A stretch of 64,000 nucleotides of DNA from Oscillospiraceae bacterium (GTDB lineage: Bacteria > Bacillota > Clostridia > UMGS1810), in assembly GCA_015069095.1 (NCBI GenBank), contig SVJH01000007.1:1-64000 (forward strand). The letters are read 5' to 3'. Positions within the stretch are counted from its first letter, which is position 1; the number at the start of each line of letters is the position of its first letter. The position numbers and the translations under genes are program-made. Below the pieces are notes generated by a model that worked only from the letters and a program-made list of their open reading frames with translations, searched no databases and was not told the origin of the DNA. Shown here piece after piece: positions 1 to 64,000 of the stretch.

Positions 1-154
1 CCTAACGGGCACTGTTGAAACTAAGCATCGTGCAAAGTACTTACTTGCACTCTGCAAGTTTCTGCCACTCCTTATTGCTCGCTTCATCGTCCGTGTGGAC
101 GCGCTCACAAACGTCCCTCTCTTGCCGCATGCGGCGCTTCAAGTTCGAATTATA

Positions 155-197
155 AGCAAAACAAAAAAGCAAGCCGAAACTTTCGACTTGCTTTTGG
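155..197 (-). terminator. Intrinsic terminator, duplicated copy
   Basis: Copy of the tRNA terminator at 372-410. It has the same 13-bp stem (AAGCAAG, then CGAAA) and the same T-rich tail on the minus strand. It is preceded only by the tRNA remnant, so it is probably a passive duplicate. Confidence 0.7.
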
Positions 198-216
198 CTT
201 AAGATGGAGAGATTCG
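195..216 (-). pseudogene. tRNA-Ser 3'-end remnant
   Basis: On the minus strand this stretch matches the last part of the tRNA-Ser gene at 411-502: half of the T arm (CGAATCTCTCCATCT) and the encoded GCCA end. The acceptor strand is altered (TTAA instead of GG next to the discriminator) and the rest of the tRNA is missing. It marks the junction of the tandem duplication. Confidence 0.7.
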
Positions 217-371
217 CCCTAACGGGCACTGTTGAAACTAAGCATCGTGCAAAGTACTTACTTGCACTCTGCAAGTTTCTGCCACTCCTTATTGCTCGCT
301 TCATCGTCCGTGTGGACGCGCTCACAAACGTCCCTCTCTTGCCGTACGCGGCGCTTCAAGTTCGAATTTTA

Positions 372-410
372 AGCAAACAAAAAAGCAAGCCGAAACTTTC
401 GACTTGCTTT
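372..410 (-). terminator. Terminator of the tRNA-Ser cluster
   Basis: On the minus strand a stem of about 13 bp (AAGCAAGTCGAAA pairing with TTTCGGCTTGCTT, one G-U pair) is followed by TTTTTTG. It starts directly after the CCA end of tRNA-Ser(GCU). Confidence 0.85.
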
Positions 411-502
411 TGGCGGAGATGGAGAGATTCGAACTCTCGCGCCGCTTTCGCGACCTATACCCTTAGCAGGGGCACCTCTTCGACCGACTTGAGTACATCT
501 CC
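411..502 (-). tRNA. tRNA-Ser(GCU)
   Basis: The minus strand reads as a class II tRNA with acceptor GGAGATG/CATCTCC, anticodon loop CTGCTAA (anticodon GCU), a long variable arm, the T-loop motif TTCGAAT and an encoded CCA at 411-413. It is the last gene of a three-tRNA transcription unit and runs straight into its terminator. Confidence 0.95.
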
Positions 503-528
503 GTAGGCAGAATATAAAAAATATTAAG

Positions 529-615
529 TGGCGGAGAGGCAGAGATTCGAACTCTGGGTGCTTTCGCATCACTAGTTTTCAAGACTAGCTCCTTAAACCA
601 CTCGGACACCTCTCC
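529..615 (-). tRNA. tRNA-Ser(UGA), copy 2
   Basis: The acceptor stem is GGAGAGG/CCTCTCC. The anticodon stem-loop is CTAGT-CTTGAAA-ACTAG, giving anticodon UGA. The tRNA has a long variable arm typical of serine tRNAs, a T-loop TTCGAAT and an encoded CCA. It differs from the copy at 665-751 by one D-loop base (T instead of A). Confidence 0.95.
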
Positions 616-664
616 GTGTATTTGATTGTAGCATAAACAAAGATTATTGTCAATAAAACAAAAG

Positions 665-751
665 TGGCGGAGAGGCAGAGATTCGAACTCTGGGTGCTTT
701 CGCATCACTAGTTTTCAAGACTAGCTCCTTAAACCTCTCGGACACCTCTCC
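665..751 (-). tRNA. tRNA-Ser(UGA), copy 1
   Basis: First gene of the tRNA-Ser cluster. It has the same acceptor, anticodon UGA and encoded CCA as the copy at 529-615. The single D-loop difference (GAGAGG against GAGTGG) lies outside the stems, so both copies should fold normally. A recent duplication explains the pair. Confidence 0.95.
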
Positions 752-771
752 GTGCTTATGCAACGAAAATA

Positions 772-800
772 ATTATACCTTTTTTTAGTTGATTTGTCAA
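772..800 (-). promoter_or_regulatory. Sigma-A promoter of the tRNA-Ser cluster
   Basis: On the minus strand a perfect TTGACA (795-800), a 17-bp spacer and a perfect TATAAT (772-777) end about 20 bp before the first tRNA. Confidence 0.9.
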
Positions 801-815
801 TACTTTTTTGAAAAA

Positions 816-1583
816 TTATCTATTTATTTTTATACTAATTTCTCCGCTTGACAAAAATTCCTCGCTTTTATCATCATATTGGACCAAAAGATTAAAATCC
901 TTATTTAAATCTTTTGCTATAGCGTTTATTTCTTTTCCGTTTTTTATTACTCCAATTTTTTTGCCAAGTATAAAACATCTTTTTTTGTATTCATCAAAAA
1001 AGTCGTTTTCAAAGTTTATATATCCAAATAAATTATTAAAAAAAGATGCTATAATTTCGTTTTTTATGCCATTTTGTTCTTTTTCTAAAAGATAAGTTGC
1101 ACTATCTTTTATATCGCTTGTAAATCCGTTTTTTGGCTTGTAAACATTTATTCCGACTCCAATTATTACATAATTTGAAAGTCCTGTATTGTAATCGATG
1201 CTTGATTCTGTAAGAATACCGCATACTTTTTTACCTTTTACAAAAATATCGTTAACCCATTTAATATTTGTGTCTATATTAAGAGTATTCTCTATTGCTT
1301 TGCACATACAAACTGCAGCAAGGGGAGTTATAAGGCTTAGTTTTTCTTTTTCAAACTTGTTCTTTAAAATAATGCTCATATATATGCCGCTACCCAAGGG
1401 GGAATAAAAACTTTTTCCAATCCTTCCTCGACCTTTTGTTTGCATGTTTGCAATTATAACATCTTTGTCTGATGATGGATTTTCTTTTAAATACGTATTT
1501 GTTGACGAAATCTCGTCAAATATTTTAATGTTTAATTTGTTTTTTAATCTTAGATTTATTTCTTTTTCATCTATTATGTCCAT
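816..1583 (-). CDS. birA: Biotin--[acetyl-CoA-carboxylase] ligase, no DNA-binding domain
   Basis: This 255-residue cytosolic enzyme activates biotin to biotinyl-AMP and attaches it to the lysine of biotin carboxyl carrier proteins. Visible family motifs are SSTN near residue 26, the adenylate-binding loop GRGRIGK at 51-57, KWVND at 108-112 and GVGINV further on. There is no N-terminal helix-turn-helix, so this is the short (group I) form, which cannot repress biotin genes as E. coli BirA does. It follows the alkyltransferase-like gene with 1 bp between stop and start, so the two are probably co-transcribed and translationally coupled. Confidence 0.93.
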   Translation of the reverse strand: MDIIDEKEINLRLKNKLNIKIFDEISSTNTYLKENPSSDKDVIIANMQTKGRGRIGKSFYSPLGSGIYMSIILKNKFEKEKLSLITPLAAVCMCKAIENTLNIDTNIKWVNDIFVKGKKVCGILTESSIDYNTGLSNYVIIGVGINVYKPKNGFTSDIKDSATYLLEKEQNGIKNEIIASFFNNLFGYINFENDFFDEYKKRCFILGKKIGVIKNGKEINAIAKDLNKDFNLLVQYDDKSEEFLSSGEISIKINR

Positions 1584-1584
1584 T

Positions 1585-1920
1585 TTACTCTCCGCTTATA
1601 TCAGTTTTTCCGTCCCATAAATATTTTTTTAAGTTTACTGTGTAGTTTTCATCTACAACCACATTTTCCGCTTCTAAAAGATTTTTTTGAATATCTATTC
1701 CGCCAAATGCAAATGCAGGTGCTAAATTTCCAAATCTGTTAACAACACGATGACACGGAATGACATATGGAGTAGGGTTAAAGTGGAGTGCATATCCTAC
1801 TGCTCTTGAGGCTCTTGGTGATCCTAACAGTATTGCAATTTGTCCGTAAGTTGCAACTTTGCCTTTTGGAATTTGTTTTACTATATCATAAACTGCATTA
1901 TAAAAACTCAAAAAAACCAC
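1585..1920 (-). CDS. MGMT/ATL-family single-domain alkyltransferase-like protein
   Basis: The 111 residues cover only the C-terminal DNA-binding/active-site domain of O6-methylguanine-DNA methyltransferases. The motif PCHRV is present with the acceptor cysteine at residue 56. ATL proteins, which only flag damage, replace this Cys with Trp, so this one keeps the residue needed for alkyl transfer. It also has the helix PKGKVATYGQIA and the arginine-finger region SPRASRAVGYAL. The N-terminal domain of full-length Ogt/Ada-C is missing. It is first in a two-gene unit with birA. Its true activity (repair enzyme or damage sensor) is uncertain. Confidence 0.85.
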   Translation of the reverse strand: MVFLSFYNAVYDIVKQIPKGKVATYGQIAILLGSPRASRAVGYALHFNPTPYVIPCHRVVNRFGNLAPAFAFGGIDIQKNLLEAENVVVDENYTVNLKKYLWDGKTDISGE

Positions 1921-1950
1921 CTCTATGAGTAGATTTTACCATAATTACAA

Positions 1951-1980
1951 GTAATATTCAATATTTTATGTTCATATACT
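1951..1980 (+). promoter_or_regulatory. Possible sigma-E-type promoter of the SipL-like gene
   Basis: GTAATATT at 1951-1958, 14 bp, then CATATACT at 1973-1980 resembles the mother-cell sigma-E consensus (roughly KMATATT, N14-15, CATACAAT). It lies about 30 bp before the start codon. No good sigma-A match is visible here. The call rests on pattern only. Confidence 0.35.
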
Positions 1981-2010
1981 TTTATAAAAATTACATTAGG
2001 AGGATTTATA

Positions 2011-3495
2011 ATGCCAAGTATTTCAATGAATAAAACAAAACTAAATAAGAAATTTGAAACAAATGTACGTTCAGATGTGATTGTTCCTGATTTTAAAGGA
2101 GATATCGTAAATATTGTTTGTTCGTATGCCACGGTCAGTGCTAATGAAAGTTATTTAACAAAAGATAAAATAACAATATCAGGAATGGTTTATTTTACAA
2201 CCATATATACAAGCGACGAAGAAAAAACACTTTCTTTAAATCATAAAATGCCATTTTCGCATCAAATAGAAATACAAAACGCAGATGACGTTGATTTTTC
2301 AGTTAAAGCATATGTAAAAGATGTAAAAACTACATTCTTAAATAGCAGAAAAGTCGCACTTGATGCACTTTTATCACTTGATGTACTTGTTACTGAAGTA
2401 ATAGATGAACAGCTTTCTTTTTCGGACGAGGAATTTCTTTTAGCAAAAACAGAGCAGATTACGTCATATTGTAATGTAATAAACAAAAAAGAAGATTTTT
2501 GCGTAGAGTATGAAACAGAACTTGCAGATGCAGAAAATTTAATTTGTGCATATTCAAAAGTTGTATCAAAAGATATAAAAATAATAAACAACAAAATAAT
2601 ATTAAAGGGAACGCTGAAAATAAATGTTCTTTATGAACTTAAAAATGGCGAAATACAAAATAAAGAGTTTTTAAACGATTATACAGAGGTATTCGATGTA
2701 AATTCGATTATGCCTGATATGAAAACAAAAATAGATTTACAAATAAGACAGACAGATGCAAATATTTTAGATGAAGAAAAACTAAGTATTACAACATTTT
2801 TAAGTGCATACATACTTTCGTATGATGAGTACGAAAACGATATACTAACTGATGTATACTCAATAGATTATGAAACAAAAACAGAAACAAAAACTTTTTC
2901 ATATGAAAGCCTGATTGAAAGCGTTTTGGATAAGTTTACTTTGTCGGATACTTTTGATGTATCAAGAAACGGAATATCATCAATATATGATGTTTTGATA
3001 TATCCGGATGTCAAAAATTGTTTTGTACACGATATGTCGATGATTGTAGAAGGAGAAGTAAAAACAGAAGTTATTTATTACAACGCAGATAACGTTGTGT
3101 CAAATAAGTCAAAAAACATACCATTTTCATATTCGTATAAACTTAAAAATAATCATGAAAATTTATGCTCAAATGCAGACGTATTTTATGATTTAATAAA
3201 TATAAGTGTTAATGCTTTAGGTGAAATTGAACTTAAAATTACATTTGAAGTTATAGGCGATGTTTTTGAATGTAAAGAAAAAACAGCCATAACAAGTGTA
3301 TCACTCGATAAATCAAAACCTGTTGATAAATCATCAATTCCAAGTATAACAGTTTATTTTGTTCAAAAAGGGGATACGCTTTGGGATATAGCAAAAAAAT
3401 ATCATACAACTATTAAAGAAATTTCAAAAGTAAATAACATTGATGAAAATAAAATATTAAACATCGGCGAAAGACTTATTATACCTAAAAAATAA
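2011..3495 (+). CDS. SipL-like spore protein with SPOCS (DUF3794) and LysM domains
   Basis: The 494-residue protein consists of beta-rich DUF3794/SPOCS repeats followed by one C-terminal LysM domain (about 447-494, VQKGDTLWDIAKKYHTT...LIIPKK). This is the layout of SipL of C. difficile, the functional counterpart of SpoVID, which tethers the coat ATPase SpoIVA and is needed for coat assembly around the forespore. There is no signal peptide, as expected for a mother-cell cytosolic coat-morphogenesis protein. The start ATG follows AGGAGG at a good distance. Family assignment is firm; the SipL role is inferred from architecture. Confidence 0.85.
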   Translation: MPSISMNKTKLNKKFETNVRSDVIVPDFKGDIVNIVCSYATVSANESYLTKDKITISGMVYFTTIYTSDEEKTLSLNHKMPFSHQIEIQNADDVDFSVKAYVKDVKTTFLNSRKVALDALLSLDVLVTEVIDEQLSFSDEEFLLAKTEQITSYCNVINKKEDFCVEYETELADAENLICAYSKVVSKDIKIINNKIILKGTLKINVLYELKNGEIQNKEFLNDYTEVFDVNSIMPDMKTKIDLQIRQTDANILDEEKLSITTFLSAYILSYDEYENDILTDVYSIDYETKTETKTFSYESLIESVLDKFTLSDTFDVSRNGISSIYDVLIYPDVKNCFVHDMSMIVEGEVKTEVIYYNADNVVSNKSKNIPFSYSYKLKNNHENLCSNADVFYDLINISVNALGEIELKITFEVIGDVFECKEKTAITSVSLDKSKPVDKSSIPSITVYFVQKGDTLWDIAKKYHTTIKEISKVNNIDENKILNIGERLIIPKK

Positions 3496-3498
3496 CGA

Positions 3499-3527
3499 TT
3501 GACACAAAAAATTCAAGGTGTTATAAT
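3499..3527 (+). promoter_or_regulatory. Sigma-A promoter of the epimerase-isomerase pair
   Basis: TTGACA (3499-3504), a 17-bp spacer and TATAAT (3522-3527). It overlaps the end of the SipL-like gene region and lies about 30 bp before the next start codon. Confidence 0.8.
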
Positions 3528-3557
3528 TTAGGTAATGATGTTTTACGGAGGGATAAA

Positions 3558-4412
3558 ATGGTTAATTTAAAAAATGAGTTTTTAAATGTAACAATACTAA
3601 AAAAAGGCGCAGAAATAAGAAGTGTAAAAAGTAAAAAAGGAACAGAATTTATGTGGGATGCAAATCCTAACGTGTGGCCAATGAGCGCACCTGTTATGTT
3701 TCCTGTATGTGGCGGATTAAGAGATGATAAATTCATTTATGAAAACAAAGAATATACACTTCAAAAACACGGCTATGCAAGATTTTGCGATTTTGAAGTA
3801 GTAGAAAATTCTGACACAAAAGCAGTGTTTATGCTTAAATCAAACGAAGAAAGCAAAAAATCTTATCCGTTTGACTATGAATTTACAATTAAATATGAAC
3901 TAAAAGAAAAATCAATTGTTGTTACATATGGTGTTTTAAATAAAACTGACGGAAAAATGTATTATTCATGCGGTGGTCATGAAGCGTATGCTTGCCCGGA
4001 AGGTATCGAAGAATACAGCATTTTGTTTGATAAAAACGTTACACTTAAAAGCAGTGTATTAAACGGAAATTTATTAGAACATAAAACAGTTACTGTATTA
4101 GAAAACAATAATAAACTTGACCTTAAAAAAGAATTTTTTGCAATTGATGCATTAGTATTTAAAGAAGTTGATTTTGATAAAGTAACACTTGTTAATAAGA
4201 ATAATACAAGAAAAGTTACAGTTGAATTTGACGGATTTAAAACATTTATGCTCTGGACTAAACCTGAGGGCGATTATATTTGTCTTGAACCTTGGTGCAA
4301 CGCACCTGATGATATTGATTCTGATTTTGATTTTGTAAACAAAAAAGGAATTATGTGTCTTGAAAAAGGTGAATATAAAGAAAAAGTCCATACAATAACT
4401 TATGAAGATTAA
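3558..4412 (+). CDS. LacX-like aldose 1-epimerase family protein
   Basis: This 284-residue cytosolic protein of the galactose-mutarotase fold belongs to the shorter LacX-like branch. Visible are the early PVMFPVCGGLRDD segment, the conserved KHGYAR histidine, GGHEAYACPEG with the second histidine, and LEPWCN near the end carrying the catalytic glutamate. It is expected to interconvert alpha and beta anomers of a free sugar; the sugar is not predictable. It is 14 bp upstream of the D-lyxose isomerase gene under one promoter, so the two may prepare the same sugar for ketose formation. Confidence 0.85.
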   Translation: MVNLKNEFLNVTILKKGAEIRSVKSKKGTEFMWDANPNVWPMSAPVMFPVCGGLRDDKFIYENKEYTLQKHGYARFCDFEVVENSDTKAVFMLKSNEESKKSYPFDYEFTIKYELKEKSIVVTYGVLNKTDGKMYYSCGGHEAYACPEGIEEYSILFDKNVTLKSSVLNGNLLEHKTVTVLENNNKLDLKKEFFAIDALVFKEVDFDKVTLVNKNNTRKVTVEFDGFKTFMLWTKPEGDYICLEPWCNAPDDIDSDFDFVNKKGIMCLEKGEYKEKVHTITYED

Positions 4413-4426
4413 AAGGGGATAGTAAT

Positions 4427-4972
4427 ATGCTTACAAAAGAACTTTACAATCAGTACAAAAATGAAGCGCTAAAATATTTGGAAAAAGCGCATATTGCAGT
4501 AACAGATGAAGAAATAGAAAAACTTGAAGTCGCAGAATATGAACTTGGATGTCTTGACAAAATAGGACTTGAACTTGTAGTTTATGTAAATACAGAAAAA
4601 TGCTGTGCAAAAGAACTTGTACTTTTGCCAAATCAGACTTGTCCTGAACACAGACATCCTTCGGTTGATGGAAAAGACGGAAAAGAAGAAACATTCAGAT
4701 GTCGCTACGGAAAAGTTTATCTTTATGTTGAAGGCGAAAAAAACTGCGACATTTCAGATAAAATCCCTGAAGGATTTGATGGATGTTTTACTTGTGCACA
4801 TGAAGTAGTTTTAAATCCTGGCGAACAGTACACAATTATGCCAAACACACTTCATTGGTTTAAAGCAGGGGATGAAGGTGCTGTTGTTTCTGAATTTTCA
4901 ACAAAAAGTATGGATGAATTTGATATCTATACAGATAAAAGAATAGATCCTGCTGGAAAACGAAATATATAA
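4427..4972 (+). CDS. D-lyxose/D-mannose isomerase (cupin)
   Basis: The 181 residues match the YdaE-type D-lyxose ketol-isomerase family, cupin metalloenzymes that interconvert D-lyxose and D-xylulose and act on D-mannose/D-fructose. The cupin metal ligands are visible as H75 and H77 in CPEHRHP, E88 in GKEETFRCRYG and H143 in PNTLHWF. No signal peptide is present. It follows the LacX-like epimerase, shares its promoter, and ends at a strong bidirectional terminator. No sugar kinase or transporter is adjacent, so the route by which the sugar enters is not shown. Confidence 0.88.
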   Translation: MLTKELYNQYKNEALKYLEKAHIAVTDEEIEKLEVAEYELGCLDKIGLELVVYVNTEKCCAKELVLLPNQTCPEHRHPSVDGKDGKEETFRCRYGKVYLYVEGEKNCDISDKIPEGFDGCFTCAHEVVLNPGEQYTIMPNTLHWFKAGDEGAVVSEFSTKSMDEFDIYTDKRIDPAGKRNI

Positions 4973-4983
4973 ATATGCAATAA

Positions 4984-5014
4984 AAAATGTCTGCCATTTG
5001 GCAGACATTTTTTT
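4984..5014. terminator. Bidirectional terminator
   Basis: AATGTCTGCC, loop ATTT, GGCAGACATT, flanked by A-rich and T-rich tracts. It serves the isomerase gene (plus) and the Wzz-like gene (minus), which converge here. Confidence 0.85.
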
Positions 5015-5720
5015 ATGAATTAACCGGTTTAAACGACGGTATTTCTCCAAGAATGTAATAATCATATCTTGTTGCAATATCTTCATGACTTTTAATTCTT
5101 TTGTCGCTAATTTCAATTATAAACACAAGTGCAAAAGCAAGTATAAAACCAACTACTCCTGCAAGGACAGTATTTCTTGTTGTGTTATTAGGAAGTGGAG
5201 TAGAACTATACGCAGGGTAGTCAAGTGTTTTTAAACTACCGCCTTCAAATACCCACTCAATTTCATCAGGAGCAAGCGAAATTATTGTTTGAACAAGTAC
5301 AAATGCTACTTTAGGATCTGCAGCAACTGCTTTAATTTTAAGTATTTCGGTTTTATTAAGCGAATCCATCGATACCATTGATTTTAAAGAAGCAACTGAA
5401 TATCTTAATCCCGAAACAGATTTAACACGGCTGAAAAATCTGTCAGTATTTAAAACTTCAACATACGATTTTAAAAGCTCTTGCGAAGTCATAAGTTCAG
5501 TAAGCGTAACTTCACTTGTTTGATTTTGATATACCGGCGTATCGCTTTTGTTAACGTTACTTATGTAAAGCGTTCCATCAGCAGAATACATCGGGGTTGA
5601 AAAGTAGTGAGTGTTTATAAATGCAGCAGCTGCAAACACAACAACTACAATTCCAATAATCAGCCAATGTCGAAGTATCATCGACAATATATCCATAAAT
5701 GTAAATTCGTTTTTCTTCAA
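5013..5720 (-). CDS. Wzz/YveK-type polysaccharide chain-length (co-polymerase) protein
   Basis: About 235 residues with two membrane segments: one near the N-terminus (ILRHWLIIGIVVVVFAAAAF) and one near residue 190 (TVLAGVVGFILAFALVFIIEI). The extracellular middle and the proline-containing stretch before the second helix are typical of Wzz/CapA proteins that set chain length of exported polysaccharide or modulate a tyrosine kinase. I choose the TTG at 5720 because AAAGGACG lies just upstream; an ATG at 5753 would add 11 residues but has no Shine-Dalgarno. No kinase, polymerase or glycosyltransferase is nearby, so it is an orphan here. Confidence 0.75.
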   Translation of the reverse strand: MKKNEFTFMDILSMILRHWLIIGIVVVVFAAAAFINTHYFSTPMYSADGTLYISNVNKSDTPVYQNQTSEVTLTELMTSQELLKSYVEVLNTDRFFSRVKSVSGLRYSVASLKSMVSMDSLNKTEILKIKAVAADPKVAFVLVQTIISLAPDEIEWVFEGGSLKTLDYPAYSSTPLPNNTTRNTVLAGVVGFILAFALVFIIEISDKRIKSHEDIATRYDYYILGEIPSFKPVNS

Positions 5721-5856
5721 AATTACACGTCCTTTCTTCACATACATAAACATTCTATCACATAATATGAAAATTGTCCAGTGATTTTTAAAAATATCAA
5801 AAATATTTTTATTTTCTAAAAAAATGTCAATATTCTTTTAAATAAAAGGTTTTTTA

Positions 5857-5885
5857 TTGATTTTATAAGTATTTTGTTTTATAAT
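5857..5885 (+). promoter_or_regulatory. Sigma-A promoter
   Basis: TTGATT (5857-5862), a 17-bp spacer and TATAAT (5880-5885), about 30 bp before the sugar isomerase gene. Confidence 0.8.
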
Positions 5886-5916
5886 AGAATAAACAGAAAA
5901 AAGGAGTATGAATGTT

Positions 5917-6882
5917 ATGAAATTATCTGTATTTTCTCCCGTTTTTAACGGAAACACATTAGAAGAAGCACTTATGTTTTTAAATAAGCACGGCGTAAAA
6001 TCAATAGAAATGGGTACAGGAGGCTTCCCTGGTACAAAACACGTTAATCCTGATGATTATTTAAACGATGATAAAAAAGTAGATGAACTTTTATCACTAC
6101 TTAAAAAATATGATGTGGAAATTTGCGCATTAAGTTGCCATGGTAATGCAATTCATCCTGATAAGGAAATTGCGCGTAAATTTCATGAAGATTTTGAAAA
6201 GACTTGTAAACTTGCAAAAAAACTTGGTATAGAAACTATTATTACATTCTCAGGTTGTCCTGGCGGTTCAAAAGAAGATAAAACTCCAAACTGGATTACT
6301 TGCCCTTGGCCTAAAGATTTTTCAGTTTCGCTTGATTATCAATGGAATGAAGTTTTAATACCTTACTGGAAAACCGCAAGTGAATTTGCAAAAGAATATG
6401 GCATTAAAAAGATTGCATTTGAACTTCATCCGGGATTTTGTGTATACAATCCTGAAACACTTTTAAAACTAAGAAGTGCAGTAGGTGATATAATTGGTGC
6501 AAATCTTGACCCGAGTCATCTTTTCTGGCAGGGAATTGACATAAACTATGCAATAAGAAAACTTGGCGATGCTATTTATCATTTCCACGCAAAAGATACA
6601 AAAATTGATGATATTAACACAAAAACATATGGTGTTTTAGATACAAAAACTTATGCTGACGAAATTAACAGAAGTTGGATTTTCAGAACAGTAGGATACG
6701 GACACAGTTATGATGTATGGAAAGATATAATCTCCTCACTTCGCCTTGTTGGATACAATGGTGCAATAAGTATTGAACACGAAGATACCTTGATGGCACC
6801 AATGGAAGGTCTTACAAAAGCGATTGAATTTTTAAAAGATGTTATAATTGACGGGTCAACAACTGATGCATGGTGGGTGTAA
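5917..6882 (+). CDS. Sugar phosphate isomerase/epimerase, TIM barrel
   Basis: The 321-residue protein belongs to the xylose-isomerase-like TIM-barrel family (AP-endonuclease family 2 fold). Metal-binding segments visible include FELHPGF, NLDPSHLFWQGID, YHFHAKD and the C-terminal ISIEHED. These proteins epimerise or isomerise sugars or sugar acids; substrates cannot be read from sequence. The ATG at 5917 is preferred because it sits 10 nt after GGAG; the upstream in-frame ATG at 5908 is only 1 nt from it. The following membrane protein gene starts 1 bp after its stop. Confidence 0.85.
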   Translation: MKLSVFSPVFNGNTLEEALMFLNKHGVKSIEMGTGGFPGTKHVNPDDYLNDDKKVDELLSLLKKYDVEICALSCHGNAIHPDKEIARKFHEDFEKTCKLAKKLGIETIITFSGCPGGSKEDKTPNWITCPWPKDFSVSLDYQWNEVLIPYWKTASEFAKEYGIKKIAFELHPGFCVYNPETLLKLRSAVGDIIGANLDPSHLFWQGIDINYAIRKLGDAIYHFHAKDTKIDDINTKTYGVLDTKTYADEINRSWIFRTVGYGHSYDVWKDIISSLRLVGYNGAISIEHEDTLMAPMEGLTKAIEFLKDVIIDGSTTDAWWV

Positions 6883-6883
6883 A

Positions 6884-7504
6884 ATGGAAGGCGTAGTAAA
6901 ATTTAAAGACGTACCAAAAGGACAAAAACTGCAGTATATATGGGATTACTGGAGACTTCCTGCTATCATTATAGTTTCGCTGTTAGTTTTATTTGGTTGG
7001 ATTTTTAGTACAGTTTTCTTTTCTCAAAAAGTCGATATGAATATTCTTGTAACTTGTAAATACAGTATGAATGAAGAACAAATTCATCAGATTGAAACAG
7101 ATTTTAAAAATTCATATCCTAAGGCGAAAGATCATAACTATAAGGCAACTTATGTTCAGAATAACATAGAAATTGCCGAGCATAACCCCGAGGCTTATTC
7201 TGCGGATATAACAAAACTTATAGGCGAAATTTCATCAGGCGATTCGTACGTTTTTGTTCTTGATGACGATATGTTTGAAGCATTTAAAGCAGACGGACTT
7301 ATAGGCACATATAAAGAAATCGGTATTGACAGTGATGAAGATATCAAAATAAGTTTAGATAAAGTTTTTACAAATGAGCATTTTAAAGGAAAGTTTTATT
7401 TGTGTTTAAGACCAAGAGAGGTTTCACAATTAAACAGCGAAAAAGATGTTGAAAAATATGAGTATGCCGTAGGTTTTGTTAAATTTGTAAATTCCAAAAA
7501 ATAA
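6884..7504 (+). CDS. Single-pass membrane protein of unknown function
   Basis: About 206 residues with a short cytosolic N-terminus (EGVVKFKDVPKGQKLQYIWDYWRL), one transmembrane helix near residues 25-47, and an outside domain of about 150 residues. I do not recognise a catalytic motif. The N-terminal stretch before the helix resembles that of many uncharacterised clostridial membrane proteins. It begins directly after the sugar isomerase stop and ends at a terminator, so the two form one unit. A link between them is not otherwise indicated. Confidence 0.7.
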   Translation: MEGVVKFKDVPKGQKLQYIWDYWRLPAIIIVSLLVLFGWIFSTVFFSQKVDMNILVTCKYSMNEEQIHQIETDFKNSYPKAKDHNYKATYVQNNIEIAEHNPEAYSADITKLIGEISSGDSYVFVLDDDMFEAFKADGLIGTYKEIGIDSDEDIKISLDKVFTNEHFKGKFYLCLRPREVSQLNSEKDVEKYEYAVGFVKFVNSKK

Positions 7505-7536
7505 TTGCTTATATAAAGAGGAAATATAATAATTTT

Positions 7537-7566
7537 AAAAGTTCCATAAAAAAATGGAACTTTTTT
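7537..7566 (+). terminator. Intrinsic terminator
   Basis: AAAAGTTCCAT, A-rich loop, ATGGAACTTTT, then more T residues. It ends the sugar isomerase-membrane protein unit. Confidence 0.8.
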
Positions 7567-7611
7567 CTTTTTTATTCCGTCAAACAATCAAATACCAAAG
7601 GAGGAAATATA

Positions 7612-9630
7612 ATGAAAAAAGTTTTATGTTTGATTTTATCTTTATTGATGGTTTTTTCAAACGCTGTTTTCGCACAAAACACAGAAATCACACCGCAGGA
7701 GGAAGAGTTTAAAAAACTTGTTTTAACTGCAAAAAATGCACTTGATATTGATGAGGAAAAATACGTTTTTGATACATATTCAAAACGAGGCGATAAACTT
7801 AATCTTATGTGGAAATCAAAAGATGAGACTCAAAATGGATATGTAAATGTTACAATTGACACAGAAGGCGACGTTTTAAATTATTCTACTGATTTTAAAT
7901 ATGAAGGAAAATATGACTTTTCAAGTGAGATTTCAAATGAAAAAATAAAACAGATTACACAGGATTTTATAAATAAAGCTGCACCTAATAAGTGTGAAGA
8001 ATATAAGTTTGATAAAATATTGGTTGATATAAATTCACCACTTATTGGTGTTCAGTATAAACGTTACATAAACGGAATTGACGTAAGTACTTCATCTTTA
8101 ACTTTTGATATAGACCAAAAAACAGAAAAAATAGTTAATTACAGTATGAATTATCAAAAAATCGATAATATTGACTCTATTGAAGGAATAAAAACATACG
8201 ACGAAGCAGTTGAAATCTACAAAGAAAAACTCGGTTATTCGCTTATATATAACATATACAGTGATGGAAAAAATGTAAAATCATATCTTAACTATGCACC
8301 AAATTTTCCATATTCAAATTCAATTGAAGCAAAAGATGGCAAGGTATTTAAAGGTTCATATATTATGATGAACCCAACATTTGATTCAAATTCAAAAGAA
8401 GAAAGTGTTATGGGCTCTCTTTCAAAAGAAGAGCAAATAGTTTACGATGAACTTAAAAATCTTCCTTCAAAAGAAGACGCAATAGCATATGCGAAAGGAA
8501 TTGAAGAATTTAAAATTACAGATGAATATAAAGCCATTGATTATTCAATATATAAAGACTTAAACGGCAAATATATTTGTACAGTAAGATTTGAAATAGA
8601 AAATGAAGATCCAAAGGTTATGACATCTCATAAAAGCCTAACTATGCGCCTTGATAATTTTGAAATATTAAGTTACAGTTTTTATGATGTAACAGCAAAA
8701 GAAGATATGCCAAAAATTGATTCTGGTATTCTAAAAGAAAGTGCAAAAGATATTGGGGAAAAATACTTTGCCGAAAAAATTGAAAAATGCAAACTCGATG
8801 TTGAAAATACAAACGGTATTAAATATCAGAGATATGAAAATGGTATAAAAGTTAACTCAAATGGCATTTCGATAAATATGAACGAAGTAACAGGCGAACT
8901 TGAAAGTATATGGACAACATGGCACGATTTAGAATTTGAAAAGATAACACCGAAAAAATCGCTTGATGATTTGTATAGCGAAATTATAAACGAAAATTCG
9001 TTTGGATTAGTATATGCACTTGTTCAGAAGGATTTAAATGCTCCTTATGACCAGAGAGAATACGATGCTGTGCTTGTATATACACTTAATGCACACGATT
9101 CATTCGATGTAAATACACTTGATTGGCTCGATTATAAAGGCGAAATAATAAAGGATACATCATACAAAGAATATAAAGATTTAGATAATCATTATGTTAA
9201 AGATTATGCAATAAAACTTGCAAAACTTGGTGTATATTATGAAGATGAAAACTTCAGACCTGATGAAATTGCAACTCAGAAAGATTTTATCTCACTTTTG
9301 TCAAAAGCAAACGGATACAACGATGTTATACGTTTTTATAAAAGAGCAGAAAGAGATTTCCTTGATGAAGATAAAGTAGATGAAAATGCTCCGTTAAAAC
9401 GAATGGATGCAATAAGATATGCTGTAAACTATAAAGGATATAAAGAAATTGCAAAGATTTATTCAATGTTCAAAACACATTTTACAGATGTTCCTTCCGA
9501 TATGGTAGGTTATGCTTCGCTTGCAGCAGGACTTAAAATTGTATCGGACAAAGTTGACAAGTTAAATGGAGATAACTACTTAACAAGGGCTGAAGCACTT
9601 GTAATTGTTTATAATCTTTTAAATAACTAA
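7612..9630 (+). CDS. Secreted YcdB/YcdC-repeat protein with SLH anchor
   Basis: The 672-residue protein starts with a signal peptide (1-21, ending NAVFAQ). Most of it is made of YcdB/YcdC-type (PepSY-like) repeats, with recurring segments such as KYKRYINGIDV and KYQRYENGIKV, in which a surface domain is repeated twice. The C-terminus (about 540-672) carries SLH-type repeats, including FTDVPSDMVGYASLAAGLKIV...YLTRAEALVIVYNLL, which bind secondary cell-wall polymers. It is thus a wall-associated protein. The function of YcdB/C repeats is unknown; PepSY relatives are often linked to peptidase inhibition. It is monocistronic, bounded by terminators on both sides. Confidence 0.8.
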   Translation: MKKVLCLILSLLMVFSNAVFAQNTEITPQEEEFKKLVLTAKNALDIDEEKYVFDTYSKRGDKLNLMWKSKDETQNGYVNVTIDTEGDVLNYSTDFKYEGKYDFSSEISNEKIKQITQDFINKAAPNKCEEYKFDKILVDINSPLIGVQYKRYINGIDVSTSSLTFDIDQKTEKIVNYSMNYQKIDNIDSIEGIKTYDEAVEIYKEKLGYSLIYNIYSDGKNVKSYLNYAPNFPYSNSIEAKDGKVFKGSYIMMNPTFDSNSKEESVMGSLSKEEQIVYDELKNLPSKEDAIAYAKGIEEFKITDEYKAIDYSIYKDLNGKYICTVRFEIENEDPKVMTSHKSLTMRLDNFEILSYSFYDVTAKEDMPKIDSGILKESAKDIGEKYFAEKIEKCKLDVENTNGIKYQRYENGIKVNSNGISINMNEVTGELESIWTTWHDLEFEKITPKKSLDDLYSEIINENSFGLVYALVQKDLNAPYDQREYDAVLVYTLNAHDSFDVNTLDWLDYKGEIIKDTSYKEYKDLDNHYVKDYAIKLAKLGVYYEDENFRPDEIATQKDFISLLSKANGYNDVIRFYKRAERDFLDEDKVDENAPLKRMDAIRYAVNYKGYKEIAKIYSMFKTHFTDVPSDMVGYASLAAGLKIVSDKVDKLNGDNYLTRAEALVIVYNLLNN

Positions 9631-9655
9631 TAATATTCTAAATAATGTCAATAAT

Positions 9656-10980
<1,325 letters not shown>

Positions 10981-10984
10981 TTTA

Positions 10985-11013
10985 TTGACATTTTTCTTTT
11001 TAAAATGTATAAT
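10985..11013 (+). promoter_or_regulatory. Sigma-A promoter of galM
   Basis: Perfect TTGACA (10985-10990), a 17-bp spacer and perfect TATAAT (11008-11013), about 30 bp before galM. Confidence 0.85.
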
Positions 11014-11043
11014 TGTATTAACATTTTTAAAAGGAGAATAAAA

Positions 11044-12069
11044 ATGAGTATTGTAAAAAAACTTTGTGGCGTCGCAGACGGATGCGATGTATATTCTATA
11101 AAACTTGATAATGAAAAGGGACTAAAAGCCGAAATTTTAACGTATGGCGGTATTATTAAAAACCTTTGGTATAACGGAGTAGATGTGCTTCTTGGCAGAG
11201 ATTCTCTTGAAGGATACTTTGAAGATACAGGCTATATGGGTGCACTTATCGGCAGAAATTCAAACAGAATTTATAACGCTGAATTTATGCTAAATGGCGA
11301 AAAATACACTTTGAATAAAAATGACGGCGAGCATAATCTGCACGGCGGAAAATGCGGGTTCGATAGAAAAGTGTGGGATTTTAAACTTGTTGATAAAGAA
11401 GAGCCTTCGCTTATTTTAAGTCTTGTAAGTGATGATATGGAAGAAGGATATCCTGGGAAAGTCAAAGTAAAAGTAACATATACACTTACAAAAGAAAATT
11501 CAATTAAAATTCATTATGAAGGTACAACAAATAAAGATACAATTTTAAGTATGACAAACCATGCATACTTTAATTTAAACGGACATGATAATGGTCTTAT
11601 AGACGACCATATTCTTACACTGCAAAGTTCGTTCTATACACCAAATACACCTGATTGTATGCCGTATGGCGAAATTTTAAAAGTTGATGGTACACCGTTT
11701 GACTTTAGAAATGGAAAAACATTCAAAGAAGGATTTGAGTCGGACTTTGACCAGATAAAACTTTTTGGCGGATATGACCATAACCTTGTACTTGATGGCT
11801 TTGGCTACAGAAAGGTAGGAACACTTAAAGGCGATAAAACAAATATCCAAATGGAAATTTATACAGACCTTCCGGGTGTTCAAATTTATTCAGGAAATGT
11901 AATAAACGAAAAACTTATTGCAAAAGACGGAAAACCAAACAAAATTCATCAATCTGTTTGTCTTGAAACACAAGTTTTCCCAAACGGAATAAATTATTCT
12001 CATTTTCCAAGCCCTATTCTAAAAAAAAGCGAAAAGTACGATACAACAACAGAATACAAATTTATTTAA
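11044..12069 (+). CDS. galM: Aldose 1-epimerase (galactose mutarotase)
   Basis: The 341-residue cytosolic enzyme interconverts alpha and beta anomers of galactose and related hexoses. It shows GRNSNRI, NLHGGKCGFDRKVWD, the catalytic histidine in TNHAYFNLNGHD and the catalytic glutamate in LETQVFPNGINYSHFP. The ATG at 11044 follows AAAAGGAG; upstream in-frame codons from 11005 overlap the promoter and are not used. It is monocistronic, with its own promoter and a shared bidirectional terminator. No other galactose genes are adjacent. Confidence 0.92.
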   Translation: MSIVKKLCGVADGCDVYSIKLDNEKGLKAEILTYGGIIKNLWYNGVDVLLGRDSLEGYFEDTGYMGALIGRNSNRIYNAEFMLNGEKYTLNKNDGEHNLHGGKCGFDRKVWDFKLVDKEEPSLILSLVSDDMEEGYPGKVKVKVTYTLTKENSIKIHYEGTTNKDTILSMTNHAYFNLNGHDNGLIDDHILTLQSSFYTPNTPDCMPYGEILKVDGTPFDFRNGKTFKEGFESDFDQIKLFGGYDHNLVLDGFGYRKVGTLKGDKTNIQMEIYTDLPGVQIYSGNVINEKLIAKDGKPNKIHQSVCLETQVFPNGINYSHFPSPILKKSEKYDTTTEYKFI

Positions 12070-12097
12070 AAAAAGACCGGTTAAACCGGTCTTTTTT
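12069..12097. terminator. Bidirectional terminator
   Basis: AAAAGACCGGTT-TAA-ACCGGTCTTTTTT between convergent galM and the AraC-type regulator gene. Confidence 0.85.
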
Positions 12098-12866
12098 AGT
12101 GATTTTTTCTGTATTGTCCTGGTGTTACACCAACAACCTGGCGAAACTGGCGTATAAAATGATAAATGTTTTGATACCCGCACATTTCCGATATTTCATT
12201 AAGCGAGAGTGTACCTACTGAAAGAAGATATGACGCTTTTGAAATTTTGGAATTTATATGGTCTAATTGCGGTGAAATATCAAAAAGTTCTTTATATAAA
12301 ACAGAAAATCTTGAACGGCTAAGATTTACACTTTTAGCCATATCAGAGGTATTTAAATATTTGTGAGGATTGCGGTACATATCAATCCTGAGTGATTTAA
12401 AATCATTTGTATGATAACTAAGTACATTTTCTTTAAGTTGTCTTTTTAGTTTAATAAACATTTTTGTCATTTCCGATGAAACAAGTTCTTTGTAAAATTC
12501 ATCTTTGTAAATAAGTTCAAGTTCGCATTTTTTTACAGATGCCGTTATAAAACTTGAATCTGATGGATATAAAAAAGCGTTTAAGTCAATTTTAAGTTTT
12601 GAAAATATGTCATTTTCAGATGGCATAAAATGAATCCAGTCGTGTAAAAGTTTGCACCCATCAGGATAAAATGCATGAGGTGTGCCGGGTGAAAGTATAA
12701 TACAAGTTCCACTTGTTAGTTTGTGCTTTTTGCCGAAAATAGTGAATACAACAGGGGTTTTAAAGTGCAAAAACAAATAATCATCAGTACCATCAGGTCT
12801 TTTAAGATTAAAACTTTCACTTTCTTTTCCGTTGTGTCTTGTTCGTATTATATCATACGTTATCAT
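12096..12866 (-). CDS. AraC-family transcriptional regulator
   Basis: About 256 residues with an N-terminal cupin-like sensor (SGTCIILSPGTPHAFYPDG) and a C-terminal double helix-turn-helix (about 160-256: NLSRSRFSVLYKELFDISP, LSLNEISEMCGYQNIYHFIRQFRQVVGVTPGQYRK). The second HTH matches the AraC signature closely. The ATG at 12866 follows GAGGTGA; an earlier ATG lacks a ribosome-binding site. It is divergent from a GH2 glycosidase gene with 118 bp between them, so it probably controls that gene in response to a sugar. Confidence 0.9.
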   Translation of the reverse strand: MITYDIIRTRHNGKESESFNLKRPDGTDDYLFLHFKTPVVFTIFGKKHKLTSGTCIILSPGTPHAFYPDGCKLLHDWIHFMPSENDIFSKLKIDLNAFLYPSDSSFITASVKKCELELIYKDEFYKELVSSEMTKMFIKLKRQLKENVLSYHTNDFKSLRIDMYRNPHKYLNTSDMAKSVNLSRSRFSVLYKELFDISPQLDHINSKISKASYLLSVGTLSLNEISEMCGYQNIYHFIRQFRQVVGVTPGQYRKNH

Positions 12867-12933
12867 TTTATCACCTCTGTTTTTTATATTAACAAACATA
12901 AAACAAAATGTCAATAAATGTAACACATAGATA

Positions 12934-12962
12934 TTGAATTATATTGCAGTAAATAATATAAT
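12934..12962 (+). promoter_or_regulatory. Sigma-A promoter of the GH2 gene
   Basis: TTGAAT (12934-12939), a 17-bp spacer and TATAAT (12957-12962), leaving a leader of about 16 nt before the ATG at 12985. Confidence 0.75.
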
Positions 12963-12984
12963 GGAATAAATAGGAGGGGATAAT

Positions 12985-14658
12985 ATGAATATTCCAAGAT
13001 GCGAACATCCAAATCCACAGTTTGAAAGAAAAACATGGAGAAACTTAAATGGACAGTGGGAATTTGATTTTGATTTTGGCAAAAGTGCCAGAGAAAGAGA
13101 AGTATATAAAAAAGGTGCACTTTCAAAAGAGATAACAGTACCATTTTGCCCGGAAAGTAAACTTTCTGGTATAGGTTATACAGATTTTATACCTGCTGTA
13201 TGTTACAGAAAAGTTGTTACATTAAGTAAAGACGAAGTTTCAGGCAATGTATTTTTACATTTTGGCGCAGTCGATTATCACTCATACATATACATAAATG
13301 GGAACTTTGCAGATGAACATATTGGAGGTTTTTCATCATTTAAAGTTGATGTAACAGCATTTGTTCATGAAGGCGAAAATGAAATTTTTGTTATTGCAGA
13401 AGACGATGTAAGAAGCGGAAAACAGGCAGGCGGAAAACAATGCCATAAATATAATTCTTATGGTTGTTATTATACACGTACTACTGGTATATGGCAGACT
13501 GTATGGATGGAATTTACACCAAAAGCGTATGTTGAAAATGTAAAATATTTTGCAGATATACAAAACGCAATTCTTACAGTAGAAGGCATGGCAAAAGGAT
13601 GCGGTGAAATAGAATTTACAGCTTCTTACGAAGGAAAAGAAATGGGAAGCACAAAAATAAAAGTAAATGGCGGAACATTTGGTGCTCAAATTAAACTTAA
13701 TGAGCTTCATCTTTGGGAAATAGGATGCGGTCGTCTTTACGATTTGGAAATTAAATTTGGCGACGATGTTATCAAAAGTTATTTTGGTATGCGAAAGGTA
13801 GAATTTTCAAACAGAAAATTTATGCTTAACGATAAACCTGTATTTATGCGTACTGTTCTTGACCAGGGATTTTACCCTGACGGAATTTATACAGCAAAAA
13901 CAGATGAAGAACTAAAAAAAGATATTCTATTATCTAAAATGTTCGGTTTTAATGGTGCAAGACTTCATCAGAAAGTATTTGAAAAACGCTTTTTATATCA
14001 CTGCGATAAAGAAGGATACATTGTATGGGGAGAACACGGAAACTGGGGCGTAAACTATTTAGATGCTGCAGCGCACGATAATTATTTCTGCGAATGGATT
14101 GAAATAATAGAAAGGGATTTTAACTCTCCCGCACTTATCGGTTGGTGTCCTGTAAACGAAACATGGAAATATTACGAAACAAGAACAGATTTAAGATTTA
14201 TTGAAACACTTTATAAAATTACAAAACTTTATGATAAAACACGTCCTTGCATCGATGTAAGCGGCAATTATCATATTGACAAAAAAGAAGTTCACGATGT
14301 TCACGATTACGAACAGGACCCTGAAAAATTCAAAGAATACTATGCACACATTGGTGATGGCATCGTAGATGACCAGATAAGAAGAAAAGAAAAAGATGTT
14401 CAGCCATATAGAGGCGAACCTGTATTTGTAAGTGAATACGGTGGTATTAAATGGGCACCTTATGCAGAAGACGGCTGGGGATACGGAAATGCACCAAAAA
14501 CAGAAGAAGAGTTTGTTGACAGATATATCAGACTTACAACTTCACTTATTGAAAATCCTTACATTTGTGGTCTTTGCTATACACAACTTTACGATGTAGA
14601 ACAAGAACAAAATGGACTTTATTACTACGACAGAACAATGAAGTTTGATGATAAATAA
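12985..14658 (+). CDS. Glycoside hydrolase family 2 enzyme (beta-galactosidase/glucuronidase-like)
   Basis: This 557-residue protein has the GH2 domain order: sugar-binding jelly roll (about 15-180, RNLNGQWEFDFDFG ... GIWQTVWMEF), an immunoglobulin-like domain, then a TIM barrel. The acid/base glutamate is E392 in GWCPVNETW and the nucleophile is E484 in FVSEYGG. It has no signal peptide, so it acts in the cytosol on imported oligosaccharides. It is short compared with LacZ (about 1000 residues) and closer to the size of compact beta-glucuronidase or beta-galactosidase types. Substrate is not predictable. The divergent AraC-type gene is its likely regulator. Confidence 0.9.
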   Translation: MNIPRCEHPNPQFERKTWRNLNGQWEFDFDFGKSAREREVYKKGALSKEITVPFCPESKLSGIGYTDFIPAVCYRKVVTLSKDEVSGNVFLHFGAVDYHSYIYINGNFADEHIGGFSSFKVDVTAFVHEGENEIFVIAEDDVRSGKQAGGKQCHKYNSYGCYYTRTTGIWQTVWMEFTPKAYVENVKYFADIQNAILTVEGMAKGCGEIEFTASYEGKEMGSTKIKVNGGTFGAQIKLNELHLWEIGCGRLYDLEIKFGDDVIKSYFGMRKVEFSNRKFMLNDKPVFMRTVLDQGFYPDGIYTAKTDEELKKDILLSKMFGFNGARLHQKVFEKRFLYHCDKEGYIVWGEHGNWGVNYLDAAAHDNYFCEWIEIIERDFNSPALIGWCPVNETWKYYETRTDLRFIETLYKITKLYDKTRPCIDVSGNYHIDKKEVHDVHDYEQDPEKFKEYYAHIGDGIVDDQIRRKEKDVQPYRGEPVFVSEYGGIKWAPYAEDGWGYGNAPKTEEEFVDRYIRLTTSLIENPYICGLCYTQLYDVEQEQNGLYYYDRTMKFDDK

Positions 14659-14712
14659 TAGAAAAACTAAAAAATGCAATGACTAAAAAAGCAAAAATAG
14701 AAGAGTAAACAA

Positions 14713-14754
14713 AAAAATCCTGAACAATTAAGTTCAGGATTTTTTATTTCCGTA
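14713..14754. repeat. 42-bp direct repeat, left copy (gene 3' end plus terminator)
   Basis: Identical over 42 bp to 15561-15602. It contains the last codons (GNKKS and stop) of the XRE-type gene on the minus strand and a hairpin AATCCTGAAC-AATTA-GTTCAGGATT with a T-tract, which ends both the GH2 gene and the XRE gene. Confidence 0.9.
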
Positions 14755-14973
14755 AAATATTGTATCAAAATCTGTATTAAGAATTTCTTTAATAAGAATA
14801 ATTTCATCGGGGTATAAATGCCTCTGACCAACTTCAATTTTTGCAATAGCACTTCTGGTAATGTCGCATCCATTTAGTTGTAGTTTTGCAGCAAGTACAT
14901 CTTGTGTCATTTTTATTTTTTCTCTTGCATACTTAATGTTTTGACCAATTTGAATTTCTATTTTTTTATTCAT
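14734..14973 (-). CDS. Small XRE-type (HTH_3) transcriptional regulator
   Basis: The 79 residues are almost wholly a Cro/C1-type helix-turn-helix: IGQNIKYAREKIKMTQDVLAAKL, then TRSAIAKIEVGQRHLYPDEIILIKEILNT. There is no sensor domain, so it could act as a simple repressor. The ATG at 14973 follows AAAGGTGA. It is divergent from a small Cys-rich lipoprotein gene; the intergenic region holds a perfect sigma-A promoter and two related 18-bp sites that are likely operators. Its last residues YGNKKS are identical to those of the lytic transglycosylase downstream because both genes end in the same 42-bp repeat. Confidence 0.85.
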   Translation of the reverse strand: MNKKIEIQIGQNIKYAREKIKMTQDVLAAKLQLNGCDITRSAIAKIEVGQRHLYPDEIILIKEILNTDFDTIFYGNKKS

Positions 14974-14984
14974 AATATCACCTT

Positions 14985-15002
14985 TGCACCCAAATAAGAA
15001 CA
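14985..15002. promoter_or_regulatory. Candidate operator A of the XRE regulator
   Basis: TGCACCCAAATAAGAACA matches the palindromic site at 15043-15060 in 14 of 18 positions. It lies in the XRE leader just upstream of its ribosome-binding site. Confidence 0.45.
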
Positions 15003-15008
15003 TTTTTC

Positions 15009-15037
15009 TTGACATTATTATAATGCGATGTTATAAT
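15009..15037 (+). promoter_or_regulatory. Perfect sigma-A promoter of the lipoprotein cassette
   Basis: TTGACA (15009-15014), a 17-bp spacer and TATAAT (15032-15037), both perfect. It is flanked by two candidate operators, one overlapping the expected transcription start. Confidence 0.85.
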
Positions 15038-15042
15038 AAAAA

Positions 15043-15060
15043 TGCACCTATATAAGTGCA
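15043..15060. promoter_or_regulatory. Candidate operator B (18-bp palindrome)
   Basis: TGCACCTATATAAGTGCA is a palindrome except at one symmetric pair of positions. It begins 5 bp after the -10 box, where a bound repressor would block initiation. Confidence 0.5.
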
Positions 15061-15085
15061 AAATTATACAGAGGGAAGGTTTTAT

Positions 15086-15124
15086 ATGACATTAAACAAA
15101 TACTATATAAATTCAAAATATTAA
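15086..15124 (+). CDS. Possible 12-residue leader peptide
   Basis: An ATG preceded by GAGGGAAGG encodes MTLNKYYINSKY and stops 21 bp before the lipoprotein start. It lies in the transcript from the promoter at 15009-15037. The ribosome-binding site looks real, but such a short frame could be chance. Confidence 0.3.
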   Translation: MTLNKYYINSKY

Positions 15125-15145
15125 ATTATGTATTGGAGGATAACA

Positions 15146-15541
15146 ATGAAAAAAATATTATCAGTAATTTTATTAGTTTTAACTATGTTAACTGTTTTTG
15201 TAGGCTGTGAAAAGAATCAAGTAAAATGCGCACACCCTGATTGTTTTATAAAACCATGCGAACCGTATAGTTATTGTTCTATTCATGCATGTAAAAATCC
15301 TGAATGTTATCGTAAAGGAATTGTTGTAAACAGTTCAGACGATGATTACTTTGAAGATTTCAAAGATGAAATGGAAAGAATAAAAGAAATTTATGAAGAG
15401 CAAAAACATGACGAAGATTTCGATGAAGAAGATTTCTACATTGATGAAGAAAACCTAAAAGATGAAAAAGAATATAAAAAAATCGTAAGAAGTATGCAAG
15501 GGTATTGCGATAAATGTCTTGGAAACGGATTTTTCCGTTAA
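15146..15541 (+). CDS. Small Cys-rich, acidic lipoprotein of unknown function
   Basis: The 131-residue protein starts at an ATG after TTGGAGGATAAC. It has a lipoprotein signal peptide ending FVGC (acylated Cys21). The mature protein begins with a compact Cys/His cluster: C28-x4-C33-x4-C38-x5-C44-x2-H47-x-C49-x4-C54, then a strongly acidic middle (about 60-115), and a final CDKC motif. The Cys/His spacing looks zinc-finger-like, which suggests metal binding outside the membrane. I do not recognise the family. It is divergent from the XRE gene and is enclosed with it between 42-bp repeats. Confidence 0.7.
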   Translation: MKKILSVILLVLTMLTVFVGCEKNQVKCAHPDCFIKPCEPYSYCSIHACKNPECYRKGIVVNSSDDDYFEDFKDEMERIKEIYEEQKHDEDFDEEDFYIDEENLKDEKEYKKIVRSMQGYCDKCLGNGFFR

Positions 15542-15560
15542 AACAATTACTTAAGCAACT

Positions 15561-15602
15561 AAAAATCCTGAACAATTAAGTTCAGGATTTTTTATTTCCG
15601 TA
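15561..15602. repeat. 42-bp direct repeat, right copy (gene 3' end plus terminator)
   Basis: Identical to 14713-14754. It contains the final codons GNKKS and stop of the lytic transglycosylase gene and the same terminator hairpin. The two copies bracket the XRE/lipoprotein cassette of about 800 bp. Confidence 0.9.
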
Positions 15603-16139
15603 TAATTCAAAATATGAGTTTCGTCTTTTTGTTACTTTTTCAACATAATCTTTTGTTTCGCCGTAGGGAATAACATCGAGTGTTTTCCCGTCTTTTGAAT
15701 AATTTTCATTTTTAAGCCATTTATTAACATTGCCTGGACCTGCGTTGTATGCAGCAAGTGCTGTTTCAATACTTTCATATGTATCTATAAGATACTCAAG
15801 ATAAATACATCCTATTTCAATATTAGTTTCTGCACTGAAAAGATCAATATTTTTATAATTTAAATTAAAATTATTGTTACACCACATAGCAGTTGAGTCT
15901 GTAAGTTGCATAAGACCTTTTGCACCTTTATGACTTTTTGCATTTATGTCAAATCTGCTTTCTGCGCTTATTACACCCATTACAAGATATTTATCAACAT
16001 TGTACTTTGAAGAAATGTTTTCTATTAAAACTTCGTGTTTTAAAGGATAGTACATTTTCATTACAGGTTTATAAAGAAAAATAGTTAAAATGAAAACAAT
16101 TAGTAATGCTATTGTTATTTTTCTTGTTATTTTTTTCAT
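15582..16139 (-). CDS. Membrane-anchored lytic transglycosylase (SLT domain)
   Basis: This 185-residue protein has an N-terminal membrane anchor (7-24) and a goose-lysozyme-like SLT domain (about 35-180). The catalytic glutamate is E60 in VISAESRFD; GAKGLMQL and AAYNAGPGNVNKWL are the other family motifs. It cleaves peptidoglycan glycan strands with formation of 1,6-anhydroMurNAc ends, at the outer membrane face. It overlaps coaE by 1 bp and is last in a polA-coaE-slt unit. Its 3' end lies in the 42-bp repeat shared with the XRE gene. Confidence 0.92.
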   Translation of the reverse strand: MKKITRKITIALLIVFILTIFLYKPVMKMYYPLKHEVLIENISSKYNVDKYLVMGVISAESRFDINAKSHKGAKGLMQLTDSTAMWCNNNFNLNYKNIDLFSAETNIEIGCIYLEYLIDTYESIETALAAYNAGPGNVNKWLKNENYSKDGKTLDVIPYGETKDYVEKVTKRRNSYFELYGNKKS

Positions 16140-16726
16140 TATTTTATGTTTTCACCGCCATTTCTCATTTTTTTAATAATATCATTTACTATATTTTCGT
16201 CAAGATTATCATTGTTAATAATTGTAAAATCACATTTTTCAATAAAGTATTTATCGTCTTTTTGATTTGTAAGGCGCATTTTTGCTTCATCATAAGTTAA
16301 ATTATCTCTTTTTATAATTCGCTCAATCTTTTTTTCAAAATCGCAAGTTACACAAATAGTATAATCACATATTTTGTCAAGATTTGCTTCAAAAAGAAGA
16401 GGGGCATCTAATATAACGTCTTTTTCTTTGTTCGCATTTATAATGTTATTCATGCTTTCAATTAAATATTTATGAACAATACTGTTTAATAATGCAAGTT
16501 TTTCTTTATCATTAAAAACAATTTTTGCAAGTTCTTTTCTGTCAATTACATTGTTTTTAACAACACCAAAAAAATTATTATCAATTTCGTTTATGCATTC
16601 ATTGTTACTTTCATAAACAGTATGGGTAAGTTTATCAAAGTCAATAATTAAAAAATTTGATTTTTCAAATAGGGCACATACACTGCTTTTTCCACTTCCT
16701 GATGTACCCGCAATACCGATTATCAT
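16139..16726 (-). CDS. coaE: Dephospho-CoA kinase
   Basis: The 195-residue cytosolic enzyme catalyses the last step of coenzyme A synthesis, ATP-dependent phosphorylation of dephospho-CoA. The P-loop GTSGSGKSSV lies at residues 7-16, followed by the family-typical DFDKLTH and the motif DAPLLFEANLDK. It lies 11 bp after polA, an arrangement common in Firmicutes, and overlaps the transglycosylase gene. The pantetheine-phosphate adenylyltransferase for the preceding step is at 28638-29129. Confidence 0.93.
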   Translation of the reverse strand: MIIGIAGTSGSGKSSVCALFEKSNFLIIDFDKLTHTVYESNNECINEIDNNFFGVVKNNVIDRKELAKIVFNDKEKLALLNSIVHKYLIESMNNIINANKEKDVILDAPLLFEANLDKICDYTICVTCDFEKKIERIIKRDNLTYDEAKMRLTNQKDDKYFIEKCDFTIINNDNLDENIVNDIIKKMRNGGENIK

Positions 16727-16737
16727 ATTTTTCTCCT

Positions 16738-19359
16738 TTAGTGAGCCTCATACCAAGTACTTCCGACATTAGCGTCTACAGTAAGAGGTACGCTAAGATC
16801 TGCCGCACTTTCCATACACTTAACAAGTAGTTCTTTTACCTTTTCTACTTCGTCTTTTTTAGCTTCTATAATAAGTTCGTCATGCACCTGAAGTATGAGT
16901 TTTGATTTTAGGTTGTTTTCTTTAAGTGCTCTGTATACCTTAACCATGGCAATTTTTATAATATCTGCAGCGCTTCCCTGAATTGGTGTGTTAAACGCCA
17001 TACGCTCGCCGGCACTCCTTTGAATAAAGTTAGATGCTTTAAGTTCAGGAAGATATCTTCTTCTTCCAAAAAGTGTTTCAACATATCCTTCATTTTTTCC
17101 GTATTCAACAATGTCTGTCATATATTTTTTGATATTTGAATATTTTTCAAAATAGCCATCAATATACGATTTTGCTTCCTTTTGGCTTATAGATAAATCC
17201 TGTGCAAGTGAAAAAGCACCTTTTCCGTAAACAATGCCGAAATTAACGGCTTTTGCACGGCTTCTGTATAGCGGTGTCATTTCGTCTTTTGAAATTCCAA
17301 ATAGATTTGATGCAGTCGATGTGTGAATATCTTCGCCTTCTTTAAAAGCGTCAATCATCATTTTGTCATCTGCAATGTGTGCTAAAATTCTAAGTTCAAT
17401 CTGTGAATAGTCTGCATCAACAAGTACACAATCATCACAAGATGCAACAAACATTTTTCTAAATTCTCTTCCAAGTTCGTGTCTTATAGGAATGTTCTGA
17501 AGATTTGGTTCAGTTGAACTAATTCTTCCTGTAACAGTAACTGTTTGATTAAAAGAAGAGTGTATTTTATTATCTGACGGATTTATAACTGCCAAAAGTC
17601 CATCTGCGTAAGTAGATTTAAGTTTTGTAACACTTCTGTATTCAATAATATTCTCTATTACCTCGTGATATCCTTTAAGTTTTTCAAGAACATCAATATC
17701 AGTTGAATATCCTGTTTTTGTCTTTTTAACAACCGGAAGATTAAGTTTTTCAAAAAGTATTACACCAAGTTGTTTTGGAGATGAAATATTAAATTCCTCG
17801 CCTGAAAGTTCATAAATACTTTTTTCAAGATTTTCTATCTTGTCAGAAAGAAGTTTTCCGTATTCAATAAGTTTTTCCTTGTCAACTTTAATTCCTTCGA
17901 TTTCCATAGACGAAAGAACTTTTATAAGAGGAAGTTCAATATCATATAAAAGGAAAGACTGATTTAATTTTTTTATTTCATTTTTTTCGTATTCGTACAG
18001 TTTTTCTATTGCATAAACATCAGCACTAATAATATTTTTAAGTGTTTCTTCCTCAATGGCAGATATTTGTTTTTTGCTTTTGCCACTTCCAAGATGCGAA
18101 TTTATATCGTCAATTTCCATATCTAAAAACTCATGCGCAAGTTTGTTTATTTCGTATCCGTTTCTTGACGGATTAAGAACGTATCCTGCAACAGATGTAT
18201 CAAAATAATTATCGGAATAGTCAATGCCAAATTTGTTTAAAAATACAATATCATTTTTTATATCCGATGAAATTTTAAGTATATTTTCATCTTCAAAAAC
18301 TTTTTTTAGTTCTTCATATATATTTCCTGATAAAAACATATCGCAAATGATGTAGTTTATGCTATTTTTTGCTTTGTACGAAAGAGCATAAATCTCGCCT
18401 TCGTTTTGATATATTTTGTATATGAATTTATCTGTGATGTCAATTTTGGCATCGCTTTGTTTTATTATATCAAGTTTTATTTCTTCTTTTTCTGTTTCAA
18501 TATTAAGTCTTTTTAAAAATGTGTTAAATTCAAGATTAACAAAAAGTTTTTCAAGTTCTTTATTGTTGTATTCTTTTAAAAGCGCATCATCAAAATTTAT
18601 GTCAATAGGAACTTCTGTGTTGATTGTGGCAAGTTCTTTGCTAAGATATGCCATATCTTTGTCGTCTGTAAGTTTTTTGTTTGTAGCGCCTTTTATTTCA
18701 TCAATATGCTCGTAAACGCCTTCAATACTTCCGTACTGTGCAATAAGTGAAGTAGCCGTTTTTTCGCCAATACCTTTAACACCGGGAATATTATCTGATG
18801 CATCACCCATAAGACCTTTTACATCGATAAACTGGAGTGGGGAAACACCATAGCGTTCAAAAACTTTTTCATCGTCATATACAGTAGTTTCTGTATTTTG
18901 ACCTTTAGTGATTATAAGATGGATTTTTGTTGTTTTAGATGCAAGTTGTAAATCGTCTTTGTCGCCTGTTAAAATTAAACATTCAGTATTGTTTTTAGAG
19001 CATATATTTCCCACAGTGCCTATAATATCATCTGCTTCATAGCCTTCTTTTTCATATATTTTAATATTCATGGCCATAAGTATCTCTTTTAAAATAGGCA
19101 TCTGCATTCTAAGTTCATCAGGCATAGGCTTTCTTTGTGCTTTGTAGCCGTCATACATTTTATGGCGGAATGTAGGTGCTTTAAGGTCAAAAGCAACTGC
19201 AACATATTTTGGATTTATTTCATCAAGAGTCTTAAATAATATGTTTAAAAATCCGTATATGCCGTTTGTGTAAACGCCGTGCTTGTTTGTAAGAAGTCTG
19301 ACACCATAAAAAGCCCTGTTTATAATACTGTTTCCGTCAATAATCAAAAATTTATCCAT
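16738..19359 (-). CDS. polA: DNA polymerase I
   Basis: 873 residues with a 5'-3' exonuclease domain (1-290, including FLIIDGNSIINRAFYGVR and GVKGIGEKTA), a 3'-5' exonuclease-like domain (about 300-460) and a family A polymerase domain (about 480-873). Polymerase motif A is DADYSQIELRILAH, motif B RSRAKAVNFGIVYG and motif C QVHDELI. The middle domain lacks the DxE and other metal-binding acids of proofreading enzymes, so editing is probably lost, as in Bacillus and Thermus PolA. It repairs gaps and removes RNA primers. First gene of a unit with coaE and slt, with its own promoter. Confidence 0.97.
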   Translation of the reverse strand: MDKFLIIDGNSIINRAFYGVRLLTNKHGVYTNGIYGFLNILFKTLDEINPKYVAVAFDLKAPTFRHKMYDGYKAQRKPMPDELRMQMPILKEILMAMNIKIYEKEGYEADDIIGTVGNICSKNNTECLILTGDKDDLQLASKTTKIHLIITKGQNTETTVYDDEKVFERYGVSPLQFIDVKGLMGDASDNIPGVKGIGEKTATSLIAQYGSIEGVYEHIDEIKGATNKKLTDDKDMAYLSKELATINTEVPIDINFDDALLKEYNNKELEKLFVNLEFNTFLKRLNIETEKEEIKLDIIKQSDAKIDITDKFIYKIYQNEGEIYALSYKAKNSINYIICDMFLSGNIYEELKKVFEDENILKISSDIKNDIVFLNKFGIDYSDNYFDTSVAGYVLNPSRNGYEINKLAHEFLDMEIDDINSHLGSGKSKKQISAIEEETLKNIISADVYAIEKLYEYEKNEIKKLNQSFLLYDIELPLIKVLSSMEIEGIKVDKEKLIEYGKLLSDKIENLEKSIYELSGEEFNISSPKQLGVILFEKLNLPVVKKTKTGYSTDIDVLEKLKGYHEVIENIIEYRSVTKLKSTYADGLLAVINPSDNKIHSSFNQTVTVTGRISSTEPNLQNIPIRHELGREFRKMFVASCDDCVLVDADYSQIELRILAHIADDKMMIDAFKEGEDIHTSTASNLFGISKDEMTPLYRSRAKAVNFGIVYGKGAFSLAQDLSISQKEAKSYIDGYFEKYSNIKKYMTDIVEYGKNEGYVETLFGRRRYLPELKASNFIQRSAGERMAFNTPIQGSAADIIKIAMVKVYRALKENNLKSKLILQVHDELIIEAKKDEVEKVKELLVKCMESAADLSVPLTVDANVGSTWYEAH

Positions 19360-19392
19360 CTTAGTTTCTGCCTTTCAAAATATTACCTGTAT

Positions 19393-19421
19393 ATTATAAC
19401 TTAATATAAGTAAAAATGCAA
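19393..19421 (-). promoter_or_regulatory. Sigma-A promoter of polA-coaE-slt
   Basis: On the minus strand TTGCAT (19416-19421), 17 bp, TATAAT (19393-19398), about 30 bp before polA. Confidence 0.75.
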
Positions 19422-19430
19422 TTAAATATG

Positions 19431-19459
19431 TTGATTTTTTCAAAAAAATATGGTAATAT
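19431..19459 (+). promoter_or_regulatory. Sigma-A promoter of the MFS gene
   Basis: TTGATT (19431-19436), 17 bp, TAATAT (19454-19459), about 28 bp before the start codon. Confidence 0.65.
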
Positions 19460-19487
19460 ATATCGAAATACAACATAGGAGTAAAAA

Positions 19488-20696
19488 ATGAAATTAGGAT
19501 ACAAACATACATATTTAGCAAGTTATTTAGGATATATAACACAGGCAATTTCAATAAATTTGTTGCCTCTTTTTTTTGTGCTTTTTCAGAATAATTATAA
19601 AATATCGTTAGAACAAATAAGTATAATCATAACACTTAATTTTGCTGTGCAAATGTCGGTTGATGCCTTGTCGCCAAAAATAATCCCGAAATTTGGTGTG
19701 AGGTGTGCAGTTGTATTTGCGCATATTAGCGCATCTTTGGGGCTTGTTTTACTGTCTTTTTTGCCTAATGTATTTTTTAGTCCCTTTGTTGCAATACTTA
19801 TCTCAACATTTTTTGTATCAATAGGCGGTGGACTTACAGAGGTACTAATAAGTCCTATTGTAAATTCAATAGACGATAAAAATACATCCGATGAGAAAAA
19901 ATCGCAAAGAATGAGTCTTCTTCATTCGTTCTTTTCGTGGGGGACAGTGCTTATAGTTCTTGGTACAACAATATTTTTAAAACTTTTCGGTCTTAAAAAC
20001 TGGATATTTGTTCCGCTTATATGGGCACTAATTCCTTTTTTTAATATATTTTATTTTGGCATTGTTCAGCTTCCTTCTTCACTTGAGGAAGAAGGCGAGT
20101 TTAGCGCAAAAGGAATTTTTAAATCAAAAATGTTTATTATATTTCTGTTTTTAATGGTTTGCTCCGGTGCATCTGAAATGGGAATGGCACAGTGGTCATC
20201 ACTCTTTGCAGAAATAGGACTTGGTGTATCAAAAGAAGTAGGAGATATTTTAGGCCCGTGCTTTTTTGCGGTTTTAATGGGAACATCAAGAGCAATGTAT
20301 ACATTTTTCGGAAAGAAAATAAAACTAAAAAATGCGCTTATTTTATCATCGTTTTTGTGCGTAATATCATACGGTATTGCGGTATTTGCCAAAAACAGCG
20401 TTGTATCTTTGTTAGGATGTGCATTTTGCGGTTTTTCAGTAGGTCTTATGTGGCCGGGGATTTTAAGTCTTAGCACGCAGTACTTTAAAGAAGGTAATTC
20501 TTCTATGTTTGCATACCTTGCACTTGCAGGAGATTTAGGATGCCTTTTAGGCCCCTATGTTATAGGAAAAATTTCGGATTTTGCAATTTCAACAGGTATA
20601 GCAACACAGGTTGCACTTAAAACAGGAATGTTTGTATCGATGATATTTCCTGTGTTTATGTTTTTGCGTCTTATTTTTCTTAAAAAAGATGAATAA
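19488..20696 (+). CDS. Major facilitator superfamily transporter
   Basis: 402 residues with about twelve hydrophobic helices in two halves separated by a cytosolic stretch (SSLEEEGEFSAKGIFKSK, near residue 202). The layout is that of an MFS permease. The LHSFFSWGT segment and the SVGLMWPGILSLSTQYF segment resemble the fucose/sugar-porter-like branch seen in Clostridia, but the substrate cannot be read. spoVG follows 56 bp downstream and may be reached by readthrough. Confidence 0.85.
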   Translation: MKLGYKHTYLASYLGYITQAISINLLPLFFVLFQNNYKISLEQISIIITLNFAVQMSVDALSPKIIPKFGVRCAVVFAHISASLGLVLLSFLPNVFFSPFVAILISTFFVSIGGGLTEVLISPIVNSIDDKNTSDEKKSQRMSLLHSFFSWGTVLIVLGTTIFLKLFGLKNWIFVPLIWALIPFFNIFYFGIVQLPSSLEEEGEFSAKGIFKSKMFIIFLFLMVCSGASEMGMAQWSSLFAEIGLGVSKEVGDILGPCFFAVLMGTSRAMYTFFGKKIKLKNALILSSFLCVISYGIAVFAKNSVVSLLGCAFCGFSVGLMWPGILSLSTQYFKEGNSSMFAYLALAGDLGCLLGPYVIGKISDFAISTGIATQVALKTGMFVSMIFPVFMFLRLIFLKKDE

Positions 20697-20752
20697 TTTA
20701 GAAAAAAATGAAAATAATAACTGTGAAACTTAAATTTCAGGAGGTATTCACA

Positions 20753-21043
20753 GTGGAAATTACAGATATCAGAATCAGACAAATTGCTCAGGAAGGAAAA
20801 ATGAAGGCGGTTGTATCGGTAACGTTTGATAACGCGTTTGTAGTGCACGATATTAAAATAATAGAAGGTGTCGACAAACTCTTTATTGCAATGCCAAGCA
20901 GAAAAACGCCGGAAAACGAATATAAGGACATTGCACATCCAATAAATATGGAAATGCGCGAACTTTTACAGCAAAGAATAATTGATAAATATGAAAGTAC
21001 AATCTTGCAAGAAGAACTTTCTGCAATAGATATAGTAAGTTAA
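20753..21043 (+). CDS. spoVG: SpoVG, septation/RNA-binding regulator
   Basis: The 96-residue protein starts at a GTG after AGGAGG and matches SpoVG throughout: [57 protein letters not shown]. SpoVG is a small nucleic-acid-binding regulator that affects asymmetric septation in sporulating Bacillus and RNA turnover in other Firmicutes. A longer reading frame from 20708 exists, but the GTG has the ribosome-binding site and fits family length. It ends at a strong terminator. Confidence 0.95.
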
Positions 21044-21050
21044 AAAATAT

Positions 21051-21082
21051 AAAAAATCCCTTTTTAAAAAAGGGATTTTTTT
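21051..21082 (+). terminator. Intrinsic terminator after spoVG
   Basis: AAAAAATCCCTTTTT pairing with AAAAAAGGGATTTTTT. Confidence 0.85.
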
Positions 21083-21083
21083 G

Positions 21084-21112
21084 TTGATTTTTTTAAAGTA
21101 AAGTATTATAAT
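21084..21112 (+). promoter_or_regulatory. Sigma-A promoter of the cobalamin-riboswitch operon
   Basis: TTGATT (21084-21089), 17 bp, TATAAT (21107-21112). Transcription would start near 21119, just before the riboswitch. Confidence 0.8.
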
Positions 21113-21124
21113 ATGTGTATCACA

Positions 21125-21320
21125 CAAAGTGTCGGTTATATTGTAATGATATAACAGGTGAAAAGGGAATGAGGTGCGAATCCTCTGCGGTTAACAGTCG
21201 CTGTATGTACCGAAGTTTTAATGCTTGTCGGTGAAAGCCGGTCATTGGGAAACTGAGAAGGCAAAGTATTAAAATGCAAGAATTTCTTATATGGTATAAG
21301 TCAGAAGACCTGCTTTGATG
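21125..21320 (+). ncRNA. Cobalamin (adenosylcobalamin-class) riboswitch
   Basis: Conserved elements occur in the right order: GGTGAAAAGGGAATGAGGTG near 21159-21178, CGAATCCTCTGCGGT, the CGCTGTAT junction, GTCATTGGGAAACTGAGAAGGC near 21241-21262, and the B12 box AGTCAGAAGACCTGC at 21299-21313. Such riboswitches turn off B12 synthesis or uptake genes when the vitamin is abundant. It controls the two-gene operon at 21542-24630 and has hairpins downstream that can serve as expression platform. Limits are approximate. Confidence 0.95.
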
Positions 21321-21364
21321 CTATTTCGCAAGTGCATATGCATAGGAATAGTAGTATCACATGG

Positions 21365-21394
21365 CATCAAAATATATTTTTGATGTTTTGTTTG
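21365..21394 (+). terminator. Candidate switchable terminator below the riboswitch
   Basis: CATCAAAA-TATAT-TTTTGATG is followed by TTTTGTTTG. Its 5' arm can instead pair with TTTGATGC at 21314-21321, right after the B12 box, which gives two exclusive structures. Confidence 0.45.
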
Positions 21395-21428
21395 CTATGT
21401 AGATTTGTGATAATCACAGAAAAACTCT

Positions 21429-21462
21429 GCTGTGGTAATTTTAAAATTACCGCAGCTTTTTT
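21429..21462 (+). terminator. Strong terminator between riboswitch and operon
   Basis: GCTGTGGTAATTTT pairs with AAAATTACCGCAGC (one G-U) and is followed by six T residues. It stands about 80 bp before the first start codon, as expected for a riboswitch-controlled transcription stop. Confidence 0.85.
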
Positions 21463-21541
21463 ATTGCTTCGGTATTTTGGAAAGGAGAAGATATTACACA
21501 AATCTTAAATACAACAAAAAATACACAAAGGAGTAATAAAA

Positions 21542-23959
21542 ATGAAATTAAAAAAAGTATTATCAGTAGTTTTAAGTATTTTTATAATACTTACAAGTAT
21601 GTATGTACCGACATTTGCACAAGGAAATGAAGTTTTACCGCAAGTACAGATTCTTCATAATATCGCAGAAAAATACTCTGAAACAGGCGTATTAAATGAC
21701 GGCAATATGCATTGGTTTATAGCGGATTTTGCATCTTACAATCAGTTGTATCCTGAAAGTACAAAAAAACTTTCAGACAGTGAAAAACAAAAGTGCGTTG
21801 ACAAAATTATTGAAGAAGTTTCTGTGTCAAATGACGTAATTTATATTTCAAAATCAATAATTGCCCTTCGCGCTCTTGGTTATGATGCAAAAGATTTAAC
21901 AACGAGCGGATTTGAGAAAATTGACGCAGTAAAAAAAATTACCGATCTTATTGATGCACAAAGCAGCTCACTTGACAACGTGTATACACTTCCTTGGGTA
22001 ATTGTAGCACTTTGGCAGAGCGATGATTATGCAAATTCAATTCAGTTAAATTATGTAATAAATAAAGCGATTGAATTAAAAAGTCAGTGGCAAAATACAG
22101 ATTGGGGAACAGACGCTGCGACATTTATGATTTTTGCACTTTCTCCATATTATAACACAAACGATATAGTAAAAAATGCTGTAAATGAAACAATTCCGAT
22201 TATAAATGATTTTCAGGGTGATGACGGGCTTATTTGCACAAGTTTTTTTGGCGAGCTTACTCCAAGTGCTGAGTCGACAGGCCTTGCAATTGCAGCATAC
22301 TCCTCAATTGGAATTGATTCTTCGCTTGTTAAAAAAGAAAATGGAAAAAATCTTATAGAAGGACTTATAAGTAAGGCAACAGATAGTTTTGACTCTTTTA
22401 ATCCAACAACAAATTCGTTTGCTACCGAGCAGGGATTTAGAGGTCTTATTGCATACGAATTATATAAAAATAATCCGGGAAAAAGATTATACGATTTTTC
22501 TGCAAATTCATTAAATCCTGCTGCAGCCACATGGGCAGAGTATTGTCCGGTTGAGTTTAATGTAACACCTGATAGCGCGACTGTTACAATAGAAGGATAT
22601 GATGAAGTTTCACATAATAAATACGATTTGCCATCAGGCACATATTCTTATACAGTTTCAAAAAACAATTACCAAACAAAAAGCGGAACATTTGAAATAA
22701 GCGAAGAAGAACAAACAAATCACATAAAAAAACAAATTGACGTTACATTAAATAAAAAATCTTCTTCAGACAGCAGAATAAAAGTAAATTTAAAAGTAAT
22801 GGTACATAATGAAGATGAATGTAATAACTTATATACATATAAAAGAAACAGTGATGATTACGAGGCTATTGTAAACGAAACAGTGCGTGTAAATAAAGGC
22901 GAAAATGTACTTGATATATTACTTGAAATTTTAGACGATAATAACATTGATTACGAAGAAAACGATGGTTATGTTTCGTCAATAGATAACGTAAGCGCAT
23001 TTGACCACGGATTAAATTCCGGCTGGATGTTTACAGTAAACGGATTTCATAAAAATACACCTGCTTCAGAGACTGTTTTAAGAGCAAATTCAAATATCGT
23101 ATGGTTTTACACTGACAATTACATGTCAGAGCAGGGAGGTGAAGGTTTTACAGGAGGAATAGTTGAAACAACAAAATTTAAAGTAAGTTTTGTATCATTT
23201 ACTGATAATGATCCATTACCTTGCACAGTTGAAAGAAGTGATACTGTTAAAGAGCCTGAAACACCTATAAAAGAAGGATATATTTTTGAAGGCTGGTATA
23301 AGGATGAAAAATTTAACGAAAAATATGATTTTAATTTAGGAGTTAAATCAGATTTAACACTTTATGCAAAATGGACTAAAGAAATCATATCGCCGTTTAC
23401 AGATACAGTTGGACATAAAAATGAAGATGCAATAAAAAATTTGCATCATGATGGCATAATAAGCGGAAAATCAGAAACAGTCTTTGATCCTGATGGGTTT
23501 ATGACAAGGGCAGAATTTGCGACAATTATAGTTAAAGCACTTTCAATTGATACAGATAAAACATCACAATTTGATGACGTTTTACCTTCCGATTGGTATT
23601 ATAACTACATAAATATAGCATCATACTACTCAATTATAAAAGGCGTTGGTAATAATAAGTTTAATCCAAACGGTCTTATAACGCGTGGTCAAGCGATTAC
23701 AATGATAGAAAGAGCAGCCCGTCTTTACGGACTTAACACAAAATTAGACGATGCATATTCTCAGATAATTCTTGCTCAGTTTACGGATTATAAAGATATT
23801 CCGGACTGGTCATATAATGCTTTTGCTTACTGCATAGATTCAAAAATTCTGTCTGATGAATTGATTGAATTAAAACCTTTCGAATGTGTAACAAGAGCAG
23901 AAATTGCACAAATTGTATATAATCTTGTAAATCAGGCAAAATCAATAAAGGTGAGATAA
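21542..23959 (+). CDS. Intrinsic-factor-like, SLH-anchored putative cobalamin-binding protein
   Basis: 805 residues. In order: signal peptide 1-26; alpha/alpha-toroid of the prenyltransferase/squalene-cyclase-repeat type (about 30-330, with TDAATFMIFALSPYY, STGLAIAAYSSIGID and FATEQGFRGLIAYELY); PEGA-like beta domain (336-404); DUF4430/transcobalamin-C-like domain (about 412-527, including ENVLDILLEILDDNN and GLNSGWMFTVNGFHKN); InlB-type B repeat (545-612, EGYIFEGWYKDEKF); three SLH repeats (616-800). Intrinsic factor and transcobalamin bind B12 between an alpha-toroid and a DUF4430-like beta domain. No cyclase acid motif is visible. The riboswitch supports B12 capture at the cell wall. Binding itself is inferred. 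Confidence 0.85.
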   Translation: MKLKKVLSVVLSIFIILTSMYVPTFAQGNEVLPQVQILHNIAEKYSETGVLNDGNMHWFIADFASYNQLYPESTKKLSDSEKQKCVDKIIEEVSVSNDVIYISKSIIALRALGYDAKDLTTSGFEKIDAVKKITDLIDAQSSSLDNVYTLPWVIVALWQSDDYANSIQLNYVINKAIELKSQWQNTDWGTDAATFMIFALSPYYNTNDIVKNAVNETIPIINDFQGDDGLICTSFFGELTPSAESTGLAIAAYSSIGIDSSLVKKENGKNLIEGLISKATDSFDSFNPTTNSFATEQGFRGLIAYELYKNNPGKRLYDFSANSLNPAAATWAEYCPVEFNVTPDSATVTIEGYDEVSHNKYDLPSGTYSYTVSKNNYQTKSGTFEISEEEQTNHIKKQIDVTLNKKSSSDSRIKVNLKVMVHNEDECNNLYTYKRNSDDYEAIVNETVRVNKGENVLDILLEILDDNNIDYEENDGYVSSIDNVSAFDHGLNSGWMFTVNGFHKNTPASETVLRANSNIVWFYTDNYMSEQGGEGFTGGIVETTKFKVSFVSFTDNDPLPCTVERSDTVKEPETPIKEGYIFEGWYKDEKFNEKYDFNLGVKSDLTLYAKWTKEIISPFTDTVGHKNEDAIKNLHHDGIISGKSETVFDPDGFMTRAEFATIIVKALSIDTDKTSQFDDVLPSDWYYNYINIASYYSIIKGVGNNKFNPNGLITRGQAITMIERAARLYGLNTKLDDAYSQIILAQFTDYKDIPDWSYNAFAYCIDSKILSDELIELKPFECVTRAEIAQIVYNLVNQAKSIKVR

Positions 23960-24630
23960 TGAAAAAACATTTAAAAAAAATATTAGGTTTTTTATTTGTT
24001 GCACTTGTACTTGTATTTGCGTATTTTTCACAGCCTGATGTTTCAAATGACAAAAGTGTAAAAGTAAATGAAGTTATAAGTTATAACGAAAATGAAAAAG
24101 GCATAACAACTGATGAAACTACAACTGAAAATATTTTGGAAAATACAGATAATGTACAAACTCAAAAAGAAACAGAAAAACCTAATGATGAAATTGAAGA
24201 AGAGATAAAAAAAGAACCTGAAGTTACATATGACGAAGACCTAAAATGTTCTGTTGTTGTAAGATGTGATACAATACTTAAAAAGCCTGAACTTTTGAAA
24301 GAAGAAAAAAGAGAGTTTGTTCCAAAAGACGGTATAATATACAGTGCCCAAAATGTTATCTTTTATGATGGGGAAAGTGCTTTTAATGTTTTATCAAGAG
24401 AAATGAAAAGAAATAAAATACATTTTGAGTTTAACATTACACCTGTATATAACACGGCATATATTGAAGGAATAGCAAATATATATGAATTTGATTGCGG
24501 AGAACTTTCGGGATGGTTGTATAAAGTAAACAATGTATTTCCCGGCGTTGGCTCATCGCAGTATATATTGAAAAATAATGATAAAATAGAATTTATATAT
24601 ACTTGTGATATGGGAAATGACATAAAATAG
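23959..24630 (+). CDS. Membrane-anchored DUF4430 (transcobalamin-C-like) protein
   Basis: 223 residues: an uncleaved signal-anchor or signal peptide (about 8-23), an acidic Thr/Glu/Lys-rich linker (24-95) and one DUF4430 domain (about 96-220: DGESAFNVLSREMKRN, then CGELSGWLYKVNNVFPGVGSSQYIL and DKIEFIYTCD). Its ATG shares one base with the stop of the upstream gene (TAATG), so translation is coupled. It probably sits nearer to the membrane than the SLH protein and may pass cobalamin on to an importer. No ABC importer is in the window. Confidence 0.8.
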   Translation: MKKHLKKILGFLFVALVLVFAYFSQPDVSNDKSVKVNEVISYNENEKGITTDETTTENILENTDNVQTQKETEKPNDEIEEEIKKEPEVTYDEDLKCSVVVRCDTILKKPELLKEEKREFVPKDGIIYSAQNVIFYDGESAFNVLSREMKRNKIHFEFNITPVYNTAYIEGIANIYEFDCGELSGWLYKVNNVFPGVGSSQYILKNNDKIEFIYTCDMGNDIK

Positions 24631-24658
24631 AAAAACCTGCCTTTTGGCAGGTTTTTTT
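24631..24658. terminator. Bidirectional terminator
   Basis: AAAACCTGCC-TTTT-GGCAGGTTTT between the convergent DUF4430 and C39-like peptidase genes. Confidence 0.85.
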
Positions 24659-25718
24659 AATATGTATCTATTGCTTCTAAAAATACAAAATCAGAAATTG
24701 AAAATCCCATTTTTGCAGGATATGTTTCTTCAAACTCAATATATTCATATGGATTTTCTGTTTCGTATTGTCCGTAATTGTACGGAACAGGATCGTTAAA
24801 ATAAATTGTATCATCTTCATATGCAACAGCAACTATTGTATGAGGTTTACCTTCAAAACGCACCATAACGCCTTCGGGGTGTTTATCAAGCGCCTCTTTT
24901 ATAGCAGCAATTGCAACAGTGTCGTCTTTTTCTTCATTTTCAATATACGTTGCATATCCGTCTTTAAATTCTTTAAAATACAAAGAATCACTATCTATTG
25001 CCTTTCCAAATTTTACTCCGAATTTTTCGACAATAGGGTAGTGGTAGCAAAATGCACCATCGCCACACATTTCTTCATTGACAGCTGCTACATCGTTTGG
25101 GGTAACATCGCCAACAATATCATTTAATATCATAGCATAACACATTACCCAACAGTACGAAGAACCGCAATTTGGAAGTTGCCATTGTTCATCATTTTGA
25201 AAATAAAATGTATGATTTTTTTCTATCTCTTTATCATCATTTTTATCTGATATAATCTGAGATTTTTTGCTTACATAGTCATCACTGTCATCAGTTGTAA
25301 GTTCAACACGTTTTTTCTTTTCATTCCATTTTACCTGTGCATCAAATATTTCTGCAATCGAGCGAAGCGGAATGTAAGTTGAACCGTCAACAATCATAGG
25401 CGGAACATCCATTTTTTTATCTGTCATTCCACTATCTGTCATTGTTATAACATAGGGACTATCAATTCTTAAAACAACATCTTTTTTATTTGATGAAAGG
25501 GTAATTGTTTTACTTGTATCATCCCAGTTTAAATCGTAATCAAACAGTTGGGTAAACGACCTTAAATGAATCATTGTTCGTCCATCAACTATAATAGGTT
25601 CATTTTTGAAGTATACTTTATCACCATTTAAAGTTACTGAAATATTGCCTTCTGCATTTGCACCAAAAGGACTCATAATAAGTATGGCACAAAGCAATAG
25701 TGAACATATTTTTCTCAT
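24657..25718 (-). CDS. Secreted C39-like cysteine peptidase with stalk (copper-amine-oxidase N-like) domain
   Basis: 353 residues: signal peptide (1-22), a copper-amine-oxidase N-terminal-like stalk domain (about 25-142, two PIIVDGRTMIHLRSF / PMIVDGSTYIPLRSI modules), a short charged linker, then a papain-like C39_2 domain (about 168-350). Likely catalytic residues are C189 in SSYCWVMCYAMIL, H293 in KPHTIVAVAY and D309 in YFNDP. The stalk module is common in secreted clostridial proteins and is thought to hold the partner domain near the wall. The substrate is unknown. The gene is single and convergent with the cobalamin-binding operon. Confidence 0.82.
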   Translation of the reverse strand: MRKICSLLLCAILIMSPFGANAEGNISVTLNGDKVYFKNEPIIVDGRTMIHLRSFTQLFDYDLNWDDTSKTITLSSNKKDVVLRIDSPYVITMTDSGMTDKKMDVPPMIVDGSTYIPLRSIAEIFDAQVKWNEKKKRVELTTDDSDDYVSKKSQIISDKNDDKEIEKNHTFYFQNDEQWQLPNCGSSYCWVMCYAMILNDIVGDVTPNDVAAVNEEMCGDGAFCYHYPIVEKFGVKFGKAIDSDSLYFKEFKDGYATYIENEEKDDTVAIAAIKEALDKHPEGVMVRFEGKPHTIVAVAYEDDTIYFNDPVPYNYGQYETENPYEYIEFEETYPAKMGFSISDFVFLEAIDTY

Positions 25719-25812
25719 AAATCACCTCGAAAATATAAAACTCTATTATAATCCTAACACAAAATGCATACTAATTCGACAAATATTCGCATAATGTAAC
25801 AAAAAAGAAATA

Positions 25813-25841
25813 TTGACATTCCATTTTTGCTGTGTTATCTT
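25813..25841 (+). promoter_or_regulatory. Sigma-A promoter of the GH78 gene
   Basis: TTGACA (25813-25818), 17 bp, TATCTT (25836-25841), about 34 bp before the GTG start. Confidence 0.7.
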
Positions 25842-25874
25842 ATCATTATAATTATTTTAAATGGAGTGATTTTG

Positions 25875-28031
25875 GTGTTTGAAAACTCAAATTGGATAAA
25901 ATCATATAACGATTTTGGCGATGTTTGCCCTGCTTTTAAAAAAGAATTTAAAATAGATAAAGAAATAAAAAAAGCGACTGTTTCAATTACCGCAACAGGC
26001 GTTTATGAAGCGCATTTAAACGGCAAAAGAGTAGGGGATTTTATTATGGCGCCAGGATTTACGGCATATAATAAACGCCACCAGTATCAGACATATGATA
26101 TTACAAATACACTAAAAGAGGAAAACGAGTTTTTAGTAACAGTTGGAAAAGGCTGGTTTCGCTCTCCGCTTACAGAGTACAAAAGAAAAGACACATGGGG
26201 CGGTGTATCAAGTATAATATGTGAATTTAATATTGATTTTAAAGACGGAACAAAACTTTTTATTCCTTCAGATAAAACATGGCAATGCGGTAAAAGTAAT
26301 ATTTTGTTTTCCGAGATATACGATGGCGAAACTTTTGATGCAACAAAAAAATGCGATATCCAAGAGCCTGTTACACATTACAGATATACAAAATCAACTC
26401 TTATAAAACAGCAGGGCGAAAAAGTTACAGAAAATGAAATAATAGACGCCAAAGATATGTTTTATACTCCAAGCGGACAGCTTGTAGTTGATTTCGGGCA
26501 AAATCTTGCGGGGTATGTAGAATTTGACATTACAGCAAAGGAAAATGACATACTTGAATATAAACACGCAGAAATACTTGATAAAGACGGAAACTTTTAT
26601 ACAGGTAATTTAAGAACTGCAAAACAGACTGTAAAATACATATGCAAAGAGGGAAGACAAACTTACAAGCCTCATCATACTTTTATGGGTTTTAGATATA
26701 TTCATATTTTAAATGCCCCCAAAAATATTAAAAAAGAAAATTTCAAAGCAATAGCAGTCTATTCTGATATGGAAAGAACGGGACATTTTTCTTGTTCAAA
26801 CGAAAAAATAAATAAACTTTATGAAAATATTATCTGGGGACAAAGAAGTAATTTTTTAGATATTCCAACAGACTGCCCGCAGCGTGATGAACGACTTGGT
26901 TGGACAGGGGATGCACAAATTTACATAAAGACAGCATCGTATAATTATAATGTAAAGAAATTCTTTACAAAGTGGCTTTCAGATTTAAAAGCAGAGCAGT
27001 TTGAAAACGGCGGAATACCAAACGTAATTCCTGATTTGCTAAACGGCTGGGGAAGTTGTGCAGCGTGGGCAGATGCATCTGTAATTTGTCCTTGGCAGAT
27101 TTATTTAACTTATGCAGATAAAACAATACTTAAAAATCATATAAAAAGTATGATTAAATGGATTGAATATATGCACAATCACGGTGATAACGAGTTTTTG
27201 TATATAGATGCAAACTTTGGCGACTGGCTTGGGCTTGACTCTAAAGAAGGCGATTTAAAAGGTGCAACAAGGGATGGTTTTATTTCTTGTGCATATTATG
27301 CTTATTCAACTTCTCTTGTTGTAAAAGCACTTAAAGTGCTTGGAAAAGACAGTACATATTACGAAAATTTGCATAAAGGAATAGTATCTGAGTTCCAAAA
27401 AGAGTTTGATACATATTTCACGCAGACTGAGTGCGCACTTGCACTTGTTTTTGACCTTGCGCCCGACAAAGAAAAAACAGCAAAACAACTTGCAGATATG
27501 ATTGAAAAAAGCGGAGGAAAACTTCAAACAGGTTTTGTAGGAACGCCTTATCTTTTAGATGCACTTGCTGATAACGGATACACCTTAGTGGCATATGACC
27601 TTCTTTTTTCAGAAGAAAATCCATCTTGGCTCTTTAGTGTAAATCAAGGCGCAACAACAGTATGGGAACATTGGGACGGTATAAAAAAAGACGGTACTTT
27701 CTGGAGTGATAAAATGAATTCGTTTAATCACTATGCTTACGGAAGTGTAGCATCGTTCTTTTATGAAAAAATATGTGGTATAAATATAGACGAAACCAAA
27801 CCGGGATTTGAACATATTATTTTAAAACCGCAAATTACAGACAGATTAGATTTTGCAAAAGCGTCAATTAAAACAAAATATGGTATTGTAGAGAGTGAAT
27901 GGATTAAAGAGAAAGACAATAAAATCACTTTTAAATTTAAAATTCCAAGTAGTGCAACCTTTGTTTTTGGTGAAAAAGCAACAAAACTAAAAAAAGGTGA
28001 ATACACATTTACAAAAAAATTAACAAAATAG
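25875..28031 (+). CDS. Alpha-L-rhamnosidase, GH78
   Basis: About 718 residues with the GH78 plan: N-terminal beta-sandwich carbohydrate-binding domains (to about 280, with ATGVYEAHLNGKRVGDFIMAPG and VDFGQNLAGYVEF), an (alpha/alpha)6 barrel, and a C-terminal beta domain (KPQITDRLDFAKASIKTKYG). The signature DCPQRDERLGWTGD carries the general acid E339 with D338 beside it. There is no signal peptide, so it trims rhamnose from imported plant or bacterial glycans. The GTG at 25875 has GGAG 8 nt upstream; the longer frame from 25827 overlaps the promoter. Confidence 0.92.
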   Translation: MFENSNWIKSYNDFGDVCPAFKKEFKIDKEIKKATVSITATGVYEAHLNGKRVGDFIMAPGFTAYNKRHQYQTYDITNTLKEENEFLVTVGKGWFRSPLTEYKRKDTWGGVSSIICEFNIDFKDGTKLFIPSDKTWQCGKSNILFSEIYDGETFDATKKCDIQEPVTHYRYTKSTLIKQQGEKVTENEIIDAKDMFYTPSGQLVVDFGQNLAGYVEFDITAKENDILEYKHAEILDKDGNFYTGNLRTAKQTVKYICKEGRQTYKPHHTFMGFRYIHILNAPKNIKKENFKAIAVYSDMERTGHFSCSNEKINKLYENIIWGQRSNFLDIPTDCPQRDERLGWTGDAQIYIKTASYNYNVKKFFTKWLSDLKAEQFENGGIPNVIPDLLNGWGSCAAWADASVICPWQIYLTYADKTILKNHIKSMIKWIEYMHNHGDNEFLYIDANFGDWLGLDSKEGDLKGATRDGFISCAYYAYSTSLVVKALKVLGKDSTYYENLHKGIVSEFQKEFDTYFTQTECALALVFDLAPDKEKTAKQLADMIEKSGGKLQTGFVGTPYLLDALADNGYTLVAYDLLFSEENPSWLFSVNQGATTVWEHWDGIKKDGTFWSDKMNSFNHYAYGSVASFFYEKICGINIDETKPGFEHIILKPQITDRLDFAKASIKTKYGIVESEWIKEKDNKITFKFKIPSSATFVFGEKATKLKKGEYTFTKKLTK

Positions 28032-28041
28032 TTATTTTTAC

Positions 28042-28070
28042 TTGACAATATGTGTATTAAAATATATAAT
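28042..28070 (+). promoter_or_regulatory. Sigma-A promoter of rsmD-coaD
   Basis: Perfect TTGACA (28042-28047), 17 bp, perfect TATAAT (28065-28070). Confidence 0.88.
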
Positions 28071-28104
28071 TATTATGTAAAATTGTAAGCGGGAGTTGTT
28101 AGTT

Positions 28105-28641
28105 TTGAGAATTATATCAGGCAGCGCAAGAGGAACTAAACTTGTCAGTCTTGATTCGCTTGACACAAGGCCTACTTTAGACAGAGTAAAAGAAGCGCTT
28201 TTTTCAAGCATCACTCCTTATGTATCAGAAAGTGTTGTTCTCGATTTGTTTGCAGGCAGTGCTGCACTCGGGCTTGAAGCTCTTAGCCGCGGTGCTAAAG
28301 AATGTGACTTTATAGACAATAATAAATTTGCAAAACAAATTATCGAAACGAACATTAAAAAAACACATATGGAAGACAAAAGCAGTGTTTACATTTGTGA
28401 TTTTCTTGACTTTCTTGACCGTTGCAATAAAAAATATGATTTGGTTTTTTTAGATCCGCCTTATGCCTCGGATTTTGTGGAAAAGGCTTTAAAAAAATTA
28501 AAACCATATTTAAACGGCAACGCTATTGTAGTTGCCGAGGTGCTTAAAGGAACTGAATTTGACTATGTAGGATATGAAGTTTTAAAAGAAAAATCATATG
28601 GCAAAGTCAGTATTTTTACACTTACCAAGGAGTTAGTATGA
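28105..28641 (+). CDS. rsmD: 16S rRNA (guanine(966)-N2)-methyltransferase
   Basis: 178 residues starting [10 protein letters not shown], the usual RsmD beginning, from a TTG 9 nt after GGGAG; the earlier TTG at 28096 touches that site and is unlikely. The AdoMet motif is [20 protein letters not shown] and the catalytic motif LVFLDPPYA. It methylates G966 of 16S rRNA during small-subunit assembly. It overlaps coaD by 4 bp (ATGA), the usual arrangement in Firmicutes. Confidence 0.93.
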
Positions 28642-29129
28642 GCAAAAAAATAGCAGTATATCCGGGTAGTTTTGACCCGATAACAAAAGGACATCTTGAT
28701 ATTATTAAAAGAGCATCCGGAATTTTTGATACTGTGTATGTTGCAATACTTACAAACAGTGCAAAAACTCCAATGTTTTCAGTTGATGAAAGAAAAGATT
28801 TTATAAAAAGGTCTACTGAAGGAATCGAAAATGTTGTAGTTGAATCTTTTTCAGGATTACTTGTCGATTTTGCAAAAAAAGTAAATGCAACAGTAATTGT
28901 GAAAGGGCTTCGCGCGATGAGTGATTTTGAGTACGAATTCCAGATGGCTCTTATGAACAGAAAACTTGATAAAAGTATAGAAACAATGTTTCTTACTACA
29001 AGCGGTAAGTATTCGTATTTGAGTTCAAGCATAGTAAAAGAAGTTGCAAGACATTCTGCTTCGCTTGACGGATTAGTTCCTGATTGCATTATAAACGATA
29101 TTATTAAAAAAGCTAACAGCAAAAATTAG
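28638..29129 (+). CDS. coaD: Pantetheine-phosphate adenylyltransferase
   Basis: This 163-residue cytosolic enzyme makes dephospho-CoA from 4'-phosphopantetheine and ATP. It shows the nucleotidyltransferase motif [16 protein letters not shown] near the start, [21 protein letters not shown] in the middle and SSSIVKE for the ISSTxxR-type motif. The length is typical. It is translationally coupled to rsmD. coaE, for the next step, is at 16139-16726 on the other strand. Confidence 0.97.
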
Positions 29130-29143
29130 AACGGAGGATAAAA

Positions 29144-29584
29144 ATGGACGTTATAGAACTTATTGCCGAACTTGAGGAAAAAGTTGAAAAAAGTTTTGAA
29201 CTACCGATTGTAAAAAAATCATTTGTTAACAAAGAAGAAATTATGAATCTTATAGGAGATATCAGTTTGCAGCTTCCTGATGAAATCAGAATGGCTAAAT
29301 CTATTACAGAAGAAAGAAACAGAATTTTAGCAGATGCTCAAAAACAAGCAGATATCATCATTAAAAATGCAGAACAGAAAATCATTTCTATGATAGATGA
29401 ACATGAAGTAACAAAACGCGCAAATGAACATGCTAACGAAATTATCGTTGAAGCACAGAAAAATGCACGTGAAATCAGACTTGGCACATTGGAATATTCA
29501 GATTCTATGCTTTCTAAACTTGATGAACAGCTTAAAGTAATGAGCGATGCTATCAAAAAAAGCAGATCAGATTTAAGAAAATAA
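29144..29584 (+). CDS. Coiled-coil protein (ATPase/DivIVA-like family)
   Basis: 146 residues, almost all helical and charged, with a long alanine- and glutamate-rich coiled coil (about 55-115, ERNRILADAQKQADIIIKNAEQKI and ANEIIVEAQKNAREI). Proteins of this kind are often found after coaD in Clostridia and annotated loosely as ATPase or V-type ATPase subunit, although no nucleotide-binding motif is present. A scaffold role similar to DivIVA is possible but unproven. It lies 14 bp after coaD, in the same unit. Confidence 0.75.
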   Translation: MDVIELIAELEEKVEKSFELPIVKKSFVNKEEIMNLIGDISLQLPDEIRMAKSITEERNRILADAQKQADIIIKNAEQKIISMIDEHEVTKRANEHANEIIVEAQKNAREIRLGTLEYSDSMLSKLDEQLKVMSDAIKKSRSDLRK

Positions 29585-29594
29585 TTTTATCTTG

Positions 29595-29615
29595 CCTCCA
29601 TTTTTTAAATGGAGG
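29595..29615 (+). promoter_or_regulatory. Hairpin masking the first proB ribosome-binding site
   Basis: CCTCCATTT (29595-29603), loop TTT, AAATGGAGG (29607-29615) forms a perfect 9-bp stem whose 3' arm contains the GGAGG used by the proB start at 29625. There is only a weak T-tract after it, so it may act as a translational control element as much as a terminator. Confidence 0.55.
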
Positions 29616-29624
29616 TAATTTTAA

Positions 29625-30434
29625 ATGTGGAGAATAAAAATGCATAACATTAAAGACGCAAACAGAATAGTAATAAAAGTAGGAACATCTACTCTTACTC
29701 ATTTGACAGGAAGACTAAATATAAGAACTGTTGAAAAATTCGTTAAAGTATTAGCGGATTTAAAAAATATGGGTAAAGAAATCATAATAGTAACATCAGG
29801 TGCAGTTGGTGTAGGTATGAGTAAAGCAGGGTTTGATAAAAAGCCCGATGAAATAACAAAAAAACAGGCACTTGCTGCAATTGGTCAGTGTGAACTTATG
29901 AATTATTACGGACGACTTTTTGAAGATTATCATCATACAGTTGCACAGATTCTTTTAACAAAAGATGTAATTGAAGATGAAAAAAGGTATAAAAATGCAA
30001 AAACAACATTTGAAACACTTTTAAATCTTTCAGTTATTCCTGTTGTTAATGAAAATGACGTAATATCAACAGAACAACTTGAATTTGGCGATAACGATAC
30101 ACTTTCAGCATATGTATCTGTTCTTACAAATGCAGATTTGCTTATTATACTTTCTGATATAGATGGACTTTATGACAAGGACCCTAAAAATAATCCCGAT
30201 GCAAAAATTATTGATGTTGTAGATGAAATAACAGACGAAATTAAAAAAGGTGCAGGAAGCGAAGGTTCAAACCGCGGTACAGGCGGTATGATTACAAAAC
30301 TTACCGCAGCACAGATAGCAACTGAAAAAGGTATTGATATGATAATTGCAAACGGCAAAGATCCAATGATACTATATGACATTTTTGACGGTAAAAAAAC
30401 AGGAACACTTTTTCTTGGCAGAGGTGATAAATAA
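29625..30434 (+). CDS. proB: Glutamate 5-kinase
   Basis: 269 residues of the amino acid kinase fold (RIVIKVGTSTLTH, IIVTSGAVGVGMSKAG, NENDVIST, FGDNDTLSAYV, GTGGMITKLTAA). It phosphorylates glutamate in the first step of proline synthesis and is normally feedback-inhibited by proline. It lacks the C-terminal PUA domain of the longer E. coli type. Two starts are possible: 29625, whose GGAGG sits in a hairpin, and 29640, which has GGAGA 6 nt upstream and begins MHNIKDANR. proA overlaps its stop by one base. Confidence 0.95.
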   Translation: MWRIKMHNIKDANRIVIKVGTSTLTHLTGRLNIRTVEKFVKVLADLKNMGKEIIIVTSGAVGVGMSKAGFDKKPDEITKKQALAAIGQCELMNYYGRLFEDYHHTVAQILLTKDVIEDEKRYKNAKTTFETLLNLSVIPVVNENDVISTEQLEFGDNDTLSAYVSVLTNADLLIILSDIDGLYDKDPKNNPDAKIIDVVDEITDEIKKGAGSEGSNRGTGGMITKLTAAQIATEKGIDMIIANGKDPMILYDIFDGKKTGTLFLGRGDK

Positions 30435-31678
30435 TGAGTCTTGAAATTATGGGAAAAAATGCAAAAAATGCATCGAGATTTTTAAGAAATGTATCAACAG
30501 ATTTAAAGAATAATGCATTAAAACTTATTGCAGAAGAACTTGTAAAAAATTCTGATTTAATATTGGAAAAAAATAAAATAGATGTTGAAAATGCTGTAAA
30601 AAACGGCACAAGTGTATCTATGATTGACAGACTTACTCTTGATAAAGATCGCATAATAAAAATAGCCGAGGGTGTTAAAAAAGTTATGGACCTTCCTGAC
30701 CCAATCGGGAAAGTAGATGGAATGGTAAAAAGAGAAAACGGTCTTGTAATAGGCAAAAAACGAGTTCCGCTTGGAGTAATAGGAATTATTTATGAATCAC
30801 GACCAAACGTTACAGTAGATACTGCCGTACTTTGTATAAAATCATCAAATGCAGTTATTCTTCGTGGCGGAAGCGATGCAATAAATTCAAATGTTGCAAT
30901 AGCAAATGTTATGAAAAATGCTCTTAAAAAAGCAGGTTTTCCAAAAGGAACACTCGAAATAATAGAAGATACATCAAGAGAAGTTGCAAAAAAACTTATG
31001 ACAATGAATGAATATGTAGATGTTCTTATCCCGCGCGGAGGGGCATCGCTTATAAAAACTGTTGTAAATACTGCAACTGTTCCTGTTATAGAAACAGGTC
31101 TTGGAAATTGCCATGCATATGTAGATGAAACTTGTGATTTTGATATGGCAATAGATATCATAATAAACGCAAAAACAAGCAGACCTTCAGTGTGTAATGC
31201 GCTTGAAACTGTACTTATAAATAAAAATATAGACGAGTTGTTTTATCAAAAACTTGAAAAAGCACTTACTGATAAAAAAGTAGAAATCAGAGGTTGCGAT
31301 TTGACATGTAAAAAGTTTAAAACAGCAACAAAAGCAACAGAAGATGACTACAAATATGAATTTTTAGATAAAATAATAGCAGTAAAAATAGTTGATGATA
31401 TAGATTGTGCTATAAATCATATAGAAAAATATTCAACTCATCATAGCGAAGTAATTATTACAGATAATTATAACAATGCTACAAAGTTTTTAAATGAAGT
31501 AGATTCTGCGGCAGTTTATGTAAATGCATCAACACGTTTTACAGATGGATATGAATTTGGTTTTGGTGCAGAAATCGGAATAAGTACACAAAAAATGCAC
31601 GCAAGAGGTCCTATGGGACTTGATGAACTTACATCATACAAATACATTATATACGGTGATGGGCAGATAAGAGTATAA
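30434..31678 (+). CDS. proA: Glutamate-5-semialdehyde dehydrogenase (gamma-glutamyl phosphate reductase)
   Basis: 414 residues of the aldehyde dehydrogenase superfamily. It reduces gamma-glutamyl phosphate with NADPH to glutamate semialdehyde, the second step of proline synthesis. Motifs are VPLGVIGIIYESRPNVT, the active-site region SRPSVCNALETVL with the catalytic cysteine, and the C-terminal EFGFGAEIGISTQKMHARGPMGL. Its ATG overlaps the proB stop (TAATG), so the two are made together. proC is not in the window. Confidence 0.97.
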   Translation: MSLEIMGKNAKNASRFLRNVSTDLKNNALKLIAEELVKNSDLILEKNKIDVENAVKNGTSVSMIDRLTLDKDRIIKIAEGVKKVMDLPDPIGKVDGMVKRENGLVIGKKRVPLGVIGIIYESRPNVTVDTAVLCIKSSNAVILRGGSDAINSNVAIANVMKNALKKAGFPKGTLEIIEDTSREVAKKLMTMNEYVDVLIPRGGASLIKTVVNTATVPVIETGLGNCHAYVDETCDFDMAIDIIINAKTSRPSVCNALETVLINKNIDELFYQKLEKALTDKKVEIRGCDLTCKKFKTATKATEDDYKYEFLDKIIAVKIVDDIDCAINHIEKYSTHHSEVIITDNYNNATKFLNEVDSAAVYVNASTRFTDGYEFGFGAEIGISTQKMHARGPMGLDELTSYKYIIYGDGQIRV

Positions 31679-31691
31679 GGAGGAATTTTAA

Positions 31692-32126
31692 TTGAGTGAA
31701 TTTACATTATTGTGGTTCCTTTTAACTATTACTTTTTTTGTGCTTGAAGCAACAACATACAATCTTACATCAATATGGTTTGCAATAGGAAGTGTTGCGG
31801 CACTTGTTGTAAGTGCTTTTTGTAATGTTTTTTGGATACAGTTAACTGTTTCGCTTGTAATTTCTTTAATACTTTTGATTTTTACAAAACCATTTGTAGA
31901 GAAAAAACTCAAACTTAAAAAGGAACCTACTAATAGCGATATGGTAATAGGAAAAATAGGAATTATAACAAAAGATATTACACAAGATAAGTTTGCAGGA
32001 CAAGTAAAAGTAAATGGTGCAGTTTGGTCGGCGGTGTCTAAAGACAACAGTGTTGTGTTAGAAGGCGAGAGAGTAAAAATAGTATCAATCGACGGAGTAA
32101 AATTAGTTGTTGAAAGAGAGGAATAA
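31692..32126 (+). CDS. NfeD-family membrane protein
   Basis: 144 residues starting at TTG after AAGGAGG. Two or three hydrophobic helices (about 5-78) are followed by a small OB-fold (80-144, GKIGIITKDI...KVKVNGAVWSAVS), the NfeDC domain. It is the short form without the ClpP-like protease domain. NfeD proteins act with SPFH/stomatin partners, and the next gene, 3 bp downstream, is exactly that. The pair is thought to organise membrane microdomains. Confidence 0.9.
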   Translation: MSEFTLLWFLLTITFFVLEATTYNLTSIWFAIGSVAALVVSAFCNVFWIQLTVSLVISLILLIFTKPFVEKKLKLKKEPTNSDMVIGKIGIITKDITQDKFAGQVKVNGAVWSAVSKDNSVVLEGERVKIVSIDGVKLVVEREE

Positions 32127-32129
32127 AAT

Positions 32130-33020
32130 ATGCCTGAACTAATTATATTATTGGTAATTATAGCAATTGTTATTATTGTAGCAAATATTAAAATTATTCC
32201 GCAGGCAAGTGCGGCAATAATTGAAAGACTTGGAGCATATCAAGGCACATGGCAGGTAGGGCTTCATTTTAAAATACCATTTTTTGAAAAAGTTGTAAAA
32301 ATTGTATCTTTAAAAGAACAAGTTGTGGATTTTGCACCACAGCCTGTTATTACAAAAGATAATGTAACTATGCAGATAGATACCGTTGTATTTTTTCAGA
32401 TTACAGATCCAAAACTGTATGTGTATGGTGTTGAACGTCCGATAGCTGCAATTGAAAACTTGACTGCAACAACATTAAGAAATATTGTTGGTGATTTAGA
32501 ACTTGATGAAACACTTACATCAAGAGACACTGTAAATACAAAAATGCGCGCAATATTGGACGAAGCAACTGATCCTTGGGGAATTAAAGTAAACAGAGTA
32601 GAACTTAAAAATATTATTCCACCATCTGCTATTCAGGATGCAATGGAAAAACAAATGAAAGCAGAACGTGAACGAAGAGAGGCAATTCTTATTGCTGAAG
32701 GTGAAAAGAAAAGTGCAATTCTTATTGCTGAAGGTGAAAAGGAATCTGCAATACTTCGTGCTGAAGCAAAAAAAGAATCTGCAATAAAAGAGGCTGAAGG
32801 GCAGGCTGAAGCAATCTTAAAAGTTCAGTCAGCAACTGCAGAAGGTATAAGACGTCTTAATGAGGCTGGTGCAACTAAAGAGGTAATTGCACTTAAAAGT
32901 TTAGAATCTCTTGAAAAAGTTGCCGATGGAAAATCAACAAAACTTATAATACCAAGTGAACTTCAGTCAATGGCATCACTTGCTTCTACATTAAAAGAAA
33001 TGGTAAAAGATGATAATTAA
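32130..33020 (+). CDS. SPFH/stomatin-like protein (QmcA type)
   Basis: 296 residues with an N-terminal membrane segment (3-20), the SPFH/PHB domain (about 20-180, IIPQASAAIIERLGAYQGTW, LTATTLRNIVGDLELDETLTSRD) and a helical tail with repeated AILIAEGEK-type units (180-240) that assembles rings. Such proteins form oligomeric scaffolds in functional membrane microdomains and can modulate membrane proteases. It is co-transcribed with the NfeD gene and ends at a strong terminator. Confidence 0.93.
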   Translation: MPELIILLVIIAIVIIVANIKIIPQASAAIIERLGAYQGTWQVGLHFKIPFFEKVVKIVSLKEQVVDFAPQPVITKDNVTMQIDTVVFFQITDPKLYVYGVERPIAAIENLTATTLRNIVGDLELDETLTSRDTVNTKMRAILDEATDPWGIKVNRVELKNIIPPSAIQDAMEKQMKAERERREAILIAEGEKKSAILIAEGEKESAILRAEAKKESAIKEAEGQAEAILKVQSATAEGIRRLNEAGATKEVIALKSLESLEKVADGKSTKLIIPSELQSMASLASTLKEMVKDDN

Positions 33021-33023
33021 ATT

Positions 33024-33055
33024 AAAACAGATATGCTTTAGCATATCTGTTTTTT
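33024..33055 (+). terminator. Intrinsic terminator
   Basis: AAAACAGATATGC-TTTA-GCATATCTGTTTTTT. It ends the proBA-NfeD-SPFH run. Confidence 0.88.
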
Positions 33056-33056
33056 A

Positions 33057-33085
33057 TTGACGAAATGTAAAAAAAGTGATATAAT
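33057..33085 (+). promoter_or_regulatory. Sigma-A promoter
   Basis: TTGACG (33057-33062), 17 bp, TATAAT (33080-33085), just after the preceding terminator and about 33 bp before the next start. Confidence 0.8.
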
Positions 33086-33117
33086 AAACTTAAAATATTA
33101 TAGTGGGGTGTTGTTTT

Positions 33118-36045
33118 TTGAAAAAAACTATCAGTATAATACTTTCATTTTTGATTGTTTTATCGTCATGTTTTGTTTCTTTTTCAAAAGAATCAACTGT
33201 CAATGACCTTCAGATGAATCAGGCTGTTGCGTATGGTGAAGTTTTAAGTGATATAATAGATAATATAAAAAAAGTAAGTGATGATGATTCTTATACATTA
33301 ACTTTCAAAGATGGAAATCCGTTTGGAATTTCTTATGCACGACTTATTGATTTTGATTCTTCGTCGGTTCCTGAACTTTTTGTTTTTTATATGACAGGCG
33401 GAAAATACAACTATGAAGTATGGTCTCTTGATGAAAACGGATATGCATTTCAACTTGTAAGCGAAAACGATTTGTTAAAATCAATTGATGCGAATGAAAA
33501 AAGCATTTATCTTACAAGCAGAGAAAATGGCGCGGAATTGGTGGTATATAAGACAGAAACAGATGATGATTTTGATGAACAGATAGATGTTTATACTGTT
33601 GAGTCTGACAAATGGAAAAATACAAAAACATATAAATTCGGTGTTGTTACAAGAGTAGATGCAGATGGTAATGAAGATGAGTATTCAAAATGTATTTCGC
33701 TTATAGATGGTAATGAAAAAGAAATTTCAAAAAGTGAATATGATGCTGTAAAAGGGCTATATGTAAACGATGCTTTTGATGAACTTTACAAATATAATTT
33801 TGCTGATAATGCTCTTTATATTTCAAAACTGAAAACTGATGTAAATCAGGCAGAATTACTTAACGAAATAGCGTCAGAAATCAACGCTTTTGTTAATTCA
33901 GTTCAAAGTAAAGCAATAGAAGAATATACATATACTGATGTTCTTGGTGCGTTATCCAACGACGAAAAAGCCTACATAACTTCACTTATTACATATTTTT
34001 CGCAAAAGGGATTGTCTGGTAATGTAAACACTTTAGATTCATATAGTGATGTAGTTGATTATGTAGCGTACAAAACTACATATTCTGGACAAGTAACAAT
34101 GCACGCCAGCACAGAAAGCGAAGATTATATTTTAGTAGATGTAAATGACATTGATAAAGAATTTGTGAAAAGGCTTGGCTTTTTGCCAAACGAAACGTAT
34201 TATAACGAGTGTGCGACAGGTGATGTATTTTCAAGAGACGGTTATTATCATATAAAAAGTACCGACTATAAAGAAGAAAAAATTTCTTATCAACCTCAAA
34301 AACTTTATAAAGTAAGTGATGAAATTTTTCTTGTAACTTTCAATGTATATGCGTGGGACGAAAAATCTCCGGTTTACTCAAAGGCAAATCCTGATTTATA
34401 TGTAAATGATTGGGAAGAAGATGTAAAAAATGGTGCAACTTTCAGTAAAACTGGATTTGCAATATTAGAAAAAACACCTTATATCGATTATCCGTATTTT
34501 GTAAGAGAAATGAAAGTCGGCGGTGTATATCCAAATGAAGAATATCTTACAAAGAATGCGTTGAAAAAGGCAAATTCACTTCTTAATTTTAATTATGTAA
34601 TTGGCGACCTTTCACTTGAAAGTATGGTTAGTGAAACCGAAAAACAACTTGTACTTTTAAAGAAAAACGATAGTTATGAAGATAAAGAAAAAATTGTTGA
34701 CTATATTGAATTTAATATAGAATCATATGTATCAAATACAGTTAAAGCAAAAAATAATACTGTAACACTTACAAATGCAACTTTGAGTAAGATATCAAAT
34801 GATATTATAGAATCATCAAAAGCATTTGATGATTTAATTTCAAAATACAGTATAAAACTTTCAAGACCGATTGAAAAAACGCTAAAGGTATTTGTACCAA
34901 ATGTATCAGCAAATAAATCAGTTGCAATTGAACTTACAAACGAAGTATTGTATACAAATGCAGATAAAATAAAAGTTATATTAGGAAATGAAAACTTTGT
35001 TTTAGAAGTAAAAACAGAACAACTAAAAAAAATAATAGGAAACAGCGGAAAATTACATATAAAAATAGAACCGAAAAAATCATCTTACTTAATTTCATTT
35101 AATTTAAACGGCAAAAAGGTAGATAAACTTGACGGAAGAATTGGATTTACTTTACCTTCAAAAAATGTTTATGATTCTGTTTATTATATGAATGAAGATA
35201 AAAAAGTTTCTGTAGGCGGGCAATATGTTAAAATCAAGGACGGTATCGATTTTTCAGCATTTTGCGCCGGTGAATATTTAATTGTAAATAACAATAAAAC
35301 TATTTCAGATGCAGACACACTTTCTGTAAATGAAAAAGATATGGTGAAATATCTTGTATCGAAAGATATAATGGAACTTTCCGGAAACGGTTTTAATCCT
35401 ACAGAAAGATTTACCAGATACGAACTTGCCAAAGCAATTGTAAATATCCTTCATTTACACGATTATGATGCAGAAGTTGATTTTATTGATGTTGATAAAT
35501 CGAATAATTATTATTTGTATGTTGCTTCTGCAGTATCTGGCGGATTTTTTGATGATATAGATGACGGAAAATTCAGGGGTAATCAGCCTGTTACAAAACA
35601 AGAAATAATGAAAATAGTTGCAAAAATTCTTGTAGACGAAAAAGGATATATATTAAATACTGAAACATCAGTCGGAGAGTTTTTGGATTATACAAGTTTT
35701 GCAGATCTTGAAATCAGCGAAGAAGAAGCATCACTACTGCTTTCTCTTGGAATAATTGACAATAATGGCTATATTCGTCCAAATACAGATTTAACACGCC
35801 TTGATGCTGCAAAGATTTTATACAGATTAAATAACATAATAAACAAAGTTCCTGATGCAATTTCTCCAACTAATAACAATTCAAACTCACAGTATGGCTT
35901 GATTGTTGGAATTTCAGTACTTGCCATAATATTTATTGCAGCATCAGTTACAGTTGTAATACTTATAAAAAAATCAAAAAAATCCAAGGTTAAAAAAGCA
36001 CTAGAAAAAACAGAAGAAAAAACAGAAGAAAAAACAGAAGAATAA
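33118..36045 (+). CDS. Large SLH-domain protein with C-terminal membrane helix
   Basis: About 975 residues from a TTG 9 nt after GTGGGG. The N-terminus is a signal sequence (KKTISIILSFLIVLSSCFVSF) that contains a weak lipobox (LSSC). A long unassigned region (about 25-730) is followed by three SLH-type repeats (about 738-930). Then come an Asn/Ser linker, a transmembrane helix (YGLIVGISVLAIIFIAASVTVVILI cut short here) and a basic/acidic tail ending in three EKTEE units. SLH repeats together with a C-terminal membrane helix is unusual. I recognise no catalytic domain. It is a single gene with its own promoter and terminator. Confidence 0.75.
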   Translation: MKKTISIILSFLIVLSSCFVSFSKESTVNDLQMNQAVAYGEVLSDIIDNIKKVSDDDSYTLTFKDGNPFGISYARLIDFDSSSVPELFVFYMTGGKYNYEVWSLDENGYAFQLVSENDLLKSIDANEKSIYLTSRENGAELVVYKTETDDDFDEQIDVYTVESDKWKNTKTYKFGVVTRVDADGNEDEYSKCISLIDGNEKEISKSEYDAVKGLYVNDAFDELYKYNFADNALYISKLKTDVNQAELLNEIASEINAFVNSVQSKAIEEYTYTDVLGALSNDEKAYITSLITYFSQKGLSGNVNTLDSYSDVVDYVAYKTTYSGQVTMHASTESEDYILVDVNDIDKEFVKRLGFLPNETYYNECATGDVFSRDGYYHIKSTDYKEEKISYQPQKLYKVSDEIFLVTFNVYAWDEKSPVYSKANPDLYVNDWEEDVKNGATFSKTGFAILEKTPYIDYPYFVREMKVGGVYPNEEYLTKNALKKANSLLNFNYVIGDLSLESMVSETEKQLVLLKKNDSYEDKEKIVDYIEFNIESYVSNTVKAKNNTVTLTNATLSKISNDIIESSKAFDDLISKYSIKLSRPIEKTLKVFVPNVSANKSVAIELTNEVLYTNADKIKVILGNENFVLEVKTEQLKKIIGNSGKLHIKIEPKKSSYLISFNLNGKKVDKLDGRIGFTLPSKNVYDSVYYMNEDKKVSVGGQYVKIKDGIDFSAFCAGEYLIVNNNKTISDADTLSVNEKDMVKYLVSKDIMELSGNGFNPTERFTRYELAKAIVNILHLHDYDAEVDFIDVDKSNNYYLYVASAVSGGFFDDIDDGKFRGNQPVTKQEIMKIVAKILVDEKGYILNTETSVGEFLDYTSFADLEISEEEASLLLSLGIIDNNGYIRPNTDLTRLDAAKILYRLNNIINKVPDAISPTNNNSNSQYGLIVGISVLAIIFIAASVTVVILIKKSKKSKVKKALEKTEEKTEEKTEE
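36003..36042 (+). repeat. In-frame 12-bp tandem repeat encoding KTEE units
   Basis: Three consecutive copies of GAAAAAACAGAA at the very 3' end of the SLH-membrane protein gene. Loss or gain of a unit keeps the frame and changes the length of the charged tail by four residues. Confidence 0.75.
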
Positions 36046-36081
36046 AAAAAACGCTCTATTAAAGGGGTGGTCTTAAGGGAA

Positions 36082-36121
36082 AAATATAACCGAGTGAAAA
36101 TAAATCACTCGGTTATTTTTA
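36082..36121 (+). terminator. Intrinsic terminator
   Basis: ATAACCGAGTGA, loop of 7, TCACTCGGTTAT, then T-rich. It follows the SLH-membrane protein gene. Confidence 0.85.
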
Positions 36122-36134
36122 TTACTTGAATATT

Positions 36135-36340
36135 GTAGGGGACGGCGCGAAACGACGTCCCGTTAAGCCTCCCTTGTGTAAAGGGCGATGTTTGCCAGTG
36201 GCAAACGCTTATCGCCGACCGAAGTGGAACGTAGACGGGGGACCACATTGGTGGTGGAGGGATTGTAATTATTAAAATTACTATAGACACAATCCCTCAG
36301 TCTCGCATTTGCTCGACAGCTCCCTTTAGGCAAGGGAGCC
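36135..36340. mobile_element. MITE-like non-coding repeat element
   Basis: The core at 36167-36340 has imperfect terminal inverted repeats of about 20 bp (GCCTCCCTTGTGTAAAGGG left; the complement of the right end reads GGCTCCCTTGCCTAAAGGG). An inner perfect 10-bp inverted repeat (GAGGGATTGT...ACAATCCCTC) follows. A GC-rich leader with GGGAC/GTCCC lies at 36135-36166. Base composition is clearly richer in G+C than the flanks, and no transposase is encoded. From memory, similar palindromic elements are frequent between genes in gut Clostridia. Together with the terminator it fills the 427-bp gap between genes. Confidence 0.75.
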
Positions 36341-36416
36341 TTTTTCAAAAATCCATAAGTCGCACCAACATATAGAGTGCTTTTTTGTCGAACGGAGTCA
36401 TAATAAAGGCTTTTTA

Positions 36417-36445
36417 TTGACAATTATAAATAATTGGTATAAAAT
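36417..36445 (+). promoter_or_regulatory. Sigma-A promoter of the metal-exporter gene
   Basis: TTGACA (36417-36422), 17 bp, TAAAAT (36440-36445), 28 bp before the start codon. Confidence 0.7.
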
Positions 36446-36472
36446 GATTATATAAACAACAAGGAGGAAAAA

Positions 36473-37318
36473 ATGCTACATATTTTAGAACATGCATTAT
36501 TAGACAGCATTAAAATTTTACCATTTATTTTTGCAGTATACTTTTTGATTGAATATCTTGAACATAAAAATAATACAGACATAAGTCATATACTGATGAA
36601 AACAAAAAAAACAGGACCACTCTATGGTGCTTTTCTTGGGTGCATACCACAGTGCGGATTTTCGGTTATTGCATCAGATTTGTTTTCAAAAAAATCAATA
36701 ACATTCGGTACACTTATTGCGATATTTATAGCTACAAGTGATGAAGCAATACCTATTTTGTTTTCTAACCCTACAAAAGCATATTTGGTAGCATTTGTTG
36801 TTGCAATTAAATTTGTAATAGCTTTAATAGCAGGATTTACTGTTGATTTTATTTTCAAAAATAGTAAAAAAACAAGTTTGTGTGATTGCGAGCACGACCA
36901 CCATCATTTTCACGGAAATTGCGAAAACTGTGAAGGTGGAATTTTAAAATCAACAGTTATACATAGTGTAAAAATATTTGTATTTATATTTATTGTTACG
37001 TTTATTTTTAATGCTTTAATTGAATTTATGGGCGAAAAAACTCTTTCGAACATATTATTTAAAGAAAGTATATTTCAACCGCTTATAGCATCACTTATCG
37101 GTCTTATTCCAAATTGTGCTGCATCTGTTATGCTTACACAAGGGTATTTGTCAGGTGTAGTATCTTTTGGCTCGCTTATAGCAGGATTATCTTCAGGTGC
37201 AGGCGTAGGACTTTTGGTGCTTTTTAAACATAATAAAAACGTAAAAGAAAATATGTTGGCAGTATTGGTTTTATACTTTATAGGTGCAATTTCAGGTATT
37301 GTAATTGGATTATTTTAA
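36473..37318 (+). CDS. Putative heavy-metal/arsenic-type exporter (ArsP_2-like, about 8-10 TM)
   Basis: 281 residues in two homologous membrane halves: each half contains a GCIPQCGFSV or GLIPNCAASV motif and a following helix pair with SFGTLIAIFIATSDEA or SFGSLIAGLSSGAG. This matches the ArsP_2 family of putative heavy-metal exporters. A loop between the halves (about 140-160) is very rich in Cys and His (CDCEHDHHHFHGNC) and probably binds metal. The transported ion is unknown; arsenic, manganese and other metals have been suggested for relatives. A 99-residue soluble protein gene follows at 18 bp. Confidence 0.8.
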   Translation: MLHILEHALLDSIKILPFIFAVYFLIEYLEHKNNTDISHILMKTKKTGPLYGAFLGCIPQCGFSVIASDLFSKKSITFGTLIAIFIATSDEAIPILFSNPTKAYLVAFVVAIKFVIALIAGFTVDFIFKNSKKTSLCDCEHDHHHFHGNCENCEGGILKSTVIHSVKIFVFIFIVTFIFNALIEFMGEKTLSNILFKESIFQPLIASLIGLIPNCAASVMLTQGYLSGVVSFGSLIAGLSSGAGVGLLVLFKHNKNVKENMLAVLVLYFIGAISGIVIGLF

Positions 37319-37335
37319 ATAAAGGAGAGATAAAT

Positions 37336-37635
37336 ATGGAATTGGAAAAATTATTAAAAAAACTAAAAAGGTCTGCAAGAAAGTTTGTAAAGAAAACAGT
37401 TGAAGTTTCAAATGATGCAATCGATTTTGGTAAGTGCAAAATTAAAATTTCAAGTTTAAACGGAAAAATAGAAGATAACTATTTCAAAATCGGCGAAGCA
37501 GTATATATGCAAAGTTTATCTGAAGACGAAGCAGATTCAACTCAGATAGAAGCATGGTGCGATGAAATCACAACTTGGAACGAAGAAATCGATGACCTTA
37601 AACAAATGATAAAAAAAGATTCGGAAAATGAATAA
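37336..37635 (+). CDS. Small charged coiled-coil protein of unknown function
   Basis: 99 residues, no signal peptide or membrane segment. Two helical stretches are seen (1-35, basic, KLLKKLKRSARKFVKKTVEVSNDAID; 60-99, acidic, ending IDDLKQMIKKDSENE) around a central KIKISSLNGKIEDNYFKIGEAVY element. That central element is common in short clostridial proteins that often carry a zinc ribbon, which is missing here. It is in one unit with the putative metal exporter and ends at a terminator. I do not assign a function. Confidence 0.7.
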   Translation: MELEKLLKKLKRSARKFVKKTVEVSNDAIDFGKCKIKISSLNGKIEDNYFKIGEAVYMQSLSEDEADSTQIEAWCDEITTWNEEIDDLKQMIKKDSENE

Positions 37636-37645
37636 CGAATTAAAC

Positions 37646-37680
37646 AAAAACGCAAGATGTATTTCTTGCGTTTTTTGTTT
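37646..37680 (+). terminator. Intrinsic terminator
   Basis: AAAACGCAAGA, loop, TCTTGCGTTTTTT after the small coiled-coil gene. Confidence 0.85.
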
Positions 37681-37717
37681 TTAGCAGATATGTGCTAAAA
37701 ATAAGCAGTTTTTTACA

Positions 37718-37746
37718 TAGACACAAATTGCTGATTTTGTTATAAT
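37718..37746 (+). promoter_or_regulatory. Sigma-A promoter of the GH20 gene
   Basis: TAGACA (37718-37723), 17 bp, TATAAT (37741-37746), about 20 bp before the start codon. Confidence 0.75.
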
Positions 37747-37764
37747 TATTATGAGGTGGTTTTT

Positions 37765-39636
37765 GTGAATATAAAATTTGCAAATCTTGATACGCGTTAT
37801 AAAAGCGGTATGGAAGAATTTTTAAAGTTTCACAATATAGATTCATCCAAAGATGGTTTTAATATTACAATTGAAATAACAGATGAAGAAATAATAAAAA
37901 TTTCAAAAGAATTTAATGAAATTAAATTTACATTAAACAGTTATCATCAGATTTTTCGCGCAATTTGTCTTTTAAAAGAACATATTGAAAAAGATAGTTT
38001 TGAAATAAGTGAAAAGTGTTATTTTAAAACACTTTGTGCAATGTTTGACGGCTCTCAGGCAAATTCACTTATGAATGTTGAAACGTGTAAAAAAATGATG
38101 CTTAATATTGCATCTATGGGCTATAATGCAATGATGCTTTACTGTGAAGATTGTTATGAAATAAAAGAAGAGCCATATTTTGGCAATATGCGTCCTAAGT
38201 ATTTTGAAGAGGATTTCAAACTTTTAGACGACTATGCATATTCGCTTGGAATTGAACTTATTCCGTGCATTCAAACACTTGGACATTTACCTGAATTTTT
38301 AAGACAGGATACTCATAAGTCAATGCGTGATACACCAAGTGTACTGTTGGTTGGCGATGACAGATCATATTCGTTAATTGAAAAAATGGTTTCTACAGTA
38401 AAAAGATGCTTTAGATCAAATAGAGTACACATCGGACTTGATGAAGCGTGGATGCTTGGAAGAGGGAACTATTTTAAAAAGCATGGCTATGTGAGTGCAG
38501 ATTTGATTATGAAAGAACATCTTGAAAAAGTATATGCAATTGTACATAAATATGACCTACGTCCGATGATGTGGGGCGATATGTTCTTTCGGGCAAAAAG
38601 CATGACAGAAGAGTATTATGACACATCAATTGTCTTTACTGATGAAGACAGAAAAGGTATTCCGGATGATTTATCTCTTATTTACTGGGATTATTACAGC
38701 ACTGAAGTTAAACATTATGAAGATATGATAAACAAAACAAAAGAACTTACAGACAACGTAATTTATGCTAATGCAATTGGCATAGGAAGGACTTTTGGAT
38801 ATTATCATAAATCAGCGTTTGACGTAGTAATTCCATCTCTTATTGCATGTAAAAATCAAGGTGTAAAAGAAGTACTTGCAACGGCGTGGGGCGATAATAA
38901 CCGCGAAAGCAGTTTCTTTAACGCGCTTATTGGGCTTCAGCTTTATGCGGAACATATGTATCATGAAAATCCTGACGAAGATTTTTTGAAAAAACAGTTT
39001 AAACTATGCACAGATTGTGATTATACTTCGTTTGAAAATATAAAATATCTTGATTGTGCAAAAGATTATAACGGAAATAACGATGATAACATTTCACTTT
39101 CAAGAGTGTTTATGTGGCAGGATATTTTGCTTCCGCTTTGTGATGCGGATTTAGGAGATTTCGATTTTTATGAGCATTATAGAAAACTTGAAATCGAATA
39201 TAAAGAGTACGCAATTAAAAATCCAAAACATTCAACTATATTTGAGTTTTACTCTGAACTTGCAAAAGTTTTGAAAGTTAAAGCAAATATATCAAGAGAT
39301 ATAGCAAAAGCGTATTATAAAAACGATATTGAAAAACTAAAGAATCTAAAAGATACTGTGCTTCCAAAACTTTATGACGATGTTTTATCACTTAGAAAAG
39401 CGCATAAAAAGTATCATAGACAGGAGTACAAACCTATCGGTTGGGAAATCTTAGATATAAGATACGGCGGAGTACTTATGAGAATTGATACAGCGATAGA
39501 AAGAATTGCTGATTTTACAGATGGAAAAATAAATAAGATTGATGAACTTGATGAAAAACGTCTAAGTTTTACAGGAAAAGGTAAATTAAGACGTGGCATT
39601 GAGTACAGAGATATATGCAGCGCAAGTTCGCTATAA
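37765..39636 (+). CDS. GH20 beta-N-acetylhexosaminidase, GcnA-like
   Basis: About 623 residues from a GTG after GAGGTGG. A short N-terminal beta domain (1-95) leads to the GH20 TIM barrel (about 95-400; NIASMGYNAMMLYCEDCY, IPCIQTLGHL) with the catalytic pair D226-E227 in HIGLDEAWMLGRG. A helical C-terminal domain follows. There is no signal peptide. Length and cytosolic form fit the GcnA-like branch, which removes terminal GlcNAc or GalNAc from imported glycans. It is followed at 20 bp by the secreted GH30 gene, so both may serve one glycan. Confidence 0.85.
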   Translation: MNIKFANLDTRYKSGMEEFLKFHNIDSSKDGFNITIEITDEEIIKISKEFNEIKFTLNSYHQIFRAICLLKEHIEKDSFEISEKCYFKTLCAMFDGSQANSLMNVETCKKMMLNIASMGYNAMMLYCEDCYEIKEEPYFGNMRPKYFEEDFKLLDDYAYSLGIELIPCIQTLGHLPEFLRQDTHKSMRDTPSVLLVGDDRSYSLIEKMVSTVKRCFRSNRVHIGLDEAWMLGRGNYFKKHGYVSADLIMKEHLEKVYAIVHKYDLRPMMWGDMFFRAKSMTEEYYDTSIVFTDEDRKGIPDDLSLIYWDYYSTEVKHYEDMINKTKELTDNVIYANAIGIGRTFGYYHKSAFDVVIPSLIACKNQGVKEVLATAWGDNNRESSFFNALIGLQLYAEHMYHENPDEDFLKKQFKLCTDCDYTSFENIKYLDCAKDYNGNNDDNISLSRVFMWQDILLPLCDADLGDFDFYEHYRKLEIEYKEYAIKNPKHSTIFEFYSELAKVLKVKANISRDIAKAYYKNDIEKLKNLKDTVLPKLYDDVLSLRKAHKKYHRQEYKPIGWEILDIRYGGVLMRIDTAIERIADFTDGKINKIDELDEKRLSFTGKGKLRRGIEYRDICSASSL

Positions 39637-39655
39637 TAAAAGGAGGAAGTAAAAA

Positions 39656-42600
39656 ATGAAAAAATTTATCAGTTTGCTTATTGCTTTAGCAATGATAATG
39701 TCGATGTTTATTGTAACACCTGTTTTTGCAGATAATACAAAAACAATGAATTTTGACAATGTTACATCATTTGAAAAAGACAAAGACTATATCATTGGTG
39801 GTCAAGGATATAAAGGCACAATCGAAGCAACAAGCGAAAAAGACCACACAAGTGGCACAGGAAAAAGTATTGTAATGCGAGACAGAACAGGTTCTACACA
39901 ACGAATCAAATTTGTAAATGCAATTGACTCATCAATGCTTAACAAAAAAGTAAAAGTTTCTGCTTATGTTTTAAGTGATACAGAAACAAAACTTGCATTT
40001 GGTGTATATTCTGCTACAGGCACAAAATATGCATTTGAAGCATATGCAATTAAATACTTTAATGTTAAAGCGGATGAATGGACACGCTTTGAACTTGAAT
40101 TTGACTATAATGATGCAATTGCAAACCAAATTGGTGTTGCACAGGAAAAAGAAGCATCATCCAGTCCTGTTGCAAAAACAATTTATATTGATGATATAAC
40201 AATTGAAGAAGTAGACGGTACAACACAAGTTATACCTGAAACACCAAAAACAGAAGAAAAACCTTCAGCGCCAAAATATCAAACAGAAACTGAAATTTCT
40301 CTTGATTTTGATAATACAACAGAATTTGTCAATAATGTAGATTATCTAAAAGGCGGCGGATATAACGGCACACCTGAAATTACAAGCGAAAAAGACCATA
40401 CAAGCGGCACAGGAAAAAGTGTTAAATTTGCCGGAAGAGAAAAAGATTATTATCGCTTGAAATTTAAAGATGTAATTACTCCTGCAATGAAAGGTAAAAC
40501 TCTTACACTTAGTGCATGGGTTTATACAGAAGTTGATGCAAGAGTTTCTATCGGTGCGTATGGTGATGTAAATACGACATATGCATCAAAACCAATAGTA
40601 TTTAAAGCATATGACATCAAAGCAAATGAATGGACACAAATTTATACAACATACACTCATAACGATGACATAGTAACTCAACTTGGTATCGGTCAGGAAA
40701 ATTTTGCAGGTGAAATTGCCAAAACTATATACATAGACGATATTAAAATAGGCACAGATATAGAAGTTCCAAAAGAAGAAATTGTTTTAAAAACTGAAAA
40801 CTTAATCACATTTGACGATGTTTCAACACCTGCTGAAGCCAAAGTTGAAGTTGGAGGCGGTGCAGTTTTAAAACATTTTTATATTACAGATAAAGCCGCA
40901 TACGGCATAGGCGGCAAATCTCTTCTTATGTCAGAAAGAAACTTTACATATGCAAGAGCAAAATTTATGAGTGCTTTTGATAATCTTCCACAGGAAAAAG
41001 GCACAAAGTACCATATTTCTATGATGGTAATGGTAGCAGACGAATCTCCTGTTGATTCAGGACAGTTTACAATTGGTGTAATTGACTTTTTAGGCTCTCC
41101 AGGAAATGGTAAAGAGTATGATTTCGATAAAAACTACAACTACACAATCAAAAAAGGTGAATGGACAAAAGTAGAACGAACATTTACTCATGAGGGAGAA
41201 CAAGTTTATGGTGTTTCTCTTGACCAGACAGGCGTTCCTGGTGTTGAACACGAAATCATTTCAGTAAAAGATATGTACGTTGATAACGTTTGCGTAAAAG
41301 TATCTGATGAAGTTCCTCCTGTTCAGCCAGTTCTTACAACAGAAGAACTTGTAAATTTAGCAAATCTTGGTGTTCAGGTGTTTATTGATAATCAGAGACT
41401 TATTTTCGGTAGCGATAAAACTCCTGAAATTATAAACGGAAGAACACTTGTACCGCTTAGAAAAATATTTGAAAAACTTGGAACAAGCGTATACTGGGAC
41501 GGTGCAACAAGCACAGTTACAGGAAAAAGAGGAAACAAAGAAATAAAACTTACAATAGGGGATACAACAGCGTATATCGACGGAAATCCTATTACACTTG
41601 ATGTTCCTGCACAGATTTTAGAAGGAAGAACTATGGTTCCTGTAAGATTTATTGCAGAAAGTTTAGGATGTGAAGTTGGCTGGACTGAAAAATCAAAAAG
41701 AGTTGATATTACATCACCTGAAAAAGTAAACGAAATCAATATTTATGCAGATAATAAATATCAGGAAATTTACGGATTTGGTGCTTCTGCAAACCATAAT
41801 GCCGGATACATTATGAATTCTTCAAAAGAAATGCAGGAAAAAACAATGAAGGCGCTATTTGACTTGAATGAAGGTATCGGTCTTAACATTATGCGTCTTG
41901 AAGTAAATCCGTTTACAAAAGGTAAAGATAAATCAAACCTTGTAGATGAATTCCAGATTACAATTAACCCTGCTAAAGACGTATGGGATATGGATGCTGA
42001 TACTCATCAGATCTGGTATGCAAATGAAGCAGAAAAATACAATCCTAATATGATTTACCTTGCATCTCCTTGGAGCCCTCCATCATGGATGAAAGTAAAT
42101 GACAGTGTTATCGGCAAAACAGAACTTCCTAATGAACTTGCAAAAGAACATTATGATGATTATGCAACATATCTTGCAAAATGGACAAAATACTACACAG
42201 AAAACTTAGGTTTTGATATAAAATGGGTATCTGTTCAGAACGAACCTGACGGAAGTACACAATATGCTTCTTGTGAATATTCTGACCTTCAGATGGTAGA
42301 AGTTGCAAGAAAAGTAATGCAAAAATTCAAGGATGAAGGAATAAAAGCACTTGTTGGTCTTCCTGAAAGTTCAACACTTATAAGCACAAATACTTATTTA
42401 AAACAGATTGAAAAAAATTCTCCTGATTTCCTTGATGAAATGCAGGTTATCTTAGCACACAGTTATTCTTACTCAAACACAAACCTTGATTCAACAAATA
42501 TGGAAAGATTCAACGTTCCGCTTCTTCAGACAGAAAAGAATGACGGACCAAGTGTTAAACGTGTTAACAATAACGATAAATTGTTAAAATACTCAAACGA

Positions 42601-43057
42601 AATCACGGACCATCTAAATCATAACTATGGTGCTTGGCTATACTGGTACGGAATCAGAAAAGTATCAAATCTTGGCTCACAAAATAGCGAATCTTTGATT
42701 GACTTTAATGATGAAACAAAAGAAATTGCATTTGCTGATGAATACTATACATTAGGACATTTCTCAAAATTCATTAAGCCTGGTTCAATCCGTGTTGCAT
42801 CATACAGCCAGAATAAAGATATAAATGTTGTTACAACAATAGATGAAACAACTGGAAAAATGGTACTTGTTGTTACAAATAACGGCGAAACAGACGAAAC
42901 AGTTACAATTAAAGGTATGTCAGATGCACAGATCGCTGAACTTTACCGTTCTTCAGAAAACGAAAAACTTACAAGTATTGGAACAAGAACAATTACAAAT
43001 GGTGAAACACAGCTTTTAATTAAAGCTAAATCTATAACAACAATTGTTGAAAAATAA
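39656..43057 (+). CDS. Secreted modular GH30 glycosidase with three CBM-like domains and a stalk domain
   Basis: 1133 residues: signal peptide (1-25); three related beta-sandwich carbohydrate-binding-like domains (about 30-190, 205-370, 385-555), the first two sharing TSEKDHTSGTGKS; a copper-amine-oxidase-N-like stalk (575-685, with IINGRTLVPLRKIFEKLG and ILEGRTMVPVRFIAESLG); and a GH30 catalytic domain (688-1133). Acid/base E863 is in SVQNEPDG and nucleophile E960 in LLQTEKNDG. GH30 enzymes cut beta-glucosyl, beta-1,6-glucan, xylan or related links; the exact subfamily is unclear. It acts outside the cell, perhaps wall-associated through the stalk, and precedes a strong terminator. Confidence 0.88.
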   Translation: MKKFISLLIALAMIMSMFIVTPVFADNTKTMNFDNVTSFEKDKDYIIGGQGYKGTIEATSEKDHTSGTGKSIVMRDRTGSTQRIKFVNAIDSSMLNKKVKVSAYVLSDTETKLAFGVYSATGTKYAFEAYAIKYFNVKADEWTRFELEFDYNDAIANQIGVAQEKEASSSPVAKTIYIDDITIEEVDGTTQVIPETPKTEEKPSAPKYQTETEISLDFDNTTEFVNNVDYLKGGGYNGTPEITSEKDHTSGTGKSVKFAGREKDYYRLKFKDVITPAMKGKTLTLSAWVYTEVDARVSIGAYGDVNTTYASKPIVFKAYDIKANEWTQIYTTYTHNDDIVTQLGIGQENFAGEIAKTIYIDDIKIGTDIEVPKEEIVLKTENLITFDDVSTPAEAKVEVGGGAVLKHFYITDKAAYGIGGKSLLMSERNFTYARAKFMSAFDNLPQEKGTKYHISMMVMVADESPVDSGQFTIGVIDFLGSPGNGKEYDFDKNYNYTIKKGEWTKVERTFTHEGEQVYGVSLDQTGVPGVEHEIISVKDMYVDNVCVKVSDEVPPVQPVLTTEELVNLANLGVQVFIDNQRLIFGSDKTPEIINGRTLVPLRKIFEKLGTSVYWDGATSTVTGKRGNKEIKLTIGDTTAYIDGNPITLDVPAQILEGRTMVPVRFIAESLGCEVGWTEKSKRVDITSPEKVNEINIYADNKYQEIYGFGASANHNAGYIMNSSKEMQEKTMKALFDLNEGIGLNIMRLEVNPFTKGKDKSNLVDEFQITINPAKDVWDMDADTHQIWYANEAEKYNPNMIYLASPWSPPSWMKVNDSVIGKTELPNELAKEHYDDYATYLAKWTKYYTENLGFDIKWVSVQNEPDGSTQYASCEYSDLQMVEVARKVMQKFKDEGIKALVGLPESSTLISTNTYLKQIEKNSPDFLDEMQVILAHSYSYSNTNLDSTNMERFNVPLLQTEKNDGPSVKRVNNNDKLLKYSNEITDHLNHNYGAWLYWYGIRKVSNLGSQNSESLIDFNDETKEIAFADEYYTLGHFSKFIKPGSIRVASYSQNKDINVVTTIDETTGKMVLVVTNNGETDETVTIKGMSDAQIAELYRSSENEKLTSIGTRTITNGETQLLIKAKSITTIVEK

Positions 43058-43070
43058 GAATCAAATAATC

Positions 43071-43108
43071 AAAAATCCCGTAATACGAAAGTATTGCGGG
43101 ATTTTTTT
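43071..43108 (+). terminator. Intrinsic terminator
   Basis: AAAAATCCCGTAATAC-GAAA-GTATTGCGGGATTTTTTT. It ends the GH30 gene and can also serve the convergent DUF378 gene. Confidence 0.88.
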
Positions 43109-43117
43109 AGGGTAATT

Positions 43118-43333
43118 TTATCTTCTTGTGTCAGCAGGTACTTTATCCTTAAATAATATAGTAATAGTCCAAAGTCCTGCAATTCCTACTATTGTGTAAA
43201 TAATTCTTGGGATTAGGCTAAGTTGTCCGCCAAAGAGTGTTCCTATAAGGTCAATTCCAAAAAGTCCGATAGAAGCCCAGTTTAAAGCTCCTACAATAAC
43301 GAGTACAAGTGATAAATTATCAATAGTATTCAT
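43118..43333 (-). CDS. DUF378 small membrane protein
   Basis: 71 residues with two hydrophobic helices and the DUF378 hallmark VGALNWASIGLFGIDLIGTLFG near the start (given here in part as GALNWASIGLFG). The family is common in Firmicutes and of unknown function. An AGGAG lies upstream of the ATG. It follows clpX by 85 bp on the same strand, probably as an independent gene. Confidence 0.88.
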   Translation of the reverse strand: MNTIDNLSLVLVIVGALNWASIGLFGIDLIGTLFGGQLSLIPRIIYTIVGIAGLWTITILFKDKVPADTRR

Positions 43334-43418
43334 ATAATCAAGCTCCTTTTATAAAAAAATTACCCATTTAAAGTATGCACACATTTTTGCATATTTAAAC
43401 AGGTAAATTTTATAAATT

Positions 43419-44678
43419 TTATGAAACTTTTTCTTCTTTCATTTTTCGTCTGTAAGAAACTTTACAAGGCTCGTTATTAGTAACCGATTCTTTTGTAACG
43501 GTACATTTTTTTATTGTATCATCACTTGGAGCATCATACATAATATCAAGCATAACATCTTCCATAATAGATCTTAATCCTCTTGCACCTGTTTTGAGTT
43601 TTAACGCTTTTTCGGCTATTTCGCCAATTGCATCATCGTCAAATTCAAGTTCAATATTATCATACTGCAAAAGTTTTTTGTACTGTTTAACAAGTGAATT
43701 TTTAGGTTCAGTAATAATTCTTACAAGCGCATCTTTATCAAGTAAGTCGAGCGTTGCAACAACAGGAACACGACCGATAAATTCAGGTATAAGACCAAAT
43801 TTAAGTAAATCCTGTGGAACAATTTCTTTTAATAATTCGCCGACATTTTCACTAACACTTTTTGTAGATTCTGTGTTAAAACCTAATTGCTTTTTACCAA
43901 TTCTGTTTCCAATGATTTTTTCTATACCGTCAAATGCACCGCCAACAATAAATAAAATATTAGTTGTATCAATCTGTATAAATTCCTGTTGTGGATGCTT
44001 TCTTCCGCCTTGAGGCGGAACAGATGCAACAGTTCCTTCAAGAATTTTAAGTAGTGCCTGTTGAACGCCTTCGCCGCTTACATCACGTGTAATAGAAGGG
44101 TTTTCGCTTTTTCTTGCAATTTTATCTATTTCGTCAATGTAAATGATACCTTTTTCGGCAGCTTCAATATTGTGGTCTGCTGCCTGAATAAGTTTTAAAA
44201 GGATGTTTTCAACGTCTTCGCCGACATATCCTGCTTCTGTAAGCGATGTAGCATCTGCAATGGCAAACGGCACATCAATTATTTTTGCAAGAGTCTGAGC
44301 AATAAGTGTTTTTCCGCTTCCTGTAGGACCAAGAAGAAGGATATTACTTTTTTGCAGTTCTACATCGTCATCTTTTTTAGTATCGTTTGATTTTATTCTT
44401 TTATAGTGATTGTACACAGCAACAGAAAGCGCTTTTTTTGCATCTTCCTGACCGATAACATATTCATCAAGAATTGCTTTTATTTCTTTTGGTTTAGGTA
44501 AATCTTCAAAATCTGATAAAGTTGCAGTTTCAGCATATGATTTTTTCAAAATGTCGTTACACATTTCAACACAGTTGTTACAAATAAATACTCCCGGACC
44601 TGCAATGATGTCATTTACCTGATCTTCTGTCTTTCCGCAAAACGAGCATCTAAGTTGTTTGTTTTCATCAATAATCAC
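43419..44678 (-). CDS. clpX: ATP-dependent Clp protease ATP-binding subunit ClpX
   Basis: 419 residues: N-terminal zinc-binding domain ([11 protein letters not shown] ... CNNCVEMC), AAA+ domain with Walker A GPTGSGKT, Walker [12 protein letters not shown], pore-loop region [10 protein letters not shown], the ClpP-docking LGF loop (KKQLGF), and the arginine-containing C-terminal domain ([21 protein letters not shown]). It unfolds substrates and feeds them to ClpP. It follows clpP by 13 bp in the conserved tig-clpP-clpX order. Confidence 0.98.
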
Positions 44679-44691
44679 TAAAACACCTCAT

Positions 44692-45276
44692 TTATTTTTT
44701 GCTAACAATTACTTTATCAACAAGACCATATTCCATAGCTTCGTTTGCTGTCATAAAGTTATCTCTGTCTGTATCTTTTTCGATAACTTCAAGTGGTTTT
44801 CCTGTTCTTTCACTTAAAATTTCATTAAGTGTCTGTTTGATTTTTATAATTCGGTCAGCGTGGATTTTAATATCTGTTGCTTGACCTTGCATACCTCCAA
44901 GAGGCTGATGTATCATAATTTCACTGTTTGGAAGTGCAAATCTTTTTCCTTTTGCACCGGCAGCAAGTAAAAATGCGCCCATAGAAGCTGCCATACCGAT
45001 ACAAATTGTAGAAACATCACATTTAATATACTGCATTGTATCGTATATTGCCATTCCGGCTGTGATTGAGCCACCGGGACTGTTAATGTATAAATTTATA
45101 TCTTTAGTAGGGTCTTCTGCTTCTAAAAACAACATCTGCGCAACTACTAAACTTGCAGTTACATCGTTAACTTCGTCAGCAAGAAAGATAATTCTGTCTT
45201 TTAAAAGTCTTGAATAAATGTCGTAAGATCTTTCTCCGCGACTTGTCTGTTCAACAACCATAGGTACTAAACTCAT
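44692..45276 (-). CDS. clpP: ATP-dependent Clp protease proteolytic subunit ClpP
   Basis: 194 residues with the catalytic serine in [14 protein letters not shown], the histidine in [10 protein letters not shown] and the aspartate in DTDRDNFM. ClpP forms the barrel-shaped peptidase that works with ClpX. Its ATG follows AAGGAGG. It lies between tig and clpX on the minus strand, probably one operon. Confidence 0.98.
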
Positions 45277-45344
45277 TTTAATTTCCTCCTTGTAAATTGT
45301 AAATGAGCCATCTTAAACAAATTAAGACAGCTCAGAACAATTTA

Positions 45345-46634
45345 TTATTTTATTTTTGCATTTTCGACAAGAAACTCAATTGTTTTTCTTGTGATAATTT
45401 CTGCTTCTAAAGATTTTTTGTCTTCATCACGGAACATTTTTTTGATTTTGTCAAGTTCCATACCATACATATCAGCCATTTTTTTCATTTCAGCTTCAAC
45501 GTCTTTTGCAGTAGAAGTGATTTTTTCATTTTTTGCTACTGCTTCAAGAGCAAGCTGTGTTTTAACCTGGCTAAGTGCCTGATCTTTAAACTGTTCTTTG
45601 AAAGCATCAAGTGTGCTTGATGTCATTTCAACGTATTTCTGAAGACTCATACCTTGCATCTGAAGTCTGTAATCGAAATCCTGAGCAATATTGTCAAGTT
45701 GTGTTTTAATCATACATTCAGGAATTTCAACTTCAATACCTTCAACAAGTTTTTCAACTAATTTATTTTCAAGTTCTGCTTTTGCTTTATCTTCATTTGA
45801 TTTATCAAGTTTTGCCTTAATGTCAGCTTTGTATTCATCAACTGTATCAAATTCACTGATATCTTTGATAAAATCATCGTTGATTTCAGGAAGTTGTTTT
45901 TCTTTGATTTCTTTAACTGTTACTTTAAATAGGGCAGGTTTGCCTTTTAGTTCTTCTGAATGATATTCTTCAGGGAAAGTAACGTTAACGTCGATTTCTT
46001 CGTTAAGTTTTGCACCAACGATTTGTTCTTCAAATCCAGGAATGAATGTACCGCTTCCGATTTCAAGGCTGTAATCTGTGCCTTTTCCACCTTCAAAAGC
46101 AACACCGTCAACAAAACCTTCAAAGTCAATAACAGTCATATCGCCGTTTTTAACTTCTCTGTCTTCAACAGTAATAATTCTTGCATTCTGCTCTTGTGCT
46201 TTTTTTAGTTCAGCATCAATATCTTCGTCTTTTGTTTCGTAAGAAACTTTTTCAACTTCAATACCTTTGTATTCGCCAAGTTCAACTTCAGGTTTAACTG
46301 TAACAGTTGCTGTGTAAACAAAAGAACCGTTTTCTTCGTCGATTTTTTCTACATCGATTTCAGGCATATCAACAGGGTTTATACCTGATCTGTCAAGTGC
46401 GATAGGATATGTATCCTGACAAACAAAGTTAATAGCATCTTCATAGAATACTTCTTTGCCGTAGTACTGTTCAATTACTTTTCTTGGAGCTTTACCTTTT
46501 CTAAAGCCTGGTAGATTGATTTGTTTAACAATTTTGCGATATGCTTTTTCAATACCTTTTTGGAATGTTTCGCTATCAACAGAAATTGTTAATTTCATAA
46601 CATTTTTTTCTACTTGTTTTTTTGTTACTCTCAT
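45345..46634 (-). CDS. tig: Trigger factor, ribosome-associated chaperone and prolyl isomerase
   Basis: About 429 residues: N-terminal ribosome-binding domain with the signature LPGFRKGKAPRKVIEQYYG, FKBP-type prolyl isomerase domain (about 150-245, VIDFEGFVDGVAFEGG ... GSGTFIPGFEEQIVG) and a helical C-terminal chaperone domain. The ATG at 46634 follows AGAGGAGA and gives the usual beginning MRVTKKQVEKNVMKL; a longer frame from 46685 lacks a ribosome-binding site. It binds nascent chains at the ribosome exit. First of tig-clpP-clpX. Confidence 0.97.
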   Translation of the reverse strand: MRVTKKQVEKNVMKLTISVDSETFQKGIEKAYRKIVKQINLPGFRKGKAPRKVIEQYYGKEVFYEDAINFVCQDTYPIALDRSGINPVDMPEIDVEKIDEENGSFVYTATVTVKPEVELGEYKGIEVEKVSYETKDEDIDAELKKAQEQNARIITVEDREVKNGDMTVIDFEGFVDGVAFEGGKGTDYSLEIGSGTFIPGFEEQIVGAKLNEEIDVNVTFPEEYHSEELKGKPALFKVTVKEIKEKQLPEINDDFIKDISEFDTVDEYKADIKAKLDKSNEDKAKAELENKLVEKLVEGIEVEIPECMIKTQLDNIAQDFDYRLQMQGMSLQKYVEMTSSTLDAFKEQFKDQALSQVKTQLALEAVAKNEKITSTAKDVEAEMKKMADMYGMELDKIKKMFRDEDKKSLEAEIITRKTIEFLVENAKIK

Positions 46635-46773
46635 GATATTTATCTCCTCTGTATAAAATATTAAAGAATATAAATTTAAGTTCAATATATTATAGCAAAC
46701 TTTATTCTAAAATGCTACTGTTTTTTGAAAAAATATACAAATTATACAAAAAACACACCAAAATTACTGTAAT

Positions 46774-47478
46774 TTAGGTGATTTTATATGGCATAAATTC
46801 CATAAAATCAGCAGAAACGAGTTTGTACATAACATTATCGATTGTTCCTTCAAAAGAATTTTTAGATGCTTTTGAGTGAAGATGACCATAGAAACATTTT
46901 GTAACGTTGTAATTTTTGAAAATATTTTTATAATCTTCATTTATTTTTAAATCTTTTGTAACGGGCGGATAATGAAGAAATACAAAAGTTTTTTTCGCAT
47001 TTAAATCTTTAGAACTTTCAAGCGAAAGTTTTAATCTTTCAAGCTCTCTTAAATAAATCTTTTCATCATCTTTTGTAAAGTTAGAATATGATGGGTCTAT
47101 CCAGCCTCTTGCACCGCATATAGCGATATCTTCTTCTAAAAAAGACGTGTTGTGTAAAAAAGAAATAGTGGAAAAATTATTTTCTAAAATGTACTTTTTA
47201 AGTTTTGTAAGACTTTCCCACCAATAGTCGTGATTTCCTTTAAGAATAATTTTTTTGCCGTTTAAAGACTCAATAAATGAAAAATCGTCAAAACACTCAT
47301 CAATATATGTTGCCCACGAAATATCTCCGCCTATAACAACAATATCTTCTTTTTTTACTGTGCTTTGCCAGTTTTCTTTAAGTCTTTCCATGTAGTTTTG
47401 CCAATTATATCCAAAAATATCCATTGGTTTATCAATGCTTAGTGATAAATGTAAATCCGAAATTGTATATATGCTCAT
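46774..47478 (-). CDS. Metallophosphoesterase
   Basis: 234 residues with the calcineurin-like metal-binding motifs in order: DLHLS (8-12), GGDISWA, GNHDYWW, LHYPPV and GHLHSKA. It hydrolyses a phosphoester of unknown identity in the cytosol. The gene is alone between tig and comEC, divergent from comEC with 105 bp between them. The family is common in Clostridia, with no established physiological role that I know of. Confidence 0.9.
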   Translation of the reverse strand: MSIYTISDLHLSLSIDKPMDIFGYNWQNYMERLKENWQSTVKKEDIVVIGGDISWATYIDECFDDFSFIESLNGKKIILKGNHDYWWESLTKLKKYILENNFSTISFLHNTSFLEEDIAICGARGWIDPSYSNFTKDDEKIYLRELERLKLSLESSKDLNAKKTFVFLHYPPVTKDLKINEDYKNIFKNYNVTKCFYGHLHSKASKNSFEGTIDNVMYKLVSADFMEFMPYKIT

Positions 47479-47505
47479 TTTCCACCGCCTTTGCCAAAAT
47501 AATAA

Positions 47506-47534
47506 TTGAATATACCAAAATTATGTGTTACAAT
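47506..47534 (+). promoter_or_regulatory. Sigma-A promoter of comEC-holA
   Basis: TTGAAT (47506-47511), 17 bp, TACAAT (47529-47534), about 50 bp before the comEC ATG. Confidence 0.65.
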
Positions 47535-47583
47535 ATTATATAGTATAACTGAAATTTAATTTTTGTCAAGTGAAGTAAAGAAT

Positions 47584-49902
47584 ATGAGAAAGTATTTATT
47601 TTGTTTTTTGATATCATATGTGCTGGGCATTTTAAGTACATCTTTTTTTGAAGTTTATAGTATATTTATAACTTTGTTGATTTGCGCAGTTATGACACTC
47701 GTTCTTGTGTTTTTATTAAAAGCCAATAAAAAAACTATTATATGCCTTATTTCTTATGTTTTGGGTATAATTATCCCTTTTACATCTGCTTATTTTGTAA
47801 CTAAACCCTACAATGAATATTTTGATAAAGAAAGTACAATTACATGCTGTATTTTATCATATCCTTCTGTATATGATGGTTACACAAGATATGATGCGCA
47901 GATTATTAAAGACGGTAAAAGATGCACAGGAGAAATATCACTTTATATATCCAATTACATAGGTAACGACTTGTTAGATTACGGCGATGTAATTTCAGTA
48001 AAAAATGCTAAACTTAAGCATTATACAAAGGACAATAAAACAACTTCAGTAAACGGAAAATATGCATCACTTTCGACTAAAGATTATAATGTCAGCATAA
48101 TCCAAAAAAATTCCTTAACAGGAATTAAAAAACACATATTTAAACTAAGAGATGCGATAACAAAGAATTGCGATTTGTATTTTAATGAGGAAGTATCGGG
48201 ATTTTTAAAAGCGATTACAGTAGGAGATAAAAGCAGTCTTTCTGATAAAGTTAACGATGATTTTAAAACATCAGGACTTTCACATCTTATTGCAATATCA
48301 GGATTTCATCTAAGTGTGATTGTCGCGTTTATTACATATTTGTTTGAAGGAATGAAAAAATCAAAAAGGCGCATTTTTGATTTTGTTGCAACAGTTTCTA
48401 TTTGCACACTTATGATTATAATAACCGGTGTTTCTCTGTCTGTGTTAAGAGCATCTATAATGCTGATACTGGCAAGTTTTTCAAAACTCTGCTTTAGAGA
48501 ATACGACAGTAAAACGTCAATTTTGGTTGCAGGCGGAGTTATAGTCTTAATAAATCCGTTTTCTATATTTGATGTCGGATTTTTATTAAGTTATTTTGCA
48601 ACGTTCGGTATTGTTTTTTTATCGCCGACAATAAGCAAATGGCTAAATTCAAAAATAAAAAGCAAATACCTGTCGGATTCTGTTTCAATTACTTTATCTG
48701 CGCAGATAATGATTTTTCCGATTTTGGCAATTGCATTTAACACACTTCAAATATTTTCGTTTGCTCTAAATCTTTTAGTTGTGCCGGTATTTAGTCTGCT
48801 TTATTTGTTTGTACTTACATTTATTGTAATTTCATTTATTATGCCACATTTTTTAACGGCAGTGGTTGGAATGAACTACATTTTAACAAAAGTAATATTT
48901 TTTATTGCATCTTTTGGTGCAAAACTGCCATTTTCAAGTATTGATGTAACAGGAGCGTATTTTGTTATGGATATGTTAATGATTGCTGCAATTATTTTGT
49001 CATCTTTGGTGTTTTTTAAAACAAAAAAGAAAATCGAAAAAATAGTTTCAATAATTTTAGTAATTGCACTTGCAATTTCTGTATTTTTTATAAAAAGAGG
49101 AGAAAATCTTCTTCCCAATACAAATGTTTCGACAAATTTAAAAGTATCATTTTTAGATGTAGGGCAGGGAGATTGTGCACTTATTCAGGCTGGCACAAAA
49201 ACTGTTCTTATAGATGGCGGAAGCTCATCAATAGAGGATATAGGAAAGAAAAAGATTAAACCTTATCTTTTAAGCAGTGGAGTTAAAAAACTTGACTATA
49301 TTATAGTTTCTCACTATCACGATGACCATTACTCGGGTGTTCCATATCTTCTTGATAACTTTGATGTAGGAGTGCTTGTGCTTTCGGGAGCGTCAAATTC
49401 CGAGGATTATAAAGAAAAAGAACTTTTAGAGAATTCTGCTAAAAGAAATAATGTTCCAATTTATTATTTCTTTAAAGATGATGCAATAAAACTTAATGAT
49501 GAAACTGTTTTAAAAGTATATTCTCCGCTTAGGGGCATAACATATTCATCAAATGATGAATCACTTGTTATTAAACTTGAAAATCCTGCTGCATCGTTTT
49601 TATTTACGGGAGATATAGAAAAAAGCGGCGAAAACAAACTTAAAAGTGCGAATTTAAAAACAGATGTTTTAAAAGTTGCTCATCATGGGTCGGATTCATC
49701 ATCGACTGAGAATTTTTTAAACAATGCAAACCCTAAATATGCAGTAATAAGTTGTGGAAAAAACAATATGTATGGACATCCTCATAAAGAGGTTACTGAC
49801 AGGCTTAAAAAGAGAAAAATCAAGTATTTTAGGACTGATGAAGCCGGCGATATTGTTTTTACACTGGATGATAACGGAAAACTTTATGTTAATCAGGAGT
49901 AG
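47584..49902 (+). CDS. comEC: ComEC/Rec2 DNA-uptake channel
   Basis: About 772 residues in three parts: an N-terminal OB-like domain between membrane helices (DUF4131, 25-170), a multi-helix Competence domain (about 200-480; SGLSHLIAISGFHLSVI, TGVSLSVLRASIMLI) and a C-terminal metallo-beta-lactamase-like domain (about 515-772; FLDVGQGDCALI, SHYHDDHYSG, VAHHGSDSSS). ComEC carries transforming single-stranded DNA across the membrane. No other competence gene is in the window. The ATG at 47584 is used rather than an upstream TTG. holA follows 3 bp downstream, a very common pairing. Confidence 0.93.
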   Translation: MRKYLFCFLISYVLGILSTSFFEVYSIFITLLICAVMTLVLVFLLKANKKTIICLISYVLGIIIPFTSAYFVTKPYNEYFDKESTITCCILSYPSVYDGYTRYDAQIIKDGKRCTGEISLYISNYIGNDLLDYGDVISVKNAKLKHYTKDNKTTSVNGKYASLSTKDYNVSIIQKNSLTGIKKHIFKLRDAITKNCDLYFNEEVSGFLKAITVGDKSSLSDKVNDDFKTSGLSHLIAISGFHLSVIVAFITYLFEGMKKSKRRIFDFVATVSICTLMIIITGVSLSVLRASIMLILASFSKLCFREYDSKTSILVAGGVIVLINPFSIFDVGFLLSYFATFGIVFLSPTISKWLNSKIKSKYLSDSVSITLSAQIMIFPILAIAFNTLQIFSFALNLLVVPVFSLLYLFVLTFIVISFIMPHFLTAVVGMNYILTKVIFFIASFGAKLPFSSIDVTGAYFVMDMLMIAAIILSSLVFFKTKKKIEKIVSIILVIALAISVFFIKRGENLLPNTNVSTNLKVSFLDVGQGDCALIQAGTKTVLIDGGSSSIEDIGKKKIKPYLLSSGVKKLDYIIVSHYHDDHYSGVPYLLDNFDVGVLVLSGASNSEDYKEKELLENSAKRNNVPIYYFFKDDAIKLNDETVLKVYSPLRGITYSSNDESLVIKLENPAASFLFTGDIEKSGENKLKSANLKTDVLKVAHHGSDSSSTENFLNNANPKYAVISCGKNNMYGHPHKEVTDRLKKRKIKYFRTDEAGDIVFTLDDNGKLYVNQE

Positions 49903-49905
49903 CAA

Positions 49906-50892
49906 ATGAAAGAGATTCAAAATCATATTAAAGAAAAAAACTTTAAAAATTTTTATTTATTTACAGGGTGCGAACAGTATCTTAAAGATTATTATGCAAA
50001 AAGGATAGTTGAAGAAAACATTATGGATATAAACGATAGTTTTAACTATCTTAAAATGCTTTCTGATATAGACTACAAAGCACTTTTAAACTTTGTAACA
50101 AGTCCGCCTGTATTTTCAGATAAAAAAGTTCTTGTAGTAAAAAACAGCGGTATTTTTAAAAGCATAAAAGAAGATGCAAAAAAAATATGGCTTGATGTTT
50201 TTGAAAATGTAAATCCAGATTTAATTATAATTTTTTCTGAAAATGATATTGATAAAAGGGGAGTTTTGTACAAAAAAATTACATCTTTAGCAAAATGCGC
50301 AGAATTTGACAAACAAAAAGACACAGAACTTAAAAAATGGATTTTAAAAATAAGCGCAAGTTATAAAATAAAAATAGATGATGATGCTATAGAATTTTTA
50401 ATTTCAATATGCTTAAACGATATGACAAATATTTTAAATGAATTTACAAAACTTGCAAATTACAAGAAAAAAGAAGGCGTTATAACTTTAAAAGACGTTG
50501 AACTAAATGTAAGCAAAAATATCGAAAATCGAGTTTTTGATATGATTGATATGCTTACAAAAGGTGAATTTAAAAAATCGTATGAAATGTTTTGCGATTT
50601 AAAAACATTAAATGAACCGCCCGAGAGAATACTTGCGAATATCTGTGCAGAATATCTTAAAATAAGAAGAACAAAACTTATGTACGAAAAGGAAGATAAA
50701 AATACAATTGCAGGTAAAATAAAAGTACCGCCGTTTTTTGTGGGTAAATATATTGAAAAAGCAAAAAAAATTAAGATAGAAAAACTTGATGAAATGGTAT
50801 TTTTGTGTCAGCAAACAGATTATTTTATAAAAAACGGAATAAAAGAAAAATGGGATGCGATAGAAAATATACTTATTCAATCACAAATATAA
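49906..50892 (+). CDS. holA: DNA polymerase III delta subunit
   Basis: 328 residues with the AAA+-like fold of the clamp-loader delta subunit: NFYLFTGCEQYLKDYY, VTSPPVFSDKKVLVVKNSG, DMTNILNEFTKLANYK, and RVFDMIDMLTKGEFKKSYEMF. It lacks an active ATPase site, as is normal for delta. It opens the beta sliding clamp for loading. It is co-transcribed with comEC. rpsT, often the next gene in Firmicutes, is absent and replaced by two micro-genes. Confidence 0.92.
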   Translation: MKEIQNHIKEKNFKNFYLFTGCEQYLKDYYAKRIVEENIMDINDSFNYLKMLSDIDYKALLNFVTSPPVFSDKKVLVVKNSGIFKSIKEDAKKIWLDVFENVNPDLIIIFSENDIDKRGVLYKKITSLAKCAEFDKQKDTELKKWILKISASYKIKIDDDAIEFLISICLNDMTNILNEFTKLANYKKKEGVITLKDVELNVSKNIENRVFDMIDMLTKGEFKKSYEMFCDLKTLNEPPERILANICAEYLKIRRTKLMYEKEDKNTIAGKIKVPPFFVGKYIEKAKKIKIEKLDEMVFLCQQTDYFIKNGIKEKWDAIENILIQSQI

Positions 50893-50938
50893 TTAAAATT
50901 CATATAATACATTATCAAGTAAAAAAGGTGTGATAATT

Positions 50939-51103
50939 GTGTTTCCAAGATTAAGATGCGTAAAAACGATAGTATTTTCGTGTTTCTTTTTTCTTCTTGG
51001 TGTATTTTTTACATACCTTTTGCCGACATTTTTAACTGTAGTAATTATTGTTGCAGATATTTTTGTACTATGTTGGTGTTTCTGTAAACTTTTCAGGTTT
51101 TAA
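50939..51103 (+). CDS. 54-residue membrane microprotein upstream of spoVM-like gene
   Basis: A GTG start after AAAGGTG opens a 54-codon frame that encodes a mostly hydrophobic peptide with two close membrane segments (KTIVFSCFFFLLGVFFTYLL and TFLTVVIIVADIFVLCWCFC) and basic ends. Its stop TAA overlaps the AAGGAG ribosome-binding site of the following SpoVM-like gene, so the two are probably one sporulation transcript. I do not recognise the family. Confidence 0.55.
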   Translation: MFPRLRCVKTIVFSCFFFLLGVFFTYLLPTFLTVVIIVADIFVLCWCFCKLFRF

Positions 51104-51117
51104 GGAGAGTGTATTAT

Positions 51118-51192
51118 ATGAAGGTAGTTGTTTTTAAAGCTTCAAAACTTTGGAGCAAACTGCTAAAGAGTATTTTTAAGATGAATACATAA
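51118..51192 (+). CDS. spoVM: SpoVM-like 24-residue spore-coat anchoring peptide
   Basis: An ATG 10 nt after AAGGAG encodes a 24-residue peptide starting MKVVVFKASKLWSKLLKS and ending FKMNT. SpoVM of B. subtilis (26 residues) begins MKFYTIKLPKFLGGIVRA: both share MK at the start, K7, K10, an amphipathic helix and a basic residue at 17. SpoVM binds the convex forespore membrane and places SpoIVA. In B. subtilis spoVM lies next to rpmB, as here (rpmB follows, convergent). The Pro9 of the model protein is Ser here. Similarity is short, so synteny carries much of the weight. Confidence 0.7.
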   Translation: MKVVVFKASKLWSKLLKSIFKMNT

Positions 51193-51193
51193 T

Positions 51194-51225
51194 AAAAAGA
51201 GGCATTTTCAAAAATGCCTCTTTTT
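51194..51225. terminator. Bidirectional terminator
   Basis: AAAAAGAGGCATTTT-CAA-AAATGCCTCTTTTT between the SpoVM-like gene and rpmB. Confidence 0.85.
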
Positions 51226-51270
51226 ATTATTAGAATAAGTTCGAACTTTTAAAATTTTATATCTTTTAAA

Positions 51271-51459
51271 TTAGATAGCGCGTGTCACTTTATCAGAACG
51301 CAAGCAACGTGAGCATACATTGATTTTTTTAGGAGTACCGTTAACAAGTGCTCTAATGCTTCTAACGTTAGCTTTCCAAGTTCTGTTTGATCTTCTGTGT
51401 GAGTGACTTACTTTAATTCCAAAAGTAGTTCCTTTTCCGCAGATTTCGCATTTTGCCAT
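51271..51459 (-). CDS. rpmB: 50S ribosomal protein L28
   Basis: 62 residues, basic, with the two CxxC pairs of the zinc-binding form (CEICGKG and CSRCLRSDKV) and the family core GIKVSHSHRRSNRTWKANV. It is a large-subunit ribosomal protein. It is a single gene, convergent with the SpoVM-like micro-gene, with a GGAGG site upstream. Confidence 0.97.
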   Translation of the reverse strand: MAKCEICGKGTTFGIKVSHSHRRSNRTWKANVRSIRALVNGTPKKINVCSRCLRSDKVTRAI

Positions 51460-51624
51460 TTATATACACCTCCAAATAATTGACAAATTCCATAAAACAA
51501 TCTCTATTCTAACAGATATTTTCCAATTTTGCAAGATTTTTTTTAAAATTTTTAAAAAATACTTTAAAAATCTTTATATATGATGTATAATATATATAAA
51601 ATAACCAAAGAAAGGTGAATTTTT

Positions 51625-52596
51625 ATGCCGGAAAATATACATGAAACCGAGTTTAGTGTATCACTTAACGAAATTATTAAAGAATTCAAACTTGAACAGT
51701 TAAATAGAATTAAAGATATTGATAGCATAATGATAAAAACAAATGAAGTCAACAGAACCGGACTTCCGCTTGCAGGTTTTTTTGATTATTTTCAAAATGC
51801 TCGTATTCAGATAATCGGTAGAGCAGAAAATACGTATCTTAATAAACTTCCAAAAGATACTTTAAAAGTTTCACTTGAAAACTTTTTTAAACAAGGTATA
51901 CCTGCGCTTGTTTTATCAAGAAATATAGAACCGCTTGATGAAATAATCGATATTGCAACAAAATATAATACACCTGTTTTAAGAACATCGCTTTCTACAT
52001 CGCGTTTCTTAAGTGCTCTTATAGCGTACCTTAATGTAATGCTTGCTCAGCGTGAAACAAGACACGGAGTACTTATTGAAGTTTATGGTGAAGGTATACT
52101 TCTTCTTGCAGACAGCGGAGTTGGTAAAAGTGAAACAGCGATTGAACTTGTAAAAAGAGGTCACAGACTTGTTGCAGACGATGCTGTTGAAATTAAAAAA
52201 GTATCAGATAAATCACTTGTTGGAAGTGCACCTGAAATTATACGTCATTTTATTGAACTTAGAGGTATTGGTATTGTCGATGTAAAGCAGATTTTTGGTA
52301 TGGGTGCAGTTAAAGATACAGAAAAAATTGACCTTATTATTCATCTTGAAAACTGGCAACAGGGAAAACAGTATGACAGACTTGGAATTGCAACTGAATA
52401 TACAAATATACTTGGCATAGATGTTCCATCACTTACAATTCCTGTTAAGCCCGGCAGAAACCTTGCAGTAATTATTGAAGTTGCTGCTATGAATAACAGA
52501 CAGAAGAAAATGGGATACAATGCTGCACAGGCGTTAAATGAAAGAATTATGGAAAGTATGTCAACTACATCAGATGGCGGTGAAGAAAACAAATGA
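51625..52596 (+). CDS. hprK: HPr kinase/phosphorylase
   Basis: 323 residues: N-terminal DRTGG-like domain (1-130) and kinase domain with P-loop LADSGVGKSETAIELVKRGHRLVADDAVEI (quoted only for its GVGKSE core), and the signature LRGIGIVDVKQIFGMGAV. It phosphorylates or dephosphorylates Ser46 of HPr and so sets catabolite repression in Firmicutes. Its presence fits the glycan-degrading gene content of the window. First gene of a long co-directional run; it overlaps the PHP gene by 4 bp. Confidence 0.97.
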   Translation: MPENIHETEFSVSLNEIIKEFKLEQLNRIKDIDSIMIKTNEVNRTGLPLAGFFDYFQNARIQIIGRAENTYLNKLPKDTLKVSLENFFKQGIPALVLSRNIEPLDEIIDIATKYNTPVLRTSLSTSRFLSALIAYLNVMLAQRETRHGVLIEVYGEGILLLADSGVGKSETAIELVKRGHRLVADDAVEIKKVSDKSLVGSAPEIIRHFIELRGIGIVDVKQIFGMGAVKDTEKIDLIIHLENWQQGKQYDRLGIATEYTNILGIDVPSLTIPVKPGRNLAVIIEVAAMNNRQKKMGYNAAQALNERIMESMSTTSDGGEENK

Positions 52597-53321
52597 TTAA
52601 GGCAGATTTGCATACACATACAATTGCGTGTACACATGCATATTCAACGATTAGTGAAATAGCATCATATGCAAAAAAAACAAATATCGAGATGGTTGCA
52701 ATAACTGACCATACACCTGGTGGTCCTGATTCGCCACATATATGGCATTTTAGAAATATGCAGGTAGTACCGCGTATTATAGATGGTGTAAAAATACTTC
52801 GCGGGGCAGAAACAAATATAATGAATCCAAAAGGCGAAGTTGATCTTCCTAAAGATATGTTGGAAAAACTTGATATAGCAATTGCAAGTTTTCATAACAT
52901 ACCAAATGCCGAGACCGGAACAAAAGAAGAGCACACAAACGCTTATATAAATCTTATAAAAAATCCGAATATAGATATACTTGGTCATACAGGTTCAACG
53001 CGTTTTGAATACGATATTGATACTGTAATAAAAACGGCAAAAGAATATAATAAAATAATAGAGATAAATAATGCAACTTTTAATGTGCGAAAGCAAAACA
53101 TACCAAATTGTATTGAAATTGCAAAAAAATGTAAACAGTATGGTGTTTTAGTTGCAGTAAATTCGGATGCGCACATTTGTTATCAGATTGGAAATTACGA
53201 TAATGCACTTGGATTGTTAAAAGAAATTGAGTTTCCAACTGAATTGATAATAAATACATCAGCACAAAAAGTAATAGATCATTTAAATACGCGAACAAAT
53301 AAAGAAAAAATTGTTTTTTAA
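52593..53321 (+). CDS. PHP-domain phosphatase/phosphoesterase (YcdX-like)
   Basis: 242 residues forming a PHP TIM-like barrel with metal ligands in ADLHTHTIACTHAYSTI, ITDHTPGGPDSPHIWHF, RGAETNIMN, ASFHN, LGHTGSTR and AVNSDAHI. This set is that of the YcdX-type trinuclear zinc phosphatases. The substrate is unknown. It is coupled to hprK through an ATGA overlap and followed by a ROK kinase gene. Confidence 0.9.
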   Translation: MIKADLHTHTIACTHAYSTISEIASYAKKTNIEMVAITDHTPGGPDSPHIWHFRNMQVVPRIIDGVKILRGAETNIMNPKGEVDLPKDMLEKLDIAIASFHNIPNAETGTKEEHTNAYINLIKNPNIDILGHTGSTRFEYDIDTVIKTAKEYNKIIEINNATFNVRKQNIPNCIEIAKKCKQYGVLVAVNSDAHICYQIGNYDNALGLLKEIEFPTELIINTSAQKVIDHLNTRTNKEKIVF

Positions 53322-53339
53322 TTTAAGGGGGATAAAATT

Positions 53340-54281
53340 ATGTATTTAGGAATTGACCTTGGCGGTACAGGAATTAAAATAGGGATGGTTGATGAAAGTG
53401 GAAATATTATATATTCATCAAGTTGTCCTACAAGAGCAAATGACGGATATAAAGTAATTGCTGAAGATATGGCAAAACTTATAGGCGAAACATTAAAAGA
53501 AACAAATAAAGAAGTAAAAGATATTAAATCAATCGGTATTGGTGTACCTGGATGTGTTGATAACGCAAAAGGCGAAGTTATTTATACAGCAAATATAGAT
53601 ATGCTTCATGCACCGCTTGCAGTTGAACTTAAAAAATATTATGACCTTCCTGTATATCTTGCAAACGATGCAGACTGTGCAGCACTTGGTGAATATTTTG
53701 CGCTTAATGATGAAAGTGTTAAAAACTTAATTGCAATTACACTTGGTACAGGTGTTGGCGGCGGTATTATTATTGATGGTAAAATTTTTGCAGGTTCTAA
53801 CTCTGTTGCTGGTGAACTTGGACATATGGTTATAAAATCAGGCGGAGAAAAATGCGGCTGCGGAAGATGTGGCTGCTGGGAAGCATATGCATCTGCAACT
53901 GCAATTATTAGAGAAACAAAAAAAGCAATTGAAAAAAATCCTGATTCACTTCTTGCAAAAAATGCAAAAGAAGAAGGAGAAGTCAATGGAAAAACTGCAT
54001 TTGATGCTGCTTGGGCAGGATGCGAAGTCGCAAAAAAAGTTGTTGATGACTACTTTAACGCAATAGCAGAAGGACTTACAAACATTGTAAATATATTCCA
54101 GCCACAGGCAATTGTAATTGGCGGAGGAGTAAGCAGACAAGGCGATAAACTTTTAAATCCTATTAAAGAACACGTTTATAAATATTGCTATGGTACAGGT
54201 CTTGTTGATATCGCAAAAATTAGCATCGCAAAACTTGGTAACGACGCAGGTATTGTGGGAGCAGCATTTTTAGGTAAATAA
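53340..54281 (+). CDS. ROK-family glucokinase
   Basis: 313 residues with the ROK phosphate-binding loop GIDLGGTGIKIGMV at the N-terminus, LANDADCAALGEY with the catalytic aspartate, the ROK signature GELGHMVIKSGG and the zinc site CGCGRCGCWE. There is no N-terminal helix-turn-helix, so it is a sugar kinase rather than a repressor. Glucose is the most likely substrate (GlcK type), with N-acetylmannosamine or allose possible. Its position after hprK fits central sugar metabolism. Confidence 0.9.
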   Translation: MYLGIDLGGTGIKIGMVDESGNIIYSSSCPTRANDGYKVIAEDMAKLIGETLKETNKEVKDIKSIGIGVPGCVDNAKGEVIYTANIDMLHAPLAVELKKYYDLPVYLANDADCAALGEYFALNDESVKNLIAITLGTGVGGGIIIDGKIFAGSNSVAGELGHMVIKSGGEKCGCGRCGCWEAYASATAIIRETKKAIEKNPDSLLAKNAKEEGEVNGKTAFDAAWAGCEVAKKVVDDYFNAIAEGLTNIVNIFQPQAIVIGGGVSRQGDKLLNPIKEHVYKYCYGTGLVDIAKISIAKLGNDAGIVGAAFLGK

Positions 54282-54293
54282 GGAGAGAAAACA

Positions 54294-55187
54294 TTGTACA
54301 GAGAAATTTTAAGAATAGTTAAATCAGAAGATAAAATTCTTAAAAATGAATCGCTTAAAAATCATTCGACGTTTAAAATAGGCGGAGAGGCGAAATATAT
54401 CATTCTTCCTTCATCTGAAGATGAAATAGTAAGTCTTATAAAGTTTTTAAAAGATAATAACGAAAAATTTTATGTAATTGGTAATGGTTCAAATCTTTTG
54501 TTTTCTGACGAGGGGTTTGACGGAGTAATTGTTAAAATTGCAAAGAATTTCTCAAATGTAAGAGTAAACGGCAATGAAATTTATGCACAAAGCGGTGTAA
54601 CACTTGCGCGTATAGCAAATATTGCTCTTGAAAATAATCTTACAGGATTTGAGTTTGCCTCGGGAATTCCCGGAACAATCGGCGGCGCTGTAAAGATGAA
54701 TGCAGGAGCCTATGGCGGCGAAATAAAAGATGTTGTTGTCAGTACAAAATATCTTGATAAAAACGGCGAAATAAAAGAAAGAGTTTTGGATGAACAAGGT
54801 TTTTCATACAGAAAAAGTGCATTCACTGACGATGAAGTAATACTTTCTTCAAAAATTGTTTTAAAAGAAGGCAGTTATGATGAAATAAAATCTTATATGA
54901 GTGAACTTAATAGCAAAAGACGTGAAAAACAACCTCTTGAATATCCAAGTGCAGGAAGTGCTTTTAAACGTCCTGAAGGATATTTTGCAGCAAAACTTAT
55001 AGACGATGCAAATCTTCGAGGAGTAAATATAGGCGACGCTTATGTTTCTGAAAAACATACGGGTTTTATTGTAAATAAGGGAAATGCTACCCAAAAAGAT
55101 GTTACTGACCTTATGGAATATGTAAAAAAAGTAGTATATGAAAAATTTGGTGTTAAACTTGAAGCAGAAGTTAAAATAGTAAGATGA
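54294..55187 (+). CDS. murB: UDP-N-acetylenolpyruvoylglucosamine reductase
   Basis: 297 residues starting at TTG after AAGGAGAG. FAD-binding motifs are STFKIGGEAKY, VIGNGSNLLFSDEGFDGVIV (core GNGSNLL) and GIPGTIGGAVKMNAGAYGGEI; the catalytic serine is in SAGSAFKRPEG, typical of type II MurB. It reduces UDP-GlcNAc-enolpyruvate to UDP-MurNAc with NADPH, committing the sugar to peptidoglycan. In Firmicutes it is often next to rapZ-yvcK-whiA, as here. Confidence 0.97.
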   Translation: MYREILRIVKSEDKILKNESLKNHSTFKIGGEAKYIILPSSEDEIVSLIKFLKDNNEKFYVIGNGSNLLFSDEGFDGVIVKIAKNFSNVRVNGNEIYAQSGVTLARIANIALENNLTGFEFASGIPGTIGGAVKMNAGAYGGEIKDVVVSTKYLDKNGEIKERVLDEQGFSYRKSAFTDDEVILSSKIVLKEGSYDEIKSYMSELNSKRREKQPLEYPSAGSAFKRPEGYFAAKLIDDANLRGVNIGDAYVSEKHTGFIVNKGNATQKDVTDLMEYVKKVVYEKFGVKLEAEVKIVR

Positions 55188-55197
55188 GGTGGTACTT

Positions 55198-56058
55198 ATG
55201 GATTTTTTAATTATAACAGGGATGTCAGGAGCAGGAAAAAGCCAGGCTGTTGACTGTCTTGAAGATATGGGATATTACTGTATAGATAATATGCCAAGCG
55301 AACTTTTTTCAAAATTTGCAGAGCTTTGCTATGCTACTGAAAGTAAATTTGACAAAGTAGCATTTGTTATTGATACAAGAACAAGCGAAATGTTTGATGA
55401 TATATTTAAAGGGATAGACGAACTTGAAAAGTTTGGTGATACATATGATATCCTTTTCCTTGACTGTAATGATGAAACTTTGGTAAAACGTTATAAAGAA
55501 ACAAGAAGAGCGCATCCTCTTGCTAAAAGCGAAAGAATCATTGATGGCATACTTAAAGAAAGAAAAATTCTTGCTCAGATTAAGGATAAGGCTAAATATG
55601 TTGTTAATACTACAAATATGCTTCCAAAGGATTTAAGAGAGTATATTATAGAAAATTTCGGAGATACAAAAGAGGAAAAACAGATTTCGGTTAATGTTGT
55701 ATCATTTGGATTTAAGTACGGTGTACCGCTTGATGCAGACCTTGTATTTGATGTGAGATTTTTACCAAATCCATTTTATATTCCGGAACTAAAAGGAAAG
55801 ACAGGTCTTGATGAAGAGGTAAGAGAATATGTTAAAAAGTTTGATCAGACAAAAATTTTTATTGAAAAACTTGATGATATGATTAAATTTTTGATGCCTC
55901 ATTATGTTGAAGAAGGCAAAGCGCAACTTGTTATTGCAATTGGCTGTACAGGAGGAAAGCATCGTAGTGTAACACTTGCAAGCCACGCGTATGAAACAGT
56001 TTTAAATCTTGGGTACAAAACAAAAATAGTTCACAGAGACATAAACAAAGGTAGATAA
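55198..56058 (+). CDS. rapZ: RapZ-type nucleotide-binding RNase adapter (YvcJ)
   Basis: 286 residues with the Walker A motif GMSGAGKSQAVDCLEDMGYYCIDN (core GMSGAGKS) at the N-terminus and the C-terminal signature VIAIGCTGGKHRSV. In Gram-negatives RapZ controls GlmS through small RNAs. In Firmicutes (YvcJ) it binds and hydrolyses nucleotides and affects competence; its direct target is less clear. The ATG at 55198 follows GAGGTGG. It stands in the conserved murB-rapZ-yvcK-whiA block. Confidence 0.95.
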   Translation: MDFLIITGMSGAGKSQAVDCLEDMGYYCIDNMPSELFSKFAELCYATESKFDKVAFVIDTRTSEMFDDIFKGIDELEKFGDTYDILFLDCNDETLVKRYKETRRAHPLAKSERIIDGILKERKILAQIKDKAKYVVNTTNMLPKDLREYIIENFGDTKEEKQISVNVVSFGFKYGVPLDADLVFDVRFLPNPFYIPELKGKTGLDEEVREYVKKFDQTKIFIEKLDDMIKFLMPHYVEEGKAQLVIAIGCTGGKHRSVTLASHAYETVLNLGYKTKIVHRDINKGR

Positions 56059-56073
56059 TCCGTGGAGGATTTT

Positions 56074-57090
56074 ATGATAAATTTAAATGATGAAATTATA
56101 AGAAACGAATTGTCAAATATAAAAATTGCTGCAATAGGTGGTGGCACGGGAATTTCTACAATGCTTAGAGGTATAAAACATTATACCGAAAACATTACTG
56201 CAATAATTACTGTTGCTGATGACGGCGGCGGAAGCGGAATGCTAAGAGAAGACCTTAATATGGTTGCTCCGGGCGACATAAGAAACTGTTTATTGGCGCT
56301 TTCAAATACTGAACCTACACTTGATAAAGTGTGGAGATATCGTTTTCCGTCAGGAAGACTTAAAGGACAAAGCTTTGGTAATTTACTTCTTGCTGCGATG
56401 TGTGGAGTAAACGGGGGCAATTTTGAAGAAGCAGTCCGTCAGTGCAGCGATGTTCTTGCTGTAAAAGGAAGAGTGCTTCCTGTTACAAATCAAAATGTGA
56501 ATCTTGGTGCAAAAATGAGCGACGGCTCAACTGTACTTGGCGAGTCTACAATACCAACATACGCTTATCACAACCATTGTAAAATAGAAAGAATGTTTTT
56601 AACACCTTCTAAAATAACTCCTGTTGAGGACTGTATAAAAAGCATAAAAGAAGCGGATATAATAATTTTAGGACCAGGAAGTCTTTACACAAGTATTATA
56701 CCAAATTTGCTTGTAGAAGGCGTTTCTGATGCTATAAAACAAAGCAAGGCAAAAGTTGTTTATATATGCAATATCATGACTCAAAAAGGTGAAACAGAGG
56801 GTTATACAGCGTTTGACCATGCCAAGGCAATACTTGATCATTCACACGATGATTTAATTGATTATTGCATTCTAAACGACGAAGCAATCGACGATTTTCT
56901 TAAAGCAAAATACAGATTTGAAAGATCTGTTCAAGTAAAAAACGATGCGGACAAGTTTATAAAAAATAATATAGAACTTATATGTGAAAATATGCTTGAT
57001 TCATCAAGCGGATATGCAAGACACGATTATACTGCTTTGGCAGATGCGATAATGAAACTTGCCTATAAAATTAAATTTGAAAACAACTGA
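56074..57090 (+). CDS. yvcK: YvcK/CofD-like gluconeogenesis factor
   Basis: About 338 residues of the CofD-like fold: IAAIGGGTGISTMLRGIK, ITVADDGGGSGMLREDL, PGDIRNCLLALS and ILGPGSLYTSIIPNLLV. YvcK binds UDP-sugars (UDP-GlcNAc) and is needed for growth and normal shape on gluconeogenic carbon sources in B. subtilis. The start ATG follows GTGGAGG. It lies 15 bp after rapZ. Confidence 0.95.
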   Translation: MINLNDEIIRNELSNIKIAAIGGGTGISTMLRGIKHYTENITAIITVADDGGGSGMLREDLNMVAPGDIRNCLLALSNTEPTLDKVWRYRFPSGRLKGQSFGNLLLAAMCGVNGGNFEEAVRQCSDVLAVKGRVLPVTNQNVNLGAKMSDGSTVLGESTIPTYAYHNHCKIERMFLTPSKITPVEDCIKSIKEADIIILGPGSLYTSIIPNLLVEGVSDAIKQSKAKVVYICNIMTQKGETEGYTAFDHAKAILDHSHDDLIDYCILNDEAIDDFLKAKYRFERSVQVKNDADKFIKNNIELICENMLDSSSGYARHDYTALADAIMKLAYKIKFENN

Positions 57091-57110
57091 TAAAATGGGA
57101 AGGTAGTAAG

Positions 57111-58052
57111 ATGTCTTTTTCATCAGATGCAAAAAAAGAAGTGCTTCATAACGGTGCTACAAAAAGATGTTGTTTGCTCGCTGAAATGTGCGCAATTTTT
57201 GCGTTTTCAGGAAGAGTTAACTCAAACGCAGATAAACACATCCTCTATATAACTACCGAAAGTGCGGCACTTACAAGAAGAATATACAATTTAATAAAAT
57301 ATAACTTTGATGTAACGGCAAAAATTGATATTCTAAAGAAAAAACAGGTAAGTAAGTTTTATTACCTTATTAACGTTACAAACAGGCATGAAATTGTAAA
57401 AATGCTTAAAGTTATGGGATTTATAAACAATGATATCTCGGAATTTTCAAATTATAAAATAAACGAAAAAATATATGCTAAAAAATGTTGTTTAAAATCA
57501 TTTGTAAAAGGTGCATTTTTAGCAGGAGCATCAGTTTCTGATCCCGAAAAAAATTATCATCTTGAATTTGCAACATCGCACGAAACACTTAAAAATTCGT
57601 TTTTAAAAATACTTTGTGAATCAGGATTTGTTCCAAAGGAAATTCTTAGAAAAACAAATTATGTATTATATTTTAAAAACAGCGATGAAATTGCGGATTT
57701 GTTAAGTTATGTCGGAGCATACAATTCGCTTATGGAAGTACATAACGCGAAAATAATGAAAGAAATGCGTAACAATGTTAACAGATTTGTCAACTGTTCA
57801 ACTGCTAACCTTGACAAAGTTGTAAATGCGGCATTAAAGCAGATTGAAAGTATAAATTATCTTAAAGAAACAGGAAAATTTGATGAACTTTCAGATCAAC
57901 TTAAAGAAATTGCAGATTTAAGGCTTGAAAACACAGAACTCGGTCTAAAAGAATTGGGTGATATGCTGACACCTAAACTAAGTAAGTCAGGTGTTAATCA
58001 CAGGCTTAAAAAAATAGAGGAAATTGCTAATAAGTATAAAGGGAGTAATTAA
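57111..58052 (+). CDS. whiA: WhiA, DNA-binding division regulator
   Basis: 313 residues: N-terminal LAGLIDADG-like domain with KRCCLLAEMCAIFAFSGRV and VKGAFLAGASVSDPEKNYHLEF, and a C-terminal helix-turn-helix (about 265-308, LGLKELGDMLTPKLSKSGVNHRLKK). WhiA controls sporulation septation in Streptomyces and affects chromosome segregation and division in Bacillus. It completes the rapZ-yvcK-whiA block and its stop abuts the dnaE start. Confidence 0.96.
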   Translation: MSFSSDAKKEVLHNGATKRCCLLAEMCAIFAFSGRVNSNADKHILYITTESAALTRRIYNLIKYNFDVTAKIDILKKKQVSKFYYLINVTNRHEIVKMLKVMGFINNDISEFSNYKINEKIYAKKCCLKSFVKGAFLAGASVSDPEKNYHLEFATSHETLKNSFLKILCESGFVPKEILRKTNYVLYFKNSDEIADLLSYVGAYNSLMEVHNAKIMKEMRNNVNRFVNCSTANLDKVVNAALKQIESINYLKETGKFDELSDQLKEIADLRLENTELGLKELGDMLTPKLSKSGVNHRLKKIEEIANKYKGSN

Positions 58053-61000
58053 ATGTTTACACATTTGCATTTGCACACAGAGTACAGTCTTCTTGACGGT
58101 GCTGCAAAAATTAAAGATGTTGTAAAATATGCAAAAGAGTTAGGTATGACTTCTCTTGCAATAACTGACCACGGCGTTATGTACGGCGTGGTAGATTTTT
58201 ATACAGAGGCAAAAGAAAATGGCATAAAACCAATTGTTGGATGTGAAGTTTACACATCTGCAAAATCAAGATTTGATAAAGATAAAAATGAAAAGTATTA
58301 TCATCTTGTTCTTCTTGCAAAAAACGAAACCGGCTACAGAAATCTTATGAAAATATCATCTATCGGTTTTACTGAGGGATATTACTACAAACCGAGGGTT
58401 GATATTGAAATTTTGTCAAAATATAGCGAAGGACTTATATGTCTTAGTGCTTGTTTAAGAGGAGAGGTAAATACTTATCTTTTAGAAAACAATTATGAAA
58501 AAGCAAAAGAAACAGCACTTAAATACAAATGTATTTTTGGTGATGATTATTATCTTGAAATTCAAAATCACAATATAAAAGAAGAAATTGAAATTATAGA
58601 TAAAGTTATAAAACTTTCAAAAGAAATAAATGTAAAAGTAGTGGCAACAAATGACGTTCACTACACAAAAAAAGAAGATGCAATGCTTCAGGATGTACTT
58701 CTTTGTGTGCAGACTGCAAAAAAGATTCATGAAGAAGATAGAATGAAATTTCAGACGGAAGAGTTTTATTTAAAAACAGAAGAAGAAATGTTAAACATTT
58801 TTTCTTCATATCCCGATGCGATATATAATACTGAAGAAGTAGCAAATAAATGTAATTTGGAAATTGATTTTTCAAAAATATATCTTCCAAAATACGACGA
58901 AAAAATTGATGCAGATAAGTATCTTGAAAACTTATGCCGTGAAGGACTTGATAAACATAATTTAAGCGGAGAAAATGTAGAAAAACGACTTTTATACGAA
59001 CTTGAAACAATAAGTAAAATGGGGTATAGCGACTATTTTCTTATTGTATGGGACTATGTAAATTTTGCAAAAGAAAACTCAATCAGTGTAGGCCCCGGAA
59101 GAGGCTCTGCAGCAGGAAGTTTAGTTGCATATCTTCTTGGAATTACCGATGTTAATCCTCTTGAGTATAATCTGATTTTTGAAAGATTTTTAAATCCTGA
59201 ACGTGTAACTATGCCCGATATTGATATTGATTTCTGCTATGTAAGACGAGGAGAAGTAATTGATTATATTACAAAAAAGTATGGCAAAGAAAGAGTTGCA
59301 CAAATTGTCGCGTTTGATACAATGAAGGCACGCGCTGCAGTAAGAGATGTAGGAAGAGTTTTTGATATTTCATATAAAAAAACAGATTTAGTTGCAAAAC
59401 TTATACCTCGTGATATAGGAATGACGCTTTCTTTTGCATTAGACAACGTTAATGAACTCAAAAACCTGTATAATACAGATTTTGAAGTAAAAAAACTTAT
59501 TGATATGGCACTTAAAATTGAAGGAATGCCAAGGAATATAACAACACATGCAGCAGGCCTTGTAATAGGCGATAAAAGCCTTAATAACTACGTCCCTGTT
59601 CTTACAAGTGATTCAATTGTTCTTACGCAGTATCCGATGAATATACTTGAAAAACTTGGACTTGTTAAAATGGACCTTCTTGCTCTTCGAAACTTGACAA
59701 TTATTTCTGATGCACAAAAACTAATAAAAACAGAAGATGAAAAATTCAGTCTGGACAACATCGATTATAATGACCAAAAAGTATATAAACTCATCTCGGA
59801 TGCAGATACAGACGGTGTATTTCAACTTGAAAGCGACGGAATGAAATCTTTTTTAAAAGATTTAAAACCAAACTGCTTTGAAGACTTAATTGCAGGACTT
59901 TCACTTTACAGACCTGCAACAGCAAAAATACAAATTCCTCTTTTTATTAAAAACAGAAAAAATAATGCTAAAATCACATATAAACATCCGCTTTTAGAGG
60001 ACATATTAAAACCGACATATGGTTCAATAGTATATCAGGAACAGGCGATGGAAATATTTAAAACACTTGCAGGATATTCTTTAGGACGCGCCGATAAAGT
60101 AAGACGTGCCATGGCAAAGAAAAAACACGAAGAACTAAAAAAAGAAAAAGAAATATTTATAAATGGTTTAAAAGATGAACATGGTAATGTGATAATAAAA
60201 GGATGTTTGGCAAATAATATTAGCAAAGAATGTGCACTTTCTATTTTTGACGAACTTAACGAGTTTTCAAAATATGCCTTTAATAAATCGCATGCGACAA
60301 GTTATGCAAAAGTAGCATATCAGACCGCATATTTAAAGGTATATTATCCTAAAATGTATCTTGCAGCACTGCTTGAAAACACACTTGGCTCAGGCGAAAA
60401 ATTTGAAAAATATATTGACGATTTTTCAAAATACAACATTAAACTTTTAAAGCCTGATATAAATAAAAGTTTTGATGTTTTTACACCGGAGGGCGACAAT
60501 ATAAGATTTGCATTTTCACAGATAAAAGGTGTCGGAGAAGATTTTGGAAAAAGTATTTGCGAAATAAGAAAAAAACACGGAAATTTCACATCATTTGATG
60601 ACTTTTTAAATAATCTTCCTCTTCAGTCAAATAAAAGATGCATAGAGGCACTTATAAAATGCGGTGCATTTGATGAAATATCACCTAACAGACGTGCACT
60701 TATGATTGAGTGCGAAACGGGAATAGATGATACTATAAAACACAGACGCGAGATGGCCGGAGGACAGATTTCTTTATTTGGCGAAATTGAAAAGCCAAAA
60801 AACAAATACGAGGTTTCAGACTTTAAACTCAGCGAAAAAATGGAATTTGAAAAAGAGTATACTGGAGTGTATTTTTCAGGTAATCCGCTTGATGAATATG
60901 CAGCAAAAATAAAAGCATTTTCAAATACCGATATATTAAATTTAAAACAAACACTTCCAAAAGAAGGAACAAAAGTTTTTATTTGCGGAAATGTTAAGTC

Positions 61001-61445
61001 GTTGAGCGTTAAAAAAATCGCTTCAGGAAAGATTGCATCTTTAATTTTGGAAGATTATACATCTGATATTGAACTTGTGCTTTTTAACGGTGTTATAGAA
61101 AGGTATGAAACCGTTTTAAAACCGTATCTTAAAATTTGTGTTGAAGGTAAGGTTTCATATGATTACAATGATAAAATAAATGTAACTGTATTAAAAGTTT
61201 ATTTGCTCGATAACTTAACTATTGACAGTGCAAAAAAACTTTATCTTAAAATAGACGATACTAATGATTTTCAAAAAGTTAAAGATATAATAAAAGATTA
61301 CAAAGGTACAACAAGTATTTGCATTTATTTTGCTGAAAATGGTAATATAATTACAACAGATGACAAGAATAATATTGAAATTTGTAATGAAATTATATTA
61401 AAATTAGAAAATTTGTTGGGAAGAGACAATGTAAAGATAAAATAA
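58053..61445 (+). CDS. dnaE: DNA polymerase III alpha subunit (DnaE type)
   Basis: 1130 residues: PHP domain (1-270, FTHLHLHTEYSLLDGAAKI, AITDHGVMYGV), C-family polymerase palm with SVGPGRGSAAGSLVAYLLGIT and MPDIDIDFCYVRR carrying the catalytic aspartates, the fingers/beta-binding region, a helix-hairpin-helix, and a C-terminal OB fold. It is the DnaE-type replicative polymerase; Firmicutes usually also have PolC, which is not in this window. The ATG starts directly after the whiA stop. It is followed by a promoter for pfkA. Confidence 0.97.
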   Translation: MFTHLHLHTEYSLLDGAAKIKDVVKYAKELGMTSLAITDHGVMYGVVDFYTEAKENGIKPIVGCEVYTSAKSRFDKDKNEKYYHLVLLAKNETGYRNLMKISSIGFTEGYYYKPRVDIEILSKYSEGLICLSACLRGEVNTYLLENNYEKAKETALKYKCIFGDDYYLEIQNHNIKEEIEIIDKVIKLSKEINVKVVATNDVHYTKKEDAMLQDVLLCVQTAKKIHEEDRMKFQTEEFYLKTEEEMLNIFSSYPDAIYNTEEVANKCNLEIDFSKIYLPKYDEKIDADKYLENLCREGLDKHNLSGENVEKRLLYELETISKMGYSDYFLIVWDYVNFAKENSISVGPGRGSAAGSLVAYLLGITDVNPLEYNLIFERFLNPERVTMPDIDIDFCYVRRGEVIDYITKKYGKERVAQIVAFDTMKARAAVRDVGRVFDISYKKTDLVAKLIPRDIGMTLSFALDNVNELKNLYNTDFEVKKLIDMALKIEGMPRNITTHAAGLVIGDKSLNNYVPVLTSDSIVLTQYPMNILEKLGLVKMDLLALRNLTIISDAQKLIKTEDEKFSLDNIDYNDQKVYKLISDADTDGVFQLESDGMKSFLKDLKPNCFEDLIAGLSLYRPATAKIQIPLFIKNRKNNAKITYKHPLLEDILKPTYGSIVYQEQAMEIFKTLAGYSLGRADKVRRAMAKKKHEELKKEKEIFINGLKDEHGNVIIKGCLANNISKECALSIFDELNEFSKYAFNKSHATSYAKVAYQTAYLKVYYPKMYLAALLENTLGSGEKFEKYIDDFSKYNIKLLKPDINKSFDVFTPEGDNIRFAFSQIKGVGEDFGKSICEIRKKHGNFTSFDDFLNNLPLQSNKRCIEALIKCGAFDEISPNRRALMIECETGIDDTIKHRREMAGGQISLFGEIEKPKNKYEVSDFKLSEKMEFEKEYTGVYFSGNPLDEYAAKIKAFSNTDILNLKQTLPKEGTKVFICGNVKSLSVKKIASGKIASLILEDYTSDIELVLFNGVIERYETVLKPYLKICVEGKVSYDYNDKINVTVLKVYLLDNLTIDSAKKLYLKIDDTNDFQKVKDIIKDYKGTTSICIYFAENGNIITTDDKNNIEICNEIILKLENLLGRDNVKIK

Positions 61446-61448
61446 CTA

Positions 61449-61477
61449 TTGATTTTTTCTGTAGAATAATGTAGAAT
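61449..61477 (+). promoter_or_regulatory. Sigma-A promoter of pfkA operon
   Basis: TTGATT (61449-61454), 17 bp, TAGAAT (61472-61477), giving a leader of about 60 nt before pfkA. Confidence 0.65.
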
Positions 61478-61546
61478 AGTAGGGATATATTATAAAGTAA
61501 TACAAGCATTAGTTAATGTGTAACATATTTGGAGGTATTAGTGATT

Positions 61547-62512
61547 ATGGAAACTCAAAAGACAATTGGCGTATTGACAAGTGGCGGAGATGCTCCCGGC
61601 ATGAATGCGGCTATAAGAGCCGTAACAAGAGCTGCTCTAAAAAAAGGATATAAAGTTCTTGGTGTTAAAAGGGGATATCATGGCCTTTTAAGAGGTGAAA
61701 TTGAAGTATTAAATTCAAGAAGCGTATCAGAAACACTTCAAAAAGGCGGTACTTTTCTTCAAACTGCAAGAAGTAAAGAATTTGCAACACCTAATGGAAT
61801 AAAAAAAGCAGTAGATGTAGCTAAAATTTTCGGAATGGATGCTCTTGTTGTTATCGGTGGAGACGGTTCTTTTAAAGGTGCAAGAGAACTTGCAAATGCA
61901 GGACTTCCTACAATTGGTATTCCTGGAACAATAGATAACGATATTGCTTCAACAGATTATACTCTTGGTTTTGATACAGCACTTAATACTGCTATGGATG
62001 CTATCGACAAAATCAGAGATACATCTTCAAGCCATGAAAGATGCAGTGTTATTGAAGTAATGGGACGTGATGCAGGATATGTTGCAGTAAATTTAGGTAT
62101 TGCAAACGGTGCAGAAGCAGTAATAATTCCTGAAAGAGATTACGACATAAATGATATCAAAAAAATGATTATCGAAGGAAGCAACAGAGGTAAAAAACAC
62201 TATATCATTATTGTTTCTGAAGGTGTTGGCGGTTCTCAGAAATTATGTAAAGAAATTGAAGAATCGACAGGTATAGAAAGCAGAGTTAGTATTTTAGGAT
62301 ACATTCAAAGAGGTGGAAGCCCAACACTTGTTGACAGAGTAAAAGCAAGTATGATGGGAAGTTATGCAGTTGAACTTATCGAAAAAGGATCTGTAAACAG
62401 AATTATCGGTGAAAAAGACGGCAAACTTGTAGATTATGAAATAAACGAAGCTATTGAAATGAAAAAATCAATTGATGAAAAACTAATTGAACTTGTAGAT
62501 ATACTTTCTTAA
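61547..62512 (+). CDS. pfkA: ATP-dependent 6-phosphofructokinase
   Basis: About 321 residues beginning METQKTIGVLTSGGDAPGMNAAIRAV, with ATP-binding GGDGSFKGA, the catalytic PGTIDNDIASTDYTLGFDTA, EVMGRDAGYVA and LGYIQRGGSPTLVDR. GGDGS with glycine at the next key position marks the ATP rather than pyrophosphate type. It is the committed glycolytic step, fructose 6-phosphate to fructose 1,6-bisphosphate. The ATG has GGAGG 11 nt upstream. First of an operon with pgsA and valS; enolase is at 9697-10980. Confidence 0.95.
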   Translation: METQKTIGVLTSGGDAPGMNAAIRAVTRAALKKGYKVLGVKRGYHGLLRGEIEVLNSRSVSETLQKGGTFLQTARSKEFATPNGIKKAVDVAKIFGMDALVVIGGDGSFKGARELANAGLPTIGIPGTIDNDIASTDYTLGFDTALNTAMDAIDKIRDTSSSHERCSVIEVMGRDAGYVAVNLGIANGAEAVIIPERDYDINDIKKMIIEGSNRGKKHYIIIVSEGVGGSQKLCKEIEESTGIESRVSILGYIQRGGSPTLVDRVKASMMGSYAVELIEKGSVNRIIGEKDGKLVDYEINEAIEMKKSIDEKLIELVDILS

Positions 62513-62534
62513 CTTATAATTCGGAGGGATTAAG

Positions 62535-63065
62535 GTGTCGGTGCCAAATATACTTACAGGAATAAGATTATGCCTTGTTCCTGTTTTCCCGTTTGTATAT
62601 ATGTCGAATATACAAAACGCGCACATATATGCATCAGTCATTTTTATACTTGCGATGATGCTTGATGTGCTTGATGGCTTTATTGCCAGAAAATTTAATA
62701 TGATTACAAAATTTGGCAAGGTGTTTGACCCTCTTGCAGACAAATTTATGGTAATGAGTGTCATTATAACACTTGCTTTTACAGGTAGAATAATCTCGTG
62801 GTTTTTGTGTTTTGTGCTTGTAAAAGAAGTTGGGATGATTATTGCCGGAATATTCCTTTATGAAAAAGAAGATATAGTTATTCCGTCAAATATATTTGGC
62901 AAATTTGCAACATTTGCTATGTTCTTTTTCCTTTTGGTTGCAATGTATTCAGATATTGATTTGACATTTTATTCATTTGCAATGGTTGTTATCATGCTTT
63001 GTGCACTTATTACATATATGATTGAACTTTTCAAAGAAAGAAATAAATCAAGGTCGGATAGTTAA
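62535..63065 (+). CDS. pgsA: CDP-diacylglycerol--glycerol-3-phosphate 3-phosphatidyltransferase
   Basis: 176 residues from a GTG after CGGAGG. It has about five membrane helices and the CDP-alcohol phosphatidyltransferase signature D-G-x2-A-R-x8-G-x3-D-x3-D, seen in DVLDGFIARKFN...FGKVFDPLADK. It makes phosphatidylglycerol phosphate from CDP-diacylglycerol, the entry to phosphatidylglycerol. It is 22 bp after pfkA and just before a small membrane protein gene. Confidence 0.93.
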   Translation: MSVPNILTGIRLCLVPVFPFVYMSNIQNAHIYASVIFILAMMLDVLDGFIARKFNMITKFGKVFDPLADKFMVMSVIITLAFTGRIISWFLCFVLVKEVGMIIAGIFLYEKEDIVIPSNIFGKFATFAMFFFLLVAMYSDIDLTFYSFAMVVIMLCALITYMIELFKERNKSRSDS

Positions 63066-63066
63066 G

Positions 63067-63237
63067 ATGAAAATACTGGCTTATACACTTCTTGTAGTTG
63101 GAGCGTTGATTGCTTTTTTTACAGAGCAACTGCTTTTACTAATTTTTAAAAATGAATCAGATTCATACATTGTTGTATCAAAAATTGCTGGTTTTATAAT
63201 TGCAGTTATCGGTACGGTAATGGTATTTAATTTATAG
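63067..63237 (+). CDS. 56-residue membrane protein of unknown function
   Basis: A 56-codon frame starts 1 bp after the pgsA stop and encodes two hydrophobic helices ([16 protein letters not shown] and [16 protein letters not shown]) joined by a short acidic turn (NESDSY). The gene context (pgsA before, valS after) and the coupling suggest it is translated, although its own ribosome-binding site is weak. Function unknown. Confidence 0.65.
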
Positions 63238-63250
63238 GAGGCTTTATTTA

Positions 63251-64000
63251 ATGAATAAAGAATTGAACAAAACATATAATCCTAAAGAAGTAGAGGATAG
63301 AATATATGATAATTGGGTGAAAAAAGGATATTTTCACGCTGAGTGTGATCCTGATAAAGAACCTTTTACAATCGTAATTCCACCTCCAAACGTTACAGGA
63401 CAGCTCCATATGGGACATGCACTTGACGAAACACTTCAGGATATACTTATCCGTTACAAAAGAATGATGGGGTACAGTGCGCTTTGGGTTCCGGGAACTG
63501 ACCATGCCGGTATTGCAACTCAGATTAAAGTTGAAGAAAATCTTAGAAAAGACGGAATTACACGTTATGATTTAGGAAGAGAAAAATTCCTTGAAAAAGT
63601 ATGGGAATGGAAAAATCTATACGGAAACAGAATTATAAATCAGCTTAAAAAACTTGGTTCTTCTTGCGATTGGGACAGAGAAAGATTTACAATGGATGAA
63701 GGCTGTTCAAAAGCGGTAAGAGAAGTTTTTGTTAACCTTTATGAAAAGGGTCTTATTTATCAGGGTTCAAGAATTATCAACTGGTGTCCAAACTGTACAA
63801 CTGCACTTTCTGATGCAGAAGTTGAATATGCAGAACAAGCGGGTAATTTCTGGCACATTAAATATCCTCTAAAAGACAGTGATGAATATCTTGTAATTGC
63901 TACTACAAGACCTGAAACACTTTTAGGAGATACAGCAGTTGCCGTTAACCCTGAAGATGAAAGGTATAAAGATATTGTTGGCAAAACTCTCATTTTGCCT
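63251..64000 (+). CDS. valS: Valyl-tRNA synthetase, N-terminal part (cut by window end)
   Basis: The first 250 residues are present. The class I HIGH motif appears as QLHMGHA in [17 protein letters not shown], followed by [12 protein letters not shown], and the start of the CP1 editing domain is seen ([32 protein letters not shown]). It charges tRNA-Val and edits mischarged threonine. The ATG follows GGAGGC at the end of the preceding small gene. There is no T-box in the short leader, in keeping with expression from the pfkA promoter. The KMSKS part lies outside the window. Confidence 0.97.

What the first reader, a model, noticed from the sequence alone, without database searches (positions are those of the whole stretch)
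21084..24630. B12-riboswitch operon encoding an S-layer-anchored intrinsic-factor-like protein
Seen: promoter, cobalamin riboswitch with a clear B12 box, a strong terminator, then an 805-residue secreted protein with an alpha-toroid, DUF4430 domain and three SLH repeats, coupled to a second DUF4430 protein. Known: intrinsic factor and transcobalamin hold cobalamin between an alpha6/alpha6 toroid and a C-terminal beta domain related to DUF4430. Inferred: this is a Gram-positive, wall-attached vitamin B12 capture protein, analogous in role to the surface cobalamin binders of Bacteroides but with the animal carrier fold. A wall-anchored version with PEGA and InlB spacers seems little described.
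Basis: partly seen in the sequence, partly recalled or inferred. Interest (0 to 1): 0.88.

Follow-up and report, generated by a model that had tools for sequence, protein, structure and literature searches.

The report
Bacterial intrinsic-factor-like vitamin B12 catcher
A gut-type Clostridia bacterium carries a vitamin-B12-switched two-gene operon whose S-layer-anchored protein is a true relative of the animal B12 carriers intrinsic factor and transcobalamin, and its relatives sit next to a B12-type membrane importer, so it is very probably the outer catcher of a B12 uptake line; the general idea was predicted in 2007 but seems never to have been tested.

Summary
A cobalamin riboswitch (RF00174, 54.9 bits; the only one in the genome) and an intrinsic terminator precede an 805-aa secreted protein (alpha/alpha-toroid, PEGA-like domain, DUF4430, InlB-type repeat, SLH repeats) and a membrane-anchored 223-aa DUF4430 protein. 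Toroid relatives match Pfam 'Eukaryotic cobalamin-binding protein' (8 of 17, best 2.6e-14). The AlphaFold2 model (pLDDT 91.9) retrieves transcobalamin, intrinsic factor and haptocorrin as its top 15 PDB hits, although face-to-face packing of toroid and DUF4430 is not established. The riboswitch link is general: 5 of 5 close orthologs, 29 of 40 sampled Clostridia genomes (0.5 expected by chance), 19 of 28 further loci. Relatives usually continue into EcfT-EcfAA'-EcfS, whose S component resembles the proven B12 transporter CbrT (6FNP, E=1e-9). The family lacks CbiC but this genome has MetH: a probable B12 auxotroph. The core idea was published by Burroughs et al. 2007. New here: riboswitch control, SLH anchoring, CbrT-like partner, both-domain structural match, and conserved cysteines confined to the second DUF4430 protein. 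No B12 binding has been shown.

The parts
21084..21112 (+). promoter-like -35/-10 (TTGATT-17-TATAAT)
   Evidence: consensus match only, not above chance in the region
21110..21331 (+). cobalamin riboswitch aptamer RF00174; B12 box at 21237-21255
   Evidence: (54.9 bits, E=6.7e-11); sole copy in the genome
21429..21456 (+). intrinsic terminator of the expression platform, stem GCTGTGGTAATT/AATTACCGCAGC plus T6; nearly the same stem recurs in relatives' leaders
   Evidence: terminator in 18 of 26 leaders
21542..23959 (+). ORF1, 805 aa secreted S-layer-anchored toroid/DUF4430 protein
21629..22513 (+). alpha/alpha-toroid, residues 30-324, intrinsic-factor type
   Evidence: A1/A2/A3 alignments, PF01122 in 8 of 17 aligned members, AF2 model and Foldseek
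22541..22762 (+). PEGA-like beta domain, about residues 334-407
   Evidence: weak in this protein, significant in 2 homologs, beta domain in model
22769..23146 (+). DUF4430 (transcobalamin-C type beta-grasp), residues 410-535, with FDHG histidine before SGW
   Evidence: (1.7e-14)
23180..23371 (+). InlB/List-Bact repeat spacer, residues 547-610
   Evidence: 1.3e-16; InlB 2y5p 3e-6
23393..23941 (+). SLH region, residues 618-800, wall anchor
   Evidence: S-layer protein Sap SLH 1e-11
23959..24630 (+). ORF2, 223 aa: N-terminal hydrophobic anchor, acidic linker, DUF4430 with conserved cysteines
24631..24656 (.). bidirectional terminator-like palindrome ending the unit
   Evidence: scored on the - strand; on + the same stem ends in a T run

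Best explanation
This is the extracellular part of a vitamin-B12 (cobamide) import line. Shown: a cobalamin riboswitch with terminator heads a two-gene unit; ORF1 is secreted, carries SLH repeats, and contains a toroid and a transcobalamin-type beta-grasp domain homologous to those of intrinsic factor/transcobalamin; ORF2 is a membrane-anchored second beta-grasp protein; relatives continue into an ECF importer with a CbrT-like S component. Inferred: when cell B12 is low the riboswitch lets transcription pass the terminator; ORF1 sits in the S-layer and clamps cobamide between toroid and beta-grasp domain as the animal carriers do; ORF2, on a flexible arm at the membrane, takes the cobamide over and presents it to the CbrT-like ECF importer (encoded elsewhere in this genome, at a contig edge); the B12 serves MetH. 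High B12 shuts the unit off.
For: Riboswitch, sole copy; terminator, conserved stem in relatives. Close orthologs 5/5 with riboswitch; 29/40 Clostridia genomes with a same-strand riboswitch within 10 kb upstream against 0.47 expected; 19/28 further loci. In the family, 15 riboswitches in 14 genomes: those that can be read lie before this system, one of them directly before EcfT-EcfAA'S. PF01122 'Eukaryotic cobalamin-binding' in 8/17 members, best 2.6e-14. AF2 pLDDT 91.9; top 15 PDB hits all B12 carriers, repeated with a homolog. ECF genes directly downstream in many loci; S component hits ECF-CbrT 6FNP, E=1.1e-9, a proven B12 transporter (PMC5997447). S-component homolog in the own genome. No CbiC in 16 family genomes; MetH and its activation domain identified by reading L082.
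Against: No binding or transport data. The predicted domains are not shown to close on each other. The own genome's EcfS copy is cut by a contig start and carries a one-base frameshift near its C-terminus, so the importer may be incomplete or misassembled here. 11 of 40 genomes show no riboswitch upstream within 10 kb. Ligand could be cobinamide or another cobamide rather than B12 itself.
Confidence: 0.82

Rival explanations
1. The proteins capture a corrin precursor or degraded corrinoid (cobinamide) or cobamides in general, rather than vitamin B12 as such.
For: CbrT, the nearest characterised importer, also takes cobinamide (PMC5997447). Herbivore-gut MAG origin of relatives, where mixed corrinoids are expected (own knowledge).
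Against: The riboswitch class and intrinsic-factor-type toroid point to complete cobalamin-like ligands, but do not exclude precursors. Salvage enzymes (CobS/CobT/CobU) were not searched.
Confidence: 0.3
2. Split-carrier variant: the working clamp forms between the toroid of ORF1 and the DUF4430 of ORF2 (in trans), and the DUF4430 inside ORF1 is a spacer or second site.
For: Several relatives have toroid proteins without fused beta-grasp beside a separate DUF4430 gene and ECF genes (L127, L134, L137, L142, L144). The stand-alone DUF4430 is far more conserved than the fused one.
Against: The window protein and many relatives keep a fused beta-grasp domain, in either domain order; the 2007 analysis favours cooperation in cis.
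Confidence: 0.25
3. The toroid is an enzyme (terpene cyclase, prenyltransferase or glycoside hydrolase type) at the cell wall and DUF4430 a binding module; the riboswitch only reflects operon membership.
For: Toroid profile also hits squalene-hopene cyclase (1e-4) and Pfam Prenyltrans/SQHop; Foldseek lists GH88/GH105 lower down.
Against: No DxDD or DDxxD motif in any of 10 toroids; Cobalamin_bind matches more members and far better (2.6e-14); top structural hits are all B12 carriers over both domains.
Confidence: 0.04
4. Cobalt or other metal capture: DUF4430 as metal-binding domain, EcfT as CbiQ-like cobalt permease.
For: EcfT gives a weak CbiQ match; a DUF4430-like structure, 3u7z, is labelled putative metal-binding; conserved cysteines in ORF2.
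Against: S component resembles CbrT (B12), not a cobalt S component; no CbiC in the family, so cobalt for de novo synthesis is pointless; toroid of intrinsic-factor type.
Confidence: 0.04

Closest known systems
Animal cobalamin carriers: intrinsic factor, transcobalamin, haptocorrin (PF01122 plus PF14478)
   Same: alpha/alpha-toroid followed by transcobalamin-C beta-grasp domain in the same order; homologs significant to PF01122; best PDB hits over both domains
   Different: bacterial, SLH-anchored to the wall, PEGA-like domain inserted between toroid and beta-grasp, InlB-type spacer, about 10-17 % identity in the structural alignments, riboswitch-controlled, paired with a second beta-grasp protein
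Bacterial SLBB (transcobalamin-like clade) proteins of Burroughs, Balaji, Iyer and Aravind 2007 (PMC1796856)
   Same: toroid-SLBB fusions in low-GC Gram-positives in both orders, second paralogous SLBB gene in the operon, CbiO/CbiQ-like transporter, hosts lacking B12 synthesis, proposed B12 scavenging and source of the animal carriers
   Different: that paper does not mention riboswitches or S-layer domains (0 occurrences) and predates the CbrT structure; the window system is an SLH-anchored, riboswitch-controlled member
ECF-CbrT vitamin B12 transporter (6FNP, PMC5997447)
   Same: S component of the linked ECF module in relatives is homologous (E=1.1e-9)
   Different: dedicated fused EcfAA'-S and EcfT, accompanied by surface proteins; L. 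delbrueckii CbrT shares one ECF module among eight predicted S components
Bacteroides BtuG/BtuH surface B12 binders (PMC6143338, PMC8941943)
   Same: surface capture of B12 ahead of an importer
   Different: surface-exposed lipoproteins of an outer-membrane organism with unrelated folds (own knowledge); here wall anchoring by SLH and intrinsic-factor fold

Membership tests
Cobalamin riboswitch RF00174 | covariance-model score above gathering, full-length aptamer with B12 box | tested here: met
   54.9 bits against 31.5, model 1-189; B12 box
Cobalamin riboswitch RF00174 | binds cobalamin and switches the terminator | not testable with these tools
   terminator present and its stem conserved in relatives; ligand response untested
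Intrinsic factor/transcobalamin family | toroid homologous to PF01122 | tested here: met
   8 of 17 aligned members significant, best 2.6e-14; the window's own toroid gives no Pfam hit but is 40-52 % identical to its close relatives
Intrinsic factor/transcobalamin family | C-terminal transcobalamin-type beta-grasp domain (PF14478) | tested here: met
   Foldseek match to transcobalamin beta domain 5no0, TMt 0.68
Intrinsic factor/transcobalamin family | the two domains face each other and sandwich cobalamin | tested here: inconclusive
   pTM 0.68-0.69, rmsd 12-15 A over both domains; linker disordered in the homolog model
Intrinsic factor/transcobalamin family | binds cobalamin with high affinity | not testable with these tools
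   needs purified protein
SLBB transcobalamin-like operons (Burroughs 2007) | toroid-SLBB fusion, second SLBB gene, CbiO/CbiQ-like transporter in the operon | tested here: met
   first two in the window; transporter adjacent in many relatives but unlinked in this genome
SLBB transcobalamin-like operons (Burroughs 2007) | host lacks B12 synthesis | tested here: met
   no CbiC in 16 of 16 family genomes, control genomes positive; one marker gene only
S-layer-anchored proteins | SLH repeats at a terminus of a secreted protein | tested here: met
   SLH 4e-28, C-terminal; whether the host has the matching wall polymer is not tested
ECF-CbrT transporters | S component homologous to CbrT | tested here: met
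   6FNP 1.1e-9 for the L039 S component; own-genome copy 62 % identical to it but truncated and frameshifted

The most novel reading that the evidence does not exclude
A two-station corrinoid relay: the S-layer protein clamps B12 with an intrinsic-factor-type site whose beta-grasp domain offers a histidine (FDHG), and the membrane-anchored partner re-binds it through a cysteine at the same position (FDCG) among four conserved cysteines found only in the partner, changing the cobalt ligand (compare BtuM's thiolate ligation, PMC6072759) and so driving one-way hand-over to the CbrT-like importer.
Probability: 0.1. Interest if true: 0.8.

Novelty: new variant of a known kind. Interest (0 to 1): 0.58.

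Why it matters
It gives strong genomic evidence (regulation by B12, conserved importer, fold match over both domains) for a 2007 prediction that the animal B12 carriers come from Gram-positive surface proteins, for which I found no experimental test in the open-access library searched. It also suggests how many gut Clostridia without B12 synthesis compete for the vitamin: toroid relatives occur in 119 of 391 sampled genomes of the class, and the named close relatives are largely herbivore-gut MAGs. The short, soluble constructs make the intrinsic-factor origin and the hand-over mechanism directly testable.

Tried and rejected
A single-sequence search of named genomes found no relatives; the alignment query found 39. 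Enzyme reading of the toroid rejected (no DxDD/DDxxD). Cobalt-capture reading disfavoured. Searches for papers on SLH plus cobalamin riboswitch or on DUF4430 function gave nothing specific beyond Burroughs 2007. The order holds only this one family, so the survey moved to the class. Interdomain geometry could not be resolved after two AF2 jobs. The promoter at 21084 is a consensus match no better than chance in the region.
Full report
What is there. The window holds a compact transcription unit at 21084-24656. A full-length cobalamin riboswitch (21110-21331, 54.9 bits, E=6.7e-11) with a recognisable B12 box (21237-21255) is followed by an intrinsic terminator (21429-21456) and then by two overlapping genes. 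It is the only RF00174 match in the 2.06-Mb genome. ORF1 (21542-23959, 805 aa) has a signal peptide, a helical region, a weak PEGA-like stretch, DUF4430, an InlB-type repeat and SLH repeats. ORF2 (23959-24630, 223 aa) has an N-terminal hydrophobic segment, an acidic linker and a second DUF4430.

Is the helical part an intrinsic-factor toroid? The window's own toroid gives no Pfam hit, but it aligns over its full length with toroids at 40-52 % identity, and 8 of 17 aligned members match Pfam PF01122, 'Eukaryotic cobalamin-binding protein', best E=2.6e-14, more members than match squalene cyclase or prenyltransferase. The AlphaFold2 model of residues 26-535 has mean pLDDT 91.9. Its fifteen best PDB matches are all transcobalamin, intrinsic factor or haptocorrin, with alignments running through both domains; a homolog without the PEGA insert gives the same list. 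Matches of single domains are good (intrinsic factor toroid 2pmv_B TMt 0.60, transcobalamin beta domain 5no0 TMt 0.68). The packing of the two domains is not settled: pTM is 0.68-0.69, rmsd over both is 12-15 A, and the linker of the second model is disordered. I therefore claim homology of both domains, not a demonstrated pocket.

Is the riboswitch link general? Yes. All five close orthologs have it. In the family, 14 of 16 genomes hold 15 RF00174 sites; the ones that can be read lie before toroid/beta-grasp/SLH or beta-grasp/SLH operons, and in one genome a second one lies directly before EcfT-EcfAA'S; one site (G006) ends at a contig edge and cannot be assigned. Among 391 genomes of the class, 119 have a toroid match. 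In 40 of these with strong matches, chosen for spread over families before any riboswitch was looked for in them, 29 have a same-strand riboswitch within 10 kb upstream of a toroid gene; about 0.5 would be expected by chance given the riboswitch numbers of those genomes. A terminator with nearly the same stem (GCTGTGGTAATT...AATTACCGCAGC) recurs in many leaders (a terminator of some kind in 18 of 26), so the usual switch-off by B12 is the likely logic (inference).

What is it wired to? In many relatives the order is riboswitch, toroid/beta-grasp/SLH protein, stand-alone DUF4430 protein, EcfT, EcfAA', EcfS; L128 has exactly the window's ORF1 architecture followed by the whole set. The S component resembles CbrT of the proven B12 importer ECF-CbrT (6FNP, 1.1e-9; PMC5997447). 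In the own genome an S-component homolog lies at the start of contig C46, cut by the contig end and with a one-base frameshift near its C-terminus, so presence of a working importer is likely but not proven. CbiC is absent from all 16 family genomes. A B12-binding domain protein at C19 reads as MetH beside its activation-domain protein. This is the picture of a B12 auxotroph that must import the cofactor.

Mechanism proposed. ORF1, held in the wall by SLH repeats, captures cobamide with its toroid and beta-grasp domain; ORF2, tethered to the membrane by an acidic arm, takes it over; the CbrT-like ECF importer moves it in; the riboswitch closes the unit when B12 is plentiful. Capture and hand-over are inferred. 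Two details bear on hand-over. First, some relatives have no fused beta-grasp on the toroid protein (L127, L134, L137, L142, L144), so toroid and beta-grasp may clamp in trans. Second, the stand-alone DUF4430 carries four conserved cysteines (all four in 34 of 39), none of which occurs in 28 fused copies; at the turn before the invariant SGW the stand-alone form has Cys (35/39) where the fused form mostly has His (18/28; window FDHG). These may be disulfides or cobalt ligands; untested.

What was known. Burroughs et al. 2007 (PMC1796856; [quoted passage not shown] It does not mention riboswitches or S-layer domains. Searches of the open-access library found no later experimental work on these proteins, though subscription papers are not covered. 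I therefore file this as a new variant of a known, predicted kind: SLH-anchored, riboswitch-controlled, with a CbrT-like importer.

Noticed in passing
window 23959-24630 and 38 further stand-alone DUF4430 proteins: Four conserved cysteines (all four in 34 of 39) absent from all 28 toroid-fused DUF4430 domains; Cys versus His at the same turn before SGW.
   Followed up: partly
G000:C37:25786-25995 (locus L040): Third DUF4430 of the genome in a 145-aa predicted lipoprotein with no riboswitch and no ECF genes nearby.
   Followed up: partly
G000:C46:1-830 (locus L081): Own CbrT-like S component begins at the contig start and has a one-base frameshift near its C-terminus; genuine decay or assembly error cannot be told.
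   Followed up: partly
L130:947-4096: One protein with two toroids around a DUF4430 (Toroid-DUF4430-Toroid-SLH) behind a cobalamin riboswitch.
   Followed up: no
PDB 3u7z: Solved Ruminococcus gnavus protein labelled 'putative metal binding' is a structural match to the DUF4430 domain; its label may need revisiting.
   Followed up: no
window 24657-25718 (- strand): Convergent secreted protein with copper-amine-oxidase N-terminal-like domain and C39-like peptidase domain.
   Followed up: no
window 414-751 (- strand): Three tRNA genes in a row, two of them nearly identical.
   Followed up: no
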